In this document: positions 1 to 33,158 of the stretch, piece after piece
How positions within the stretch are numbered: position 1 is the stretch's first letter
Layout: every line of letters begins with the position of its first letter
Assembly (NCBI GenBank): GCA_023544605.1
Contig: JAMJFQ010000004.1
Span: 1-33,158, forward strand
Source of the DNA: ANME-2 cluster archaeon
Lineage (GTDB): Archaea > Halobacteriota > Methanosarcinia > Methanosarcinales > Methanocomedenaceae
Direction of reading: 5' to 3'
Length of the DNA: 33,158 bases
The notes under the pieces: model-generated
Database searches by the model: none
What the model was told of the DNA's origin: nothing
The model's input: only the letters and a program-made list of their open reading frames with translations
Translations under genes and position numbers: made by a program

Positions 1-65
1 AGATTTTACCTAAAGTCGGTGTCAACAAAATAACTGATTTTTGGAACAGTGCCGTATATACATAG

Positions 66-85
66 GTTCACATATATATGTGAAC
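66..85. promoter_or_regulatory. Perfect 20-bp palindrome GTTCACATATATATGTGAAC, candidate operator
   Basis: Read directly; both 10-nt halves are exact reverse complements; lies in the noncoding region upstream of the ORF at 297. Confidence 0.4.
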
Positions 86-148
86 ACATAAATTATCTTT
101 ATAATGTTATACGAAAACTATTTATCATAAGATAGGAATAATAGCAGT

Positions 149-203
149 TGTGAGCGGGTTCAACGTTTTTATTAACTAACCCCCACTCCCCAACCCGCTC
201 ACA
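149..203. other. Stem-loop with 12-bp perfect stem TGTGAGCGGGTT / AACCCGCTCACA and about 31-nt loop (terminator, leader or small RNA)
   Basis: Exact complementarity of 149-160 and 192-203 in noncoding DNA. Confidence 0.45.
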
Positions 204-296
204 GAAATCATTTTCAATTTATGCTATGAAATGGTATTGTTTGGGTTTTTTAACTCCTGGTAAAACTAATCAGCTATAAACGACACAGTATTATTC

Positions 297-1640
297 ATGA
301 CAGGTAAGGTGGTTATCCTGGGTGCAGGTGCTGTAGGTATGACGGTAGCTACATACCTCAAACGGCATACCAAGCATGAGGTTACAGTTTTTTCATCCGA
401 TAACAATACCGCATACAGCCAGTGTGGACTCCCTTTTGTTTTGGAGGGTGTTGTACACGATTTCTCTGATCTGGTTATAAGGCCACCAGATACATTCGTT
501 GATATGGGTATTGACCTGCATCTGGGGACAACGGTCAATCACATTGATACTGGTTGCCAGAAGGTGATATCTGATGCTGGGGTCTTTGAATATGATTACC
601 TGGTCATAGCCACCGGTAGCATGCCCTTTGTTCCACCCCTGAAGGGAAGGGAACTGGATGGAGTATTCACCCTGCATACCCTATCTGATGGCATAGCTAT
701 AGATAGGTCAATGAAGGATAGTAGCAGTGTCGTGATTATCGGTGCTGGCGGTATCGGGGCAGAAGTGGCAGGGAGCCTGGCCCTTAGAGGGATTGCTGTT
801 ACCCTGGTTGAGGCTATACCGCAGGTGCTGCCCCTGACCCTGGACCCTGATATGGCATTACTGGTCCAGCAGCACCTTACCTCACTGGGTGTTAACGTTA
901 GAACTGGAGTACAGGTGGATTCTATAAACGGCCTGAACCATGTGCAATCGGTCAGTGTGGGCAAAGAACTCGTACCTGCAGATGTCGTGATAGTGGCGAC
1001 CGGACTTCGTCCCCTGAGCGGTATCGCCCGGGATGCAGGGTTTGATATTGGTCCTGCGGGCGGCATTGTGACCAATGAACACCTGAGGGTCAGCCTGGCC
1101 GGAGAATTTCAGGATAATGTGTATGCAGGAGGCGAATGCGCAGAAGTGATAGATTTCATAACTGATTCGCCCTTTATCAGCAGGCTGGGTTCTGCTGCCA
1201 GACGCATGGCACGGGTGATCGGAGAGAATATCACTGAGCAGGATGCTGTATATCCGCCTACCCTCAGCCCAAATGTTGTGGTTGTGGGGAACCTGGTGGC
1301 AGGTTCGGTCGGCATAACTTCACAAAGGGCCAAAGACAGTGACATGAGCATAGTATATGGTATCTCTGAAGGGCTAACACGGGCAGGGTATTATCCAGGT
1401 GGTTCACAGCTCAACGTCAAACTTATTTTCGCTGGTCTGCAGCTCGTAGGAGCACAGGTTGTGGCAGGCGAAGGAGTGAAAGAGCGGATCGATGCCCTGA
1501 GTCTTGCTATACGCATGGGCGCCACTGTACATGACCTGCTCGAGTGGGAAACCTCGTATTCACCGCCGGTGTCTATGGTAATAGATCCGGTGACATTTGC
1601 TGCTGCTGATGCAAAGACGAAGATGGAAAAAATGGCATGA
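297..1640 (+). CDS. FAD/NAD(P)-dependent oxidoreductase, CoA-disulfide reductase / NADH oxidase-like
   Basis: N-terminal dinucleotide-binding motif VVILGAGAVGMTVA, second Rossmann motif VVIIGAGGIGAEVA, redox Cys context SQCGLPF. Confidence 0.8.
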   Translation: MTGKVVILGAGAVGMTVATYLKRHTKHEVTVFSSDNNTAYSQCGLPFVLEGVVHDFSDLVIRPPDTFVDMGIDLHLGTTVNHIDTGCQKVISDAGVFEYDYLVIATGSMPFVPPLKGRELDGVFTLHTLSDGIAIDRSMKDSSSVVIIGAGGIGAEVAGSLALRGIAVTLVEAIPQVLPLTLDPDMALLVQQHLTSLGVNVRTGVQVDSINGLNHVQSVSVGKELVPADVVIVATGLRPLSGIARDAGFDIGPAGGIVTNEHLRVSLAGEFQDNVYAGGECAEVIDFITDSPFISRLGSAARRMARVIGENITEQDAVYPPTLSPNVVVVGNLVAGSVGITSQRAKDSDMSIVYGISEGLTRAGYYPGGSQLNVKLIFAGLQLVGAQVVAGEGVKERIDALSLAIRMGATVHDLLEWETSYSPPVSMVIDPVTFAAADAKTKMEKMA

Positions 1641-2629
1641 TAACCATTGAAGGCTCATACGGTGAGGGCGGCGGGCAGATAATCCGCACGTCAGTGGCGC
1701 TGGCAGCGGTGAGGGGGGAAGATGTTACGATTCACAATATACGGTGCAACCGCCCCCAGCCAGGACTGAAAGCCCAGCACTTAATGGCGGTCAACACGGC
1801 TGCAAAAATGACCGGAGCCCGGGTGGAAGGATTGAAATTAGGCTCCACTGAATTGACATTTGTACCACAGGGGATCTATGGAGGGCATTATGATGTGGAT
1901 ATCGGGACCGCAGGTAGTATCACCTTATTGCTGCAGTGCTTAATGCCGGCTGCCGCTGCATCAAAGGAACCGGTTACACTGGATATTACAGGCGGGACCG
2001 ATGTTGCATGGTCGCCGCCAGTGGACTATCTATCTCACGTGCTGTTGCCGGTACTCGCTTCAATGGGACTGGAGTGCAGTATCCAAGTCAAGCAGCGGGG
2101 GTATTATCCAAGGGGTGGCGGGCAGGTGACGGCCAGGATCACCCCATCCGGTCTGATGGGTGTTGAGCTGGAGCGGGAGCAAGGTACTATTGAAGGCATT
2201 TCCCATAGTTCCAATTTGCCCGAGCATGTATCCAGGCGTCAGGCCGATTCGGCACTTGCTGCGCTGGAGGCAGCAGGATACGATGCCTCGGTGGATACTC
2301 AAAATTGCAGTTGCCCGTCAACGGGCAGCGGGATCACACTGTGGTGCGGACATATAGGCGCAAGCGCACTGGGTAAGAGAGGGCTGCCTGCCGAGAAGGT
2401 AGGCCAGACCGCTGCCAGTGAGATCATAGCTGAACTGGGTTCGGGGGCAGCAGTAGATGTGCACCTGGCCGATCAGTTGATACCCTATATGGGGCTGGCA
2501 GGGGGCGGGAGTTTCACGGTGCGTGAGGTGTCAGGGCATACCAGGACAAATATCTGGGTAGTGGAGCAGTTTCTGGGAGTTGAATTTAACGTAACAAAAG
2601 AAAGTGGTCTGTTTAAAGTATCGATCTGA
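1637..2629 (+). CDS. rtcA: RNA 3'-terminal phosphate cyclase
   Basis: EGSYGEGGGQIIRTSVALA start, RCNRPQPGLKAQHL, GYYPRGGGQV; 4-bp overlap with the preceding ORF. Confidence 0.93.
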   Translation: MITIEGSYGEGGGQIIRTSVALAAVRGEDVTIHNIRCNRPQPGLKAQHLMAVNTAAKMTGARVEGLKLGSTELTFVPQGIYGGHYDVDIGTAGSITLLLQCLMPAAAASKEPVTLDITGGTDVAWSPPVDYLSHVLLPVLASMGLECSIQVKQRGYYPRGGGQVTARITPSGLMGVELEREQGTIEGISHSSNLPEHVSRRQADSALAALEAAGYDASVDTQNCSCPSTGSGITLWCGHIGASALGKRGLPAEKVGQTAASEIIAELGSGAAVDVHLADQLIPYMGLAGGGSFTVREVSGHTRTNIWVVEQFLGVEFNVTKESGLFKVSI

Positions 2630-3250
2630 TCACACCTTTATAACTTCCAGATACTCGGGCGGGATCTCCTCTGAGAGCACAATAAGCTCATTGGCCTTCA
2701 TCATCACTATCCCGTCATTCATGGCGGTAAAAGCATCCACCTTAAAGATAACAGGGTCTTCTGTATGCACACTGGCAGCCTCCACAGCCTTCTCGTACGT
2801 GGTGCTCATGTGAACATACCTCTGACGCACGGGCCTTATCCCAATCTCCATTATCATATCAGCCTCTTCCTGGCTAACACCATAAAACAGTTCTGGCAGG
2901 TCGTTCTCAGGAAAATCCATATCAACATCAATGGAGTGTCCGTACCTGGCACGTATCTTGTTGCCATCGATCTGGTACCTTTCCTTAACATCAGATTCAA
3001 CCAGGCCTATAAGCCGATTTTCAGATGCCCAGGGATACCTGGTCATCATAACATCTATCAGTACATCAATGTCCACCCAGCCATGCTGGTTCATGCCCAG
3101 CCCCAGGTCATCAGGAAAATGCCGCAGTCCGCCTGAAATGAAACGCCCCATCCGTTCGGTGCGTTCTGTATCGAGCACGTATTTACCTTCTTCACCGCAT
3201 TGGCACACTTCACCTCTGAAATATCCGTGTTTTGGACACTTTCGTATCAT
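2630..3250 (-). CDS. kptA: RNA 2'-phosphotransferase (Tpt1/KptA family) with N-terminal zinc ribbon; start taken at internal Met (MIRKCPKHG)
   Basis: CPKHGYFRGEVCQCG zinc ribbon; SGGLRHFPDDLGL; RARYGHS; HMSTTYEKA. Confidence 0.9.
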   Translation of the reverse strand: MIRKCPKHGYFRGEVCQCGEEGKYVLDTERTERMGRFISGGLRHFPDDLGLGMNQHGWVDIDVLIDVMMTRYPWASENRLIGLVESDVKERYQIDGNKIRARYGHSIDVDMDFPENDLPELFYGVSQEEADMIMEIGIRPVRQRYVHMSTTYEKAVEAASVHTEDPVIFKVDAFTAMNDGIVMMKANELIVLSEEIPPEYLEVIKV

Positions 3251-3361
3251 GGTATCTGCAATATTATTGACACTTCTTATAAACCTTATTAATTCATTGA
3301 GACACATTCAACAATATTATTAAATCTAGATAGTGATATACATACTATCAGGTGGTGAGAA

Positions 3362-4471
3362 ATGGGATTTGATAGTGAACATAGGATTTTTAAGCTGGCA
3401 GATGAATTTGGACCTGAACTGATAATTTATATTTCTGAAACAAAGATCGGACTCAAGGCCATATTGGTCGTTGATAATACTGCAGTGGGTCCTGCCATGG
3501 GAGGTATCAGGATATCACCTGACGTCTCGACAACGGAAGTTGCCAGGCTTGCCCGTGCCATGACCATGAAGAACGCAATGGCACGACTCCCTCATGGTGG
3601 GGGAAAATCGGGCATCATCGCCGACCCGGGCTTGCCCAATAAAGAAGCACTCATCCGGGCATTTGCACGAAAGATCAGACACATCATTGAATATATACCC
3701 GGTCCTGATATGGGTACCAGCGAGACAGAGATGGCATATATCAGGGACGAGATCAACAGGGCGGTGGGATTGCCAAGGGTATTGGGAGGAATCCCCCTTG
3801 ATGAGATCGGAAGTACGGGTTTTGGCGTAGCCGTATGTGCTGAAGTGGCATCCGAATACGCAGGACTTGACCTGGGCGGCGCCCGCCTTACCGTGGAAGG
3901 CTTTGGGGCCGTTGGTAAAAACGCTGCCAAATTCCTGGTAGAGAGGGGTGTGGTCTTAATAGCAGCCAGTGATTCCGGGGGCACGATCTACAATGCAGAC
4001 GGCCTGGATGTTGAAGCACTGATAGGTATAAAAAATGCCACTGGTTCAGTGCTCAACTACAAGGATGGGGAAAAACTGCTGATGACCGACCTGTTTAATA
4101 TCAGCACAGATATATTCGTGCCAGCCGCAAGACCAGATGTCATAACACTGAGCAATGTTGATGTACTGGATACCAAAATGATAATCGAGGGTGCAAACAT
4201 ACCCACAACACCAGAGGCTGAAAAACTGCTCCATCAACGTGGAGTGTTATGCGTTCCCGATTTCGTAGCTAATGCAGGAGGCGTTATAACGGCATCTGTT
4301 GAATATCATGGAGGAACCGAAAAGCACGCCATTGAGCAAACCGAGGCAACTATTAGGAATAACACCAAAGAAGTGCTTGAGATGTCACGCAACCAGAGTA
4401 TAACTCCAAGAGAAGCTGCCCAGTCCATTGCCCGGCACAGGATCAAGCAAGCTATGAATTACAGGAAGTAG
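3362..4471 (+). CDS. Glu/Leu/Phe/Val dehydrogenase family protein
   Basis: GPAMGGIRISPDV, MTMKNAMARLPHGGGKSGI, GPDMGTSETEM, VEGFGAVGKNAA, ANAGGVITASVEY. Confidence 0.92.
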   Translation: MGFDSEHRIFKLADEFGPELIIYISETKIGLKAILVVDNTAVGPAMGGIRISPDVSTTEVARLARAMTMKNAMARLPHGGGKSGIIADPGLPNKEALIRAFARKIRHIIEYIPGPDMGTSETEMAYIRDEINRAVGLPRVLGGIPLDEIGSTGFGVAVCAEVASEYAGLDLGGARLTVEGFGAVGKNAAKFLVERGVVLIAASDSGGTIYNADGLDVEALIGIKNATGSVLNYKDGEKLLMTDLFNISTDIFVPAARPDVITLSNVDVLDTKMIIEGANIPTTPEAEKLLHQRGVLCVPDFVANAGGVITASVEYHGGTEKHAIEQTEATIRNNTKEVLEMSRNQSITPREAAQSIARHRIKQAMNYRK

Positions 4472-4477
4472 ATACTA

Positions 4478-5851
4478 TTGACATTAAAATCCATATTTAA
4501 ACCCGATTCCATTGCCGTAGTTGGTGCATCTGCAAGTATGGGAAAATGGGGTCATACATTATTGAAGAATCTGCTTAATAACGGATATGAAGGTCTCGTG
4601 TATCCGGTAAATCCCAGGGAAACGGAGATCATGGGCAAAACCTGTTTTTCATCTGTGCTGGATATACCTGGACCAGTAGACCTGGCAGTAATAGCCGTGC
4701 CCAGTTCTTTGGCCCTTGCCATCACCGAGGAATGTGGAAAGAAAGGCGTAAAAGGTATAATAATGATCACTGCGGGTTTCAGTGAGACAGGGGATGAGGG
4801 CCGGCAGCTTGAAGAACAGTTAATTGAGATCGTTAAGCGATACAACATGAGGCTCATTGGACCCAATAGCCTGGGTGTGGTCAATTCACATACAGGTATG
4901 AATGCCAGTATCATTTCGAGACTGCCTCACCGGGGCGGCATCTCCTTCATTACCCAAAGCGGCACTCTTGGTCTGGCACTGGCCGACTGGACCATGGAGA
5001 TGGGTCTGGGTTTGCATATCGTGGTAAGTACTGGTAATAAGGCCAACATTGATGATATCGACCTGCTGGAATATCTGGCAGAGGACCCTAATACCAATGT
5101 GATCGCCATGTATGTGGAAGGTATCAACCGGGGGCGGGAGTTCATCAGGACGGCTAAAGGTATATCCAAACCCATACTGGCGGTAAAGACCGGGCGGACT
5201 AAGAGCGGCTCCCGAGCCGTTTACTCCCACACAGGCAGTCTTGCCGGGTCCGATGAAGTGTATAGTGCCGCATTCAAACAATCAGGTATCATAAGGGTGG
5301 AGAATATAGACGACCTGTTCGATTCTGCCCTTGCCCTGTCAGTCCAGCCTGCGCCCAACGGGAAACAGGTAGGAATAATCTCAAACGGCGGTGGTGCCAG
5401 TATCATCGCATCAGATGCCTGTGAGAGAGCTGGTCTAATCATACCTCCGCTGCAGCAGGAGACCAGGGAGAATATAAAGGAACTGGTCTCAGGATTTGCC
5501 TCTGCCAGAAATCCAGTAGATACCGCCGGCCTTGCCACGTATGAAGTGTACAACGGTACAGTGAGGCAGATGCTGCTTGACCCGAACATCGATGCAATGA
5601 TAGTGATATATGTTCATACGGTAATGTGGGATTCCAGTATCCCGGCCAGGGCCATAGTGGATATTCACAGGGGGACATGCACTAAACCCATAATTGCATG
5701 CTGGATGGGTGGGAAAGGAACTGAAAAAGGAGTGGACATCCTTAAAGCGGGAGGTCTCCCCAACTATCCGGTACCTGAGAGGGCGGTAAAGGCACTGGCT
5801 TCGCTTGTTAAGCATCATGGTTTCCTTGAGAACGTAAAGGGGGGAATCTGA
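4478..5851 (+). CDS. acdA: Acetyl/acyl-CoA synthetase (ADP-forming), alpha subunit; TTG start
   Basis: CoA-binding domain SIAVVGASASMGKWGHTLLKNLL; phospho-His context YSHTGSLAGSDEVY; ISNGGGASIIASDACE. Confidence 0.9.
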   Translation: MTLKSIFKPDSIAVVGASASMGKWGHTLLKNLLNNGYEGLVYPVNPRETEIMGKTCFSSVLDIPGPVDLAVIAVPSSLALAITEECGKKGVKGIIMITAGFSETGDEGRQLEEQLIEIVKRYNMRLIGPNSLGVVNSHTGMNASIISRLPHRGGISFITQSGTLGLALADWTMEMGLGLHIVVSTGNKANIDDIDLLEYLAEDPNTNVIAMYVEGINRGREFIRTAKGISKPILAVKTGRTKSGSRAVYSHTGSLAGSDEVYSAAFKQSGIIRVENIDDLFDSALALSVQPAPNGKQVGIISNGGGASIIASDACERAGLIIPPLQQETRENIKELVSGFASARNPVDTAGLATYEVYNGTVRQMLLDPNIDAMIVIYVHTVMWDSSIPARAIVDIHRGTCTKPIIACWMGGKGTEKGVDILKAGGLPNYPVPERAVKALASLVKHHGFLENVKGGI

Positions 5852-6489
5852 TGGACATGGAGATATGGGATAGGCTAAAGGATGAGAATATACCGGTACT
5901 TCCAATGCGTCAGGTATCAACGGCCGCAGAAGCGGTGGAGGCCGCAAAAGCACTGGGTTATCCAGTGGTCATGAAGATACTATCTCCTGATATAAGTCAT
6001 AAAAGCGATGTTGGTGGCGTAGTTCTAGATCTGGGGTCTGATGGAGAAGTTAAGGAAGCATACCATAAGATGATGGAACGTGTTACGTCACAGGTTCCCG
6101 GTGCAAGCATCCAGGGAGTAATGCTCCAGAAGATGGCCCGATCTGGTCTGGAAGTGATCATTGGTGCCAAAAAAGACCCCCAGTTCGGTCATGTAATAAT
6201 GTTTGGTCTGGGCGGCATTTTTGTTGAGATATGTAAAGATGTTTCTTTCAGGGTAACACCTGTTAATCGAGAGATGGCACAGCAAATGATACTTGAGATA
6301 AAGGGTAGTCCGATCTTGGGGGGCGCCAGGGGAAGGACTGCAGTAGACATAGAAGCAATGATCGATGTGATCACCGGACTATCCCGGCTCCTTGAGAAAC
6401 ACCCTGAGATAGTCGAATTGGATATCAATCCTCTGGTGGTCTATCCAAAAGAGGCAATTGCAGTGGATGCAAGGATGCTGGTAGATTGA
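5851..6489 (+). CDS. acdB: Acetyl/acyl-CoA synthetase (ADP-forming), beta subunit (ATP-grasp)
   Basis: GYPVVMKILSPDISHKSDVGGV; MLQKM...EVIIGAKKDPQFGHVIMFGLGG; ELDINPLVVYP; TGATG-type overlap with acdA. Confidence 0.9.
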   Translation: MDMEIWDRLKDENIPVLPMRQVSTAAEAVEAAKALGYPVVMKILSPDISHKSDVGGVVLDLGSDGEVKEAYHKMMERVTSQVPGASIQGVMLQKMARSGLEVIIGAKKDPQFGHVIMFGLGGIFVEICKDVSFRVTPVNREMAQQMILEIKGSPILGGARGRTAVDIEAMIDVITGLSRLLEKHPEIVELDINPLVVYPKEAIAVDARMLVD

Positions 6490-6584
6490 GGTCTGTGTTG
6501 CAGCAAAAAAAAAGTGAAAAGAAAGTTATATGTAACATAGTCAAAACTTATTATTATCCACTTTGATTCCAGTGAGGTGTGTAA

Positions 6585-6863
6585 ATGGAAAATGACGATG
6601 TAGTCTATGTCGGAAGCAAACCAGTGATGAACTATGTACTTGCAGTGGTAACCCAGTTCAACAGCGGCGCTGAAACTGTGACCATTAAGGCACGGGGAAG
6701 GGCAATATCCAGAGCTGTCGACGTTGCTGAAGTGGTAAGGAACAGATTCTTAAATAACTTAGAAGTAAAGGACATTCTGATCTCCACTGAAAAGGTGACT
6801 TCGGAACGCGGCGAATCTAATGTTTCGTCCATGGAAATAACACTGGGCAATAAACCTGAATGA
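6585..6863 (+). CDS. albA: DNA/RNA-binding protein Alba
   Basis: [49 protein letters not shown]. Confidence 0.95.
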
Positions 6864-6872
6864 AATATTTTC

Positions 6873-7448
6873 ATGGTGATCAATTCTATTTTAGTCAAGA
6901 TATTGCCAGAAAGCCTGGATTATGATGGATCACAGATAGAGCCACTGTGGGCCTATTCACGAGGAATCCAGGGCAATAGTATAGTGGTATTCAGGGGAGC
7001 TATGGATATCCTTGATGCCAATGTAAAGGACCTGGAAGATCTGAAAAATAAGAAAGCCATCAGGGGTGGGGATATGTTGCATTTCATTGTTGAGCGTTTT
7101 GATTCACCTGCCAGTATGAGGCTGGCATATTTTATGCAGCGTATGCTTGTGGTGTGTGCAAAAGATGTTTTGAGACGGCACGGCATAGAATCAAAGCGAG
7201 AAGGTGATGACCTGTTTGTGGGGACGGGGAAACTGACCGTGAGCATTGCAACGGCGGGCATCTCATCAGAGAAAGTACACTTTGGTATCAATATCTCATG
7301 CGAGGGCACACCGCCTGATGTCAGGGTGGCATGTCTTGATCCGCTGGGCATAAAAGATGTTATGGGATTGGCCGGCGAGATAGCTACTGCTTTTACGGTT
7401 GAAATGGACGATATCGAGTCAGATATGGTAAAGACCCGGTCCCTTTGA
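6873..7448 (+). CDS. DUF366 family protein
   Basis: [33 protein letters not shown]...[11 protein letters not shown]; follows alba by 9 bp. Confidence 0.75.
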
Positions 7449-7490
7449 TATTCTTAGGTTCAGAAAAAGATATATTTGTTTAAAGGGTAA

Positions 7491-7518
7491 GTTAACGGTG
7501 TTAATTAACACTGTTAAC
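7491..7518. promoter_or_regulatory. 28-bp near-perfect palindrome upstream of thi4 (GTTAACGGTGTTAA TTAACACTGTTAAC), candidate operator
   Basis: Half-sites complementary at 13 of 14 positions; ends 30 bp before the likely thi4 start. Confidence 0.6.
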
Positions 7519-7548
7519 CAACACCAGTTATTTGACACAGGTGATTTT

Positions 7549-8361
7549 ATGACAAAATTTGATCATATAGATGAGAAACAGATAACAAGAGCGATAGTCA
7601 GCGGATTTACTAAGGAATTTATGGAAATAATCGAGTCTGATGTAGTGATAGTGGGCGGCGGCCCCAGTGGTCTGGTGGCTGCAAAAGAACTGGCATCTGC
7701 CGGAAAGAACGTAGTGATATTTGAAGCGAACAATTACCTGGGCGGGGGTTTCTGGATAGGTGGGTACTTGATGAATAAACTGACAGTACGGGCACCTGGC
7801 CAAACTGTGCTCGACGAGATAGGTGTGCCCTATGAGGAAGTTGAACCGGGCCTGTTCATGGCAAACGGCCCCCATGCCTGCTCTAAACTGGTGGCGGCTG
7901 CTTGTGATGCCGGTGCAAAAATAATTAATATGACCAAAGTGGACGATGTTGTCATGCGTGAAGGTCGTGTGGCAGGAGTTGTCATAAACTGGACACCAGT
8001 GGGTGCACTTCCCAGGGCTATTACCTGTGTGGACCCGGTAGCAGTGGAATCCAAATTGGTCATCGATGCCACAGGGCATGATGCAATTGTGGTAAATTGT
8101 CTGGTGGAGAGAGGATTAGTGGATGTGAAAGGCTTTGGTGGTATGTGGGTAAGCCGCAGCGAGGATGCACTGGTGGAACATACCGGCGAAGTATATCCGG
8201 GATTGCTTGCCACTGGGATGGCAGTGGCGACTGTACACGGCCTGCCCAGGATGGGGCCTACGTTTGGTGGAATGCTGATATCAGGAAAGCGAGTAGCTGA
8301 ACAAGCACTCATGCAATTAGAATCTGGTATGTTCGATATTGAACCTTTGGTGCAGGTTTAA
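7549..8361 (+). CDS. thi4: Thiazole synthase Thi4 (sulfide-dependent ADP-thiazole synthase family); the ORF-track start at 7498 is probably too far upstream
   Basis: [84 protein letters not shown] ahead of ATG at 7549. Confidence 0.92.
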
Positions 8362-8375
8362 CTGAGTTAGGCGTG

Positions 8376-8408
8376 ATAGGTTTTTGCCCTTTAGAGGGCA
8401 AAACCTAT
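8376..8408. terminator. Strong hairpin after thi4 (ATAGGTTTTTGCCCT...AGGGCAAAACCTAT), probable terminator or processing site
   Basis: About 14-bp stem with one bulged base and 4-nt loop, between thi4 and the fpo operon. Confidence 0.55.
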
Positions 8409-8601
8409 AAACATATAATATATTTCATTTTCAACATTTTTTTTATTTAGTTTCTAAGACACCTGTCTTGTAAACAAGTGGTTTGCTTGCGATATCAGGC
8501 ACACTTTGGTATTATTTAGCCATAATGCTATCGAAAATGATTTCATAACATTTTTATACATAGAATATAACTCAACTTTGATAGGACATTTAGGTGATGA
8601 T

Positions 8602-8997
8602 ATGGAGATTATTGATACTTTTATACCTGTAGCTATCTTTCTACTATTTGGTCTAGCAATACCTTTGGTAATAATGTTTTTAGTAAAGCAATTATCACCA
8701 AGAAGCAAATCGCCAGTTAAGTTCACAACTTATGAAAGCGGTTCTGTACCAACCGGCAGTTCAAAAATAATGTTCAATGTCGAATATTATGCATATGCAA
8801 TTCTTTTTGTGCTGTTCGATGTTGAATTGTTATTCCTTTACCCATGGGTTACTGTATATGTGAATGATGTAGTGTTGAATAACGTGGAGAATTTCACTAC
8901 AAGCTTTAGCGTCTTTGCAATGGCATTGTTCATGGTTGTCGTGCTATTGGGACTGCTTTATGAATGGAAGAAGGGGGTTTTGCAATGGGTGAAATAG
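8602..8997 (+). CDS. fpoA: F420H2 dehydrogenase subunit FpoA (NuoA-like)
   Basis: KFTTYESGSVPTGSSKIMFNVEYYAYAILFVLFDVELLFLYPW; GGTGATGATATG start context. Confidence 0.93.
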   Translation: MEIIDTFIPVAIFLLFGLAIPLVIMFLVKQLSPRSKSPVKFTTYESGSVPTGSSKIMFNVEYYAYAILFVLFDVELLFLYPWVTVYVNDVVLNNVENFTTSFSVFAMALFMVVVLLGLLYEWKKGVLQWVK

Positions 8998-9527
8998 AGA
9001 TGGAGATTCCACCAAATGTGTCGTTTACCACCACAAGTGCGATACATGACTTCATTAAGGATTCACCGTTGCAGAAACTGATTAACTGGGGCCGTAAAAA
9101 CTCTTTGTGGTTCATGACGCACCCGATGGGTTGCTGTGGAATTGAACAAATATGCGTAGGTGTAGCTCATTATGATACTGACAGGTTCGGTATCATCCCG
9201 AGGTGTTCCCCGAGACAGGCTGACGTAATGATGATCAGCGGTTATGTTACTAAAAAATATCTACCTGCTCTTCAGAGGGTATGGGATCAGATGGTAGAAC
9301 CTAAATGGATATTAATGATGGGTGAATGTGCAATATCCGGCGGCCCATGGTGGGAATCATATAGTACTGTTATTAATCTGGATGAAATATTCCCGGTGGA
9401 CATCTATATTCCTGGCTGTCCGCCAAGACCCGAAGCCCTTTTAGAGGGTTTTATTGAACTTCAGAAAAAAATAGTGGCTCAGCAAGATAGGACTGTAATA
9501 CCAAATCCTGCAGATGGGGTGGTGTAG
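8985..9527 (+). CDS. fpoB: F420H2 dehydrogenase subunit FpoB (NuoB-like)
   Basis: GRKNSLWFMTHPMGCCGIEQ; RCSPRQADVMMISG; GECAISGG; YIPGCPPRPEALLEG. Confidence 0.96.
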   Translation: MGEIEMEIPPNVSFTTTSAIHDFIKDSPLQKLINWGRKNSLWFMTHPMGCCGIEQICVGVAHYDTDRFGIIPRCSPRQADVMMISGYVTKKYLPALQRVWDQMVEPKWILMMGECAISGGPWWESYSTVINLDEIFPVDIYIPGCPPRPEALLEGFIELQKKIVAQQDRTVIPNPADGVV

Positions 9528-9530
9528 AAC

Positions 9531-10049
9531 ATGACAGATGAACAAGCGGCTAAAGAAATGTTAGATGATATCAAGAAGATCATTGAACCATCAAAAACCG
9601 ATAAAACTATTATGGTGGAACTGTCAAAAACTTTTGAAAATGCAGTTTTTGATGTTGCTGTTCCTTCTCCGAACCGGGCAGTAGCCAGAGTTGACCCGGG
9701 TAAGGTAAAACCAATCATGCAGTTTTTACTTGATAATGGTTTTGACCATCTTTCCTGTATATCAGGTGTAGATTATCCGCCTGACAGGATGGATGTAGTA
9801 TATCATGTTACATCATATTCAGGGCCTTTGGTCATAACATTGAAAGCCTCGATACCAAGAGATGATCCGAATATTGACTCAATATGTGATATTTACTGGA
9901 ATGCAAATTGGTATGAACGGGAAACGTATGAACTTTATGGGATCAAATTTAATGATTGTCCTTATTTGAAGGTGCTATTATTAGTAGAAGAAATGGAAGG
10001 AGAATGGCCATTGCGTAAAGACTACGCAGGATATCCCAATCCAACATAG
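9531..10049 (+). CDS. fpoC: F420H2 dehydrogenase subunit FpoC (NuoC-like)
   Basis: ANWYERETYELYGIKF...PLRKDYAGYP. Confidence 0.93.
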   Translation: MTDEQAAKEMLDDIKKIIEPSKTDKTIMVELSKTFENAVFDVAVPSPNRAVARVDPGKVKPIMQFLLDNGFDHLSCISGVDYPPDRMDVVYHVTSYSGPLVITLKASIPRDDPNIDSICDIYWNANWYERETYELYGIKFNDCPYLKVLLLVEEMEGEWPLRKDYAGYPNPT

Positions 10050-10059
10050 GTGATGAATA

Positions 10060-11190
10060 ATGACGCATGAAGCAACTCAAATCACTTCCCCACCCAAATC
10101 CTCTGAGATCCTCCTGCATCTCGGACCACAACATCCGCTGCAGCCAGGTCCTTTTTTGCTTGACCTGAAGATAGAGGGTGAGACCATACGGGAAGCCGAA
10201 CTCAAGATAGGTTATATCCATAAAGGTATGGAAAAGGTGTTTGAAGACAGAACGTATATTCAGATACTTCCACTGACCGACAGGATTTGTTACCTTGCCT
10301 CCAATTCCAACAATGATGTTTACTGCCGGGGTATTGAAGAATTACTTGGTATAGAACCTACAGAACGTGCTAAATATCTACGGGTATTAACTAATGAACT
10401 TTGCAGGATCCAGAGCCATCTGTTAGGAATAGGTGAATATACTACGGATGTGGGCTTTTTGACCATGTTCATCTATATGGTAAGGGAGCGAGAAGGGGTA
10501 GTGTCCTTGCTTGAAGCTATTACAGGTTCAAGATTGAACCATAATTATGCACGGTTTGGCGGAGTAGCACATGACCTGCCACCAGGATATAAGGAGATGG
10601 CCCTTAAAACCTTAGGTGAGCTGAAGAAGCTGGTCAAATCCCATGATGAGATGCTGTCCAGTGATTCAATTTATCTTAGAAGGACCAAAGGTGTTGGAGT
10701 ATTAACTACCAAAGTAGCCAGTGAACTAGGTGTTGCAGGACCTCCTTTAAGAGCTTCAGGTGTTAACTATGATTTAAGGCGGATCGAGCCATATCTGGTA
10801 TATGATGAACTTGATTTTAATGTGATCACCCAAACAGATGGTGATGTATTCTCACGGGTCAAAGTACGACTACTGGAGATCCTTGAGAGTATCTATATTA
10901 TTGAACAGTGTCTGGACCAGATGCCTTCTGGTCCATATAAGCAGGATGTAATGCCTTATATTACACGGCCCAAACCGGGAGAGGTGTATTCCCGTATTGA
11001 AGATCCAAGGGGAGAGATGGGAATGTACATTATCTCTGATGGTTCCGATAAACCATATCGATTCAGAATTCGGGGTCCTGCATTTGCGACAGCACAGGCA
11101 CTTCCGCCATTATTGATAGGAACATACGTAGCAGATGTGGCTGCCATAGCAGCGAGTATGGATTCATGTACCAGTGAGGTAGATAGGTAG
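10060..11190 (+). CDS. fpoD: F420H2 dehydrogenase subunit FpoD (NuoD-like)
   Basis: LHLGPQHPLQPGPFLLDLKIEGETI; IGYIHKGMEK; RFGGVAHDLPPGY; TCTSEVDR C-terminus. Confidence 0.96.
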   Translation: MTHEATQITSPPKSSEILLHLGPQHPLQPGPFLLDLKIEGETIREAELKIGYIHKGMEKVFEDRTYIQILPLTDRICYLASNSNNDVYCRGIEELLGIEPTERAKYLRVLTNELCRIQSHLLGIGEYTTDVGFLTMFIYMVREREGVVSLLEAITGSRLNHNYARFGGVAHDLPPGYKEMALKTLGELKKLVKSHDEMLSSDSIYLRRTKGVGVLTTKVASELGVAGPPLRASGVNYDLRRIEPYLVYDELDFNVITQTDGDVFSRVKVRLLEILESIYIIEQCLDQMPSGPYKQDVMPYITRPKPGEVYSRIEDPRGEMGMYIISDGSDKPYRFRIRGPAFATAQALPPLLIGTYVADVAAIAASMDSCTSEVDR

Positions 11191-11203
11191 GAGGTGTAAT
11201 ATT

Positions 11204-12256
11204 ATGGGACTATTTATCACAATTATGGATTATCTTGTAATTTTCTTTTCTACGTGGGAATTTGCGCCCTGGGTAAGGGGTATACTTGGTGGACTTGTGA
11301 TTGGAGCAGTGTTCGGCGGAGCTCTTGTAATGGTTTATCTTGAGCGCAAGTTCCTTGGAGATATACAATCAAGGATCGGTCCCAACCGTGTTGGTGGTCG
11401 ATTTGGGGTACTGCAGTTAATTGCAGATGCCATCAAATTGTTTACCAAAGAAGATATTATACCTGCGAAGGCTGATAAATGGTTATTCATAGGGGCACCA
11501 ATTGTTGCACTCACGTCTGGTTTTTTAATGGTGGCAGTCATTCCCTTTGATCTCCTTATGATCAAGGGGAGCGAATATGCTGTAGCAGTATCTCGAATGG
11601 ATATCAGTATCCTGTATCTTGAAGCTGTGTCTGGATTATCCATTTTTGCAATATTTATGGCAGGATGGGGTTCAGGAAGTAAATATTCATTGCTTGCGGG
11701 TTTCAGGAACGTAGCAAAGATGATCGGTTACGAAGTTCCGCTAGGTATTGCAATTATCAGTGTTGCAGTGATGGCACATTCATTGGATATCGTAGAAATA
11801 GTGAAAGCTCAGTCAACTTGGTGGTTCATCATTGCGCAGCCATTGGGTTTTGTGGTATTTTTCATTGCTCTATTGGCTGATGTGGGACGTATACCCTTTG
11901 ACCAGACTGAAGCAGAAGAAGAATTGATTGCAGGATGGGCTACGGAATATAGCGGAATGAGATGGGGGCTGGCATTCTTTGCTGAATATCTCCATGCAGT
12001 TGTGGGCTCCTTTATCATAACGTTGATATTCTTAGGTGGATGGAATGGTCTCCCGCTTATCGGTAACCTGTACATACCAGGAATCTTTTGGTTAATCGCC
12101 AAGACAATAATGGTGATAATGCTCTTTATATGGGTACGAGGTGCTCTGCCGAGGTATAGGATAGATCAGGTAATCGATATTGGCTGGAAGGTATTGATCC
12201 CGCTTGCATTGCTGAACCTTGTGTGGTCAACTATTATAGGATTAATGTGGGCATAG
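11204..12256 (+). CDS. fpoH: F420H2 dehydrogenase subunit FpoH (NuoH-like)
   Basis: LERKFLGDIQSRIGPNRVGGRFGVLQLIADAIKLFTKED; PFDQTEAEEELIAGWATEYSGMRW. Confidence 0.96.
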   Translation: MGLFITIMDYLVIFFSTWEFAPWVRGILGGLVIGAVFGGALVMVYLERKFLGDIQSRIGPNRVGGRFGVLQLIADAIKLFTKEDIIPAKADKWLFIGAPIVALTSGFLMVAVIPFDLLMIKGSEYAVAVSRMDISILYLEAVSGLSIFAIFMAGWGSGSKYSLLAGFRNVAKMIGYEVPLGIAIISVAVMAHSLDIVEIVKAQSTWWFIIAQPLGFVVFFIALLADVGRIPFDQTEAEEELIAGWATEYSGMRWGLAFFAEYLHAVVGSFIITLIFLGGWNGLPLIGNLYIPGIFWLIAKTIMVIMLFIWVRGALPRYRIDQVIDIGWKVLIPLALLNLVWSTIIGLMWA

Positions 12257-12270
12257 GGAGGGGAAAAGAA

Positions 12271-12666
12271 ATGGTATTGAAAAATTTATATTTAACTATT
12301 CGAAACGTATATACAAAATCTGTTACGAGACTTTATCCTGAAGAAATAATGGAACTGCCAGATGCTTTCAGGGGGCAGCAACATCTTGACAAGGATAAAT
12401 GTGTGGGTTGCGGCATCTGTTCCCAGATGTGTCCTAATGATGTCATTGAGATAGTAAAAAGCGGAAAATGGTATCCACAATTTGATAACGGGCATTGTAT
12501 GTTTTGCGGATTGTGTATTGACTACTGTCCAAATGGGGCACTGTCTATGACAAAACACTTTGAATTGGCGTGTTGGACCCGGGAAGAAACAATCTATAGC
12601 CCTGATCAACTCGCGGCTCTTAATAAAGCTGAGCTTGAAGGCAGGACAGGGGGGTATACGAAATGA
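12271..12666 (+). CDS. fpoI: F420H2 dehydrogenase subunit FpoI (2[4Fe-4S] ferredoxin, NuoI-like); start placed at internal Met
   Basis: CVGCGICSQMCPNDV and CMFCGLCIDYCPNGA motifs. Confidence 0.94.
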   Translation: MVLKNLYLTIRNVYTKSVTRLYPEEIMELPDAFRGQQHLDKDKCVGCGICSQMCPNDVIEIVKSGKWYPQFDNGHCMFCGLCIDYCPNGALSMTKHFELACWTREETIYSPDQLAALNKAELEGRTGGYTK

Positions 12667-12920
12667 TAGATCTTCAAATTATACCTTTTGCGATTATATC
12701 AATAATCATGATAGGTTCGTCCATCATGGTGATTAAATCAAAGGAAGTTGTGCACAGTGCTTTTCATTGTGTTATAGCTATGATGAGTGCGGCCGGGTTC
12801 TATGTACTGCTTAGTGCCCAGTTCGTGGCTGTAGTGCAGATACTGGTTTATGTGGGAGCAATCGGTGTGATGATCCTATTTGCAGTGATGCTCACTACCA
12901 GAGAACAGGAGGTGGATTGA
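12663..12920 (+). CDS. fpoJ: F420H2 dehydrogenase subunit FpoJ, N-terminal NuoJ-like part
   Basis: SAQFVAVVQILVYVGAIGVMILFAVMLT. Confidence 0.9.
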   Translation: MIDLQIIPFAIISIIMIGSSIMVIKSKEVVHSAFHCVIAMMSAAGFYVLLSAQFVAVVQILVYVGAIGVMILFAVMLTTREQEVD

Positions 12921-12922
12921 TA

Positions 12923-13213
12923 ATGGAACAATTATCAGGCAAGGTGGGAAATATGATTAACCTGGCGACTGCACTTCTGTTAGTAGCAGCATTTGTGATG
13001 GCAATATTGAGTGCATCTGCATCCAATTCATGGGGTGAAGTAGAGGATATAACGTTTACCGTATGGGAAGATGGCTCAAAGGATACAAGTGCGATTGAAC
13101 ATGTAGGAGGACTTTTGTTCACTAAATATGTGATTCCATTTGAGGTCCTTTCACTGGTCCTGTTAGCGGCACTGTTAGGGAGTCTTTACATGGCCAAAAA
13201 GGAGGAGGAGTAA
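12923..13213 (+). CDS. fpoJ: F420H2 dehydrogenase subunit FpoJ, C-terminal part (separate ORF)
   Basis: Membrane protein with GGLLFTKYVIPFEVLSLVLLAALLGSLYMAKKEE between fpoJ(N) and fpoK. Confidence 0.85.
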   Translation: MEQLSGKVGNMINLATALLLVAAFVMAILSASASNSWGEVEDITFTVWEDGSKDTSAIEHVGGLLFTKYVIPFEVLSLVLLAALLGSLYMAKKEEE

Positions 13214-13515
13214 TGTTACCGGTCAGTTATTATCTAATTGTTTCTGCAATAGTGTTTTGCATTGGCATCTATGGTGTGATGACTCTGCGATCAGGAATCA
13301 TGATCATGATGTGTGTAGAACTGATGCTCAATGCTGCAAACATCAATCTGATAGCATTTGCATCACATTTCAACCAGGTAAACGGTCATGTTTTCGTGCT
13401 GTTCAGCATTGCGCTGGCAGCGGCTGAAGCAGCTATAGGATTTGCTATCTTGATGAGTATCTTTCGATCTAAGGAGAACGTCAATATTGACAACATCAAC
13501 ATCTTGAGGTGGTAA
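13213..13515 (+). CDS. fpoK: F420H2 dehydrogenase subunit FpoK (NuoK-like)
   Basis: IMMCVELMLNAANINLIAF; ALAAAEAAIGFAILMSIFR. Confidence 0.94.
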   Translation: MLPVSYYLIVSAIVFCIGIYGVMTLRSGIMIMMCVELMLNAANINLIAFASHFNQVNGHVFVLFSIALAAAEAAIGFAILMSIFRSKENVNIDNINILRW

Positions 13516-13518
13516 ATT

Positions 13519-15549
13519 ATGGATTTTGGCACTCTGGCATTCCTTATACCAACACTTCCGGTCATAGCTTTTGTACTCACGCTGGCCTTTGGCAATAAAC
13601 TGCAATCACGCGCTGGATATATTTCAATAGTGGCAATTGCCTTGTCCTTCTTAATATCTGTGCTGATATTTTTACAGATATATCCTCACGGAACAGTTGA
13701 GCAGTCAGCCCATTGGTTCAGTGTGCTAAATGTGGGAATTTTCATTGACCCACTGGCTATTGTAATGCTGTTGATGGTCACATTCGTGAGTTTGCTCATT
13801 CACATATATGCCCTGGGTTATATGTCACATGATCCCGGTAAGACCAGGTATTTTGCTGAAACGGCACTTTTCACAGCTGCTATGCTGGGAGTAATTCTGG
13901 CAGACAATATCCTCCAGTTCTTTATTGCTTGGGAACTGGTAGGTCTGTGTTCGTATCTCCTCATCGGGTTCTGGTTCCGGAAACCTTCGGCTGCTGCCGC
14001 AGCCAAAAAGGCATTCCTGACTACCCGTGTGGGTGATGTACTATTCCTGGCAGGTATTGTGATATTATATTTCAACATGTACACGCACGTACTTCCCGAA
14101 GTTGGTGGTCACGGGACTGTGTACCTGCTTCAGTTCAAGACAATATTTGAACATTTAACGCTTATACCAACAGACCAGCTAACTATCATCACATTGTTGT
14201 TCTTTGGTGGTGCTGTGGGCAAGAGCGGACAGTTCCCGCTCCATGTCTGGTTACCGGATGCTATGGAAGGTCCAACAACTGTTTCGGCTTTGATCCATGC
14301 AGCTACAATGGTAACAGCTGGTGTGTATCTGGTTGCCAGGACGTTTCCCATGTTCATTGCAGCACCTGAATCACTTATCATTGTTGCATTGATCGGCGGA
14401 TTTACTGCCCTGTTCGCATCCACTATGGGATTGGTAATGAACGATATCAAACGGGTGCTGGCATTTTCCACCATCAGCCAATTAGGATATATGATGATGG
14501 GACTGGGTGTCGGTGCAATAATCGGTGCCGAAGCAGTAGGTTTCGCCATGTTCCACCTTATCAACCATGCCTTTTTCAAGGCATGTTTGTTCCTGTGTGC
14601 TGGTAGTGTGATACATGCTGTTGGGACCAATGACCTGCGTGAGATGGGTGGTCTGTTCGGTAAAATGAAGATCACAGCTACGACCATGTTGTTCTCTTCA
14701 CTCGCATTGGCCGGTATAGGTATTCCGGTAAGTATCGGAGCCATAAAGCTTGGTACCAGTGGTTTTGTCAGTAAAGATGCAATCATCTTAGAGGGCGCAT
14801 ACTCATACTTACACTTCGGTGGAGCTTACGGCTCACTGATATTCTTCTTTGGTGTAGCTGCTGCGTTGTTGACATCTATTTATACTTTCAGATTATGGTT
14901 CATGGCTTTTACAGGAAAGCCTCGCCAGGAAAGACATGCACATGAATCACCATTAAGCATGACAGTACCTTTAATGATACTGGCAGTGTTGGCTCTGGTA
15001 TTTGGTGCTCTTACCTTCTCACCATTCATTCATTATCTTGAAACGACCTATGAGAATGAATTCTTTGAAGAGATAGATCCGAATGGTTATATCCACGGAC
15101 TAGCCGAGAGGGGTGGATATCATATTCCTGAAGAACCGATAGTACATCTGGACCTTGCACACGATACACTAATCATGATGCTGCCGGTTATTGCGGGATT
15201 ACTTGGGTTCATAATATCCTGGGCCATCTACCACAAGCGTTTATTCAGTGTGGCATCGATAGGAAATATGCGAAATCCCTTATTCAGGATCCTTGCCAAG
15301 AGATATTACCAGCACGAGATATTCATTGAGCTGATATCCCTGAAGTTCACGTATGGTGTACTTGCCCTTACAGGTGAGTTCATTGACCGTAAGATTGTGG
15401 ATGGTATCATTGACGGTATCAGTTCATTTATTATTGGAGGAGCAGAAGTCTTGAAAAAGATACAAACAGGCGTGGTGCAAAACTATGCTACTGCAACGGT
15501 TTTAGGGGTCGCTCTGATAGCTTTGGTCCTATCGTGGGGGGTGATTTGA
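13519..15549 (+). CDS. fpoL: F420H2 dehydrogenase subunit FpoL (NuoL-like)
   Basis: ENILQFFIAWELVGLCSYLLIGFWF-type core, HVWLPDAMEGPTTVSALIHAATMVTAGVYL, LNHAFFKACLFL-type motif. Confidence 0.96.
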   Translation: MDFGTLAFLIPTLPVIAFVLTLAFGNKLQSRAGYISIVAIALSFLISVLIFLQIYPHGTVEQSAHWFSVLNVGIFIDPLAIVMLLMVTFVSLLIHIYALGYMSHDPGKTRYFAETALFTAAMLGVILADNILQFFIAWELVGLCSYLLIGFWFRKPSAAAAAKKAFLTTRVGDVLFLAGIVILYFNMYTHVLPEVGGHGTVYLLQFKTIFEHLTLIPTDQLTIITLLFFGGAVGKSGQFPLHVWLPDAMEGPTTVSALIHAATMVTAGVYLVARTFPMFIAAPESLIIVALIGGFTALFASTMGLVMNDIKRVLAFSTISQLGYMMMGLGVGAIIGAEAVGFAMFHLINHAFFKACLFLCAGSVIHAVGTNDLREMGGLFGKMKITATTMLFSSLALAGIGIPVSIGAIKLGTSGFVSKDAIILEGAYSYLHFGGAYGSLIFFFGVAAALLTSIYTFRLWFMAFTGKPRQERHAHESPLSMTVPLMILAVLALVFGALTFSPFIHYLETTYENEFFEEIDPNGYIHGLAERGGYHIPEEPIVHLDLAHDTLIMMLPVIAGLLGFIISWAIYHKRLFSVASIGNMRNPLFRILAKRYYQHEIFIELISLKFTYGVLALTGEFIDRKIVDGIIDGISSFIIGGAEVLKKIQTGVVQNYATATVLGVALIALVLSWGVI

Positions 15550-15550
15550 G

Positions 15551-17023
15551 ATGGATAGTGTACTTTCTTTAATACTGTTCATCCCACTCATCGGTGCTGC
15601 CCTCACTCTGTTCACGAAGACTCGTGAATCAGCAAGAATGATCGCATTGATTGGCTCAGCAGTACCTTTGATATTTACGGTAATGATATATCTCCAGTTC
15701 GATAGCACGAAGGCATTTCTGGTATTTCAGTCCGTGGAAAAATTTAGCTGGATAAGCAATCTGGGTATAAATTATTATCTCGGTGTTGATGGAGTCAGCA
15801 TGCCGCTGATTTTATTAAACGCGATACTATGCCCATTGACTGTAATTTATGCATGGGGAGAGAACAAACAACCCAATCAATTCTTTGCACTCCTACTGGT
15901 ATTGCAGGCTGGTGTGTTCGGGGTGTTCATGGCCCTTGATTTCTTCCTGTTCTATATATTCTGGGAACTGACATTGATACCGCTATACTTCCTGATAAGT
16001 ATCTGGGGTGGTCCTAATAAGGACTATGCAGCTATTAAATTCTTCATTTACACACATGTAGCCAGTCTTGTGATGTTACTGGGTATATTTGCGCTGTATT
16101 TCAGTACTGGTGTTAATACCTTTGAGATACCGGTGTTGTTAGAGGCATTTGCGGGTATAACATCTCCTGAAATGAGAGTTGCCATCTTCCTTGCCCTGTT
16201 CTTTGGGTTTTTGGTCAAAATGCCTACCGTTCCATTCCATACCTGGCTGCCAGATGCACATGTGGAAGCACCTACTGCAGGTAGTGTCCTGCTTGCCGGT
16301 GTATTGCTCAAGATGGGCGGATACGGACTTTTCAGGGTATTGTTACCAATGATTGAAGGTCTGGGACCATATCGTTCAGATATAATCACATTGATGGCGG
16401 TGCTGGCTGTGGTAAGCATATTGTATGCAACATTTTTGGCACTTGCGCAAAAAGACCTGAAAAAGATGGTGGCTTACAGCAGTGTAGCCCATATGGGTTA
16501 TGTGATGCTCGGTGCAGCTGCATTCAATTTCATGTCTGTTAGCGGAGCCATGTTTCAGCAGTTCAGTCACGGACTGATAACGGCCGTGCTCTTCATGAGC
16601 GTAGGTGTGATACAGCACAGTGTGCATACCAGGATTATCTCTGACCTGGGTGGATTAGCAGACAGGATGCCTAAACTTGCCTTCCTGATGATGGCCGGAT
16701 TTATGGCTTCACTGGGACTTCCGGCTATGAGTGGTTTTGTTGCTGAGTTCCTGGTACTGACAGGTAGTTATCTTACATTGCCTGTATTTGCACTGTTGGC
16801 AATGCTGGGTATCGTGGCTACGGCTGGATATCATCTATGGGCAATGCAACGGGCCATGTTTGGCAGTTACAACGAAAAACTTGGTGAACCTCATGACCTG
16901 GCATTTTATGAAATGATACCTATGGCAATACTGGTGTTATTGATAATACTGTTCGGAGTATACCCGGGACCAGTGATGGATGTGTTTGAATATGCCAGTA
17001 AGATCATTCCAGGGGTGATGTGA
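15551..17023 (+). CDS. fpoM: F420H2 dehydrogenase subunit FpoM (NuoM-like)
   Basis: YIFWELTLIPLYFLISIWGG; PFHTWLPDAHVEAPTAGSVLLAGVLLKMGGYGLFR. Confidence 0.96.
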   Translation: MDSVLSLILFIPLIGAALTLFTKTRESARMIALIGSAVPLIFTVMIYLQFDSTKAFLVFQSVEKFSWISNLGINYYLGVDGVSMPLILLNAILCPLTVIYAWGENKQPNQFFALLLVLQAGVFGVFMALDFFLFYIFWELTLIPLYFLISIWGGPNKDYAAIKFFIYTHVASLVMLLGIFALYFSTGVNTFEIPVLLEAFAGITSPEMRVAIFLALFFGFLVKMPTVPFHTWLPDAHVEAPTAGSVLLAGVLLKMGGYGLFRVLLPMIEGLGPYRSDIITLMAVLAVVSILYATFLALAQKDLKKMVAYSSVAHMGYVMLGAAAFNFMSVSGAMFQQFSHGLITAVLFMSVGVIQHSVHTRIISDLGGLADRMPKLAFLMMAGFMASLGLPAMSGFVAEFLVLTGSYLTLPVFALLAMLGIVATAGYHLWAMQRAMFGSYNEKLGEPHDLAFYEMIPMAILVLLIILFGVYPGPVMDVFEYASKIIPGVM

Positions 17024-17024
17024 T

Positions 17025-18503
17025 ATGAGTATAGTTGATTTTATCTCCCAATTCGCTCCAGAAGTGATACTGACCATTGCGGCTCTTGCTGTAATGATAA
17101 TAGGTCTCGGTCTTGGAACAAAAGAGAAAAGGGCACTGGGGTATCTTGCTGCAATCTCCCTAATTGTGGCCACTCTCATCATTGTGTTCAGGGGAACATA
17201 TCATTTGCAGTTAGAAGGCATAATGGCAGATTCCCTGACCATCGACCCCATGAGCCAGTTCTTCAAATTGACATTCTTACTGGTATCATTGATCGTGGTT
17301 ATAGCATCGCTTAAGCAATATGATAACCATTCGAATCAGGATGAGTATTATACTTTGATACTGCTTGGTACAATCGGTATGATGGTAGTGGCTTCAGCTA
17401 TTGACATTGTGACCATGTTCATTGGATTTGAACTGGCCAGTCTGTCCACCTATGCGCTGGCAGGGTTCAACAAGAAGGACCCGAGTAGTATGGAAGCTGC
17501 GATAAAGTACTTTATCGTGGGTGCCCTGTCATCAACGCTGCTGTTGTTCGGTCTGTCATATTTGTATGGTTTGAGCGGTGGACTCACCAATATCGGTGAA
17601 ATTGCAGATTACTTTAGCATGAATCCTGGTATCATCCAGAGCCCGATGGGTATAATGGCTATGGTATTGATCGTGGCCGGATTTGGATTTAAGATGGCTT
17701 TGGTACCGTTCCATATGTGGGCGCCGGATACTTATCAAGGCTCACCAACCGTGATATCTGCATTATTGGCAGCCGGATCCAAGAAGATGGCGTTCGTGGC
17801 AGCTTTCAGGGTATTATTGATTGCGATGATAGCCATTAAGGTCGATATAGCAATGGTGTTCATAATTCTTGCAATACTTACTATGACCCTTGGTAATGTG
17901 GTTGCCCTTAGTCAGAAGAGCCTGAAACGAATGCTTGCTTATTCTTCTGTAGCGCAGGCTGGATACATTTCCATGGTGTTTGTGGTCATGTCACCCGAAG
18001 CAATGACTGGCGCAGTCCTATATGTTATGTCTCATGCTTTCATGAAGACGGGAGCTTTCATTGCAGTGGCAGCTTTGGGTTATATGCTATTGAGGGAAAA
18101 CATCAGTGCTAAGGATGTTGATCATCTGGACAATTTTGCCGGTCTTGGTAAGAGGTCGCCATTTTTGGCATTCAGCATTATGATATTCCTGTTCGCCCTG
18201 GCAGGTATTCCACCAACGGCAGGTTTTGTCAGTAAGTTCATACTGTTCTATTCAGTACTGAAAGGCGGATTTGTGTTTTTGGTGATTATTGCCATATTGA
18301 ACAGCGCATTGTCCCTGTATTATTATGCCAGGGTCGTGAAATATATGTATGTACTGCCGCCTTCATCCAGCGAGAAATTGGCATTGCCAGGGGCATATTC
18401 CCTTGCCATTTTACTAGCACTGATAGGAGTGTTGGCAATAGGTATTGTTCCAGAACCTTTTGTCAACTGGGCAGCAAGTGCAGCTAATGTACTGGGACTA
18501 TAG
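17025..18503 (+). CDS. fpoN: F420H2 dehydrogenase subunit FpoN (NuoN-like)
   Basis: GFELASLSTYALAGF; MALVPFHMWAPDTYQGSPTVISALLAAGSKKMAF. Confidence 0.96.
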   Translation: MSIVDFISQFAPEVILTIAALAVMIIGLGLGTKEKRALGYLAAISLIVATLIIVFRGTYHLQLEGIMADSLTIDPMSQFFKLTFLLVSLIVVIASLKQYDNHSNQDEYYTLILLGTIGMMVVASAIDIVTMFIGFELASLSTYALAGFNKKDPSSMEAAIKYFIVGALSSTLLLFGLSYLYGLSGGLTNIGEIADYFSMNPGIIQSPMGIMAMVLIVAGFGFKMALVPFHMWAPDTYQGSPTVISALLAAGSKKMAFVAAFRVLLIAMIAIKVDIAMVFIILAILTMTLGNVVALSQKSLKRMLAYSSVAQAGYISMVFVVMSPEAMTGAVLYVMSHAFMKTGAFIAVAALGYMLLRENISAKDVDHLDNFAGLGKRSPFLAFSIMIFLFALAGIPPTAGFVSKFILFYSVLKGGFVFLVIIAILNSALSLYYYARVVKYMYVLPPSSSEKLALPGAYSLAILLALIGVLAIGIVPEPFVNWAASAANVLGL

Positions 18504-18515
18504 GAGGTGAATAAA

Positions 18516-18869
18516 ATGGGAGATTGTGATTTATGCGGTGTATCAAGACCCACTCTATGTCCTGTTAAACCAGACGTACCGAGATTCAGAAAAGCCTTCC
18601 CTTCAGGTATGTGGATGGGCCTATGCGAAGAATGTACCAATGCTTCCCATGATGCCACCAGGATTCGAATAGAAGTAGATGCCAAGAAATGCGACCTGTG
18701 CAGTAAAAAGAATGAACAACTATATGTTGTGGAGATAAGAGTTCCTGATTTTAGCGAGCCTTATTACAAGGAGAAAGAGGTGAATCTGTGTGAAACCTGC
18801 CTTGAAGCCACAGAAGATGCATACAACAAGCGGCAGGCAGAAAAGGCGGCACATGAGGACCACCATTAA
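18516..18869 (+). CDS. fpoO: F420H2 dehydrogenase subunit FpoO (Cys-rich, likely Fe-S/metal-binding)
   Basis: Position after fpoN, four CxxC-type pairs (CDLCGVS, CEEC, CDLC, CETC); GGAGGTG upstream of ATG. Confidence 0.85.
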   Translation: MGDCDLCGVSRPTLCPVKPDVPRFRKAFPSGMWMGLCEECTNASHDATRIRIEVDAKKCDLCSKKNEQLYVVEIRVPDFSEPYYKEKEVNLCETCLEATEDAYNKRQAEKAAHEDHH

Positions 18870-18876
18870 TTTCAAT

Positions 18877-18905
18877 AGGGGTGTATACCCCTTTTCTTCT
18901 TTTTA
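18877..18905 (+). terminator. Hairpin AGGGGT-GTAT-ACCCCT followed by pyrimidine/T tract, end of fpo operon
   Basis: 6-bp stem then TTTCTTCTTTTT immediately after fpoO. Confidence 0.6.
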
Positions 18906-18934
18906 TCATAGTTTTTTTAATCTCTATTTTGTGA

Positions 18935-20182
18935 TTAATTTAGCCGCTCGCCAATCAAATAGGTTGCTGTTGAATCGATAATCCTCACATTATACCACGT
19001 TCCCAGTGGAAGATTTTCTTGAATCACAACTATGTTATAGTAGATGTCCCGACCGGATGTGGAATTATTCTTTCCCTTCTCGGTTGTAAGTATACGGACT
19101 TTCGTTCCGATCTTCCCCTGTAACAGTTCCCGATTAAGAGTATGATGTGAGTGAGTGAGTACTCTTGAGAGGTCTTTTTTTTGCCAGTCCGGTATATCGC
19201 GCAGCAGGGATGCAGGGGTATTGGGTCTTGGAGAGTATCGGGTAATGTTGACCTTTTGAGGTTTTATCTCTAGTAATAGTTTTTGTGTTGCATAAAAATC
19301 CTCATTTGTCTCGGTGGGATATCCCACAATAAAGTCCGTTGATAAGATGATATCCGGGAACCTTTGCCTGAATGCATGTACAATATGTTTGAACTCGTCT
19401 ACGGTATGCTTACGATTCATGGATTCCAGTACCTTATCAGAACCTGACTGTATGGGAAGATGCAGGAACTTGAAAATGTGGTGGTCTTCGAATGCATTCA
19501 CCATTTCATCTACAATATCAAGCACAGTGAAGGGATTCATCATGCCTACCCGTATCATATGGTCACCATCAAGAGCAGTTATTGCGTTAAGGAGGTCGGG
19601 CAGCCGCTCTTCTCTATCCAGTCCGTAAGCTGCGACATCTTGTGAGCTTAGCTGTATCTCCATGGCACCTTGTGCCATTAATGACTTGACATTATTGACG
19701 ATATCAGGAATGGGGCGACTGACCAATTCTCCCCGGGCTTGCTTTACAATACAGTAGGAACAGTGTCCAACGCAACCCTGTGAGATGCTGACCACCCCGG
19801 TCACGCCTTCAACTATGGGTGTTCTAAGGGCTGAATCCGAGGTTTTGGCTGCTTCACTATCCCCCTTCCCGGCAATAGTTGCAATGTCATCCAGGGAAGA
19901 TGGTGTGATTATCTGGCAGGGTATTCCTTCAAGGGTGTCGGGTTGGGCGGCAGGCAGGCATCCCGCCACAATAACCTGTTTTCCAGTAGTTGACATTGAA
20001 TGGATATATTTTAAGACGTTACGCTGAGTGGTCTGGGTGACGGTGCAGGTGTTCACCACCACCATATCAGCGGAATCTACACTATCAATAAAAGTATGGC
20101 CGTGGGCTGTAAGTACCTGTTTCATCCTGAGACTATCAGCCTTATTGGCAGTACAGCCGAATGTCTGGATATGTATCCTCAT
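18935..20182 (-). CDS. tRNA methylthiotransferase, MtaB/CDKAL1-like (radical SAM)
   Basis: MRIHIQTFGCTANKADS; VNTCTVT; SQGCVGHCSYCIVKQARGEL; TDFIVGYPTET. Confidence 0.9.
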   Translation of the reverse strand: MRIHIQTFGCTANKADSLRMKQVLTAHGHTFIDSVDSADMVVVNTCTVTQTTQRNVLKYIHSMSTTGKQVIVAGCLPAAQPDTLEGIPCQIITPSSLDDIATIAGKGDSEAAKTSDSALRTPIVEGVTGVVSISQGCVGHCSYCIVKQARGELVSRPIPDIVNNVKSLMAQGAMEIQLSSQDVAAYGLDREERLPDLLNAITALDGDHMIRVGMMNPFTVLDIVDEMVNAFEDHHIFKFLHLPIQSGSDKVLESMNRKHTVDEFKHIVHAFRQRFPDIILSTDFIVGYPTETNEDFYATQKLLLEIKPQKVNITRYSPRPNTPASLLRDIPDWQKKDLSRVLTHSHHTLNRELLQGKIGTKVRILTTEKGKNNSTSGRDIYYNIVVIQENLPLGTWYNVRIIDSTATYLIGERLN

Positions 20183-20196
20183 CTTGGAGGCAGAAG

Positions 20197-21354
20197 TTAG
20201 GTTACAATCTTATCTAGTTTTTCCAATTCGATGGCGTTACGAATCTCCATGGCAAGTCGCCTTCCCGAACTCATGGGAACACGCCAGATAGTATTGCCGT
20301 AAGGGTGTCCTACCGACATATGTACATTGGTGCCGCCGCCTACCCTGGGTGCCACGTCATAGATGTAGAAATTGAGGTCTTTATCCACACATGTCTGGAG
20401 ACAGAATGGACCGATGATACCCGGGTCGTAATATTTCTGGGTAGCAGCTACATATTTCTCTGCCAGTTCGAAGGCTTCTTCCAGCAGTGATTCGCGAAGA
20501 GTGGCTGAATTGTGGCCGCAGACCGTATATTCAGGGGTTATCTGGTGGGGTTTTAGTGTCATCTGTTGTGGTGCCGGGAGCCTGACATGACCGTCCAGGC
20601 TCGTCTCGAACCGCCAGTCGATTCCCAGCAGTTCCAGGGGACTGAGTTCTTCTTCAATAGGTGAATAGAAGAAATCAAGGTTAAAGACCGGGCCGATGAT
20701 ATAACGCTCAATACGGGCGTTGTCGAGAGCGTCCTGGGTGATTACGTTCTGGGCCAGCAGTGCTTCTGATTTTTCCACGTATTCGGCATAGGATGCCGCT
20801 GAGAAGAAACCGCGTTCTAATTTCTTTACTGCATGAGGCAGTTTTACCATGACCAGTTCATCGATATCCTGTGGGTCGCTAAGTTTTTCCGGGTAGGGAA
20901 GTCCTGCTTTTTCCAGCAGCCAGTAATAATCCTGTTCTTCCCCCCTCTCTTCACTGCGCAGCAAATTCCTGCTGCCCACCAGCGGCACCCTGAAATCGTT
21001 TTCAACTTCATCTATGCCGCAGTACGAAGTGAATGAGCGGTTGGGTATGAACAGCACATTGTTGTCAATGAGGGCCTGCTGTGCATCAGGTTGAAGTATC
21101 TCGTCGAATTGGTCGTATACAACCCAGTCATCCACTACGCCGCGCATGACGCATCCGTCTTCGTCACACATGGTCCTGAAGTATTTGGTATAGGTCTTCT
21201 CACGACCACTGCGGCAAACAGCATAGGTGCTAAAGCCTTCTTCTACGGCCCCGTCGAACACGTCCAGGGCTGAATGGGATGCCACAGCTCCTATCTTGTA
21301 TTCTGTGGGATTATATTCCTGCAGGACTTCGATAATTTCGTTTCGGTCTATCAT
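20197..21354 (-). CDS. purP: 5-formaminoimidazole-4-carboxamide ribonucleotide synthetase, PurP family
   Basis: YKIGAVASHSALDVFDGAVEEGFSTYAVCRSGREKTY; GPFCLQTCVDKDLNFYIYDVAPRVGGGTNVHM. Confidence 0.9.
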   Translation of the reverse strand: MIDRNEIIEVLQEYNPTEYKIGAVASHSALDVFDGAVEEGFSTYAVCRSGREKTYTKYFRTMCDEDGCVMRGVVDDWVVYDQFDEILQPDAQQALIDNNVLFIPNRSFTSYCGIDEVENDFRVPLVGSRNLLRSEERGEEQDYYWLLEKAGLPYPEKLSDPQDIDELVMVKLPHAVKKLERGFFSAASYAEYVEKSEALLAQNVITQDALDNARIERYIIGPVFNLDFFYSPIEEELSPLELLGIDWRFETSLDGHVRLPAPQQMTLKPHQITPEYTVCGHNSATLRESLLEEAFELAEKYVAATQKYYDPGIIGPFCLQTCVDKDLNFYIYDVAPRVGGGTNVHMSVGHPYGNTIWRVPMSSGRRLAMEIRNAIELEKLDKIVT

Positions 21355-21520
21355 TTTGAATTGCCCTCGTAAAATGAATGTTGAATAATGTGGTGGTAAA
21401 AGGATAGATGATTATAAAAAGGTGCTGTTTTCTGTTATATTCTAGTAGTGAAAGCATAAGGATTAATAGTCAGTAAGGTTTAATTGGTAGCACCGAAATA
21501 AGTTAAAAATTGATATATAT

Positions 21521-21591
21521 GCGGCCGTGGTCTAGCGGTATGACAGAGGCTTCCCAAGCCTCTAATCCGGGTTCGATTCCCGGCGGCCGCA
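21521..21591 (+). tRNA. tRNA-Gly (anticodon CCC)
   Basis: Acceptor stem GCGGCCG/CGGCCGC, anticodon stem-loop GAGGC-TTCCCAA-GCCTC, T arm CCGGGTTCGATTCCCGG, then T tract. Confidence 0.97.
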
Positions 21592-21749
21592 TTTTTTTTC
21601 AATAACTCCTGGGGTTGCAGGATTAGATACTATTGGTTAATTCAATTATTTTAATTAATAATCATATTAATTGGATCATAATTTTACGATACTTGACCAT
21701 TGATTCACCGAATATTAAATATTATATGGTATATTATATTTTTTTAATA

Positions 21750-21812
21750 GTACATAAAGTATAACTTTTTGTACTCAAGTTAATCCGACCGAAGGGAGGA
21801 TTTTCTTGTTTT
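21750..21812 (+). repeat. Left arm of 63-bp inverted repeat flanking accessory island
   Basis: GTACATAAAGTATAACTTTTTGTACTCAAGTTAATCCGACCGAAGGGAGGATTTTCTTGTTTT; reverse complement at 24328-24390 with one mismatch. Confidence 0.9.
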
Positions 21813-22025
21813 TTAAAATATTAACTTTATAGTAAACTATAAAATATCAAAATAAATGATAATGAACATTTAAAACAAAAAAAACCCTAAAAAACCGTTG
21901 GAAAATATCGGTATTATTAAATATAGTGCAATTCTTGAAGATTCCCGTTGAAAATTGTCCCCTTTTTCCCACCAATTTTGACCCACCTTAATATGACTTT
22001 TCATACCTTTAATAGTTACTCATTG

Positions 22026-23422
22026 GTGATCGGTTAAGCCCTCCATTGGTCCATTAATCTCTTCCTATTAACATTCGGGTCAAGCGCTTGACTTTGATAT
22101 ACTTCAAAAAGCTCCATAAGACCTGCATCAATCTCCGCATAGTCAAGAACAGCGTCCAAAAGTCTATGTGATTTTTCAGCAAATATCGTTGCCCACCTCA
22201 AATGAGTATAACGAGGTGCATTTTCAAGATTTGCCGAAAACACCAGGCAATAAACACGTCTCGACACTATCAACGTTAATATCCCTACCCACAGAAGAGC
22301 TTCCACCACCTGTGGGTTTGAAGTTGGCAGTATGTCGATACCGTATCTGCTTTTAAGTTCTTTAAAAATAAACTCAATTTCCCATCTGGCCGAATACAAG
22401 ACCGCAATGTCTTCAGCATCAAGACGTTCAACGGGAATATTTGTGATATATACATGATGCTTTTTAACTTCTTTATTGTACGTTGCGACAAGCCGAAAAC
22501 GTTTAGCATCTCCCTTTTGTTTCCCATTATATGCTCTACGTTTAAACTCCACTTCTACTTCCACATCAACAACGTGTCTCTTCAGTTTAGGCAATACTTC
22601 GCTTAACCTTTTTCCGACAACATCTATAGAACGTCCACGCCAGGTACGTTTTGTCCCAACGATGAGTGGGTCAACATTACTTTTCAACCTGCTGACGAAA
22701 TATCCTCCATTTTCATCAATGCGCGCAAACGTATTATGTTTGTAAAAACCCAGATTAATAAGCAATATTCGATCCTTTATCCAGGGACCTATCCGAAGCG
22801 TCTTCACCTCATGGGTACGTTCTCCACATAATGCTATACGTTTGGTCCATCTTCCACAGCACTTACGAGAAGACTCAACTTAACACCCGCAGCAACTTTC
22901 CTCGTCCTTACTGCCGGCCATTTATCAGCTAATTTTTTATGTAGTCGGATAATCGTGCTGTCTTGAATTACAAGGTCTTCAAAGCTAACCAACTTATCTT
23001 TCAATACTCGAGAAGGGTTCATTGTGATGTTTTCTAGCCCATGAATGACACATGCATGAAGAAAATCTACAAGTTCTGGTGTGAAGCGATCATAGAAACT
23101 GCTACGGCTAATGTGTATTTCACCTTTTTCTTCGTAGAGCCGTCGTAAACATGCTAATGTTCTCTGGAGCTGCACACCAAAACCCAAGGTTAATGACCAA
23201 AACATAAGTGCAGGGTCAATCTTTCGGTCTCGCTTTACAAATCCTGCTTCTTCAGCGGTTTTCCTAAGCCATTCTGCTGAAAAAATTCTGTTGAGTTCTT
23301 CTTCGATTAACCGAGGTTTTTCTGGTTGTTGTATCTTTTGTGCCACGCGGCATCCCCTCCGCATGTAGAAAAAACGTATTGAGTTGTAATATAATTGTCG
23401 ATTATTTACCTTAACCGATCAC
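22026..23422 (-). mobile_element. Decayed IS4-superfamily insertion sequence, about 1.4 kb
   Basis: 13-bp terminal inverted repeats GTGATCGGTTAAG (22026-22038) / CTTAACCGATCAC (23410-23422) bracket the transposase ORFs. Confidence 0.75.
22034..23364 (-). pseudogene. IS4-type DDE transposase split by a -1 frame disruption (ORFs 23364..22834 and 22807..22034)
   Basis: N part ends ...LVIQDSTIIRLH...AVEDGPNV*; the other frame continues KRIALCGERTHEVKTLRIG; C part carries YSARWEIEFIFKELK (Y-R-E-K-like signature). Confidence 0.85.
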
Positions 23423-23623
23423 GTATGGAAAGTTATTATTGAATGTAAAGGTTATGCTGATAAAGAAGCAATTGAACAATTGAAACGTTATCGTGCGAAT
23501 TATCCAGAAATTACAAGGTGTTTATTAGTTGCATCTAAAGTAAGTAAAGAGGCTATAAAAGAAGCAGAGTTAAACCAAATAGAAGTTTTTGAAACATTTT
23601 TTAAGTTTGAAAAAATAGTTTGA
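23423..23623 (+). pseudogene. C-terminal fragment of a PD-(D/E)XK-like nuclease, truncated at the IS end
   Basis: Open frame with no start: VWKVIIECKGYADKEAIEQLKRYRANYPEITRCLLVASKVSKEAIKEAELNQIEVFETFFKFEKIV*. Confidence 0.6.
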
Positions 23624-23978
23624 ATTATGAAAACTTCAAAAAATACTTAAATCTGAGCATCCAGTGACTGGAAGAAAAATAAGGAGTTTCTATTTCTCAA
23701 CCCTGTCTTCTTGAATCCTTTTCGGAAATTGCAGATATTTTTTGCAGGTTAATTCATCGCCTACATCCCAAACCTTATCATGTGGTACCCTTTTACCACA
23801 CATCGTACGTTTTTGTAAGGGTTCATCATCTTCATTTACCTGTACTAAAGGTGTTTTGGCATTTTAATTAAAACTCCCATATCACCCCTCAATCCCTCTC
23901 AATTCCATTCCAACGGTCTGTAACCCGCAGAGAGATTATAAGTATCAAAAGATTCAGTTTTAATGTAGGAGTTTAACT

Positions 23979-24263
23979 ATGGTGATAATAGATCCCTGCC
24001 AACGCCTCAATACGATCCAAAACCAACTGGTACCTGGCATGATCAAAAATGCTCATGAGATTGCGGCATCTGGTGCTACAAATATAAGATCGGCCATCGA
24101 ACAAAATCTGCCTGAACTTGAAAAGAATTGCTACGAACTTGCGGCACGGTGTGAGAAAAAATGGCCGAAATGTGGAGAGGAAGTTGAATTGTGCAATGAA
24201 AAGAGGATACAAAAACTATTCCAGGATACCAGAGATGAACTTGAACATATCTGGAAAGAATGA
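23979..24263 (+). CDS. Hypothetical 94-aa protein
   Basis: ORF with upstream TAGGAG; no family recognised; inside the IR-bounded island. Confidence 0.5.
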   Translation: MVIIDPCQRLNTIQNQLVPGMIKNAHEIAASGATNIRSAIEQNLPELEKNCYELAARCEKKWPKCGEEVELCNEKRIQKLFQDTRDELEHIWKE

Positions 24264-24327
24264 GAAGAACAACAAAAGGTCATGGAAAGCCATAGACGTC
24301 AACAATAACAAATAACGTAATCTGAAC

Positions 24328-24390
24328 AAAACAAGAAAATCCTCCCTGCGGTCGGATTAACTTGAGTACAAAAAGTTATACTTTATGTAC
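24328..24390 (-). repeat. Right arm of 63-bp inverted repeat
   Basis: AAAACAAGAAAATCCTCCCTGCGGTCGGATTAACTTGAGTACAAAAAGTTATACTTTATGTAC. Confidence 0.9.
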
Positions 24391-24398
24391 AATAAAAA

Positions 24399-25223
24399 AT
24401 GATTCGTGGCTCTTCAGGCGAAAAAAGCCCGGACAACAGAAAAGACCAATACATTTTATCCTGTTCTACACCCAAAGAGTCAGAACAACTCATACAACAA
24501 CCTTTGGTAATGATCTTGGCACCCCCCTCCACCCAAACCCGTATCGAGCAAAAACAGCAAGAACTCCAGGCCCTTATCCAGTACCCTGAAGAAAAACTCG
24601 CCAGCATCATCAAAGACGTGGGATTCACATGTGACCTGTGCGGCCGCTGCTGCACTGAAGAATTCAATGACCATGTATTCCTGCTCGATGCCGATACTGC
24701 CGTTATCAAACAGATCGACGCTCTGGCCCTGACACCCGCTCCCTACTTTGATTTTTGCGACCAGCACGGCAGGTTCTATGTTTCAGGTTATGCCCTGAAA
24801 AGCAGACCTGACGGCTCATGCTATTTCCTGGATGGGGGGCGCTGTACCATCTATTCCCGCCGCCTGTCCATTTGCCGGGTATATCCATATATGCTGCACA
24901 GGGAGGCAGATGAGTCCGGCAATGTGGACTGGCGCCAGGTCAGCGGCCTGGACCAGCACGGTTGCTACAACACCATGATAGAGGATACCGAGGCCCGGCA
25001 AATAGCAAACGAGACAAAGGAATACGAAGTGGCATTCTTGGAACAGGAGATACGCTTCCTGGAAACCATTAACACCCATTTCAGCCAAAACGGGCTCAGG
25101 CACATCCAGAGGGTCTATGACAGGCAGATGAGACATCTCCAGAAGGGGGGAAGCATAGAGGTCTGGGTGTATTACAACGGCAGCTTTGAGAAGAACCTAC
25201 TCCCTGCAAAGGAACAGGGATAG
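24399..25223 (+). CDS. YkgJ-like cysteine cluster protein; true start could be 24510
   Basis: FTCDLCGRCCTEEFNDHVFLLDADTAVIKQ; DGSCYFLDGGRCTIYSRRLSICRVYPY. Confidence 0.85.
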   Translation: MIRGSSGEKSPDNRKDQYILSCSTPKESEQLIQQPLVMILAPPSTQTRIEQKQQELQALIQYPEEKLASIIKDVGFTCDLCGRCCTEEFNDHVFLLDADTAVIKQIDALALTPAPYFDFCDQHGRFYVSGYALKSRPDGSCYFLDGGRCTIYSRRLSICRVYPYMLHREADESGNVDWRQVSGLDQHGCYNTMIEDTEARQIANETKEYEVAFLEQEIRFLETINTHFSQNGLRHIQRVYDRQMRHLQKGGSIEVWVYYNGSFEKNLLPAKEQG

Positions 25224-25320
25224 GTCATTGTTGAGAGTTTTCATCCCGCCGCCGGCCCAATCCTTCAGCAATACTATTCACGAAATGTTTTGAAAACAGG
25301 GCACATCCAATTAAAGCGGT

Positions 25321-25557
25321 TCAAATCCCAACAGATTTAAAAAAGATTGGGGATACATATTCCGGAATTCTGGTGGTCTTGTCCTCATACCCGGTGATTC
25401 CCCTTGGGGTATAGGTAAAATATGCGAAATACGGTGCAAATAAGATCAGCAAAAGCCCGAAGATCATAATGGCTGTTCCGATACTGACCTCATCCACTTC
25501 ATTGTTCTGGTTCCTTATCATCCATGAACACATCCACCTATCAATATCACAAAACAC
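25321..25557 (-). CDS. Hypothetical small membrane protein
   Basis: Single hydrophobic segment IGTAIMIFGLLLILFAPYFAYFTY; same strand as the downstream operon; start uncertain. Confidence 0.4.
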   Translation of the reverse strand: MFCDIDRWMCSWMIRNQNNEVDEVSIGTAIMIFGLLLILFAPYFAYFTYTPRGITGYEDKTTRIPEYVSPIFFKSVGI

Positions 25558-25620
25558 GTTATGAGCTATTAATCATACTATTTTCCTTCAAGTACTCCCT
25601 GAACACAGGATTTTTCAGGA

Positions 25621-25815
25621 CTATTCAATTACCACTATCTGGTAATCCTTATTGGTCAGCCACGTGTGGAACACATGGGCCATGCATTCCTTACAATCCT
25701 GCTCCCGGATAATGTCCACTGCTGACTGGTCAACTGCTTCATCGATCTTCTTCTGGCTGGGACATCCCCAATCCTTGCAAAATTCCCGCCTCTGGTATTC
25801 TCTGACTATCTTCAT
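25621..25815 (-). CDS. Hypothetical 64-aa Cys/His-containing protein
   Basis: FCKDWGC...DCKECMAHVFHTW; ends 11 bp before the ADH gene on the same strand. Confidence 0.6.
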   Translation of the reverse strand: MKIVREYQRREFCKDWGCPSQKKIDEAVDQSAVDIIREQDCKECMAHVFHTWLTNKDYQIVVIE

Positions 25816-25826
25816 AAACTCACTCC

Positions 25827-26849
25827 TTATCTCTGGGGTTCGATTATCACTTTCATGGACTCAGCGGCTCCGGCCACCAGTTTGAATCCTTTACCTGTTT
25901 CTGCCAACCCGAATTTGTGGGTTATCATATCTATGACCTCTATCCTGCCCGATCGTATCAGTTCCATAGCTGCCGTGATGTCAAAGGGACTGGCGCCATA
26001 CGAGTTGACAATGGTAACTTCGTTCTTCCACAAATCGAAAACAGGTAGTGGCACGGTGACTTCCGCTTCAGGCGAGGCAAAGAACAGGATAGTACCTCCA
26101 CGGTCCACCGAACCCAATCCCTGGGTTATAGCAGGCATGGCACCGGTACAGATAATGACGACATCAACCAGGCGGCCGTCATTTCGTTCCATCAGGCGTT
26201 CGGGCACATTATCCTGTGCATCAATGACCTGTGCTCCAAACGTTTTCGCCATATCCAGCCGGTAATGGTTAATATCAGTGGCAAAGACTCTCCCGGCACC
26301 CGAGGCGATGGCCAGTTTGATATGCAATAGTCCTGTTATCCCGCTACCTATGACCAGTACACTCTGCCCCTGACCGATACCGGCCTGCCGCTGTCCCCGG
26401 TAGACACATGCCAGAGGTTCGATGAACACTCCCTCATCAAAGGACATCTTCTCAGGTAACAGGAACACGCCCCTGTCCACATTGATGGCAGGCAAGCGCA
26501 CGTACTCTGCAAAACCGCCCGGGTCAAAATTTGTGGTACGCAGGGTGTCGCATACCGTATGATGCCCATTCATGCAGTAGTGGCATTCATTGCAGGGCAC
26601 ATGGTGGGATACAAAGACCCTGTCCCCCACCTTGTAACTGGTAACGTCCTTCCCAACTTCGGCCACGGTACCTGCTATTTCATGCCCCAGCACCAGTGGC
26701 GCCCGCATAATGCGGTACCATTCCATGACATCGCTGCCACAGATACCGCTGGCATCCACCCTGACCAGCAGTTCATCAGGGCCGATCACTGGCCTGGGCA
26801 TCTCTTCAAGACGCACATCGTTGTTATGGTAATATACTGCAACGCGCAC
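25827..26849 (-). CDS. Zinc-dependent alcohol/polyol dehydrogenase (MDR superfamily)
   Basis: SGICGSDVMEWY, LGHEIAGTVAEVG, CNECHYCMNGHHTVC structural Zn site, VLVIGSGITGLLHIKLA. Confidence 0.92.
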   Translation of the reverse strand: MRVAVYYHNNDVRLEEMPRPVIGPDELLVRVDASGICGSDVMEWYRIMRAPLVLGHEIAGTVAEVGKDVTSYKVGDRVFVSHHVPCNECHYCMNGHHTVCDTLRTTNFDPGGFAEYVRLPAINVDRGVFLLPEKMSFDEGVFIEPLACVYRGQRQAGIGQGQSVLVIGSGITGLLHIKLAIASGAGRVFATDINHYRLDMAKTFGAQVIDAQDNVPERLMERNDGRLVDVVIICTGAMPAITQGLGSVDRGGTILFFASPEAEVTVPLPVFDLWKNEVTIVNSYGASPFDITAAMELIRSGRIEVIDMITHKFGLAETGKGFKLVAGAAESMKVIIEPQR

Positions 26850-26860
26850 GTACCCCGCCT

Positions 26861-27649
26861 CTATGTACCCTTCTCGCTGTTGTACAGGTCCATTGCTTCT
26901 TGTGGCGTGAAATCCTGGTGAACCACTGCGCGCACGGCCTTTATCATGGCAACAGGGTGGTCGTTCTGCCAGATATTGCGACCCATATCCACACCCACTG
27001 CACCTTCGGATATGGCACTATGGACCAGTTCGAACACGTCCATCTCAGTGTCCATCTGCTTGCCGCCAGCTACTACAATGGGTACGGGGCAGCCCTCTAC
27101 AACCTTGTGGAAATCATCAGTATAATAGGTCTTGACTATCTTTGCGCCCAGTTCGGCTGCTATCCGGCAGCACAGCCCCAGGTACCTTGCATCACGCACC
27201 ATATCCTTACCCACCGCGGTCACTGCCACCACTGGCATACCGTAGCGTTCGCATTCGTTGACCAGGTTACCAAGGTTCATCAGGGTCTGGTGTTCGTACT
27301 GGCTGCCCACGTAAATGGACATGGCAACAGCGGCCACATTAAGCCTCAGGGCATCCTCCACCGATGTGGTGATACCTTCCCTGGACAGGTCCTCGCCAAC
27401 AATACTGTTACCGCCCGATACCCGCAGTACAATAGGTGTGTTCGTGCCAGGGTCCACGCTGGTGCGCAGTCCCCCGCGGGCGGGCATGAGTGCGTCTGCA
27501 TATTCAATGAGTGGTTTGATCGTCGCCTCTGCGTTTTCCAGTCTAGATGTGGGTCCAAGAAAATACCCGTGGTCCACTGCCAGCATTACTGTTCGTCCTG
27601 TTTTTGGTTTTATGATTTGTGATATCCGATTTTGCATACCCCAGTCCAT
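26861..27649 (-). CDS. LsrF/DhnA-type class I aldolase (3-hydroxy-5-phosphonooxypentane-2,4-dione thiolase-like)
   Basis: VMLAVDHGYFLGPTSRLEN; DALMPARGGLRTSV; GAKIVKTYYTDDF; VVAGGKQ; GVDMGRNIWQ. Confidence 0.85.
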   Translation of the reverse strand: MDWGMQNRISQIIKPKTGRTVMLAVDHGYFLGPTSRLENAEATIKPLIEYADALMPARGGLRTSVDPGTNTPIVLRVSGGNSIVGEDLSREGITTSVEDALRLNVAAVAMSIYVGSQYEHQTLMNLGNLVNECERYGMPVVAVTAVGKDMVRDARYLGLCCRIAAELGAKIVKTYYTDDFHKVVEGCPVPIVVAGGKQMDTEMDVFELVHSAISEGAVGVDMGRNIWQNDHPVAMIKAVRAVVHQDFTPQEAMDLYNSEKGT

Positions 27650-27705
27650 GGTAGTCCTCCATTGATGTTTTTAAGTAAGTAATAGGTTAATTGGTATATT
27701 TATTT

Positions 27706-27772
27706 ATTCATTCATTCTTTCCAGAATCCCGGAATCAACAGCAAAAGCATAGATATATTAAGTTCATTGCAG
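27706..27772 (-). pseudogene. Relic of a trkH 3' end
   Basis: Minus strand encodes ...LNISMLLLLIPGFWKE*, matching the intact TrkH terminus LEIFTVLVLLIPGFWKD* (stop at 27712-27714 versus 28780-28782). Confidence 0.65.
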
Positions 27773-27851
27773 TTACTGTTCGGGATATTGCTCAACTGAT
27801 GTTATTATGTCTGATGTTCTAAAGGGTCATTCGACGGATAAGTTTATTTGA

Positions 27852-27873
27852 TTACAAATGTATACAAATGTAA
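27852..27873. promoter_or_regulatory. Palindromic operator candidate TTACA-AA-TGTATACA-AA-TGTAA ahead of the TA module
   Basis: Symmetric 22-bp site ending one base before the likely toxin ATG at 27875. Confidence 0.5.
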
Positions 27874-27874
27874 T

Positions 27875-28363
27875 ATGATTGTTTCAAACGCTTCAACTTT
27901 AATACTCCTTGCAAAAGCAGGAGTTATACGTAAATTCCTTAATGAATTTGGGGAAGTAACCATCCCTAAAGAAGTAGAACTGGAAATAACAGCCGGAGAC
28001 ACTTTTGATTCAATAATATTGAAAAAGGAAATCAAAGATAAACACATTATAGTAAAAGCAATCGAATCGAGTACTGCAAAAATTCTAAGGGAATTCAAAA
28101 TGCATAAAGGTGAAGCCGAAGCATTTGTTTTGTATAATGAATGCAAAGCAAAAGCAATTTTAACAGACGATGGAGAATTGATTAAGCTGTGCAAATTGTT
28201 TGAAATTCCATTCATAAATGCTTTAGCCATCATAACGCAAATGTTTGAAAAAGGCAAAATATCACAGTCAGAAGCCTGCGAATATTTACAAAAGTTGAAT
28301 GATTACGGAAGATATTCAAAGGAAATATATAGTTACTTTAAACAGGAGGTGGATTGCCCTTGA
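27875..28363 (+). CDS. DUF3368 PIN-like toxin (VapC-related)
   Basis: MIVSNASTLILLAKAGVI...GEAEAFVLYNECKAKAILTDDGEL. Confidence 0.8.
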   Translation: MIVSNASTLILLAKAGVIRKFLNEFGEVTIPKEVELEITAGDTFDSIILKKEIKDKHIIVKAIESSTAKILREFKMHKGEAEAFVLYNECKAKAILTDDGELIKLCKLFEIPFINALAIITQMFEKGKISQSEACEYLQKLNDYGRYSKEIYSYFKQEVDCP

Positions 28364-28644
28364 CACTATCCATACGGTATGAACCCACAAAAGACATAGA
28401 CTTCATGACAAAATTGTTTAAAACAAATAAATCCAATATGCTGCGGGAGTTAATAGACGAAGGCAGAAAAATGAAATCTATCGAGCTTTATAAGCAAGGT
28501 AAAATAAGCCTTGGTCTCGGAGCAAAAATAGCAAAACTTTCCATGTCAGAATATATTGACCTGTTGAAAGAATTCAACGTTCAAATTAATATCGACATAG
28601 ACGATGCAAAAAAATCACTTCAATATGCAAGGTCAATTCTTTAG
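28360..28644 (+). CDS. UPF0175 family antitoxin; TTG start at 28360 (or 28354)
   Basis: Overlaps the toxin stop; AGGAGGT upstream; KISLGLGAKIAKLSMSEYIDLLKEFNVQINID. Confidence 0.8.
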   Translation: MTLSIRYEPTKDIDFMTKLFKTNKSNMLRELIDEGRKMKSIELYKQGKISLGLGAKIAKLSMSEYIDLLKEFNVQINIDIDDAKKSLQYARSIL

Positions 28645-28779
28645 TGTATTCACTTGCAGGTTTAAGATATACCTTTCATGTGAATAAAGTAATTGTAACC
28701 CTATGTTAAAAGAGGACATCTGCTAAAGATATTTGCCACTATAAAGTACTCAAATACTACAAAGAATAATTCAAATCCC

Positions 28780-30237
28780 TCAATCTTTCCAGAATCCTGG
28801 TATCAACAGCACCAGAACCGTGAATATCTCAAGCCTGCCAATCCACATATTAGCTATCAGTACCAGTTTACCCACCAGGGGAATGGTACTGAAATTTGAC
28901 CACGGCCCCACCAGGTCGAAACCGGGACCGATATTGCCCAGTGTCACAATGGATGCCGAAGCCGCACTGAACGCATCGATATCCAGCAGGCTCAATATGA
29001 ACGTGCTGGTCATGAACACCAGTATATACAGGATAATGAACGAGAATATGCTATTCATCACATCCTCAGATACGACCCGCTGACCTAACCTGATGGGGCG
29101 TACCAACTTTGGCTGGAGCGACTTGAACAGTTCCCGGTATCCAAACTTCAACATCAGCAGCAGCCGCACCACCTTTATTCCACCCGCCGTGGAACCTGCA
29201 CTACCCCCTATGAACATAAGAATGAACAGAACCATGCGTGCAGAGTCTGGCCAAGTGTTAAAATCATCACTGGCATAACCCGTTGTGGTAAGAATAGACA
29301 ATACCTGGAATATGGCGTACCTGAAGGATGTGCCGATCCCTTCGAACGTCCCGGTCCTCCAGAGTGTCAATGTCAACACTACAGCCGCAGAAACCACAAT
29401 GAAACTATAGAACTTGAACTCACCATCCTTTAACAGGCTTCTATGGTCAACATATATCAACCGGTAGTGCAGGGCAAAATTGGCACCGGCCACGAACATG
29501 AAAAAGGTGATGATCCCCTCTATTAATGGGCTATTGAATGCTGCTATTGAATCAGCTCTGGGCGAGAATCCGCCGCAGGCCATGGTAGTAAAGGTATGTG
29601 TAAGCCCGTCGTATACCCCCATTCCTGCTCCTAACAATGCAATGAACTCGATCGCTGAGATGACCACATATACCATCCAGAGTATCTTTGCCGTTTCTTT
29701 GAGTTTGGGTTTGAGTTTATCTTCAGTAGGTCCTGGTGCCTCAGCCTTGAATAACTGCCTGCCAGCGATTGCCAGTTTGGGGAGGATAGCCAAGAACAGC
29801 ATGATAATACCCATACCGCCAAGCCACTGTATGAAGCTGCGCCAGAACAGCAGGGCTTTAGAATAGGACTCAATATCGGTCATTATGGTGGCACCGGTGG
29901 TGGTAAAGCCTGACATGGACTCGAACAGGGCATCCACTGGATGCATACCGCTAAAAAGGAATGGCAAAGCGCCGAATATTGCTGCTGATAACCATCCAAA
30001 AGCTACTATGCCAAAACTTTCGCGGTTCCTGAACTCATCACTTTTGGCATTGGTATATTCCAGCACGAGTCCGGTTGATGTTGTGATAAGGAATGAATAT
30101 ACAAAGACCATGACAGATGGGAACTGGGCCGGGTCTTGCCGGGAATAATAATATCCAACCAGCGCCGGGATAAGCATTACAACCCCCAGGTATTTCAGGA
30201 TAATTCCCAGGGTATTTAAGACCACATTGAATTTCAT
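28780..30237 (-). CDS. trkH: Potassium uptake protein TrkH
   Basis: SGFTTTGATIM, QWLGGMGIIML, TMACGGFSPR, LTTTGYAS, GGSAGSTAGGIKVVR, ANMWIGRLEIFTVLVLLIPGFW. Confidence 0.93.
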   Translation of the reverse strand: MKFNVVLNTLGIILKYLGVVMLIPALVGYYYSRQDPAQFPSVMVFVYSFLITTSTGLVLEYTNAKSDEFRNRESFGIVAFGWLSAAIFGALPFLFSGMHPVDALFESMSGFTTTGATIMTDIESYSKALLFWRSFIQWLGGMGIIMLFLAILPKLAIAGRQLFKAEAPGPTEDKLKPKLKETAKILWMVYVVISAIEFIALLGAGMGVYDGLTHTFTTMACGGFSPRADSIAAFNSPLIEGIITFFMFVAGANFALHYRLIYVDHRSLLKDGEFKFYSFIVVSAAVVLTLTLWRTGTFEGIGTSFRYAIFQVLSILTTTGYASDDFNTWPDSARMVLFILMFIGGSAGSTAGGIKVVRLLLMLKFGYRELFKSLQPKLVRPIRLGQRVVSEDVMNSIFSFIILYILVFMTSTFILSLLDIDAFSAASASIVTLGNIGPGFDLVGPWSNFSTIPLVGKLVLIANMWIGRLEIFTVLVLLIPGFWKD

Positions 30238-30277
30238 TGTATAACCTAGTGTAAACGTAATTTATATAATAAGTTAT

Positions 30278-31729
30278 TTATGTAAAACGCTGCAGCAAGA
30301 ACTTCAAGGTCACGATAATGGGTATGATCTCAAGCCTGCCTATCCACATATTGAATATTAGCATCAGTTTACCGGCCCACATCATATCAGGTGACGTTAT
30401 ACCCGTGGACAGCCCGACGTTGCTCTGTGCCGACACCACTTCAAATATTACATCATCAACATGGTACGACAAAGGTGTAATGTGAAGCATCACGAAAATG
30501 CCGGTGAACAGGAATATCAACCACAAAAATGAGATGAGTGCAGCCTCATTAAGCTGTGCCCCCATCTCTTCATCAGATAGTACTTTGTCTCCGAACTTCT
30601 GGACCACTATTGCTTCATGAGGTAGCGATATCTTCTTGTACCACCACCCTATCCCTGAAAAAAGAGCGGCGCCTCGCACCAGTTTGATACCTCCTGCAGT
30701 GGAACCTGCTGCACCTCCCAGCAGCATTAATACAATGACGATAAGCTTAGCGTTGGGTGCCCAGGTATGGATGGTAGCGGTCTGCAGGCCCGTACAGGTC
30801 AGTCCGGATACTGTCTGGAACACAGAATACCGTAGTGACTCTGACCACCAGTTGTAACTTATTGAATTTTCGACTACAAGCAGGCTACATGCCAGGAAAA
30901 GCAAGAATAACAAAGAACGGATCTGGACATCTTTCAAGAATGCACCCAAATCTCCCTTTAAGACCTTATAATGTATCAGGAATGGAATTGCACCCAGTAT
31001 CATTATCGGTATTAAGGCAGACTCTATCAGGGGATCATCATACGAAGCGATACTTGAGTCCTTTACTGAAAAGCCGCCGGTAGATATGGCGGTCATACCG
31101 TGGTTTATAGAATCCCACAGTGGCATTTTCACCAGTAACAGGATTATGATGGAAAAAGCTGTCAACACGAAATATATCCACCATATCATTCTTACTGTGG
31201 TCATGATCCGGGGAAATATCTTTTCTTCCCGCCCTTCGGCACGGTACAAATGGTACATACTCGTGCCAGGCCGGGTTATTATACTGATTATCAGCACAAT
31301 TACTCCCACTCCACCTATCCACTGGGTAAGTGACCTCCAGAACTGGATGGTATGGGTAAGTTGTGATGGGGCAGGTATCATACTGAGTCCCGTGCCTGTC
31401 CATCCTGAAGTGGATTCAAATAGGGAATTTAACGGCGACATACCTTCGATCAAGATGTAAGGGATGCTGCCGAACAGGGGGATTACCAGCCATGCGATCG
31501 ATGAGACGGCCATGGCATGTGTGAGTTGCATCTCGGATTTTGTTCTGCCTATGAACTTCAGGCTCATTCCGACAATGCAGGACAGAATTGACGTGACCAG
31601 CAGGGGATAAAGGGAACTGTATTCCTTGAATACCATGGGCACTACCATAGATATCAATGCCAGTAGGCTTACCATTAGTAAGAGATTTCCTACATCCCTG
31701 AAAATAATCTTAAAATCATCCCATGACAA
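30278..31729 (-). CDS. trkH: Potassium uptake protein TrkH, second paralogue
   Basis: SGWTGTGLSMI, QWIGGVGVIVL, AISTGGFSVKD, GLTCTGLQ, GGAAGSTAGGIKLVR, FNMWIGRLEI. Confidence 0.93.
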   Translation of the reverse strand: MSWDDFKIIFRDVGNLLLMVSLLALISMVVPMVFKEYSSLYPLLVTSILSCIVGMSLKFIGRTKSEMQLTHAMAVSSIAWLVIPLFGSIPYILIEGMSPLNSLFESTSGWTGTGLSMIPAPSQLTHTIQFWRSLTQWIGGVGVIVLIISIITRPGTSMYHLYRAEGREEKIFPRIMTTVRMIWWIYFVLTAFSIIILLLVKMPLWDSINHGMTAISTGGFSVKDSSIASYDDPLIESALIPIMILGAIPFLIHYKVLKGDLGAFLKDVQIRSLLFLLFLACSLLVVENSISYNWWSESLRYSVFQTVSGLTCTGLQTATIHTWAPNAKLIVIVLMLLGGAAGSTAGGIKLVRGAALFSGIGWWYKKISLPHEAIVVQKFGDKVLSDEEMGAQLNEAALISFLWLIFLFTGIFVMLHITPLSYHVDDVIFEVVSAQSNVGLSTGITSPDMMWAGKLMLIFNMWIGRLEIIPIIVTLKFLLQRFT

Positions 31730-31741
31730 AGGCTATCCGCC

Positions 31742-33082
31742 CTATTTGAAAAGTTCTTCAACTTCAGATACCATTTCGAGTTTTGTAAAGACAATAACCC
31801 TGTCATCCGGATGAATTTGTGTATTGCCGTCCGGTACAATAATGCTATTACCATGCACCACAGTGCTCACAATGGCACCTTTTGGGAACTTGACACTCTT
31901 CAATGGTTTCTTTACTATCTTTGAACCTTCCCTGGCGGTCAGTTCAAGCACTTCAGCTTTTTCACCTTCAAGTGTAGTTATGGATTGGATACCTGTTTTT
32001 AAGAGGGTGGACTTAAGCACTTCATTGACCGTAGCCTCACGGGAACTCATTGCCACATCCACACCCACCATCTCGAACAACTGGGTGTATTCGGTCCTGT
32101 CTACCCGGGCCATGACCTTGATCGCACCCAACTGTTTTGCAAGCAGTGAGCACAACAGGTTCTTCTCATCACTATTCGTTACAGATACCACTGCGTCCAT
32201 ACCTGGAATATTCACATCACTGAGAATATCCACATTCGTACCATCACCGTTTATGACCATGACATTGGGCAGGGACTCGGCGATCATCTCACAACGTTTA
32301 AGGTCCTTTTCCACCAGGGTGATGTCAAAATTCTTTTTACGGAGCAGTTCTATTAAGTAGAATCCAACGGTACCGCCCCCTACCACAAGGACTTTTTTGC
32401 TCTGGTTACTTACCTCGAACCATTTCCTGATCTCCTGTATGGCTTCTTCCTTGCCTATCATCACTACCCTATCACCTGAGTAGATGATATCGTTCCCTCC
32501 CGGAATGATGATATCGTTTTCCCTGAATATAGCTGAGATCATGCTGCATTGGGGAAATTCTATCTCTTTGAGAAGCTTGTTTACCAGCACATTCCCTTCT
32601 TTCACCTTGAACTCTATCATCTTGACAAGTCCTCCCACAAAGTCCTGGACATCAACAGCCGAAGGGACAGAGAGTACCTGGTACATTTCATAGGCCAGGG
32701 ACAGTTCCGGACATATCATGATATTCATGCCCACTTTTTCGCGCATGGTAATTGGTTCATCGATATAATCAGGGCTGCTGACCATTGCAATGGTCTTGGT
32801 TCCGTTTCCGGTCAGGAGCTTGGCTGCCAGGCATGCTACGATATTGAGTTCATCATGACCGGTTACTGCCACTACAAGGCCTGATTTTTCTACTCCCGCT
32901 TGTTTCAGGACCTTTATATTTGCGCCATTGCCGTGTATAACCTGGACATCAAGACCCCGTGCCTGTTCAATAGTATCATTGTCCTTTTCGATAATAACCA
33001 CTTCGTGGTCCTGATAAAGTGCTTTGGCAAGATGATATCCAACATCACCAGCACCGATGATAATTATGTGCAAATATGTCAC
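31742..33082 (-). CDS. trkA: Trk potassium uptake regulatory protein TrkA (two RCK units)
   Basis: IIIGAGDVGYHLAKAL and VLVVGGGTVGFYLIELL, each followed by a TrkA-C-like region. Confidence 0.94.
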   Translation of the reverse strand: MTYLHIIIIGAGDVGYHLAKALYQDHEVVIIEKDNDTIEQARGLDVQVIHGNGANIKVLKQAGVEKSGLVVAVTGHDELNIVACLAAKLLTGNGTKTIAMVSSPDYIDEPITMREKVGMNIMICPELSLAYEMYQVLSVPSAVDVQDFVGGLVKMIEFKVKEGNVLVNKLLKEIEFPQCSMISAIFRENDIIIPGGNDIIYSGDRVVMIGKEEAIQEIRKWFEVSNQSKKVLVVGGGTVGFYLIELLRKKNFDITLVEKDLKRCEMIAESLPNVMVINGDGTNVDILSDVNIPGMDAVVSVTNSDEKNLLCSLLAKQLGAIKVMARVDRTEYTQLFEMVGVDVAMSSREATVNEVLKSTLLKTGIQSITTLEGEKAEVLELTAREGSKIVKKPLKSVKFPKGAIVSTVVHGNSIIVPDGNTQIHPDDRVIVFTKLEMVSEVEELFK

Positions 33083-33158
33083 CTAAATATCTATTAGAAT
33101 AATTAGCAGTTTTGTAAGAGTCAGGAGATTATCACAATATGTTAAAAGCCTATCTATC

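Follow-up and report, generated by a model that had tools for sequence, protein, structure and literature searches.

Each arm of the 63-bp inverted repeat in the window, by which we mean the whole analysed stretch of 33,158 nucleotides, is a separate copy of a mobile element of 61 nt, which is non-coding and non-autonomous and probably moves as single-stranded DNA (ssDNA) by an IS200/IS605-like reaction, in which a Y1 HUH enzyme would act in trans. The 2.6-kb "island" enclosed by the arms is merely the DNA between two copies of this element.

The inverted repeat itself is real. As originally predicted, positions 21750-21812 match the reverse complement of 24328-24390 with one mismatch (98 % over 63 nt), and AATA lies directly outside both arms; ungapped extension lengthened the match to 72 nt at 96 %. 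The neighbouring tRNA-Gly was identified as tRNA-Gly(CCC) at 21520-21592, and the predicted contents of the interior, a dead IS4 element with short ends of its own (22010-22038 and 23410-23438, 29 nt, 76 %), a nuclease-like fragment and a 94-aa ORF, were all present. The features are as follows:

21741..21747, + strand: insertion target of the left copy, TTTTTAA, which fits TTTNTNN (consensus of 102 copies and empty sites)
21748..21808, + strand: left arm, complete 61-nt element, TA followed by GTACATAAAG...GGATTTTCTTG (covariance-model match, E 2e-16)
21750..21774, + strand: left-end hairpin GTACATAAAGT-ATA-ACTTTTTGTAC (ssDNA fold; 81 double changes over 75 sequences)
21776..21808, + strand: right-end hairpin with CAAG guide, stem with tandem G.A/A.G mismatches and terminal CTTG (fold and covariation)
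22010..23438, - strand: decayed IS4-family element with imperfect terminal repeats, unrelated to the arms
22034-22807 and 22834-23364, - strand: IS4-family transposase, split in two
23426..23623, + strand: nuclease-like remnant (...VIIECKGYADKEAIEQLKRY...), unrelated to the arms (similarity below curated cut-offs)
23979..24263, + strand: 94-aa ORF, unrelated to the arms (no family match)
24332..24392, - strand: right arm, complete 61-nt element in the opposite orientation, TT followed by GTACATAAAG... (covariance-model match, E 5e-16)
24393..24399, - strand: insertion target of the right copy, TTTTTTA, which fits TTTNTNN (same flank kept in G006 and G001)

The similarity of the nuclease-like fragment was to NucS, HSDR and Mrr and was weak, every match being below the cut-offs. 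The 3' part of the 94-aa ORF and the DNA from there up to the right arm are conserved in the related genome G006.

Dispersal of the element

BLASTN against the whole genome matched the 63-mer 46 times, on many contigs, and contig ends truncate several of the matches; these and all other genome copy numbers are counts of search matches. The similarity of the two arms is far beyond chance and is accounted for by this dispersed repeat family. By our own arithmetic, a random scatter of 46 copies over 1.63 Mb would be expected to yield about three pairs that lie within 2.6 kb of each other, so the pairing of the arms is in itself unremarkable. Copies that were read with their flanks stood alone or formed tandem units of 60-61 nt (C63, C57, C45, C107). 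Two types of left end occur among them, AAAGT-ATA-ACTTT and AATCT-ATA-AGATT, and the differences between the two types are compensatory.

The element was found throughout the family, and ANME-2 relatives have it in many copies. Among the carriers are Candidatus Methanomarinus sp. HR1 (ANME-2 cluster, Methanocomedenaceae), Methanosarcinales SMBSF02 and others, Methanothrix/Methanosaeta-labelled MAGs and one Methanosarcinaceae MAG. A covariance-model search detected the element in 31 of 238 Methanosarcinia genomes, patchily outside ANME-2 and largely in clade-wide blocks: 17 of 17 genomes of family f1 (one by a single weak match), in f4 every one of the seven g27 genomes and two genomes of g19, in f7 two genomes of g39, and in f3 a few genomes. 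It is densest in SMBSF02 (G011) and in the genera g27 and g39. The right-end core had no exact match in viral contigs. No description of the element for ANME-2 or Methanosarcina was found in the open-access literature and, as far as that literature goes, this is a new, undescribed family of miniature archaeal elements. Several of the contig breaks and short tandem arrays of these assemblies are probably due to it, and it is a source of markers for recent genome change in uncultured methane-oxidising archaea. The long form also occurs on MAXM01000101.1 (L128, 3,022 bp), which bears the label Desulfobacterales bacterium C00003106; since this sulfate reducer belongs to an ANME partner lineage, the contig is probably misbinned and comes from ANME-2.

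Empty sites, ends and target of the element

The many natural empty sites allow the exact ends, the target and the outcome of insertion to be read directly. The flanks of 19 copies (G000, G003) were joined without the element and searched against the family. Empty and occupied orthologous sites were found at about nine loci: C46 of the genome under study versus G006; C79 versus G007; C61 versus G004/G007/G005; C106 versus G003/G008; C124 versus G012; and G003 copies versus G001/G002/G006. The net insert was 61 nt (60 for a copy that is 1 nt shorter), with neither a target duplication nor a loss of target bases; the one exception, the pair L189/L084, differs by three more bases. For example, the empty site of G006 reads TTTTATTC^TGGAATAACC and its occupied counterpart TTTTATTC-(TAGTATAT...TTTTCTTG)-TGGAATAACC; the empty site TTTTTGA^ATATTAAAAGG of G004 and G007 corresponds to the occupied TTTTTGA-(TAGTACAT...TTTCTTG)-ATATTAAAAGG; and the empty site TTTTGTCC^TGTCCG of G007 gave the same outcome. 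The inserted unit is thus TWGTAY...GGATTTTCTTG, directly 3' of TTTNTNN, i.e. a 59-nt block GTAY...CTTG and the two bases (TA or TT) that precede it. Where the base next to the insertion point is T, the cut could be set one base further to the right, but sites at which A or C comes next (C61, C124) retain the first T, which therefore belongs to the element.

Among 102 copies, T was found at positions -7, -6, -5 and -3 of the target in 88, 98, 97 and 98 copies, respectively, and positions -4, -2 and -1 are free; the first base outside the 3' end was T in 89 of the 102. The last eight bases of the element, TTTTCTTG, satisfy the target motif themselves. The 3' end of a resident copy is therefore a target, which explains the head-to-tail tandem arrays. 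The 61-mer has no terminal inverted repeat. These data support the mobility of the element well.

Two further sites were noted. In HR1, a 115-nt form (L137, 7354-7469, - strand) lies just upstream of the orthologous tRNA-Gly, on the opposite side from the left arm in the window; the neighbourhood of this tRNA gene was hit independently in HR1 and in the window. In Methanothrix-labelled MAGs, one site (L083, 4994-5323, versus L169) holds a plain copy in one genome, whereas in the other the copy is split by a further palindromic sequence; these are nested insertions.

The region between the arms

The original prediction had offered two readings: an outer, non-autonomous or decayed transposon that ended in the 63-bp repeats, had duplicated 4 bp of its target and was later entered by an IS4 element, or else two inverted copies of a dispersed palindromic repeat. 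Only the second reading stood, and the scattered single copies found by BLASTN speak for it. The long, near-perfect inverted repeat and the AATA on both sides would fit an outer transposon, but we consider this reading extremely improbable. The arms occur singly or in head-to-tail tandem at dozens of sites, with neither a fixed spacing nor a paired inverted arrangement, and in the empty-site comparisons, which refute the outer transposon, the inserted unit was a single copy. The supposed AATA duplication dissolves into two T-rich targets read in opposite directions, each followed by the TW start of its copy (TA or TT).

The flanks are unlinked in relatives as well. PurP and tRNA-Gly, the left neighbours, stay together there, and the right neighbour, a CxxCxxCC gene, is located on another contig, so that no single accessory island exists. 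In G001, G003, G005 and G006, the stretch that was read after tRNA-Gly does not contain the left arm; the DNA beside this arm shows possible homology to sequence of G003 that begins about 0.8 kb beyond tRNA-Gly, but this is too AT-rich to count. The right-arm site, in turn, is occupied without the left arm: at this position G006 and G001 have the T-rich target and an old, diverged left end (window 24328-24399 versus L193/L212 and L209), followed by a gene of about 480 bp (a membrane-type protein by eye) that the window does not have. Behind this gene G006 has GGATTTGTCG^TTGTTCAG, which is a good target, and the sequence behind the copy in the window is TT-TTGTTCAG. A simple interpretation is that a second copy may have inserted in the same orientation and that recombination between the two copies then removed the gene.

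Two conserved hairpins

The copies of the window folded as ssDNA into two adjacent hairpins (-12.6 and -11.7 kcal/mol, z about -6). The left hairpin has 11 bp and an ATA loop. Among 75 distinct sequences its positions were 93 % paired and showed 81 double changes, versus at most 21 in controls with slid partners. In an alignment of 21 sequences, none of 500 shuffles equalled the real alignment on any one of five measures; such shuffle tests are inflated by the relatedness of the sequences, but the slid controls agree with them. The right hairpin is laid out as CAAG-NN-AATCC-GA-CC-GAA-GG-GA-GGATT-TT-CTTG. Its tandem G.A/A.G mismatches hardly vary, and its stem shows compensatory changes (AATCC/GGATT to AATGC/GCATT). 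Both hairpins are thus kept by compensatory changes. The CAAG 5' of the right hairpin, a tag shared by nearly all copies, is complementary to the terminal CTTG, and the two covary to CGAG/CTCG in three sequences; in a class of copies that ends in GTTC, the guide pairs at two of four positions, the central ones. At the left end, the cut and the hairpin are just two bases (TW) apart, which leaves no room for a left guide.

A conserved structure could also belong to a structured RNA or a transcription terminator that has a host function and is not mobile. Most copies are indeed found outside long ORFs (in a crude test, 19 of 103 sites crossed one of 150 codons or more), and they often follow T-runs. 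Against this, related species cleanly have or lack the element at a given site, unrelated sites hold near-identical copies, some copies are tandem or nested, and no curated Rfam covariance model matched either arm at E up to 10. A host function of this kind is therefore very unlikely.

Proposed mechanism and candidate mobilisers

Insertion without duplication, a target-like motif at the 3' end, subterminal hairpins and the complementarity of guide and terminal tetranucleotide, which is partial in the copies that end in GTTC, are features of IS200/IS605 elements and point to movement as ssDNA by a Y1 HUH enzyme. The element, in the order T-W-GTAY, left hairpin, T, CAAG, right hairpin and CTTG, would be recognised at its hairpins by a transposase acting in trans. 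At the left flank the cut would fall 3' of TTTNTNN and at the right end 3' of TTTTCTTG, assisted by the pairing of CAAG with CTTG, and insertion adjoining the 3' end of a resident copy would give a tandem array.

A search for a gene or transposase bounded by the ends of the element found none in the family or in genera g27 and g39; because these repeats fragment the assemblies, the search could have overlooked an autonomous copy. The genome under study has only short Y1 genes of the IS200 type, and the resident IS200 was rejected as mobiliser: its 3' ends (CAGGCCNGG...CCGGGGTATA...GTGACT) are unrelated to those of the element. The ends of the IS200 copies across the family and of those in g27 and g39 likewise differ from the ends of the element. 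A TnpB-bearing IS605 was rejected because TnpB is absent from 8 of 10 carrier genomes tested. G008 contains several Y1 genes and almost no elements, which counts against a Y1 mobiliser. A RAYT-like Y1 ORF of 273 codons was seen on C10 of G009 (L064, 93-911) beside a bacterial-looking 5'-nucleotidase gene; given this neighbour, it is probably a bacterial contamination of the HR1 bin and was rejected. IS91 and Helitron elements, which use CTTG or GTTC as target tetranucleotides, the very tetranucleotides in which the copies studied here end, were rejected since GTTC is part of the insert and is absent from the empty sites.

The same element could instead have been moved in trans by a double-strand cut-and-paste or an IS110-like transposase, or copied through RNA, an explanation we regard as unlikely, though it deserves more weight than a host function. 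It gains from the failure to find a Y1 gene with matching ends, from the left hairpin being too near the cut for a left guide and from the ability of IS110-type elements to insert without duplication. However, the subterminal hairpins with their conserved mismatches, the related cleavage motifs at both ends and the CAAG/CTTG complementarity fit IS200/IS605 better, and the element neither has terminal inverted repeats nor makes a duplication. The preferred reading is ssDNA movement, and the element poses a clear, testable question as to the enzyme responsible.

Comparison with known elements

The precise insertion 3' of a short target without duplication and the imperfect subterminal hairpins at both ends are shared with IS200/IS605 insertion sequences and their non-autonomous derivatives (PMC6006769). 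In IS200/IS605, the terminal tetranucleotide of the right end is complementary to the one 5' of the hairpin (PMC6006769). As in these elements, the 3' cleavage motif TTTTCTTG resembles the target TTTNTNN; unlike them, the element is only 61 nt long, and no tnpA or tnpB with its ends was found. It also differs from IS608, whose two ends are alike, in that its two hairpins differ in sequence and there is no room for a left guide.

REP sequences and REPINs, which go with RAYT (TnpA-REP) transposases, are high-copy small hairpins with a 5' tetranucleotide guide, mostly intergenic and lone or arrayed (PMC6006769, PMC3733652). The element resembles these hairpins in all these respects, but its tag is CAAG, not GTAG or CGTC, and it has two different hairpins in a fixed head-to-tail order. 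It is, moreover, archaeal, whereas the study PMC6006769 recorded IS200-type subclass 1.1 alone and no RAYT in archaea. REP-like mobile hairpin repeats are well described in bacteria and hardly in archaea. As a tentative interpretation, which we hold to be possible rather than probable, the element may be what REP systems of bacteria are matched by in archaea: a widespread ssDNA element of 61 nt with two hairpins, which also has longer, modular forms and is moved by a trans-acting transposase not yet recognised, possibly exchanged between ANME-2 and other Methanosarcinia.

Unlike classical MITEs and other transposons with terminal inverted repeats, the element shows neither such repeats nor a target duplication. 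The Sulfolobus MITEs SMN1 and SM3A (320 and 164 bp), each of which has a known partner insertion sequence (PMC3718332), are comparable by description as non-coding archaeal elements moved in trans, which for the 61-nt element is the proposed mode.

Longer and partial forms

HR1 and SMBSF02 contain versions of 106-212 nt in which extra hairpin modules, variable in number (e.g. CGAAGATTCTACGAATCTTC and TAATCTTCAGCTTCTTCGAAGCTTCAGTC), lie between the same ends (L063, L081, L099, L130, L184 and others). One site has a short form in HR1 and a long form in SMBSF02 (L130 versus L184). With its fixed ends and variable number of internal hairpin modules the element resembles the pneumococcal BOX, which, in contrast to it, has terminal inverted repeats and target duplications (PMC3049150). 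Larger elements bounded by the same ends were considered and rejected, since copies that consist of the right end only share no upstream gene. A solo right-end hairpin with a long, near-perfect stem (TTATATTAAATAAAATCC...GGATTTTATCTAATATAA) and no left end was seen in HR1 (G009; L075, 1073-1120, and L097).
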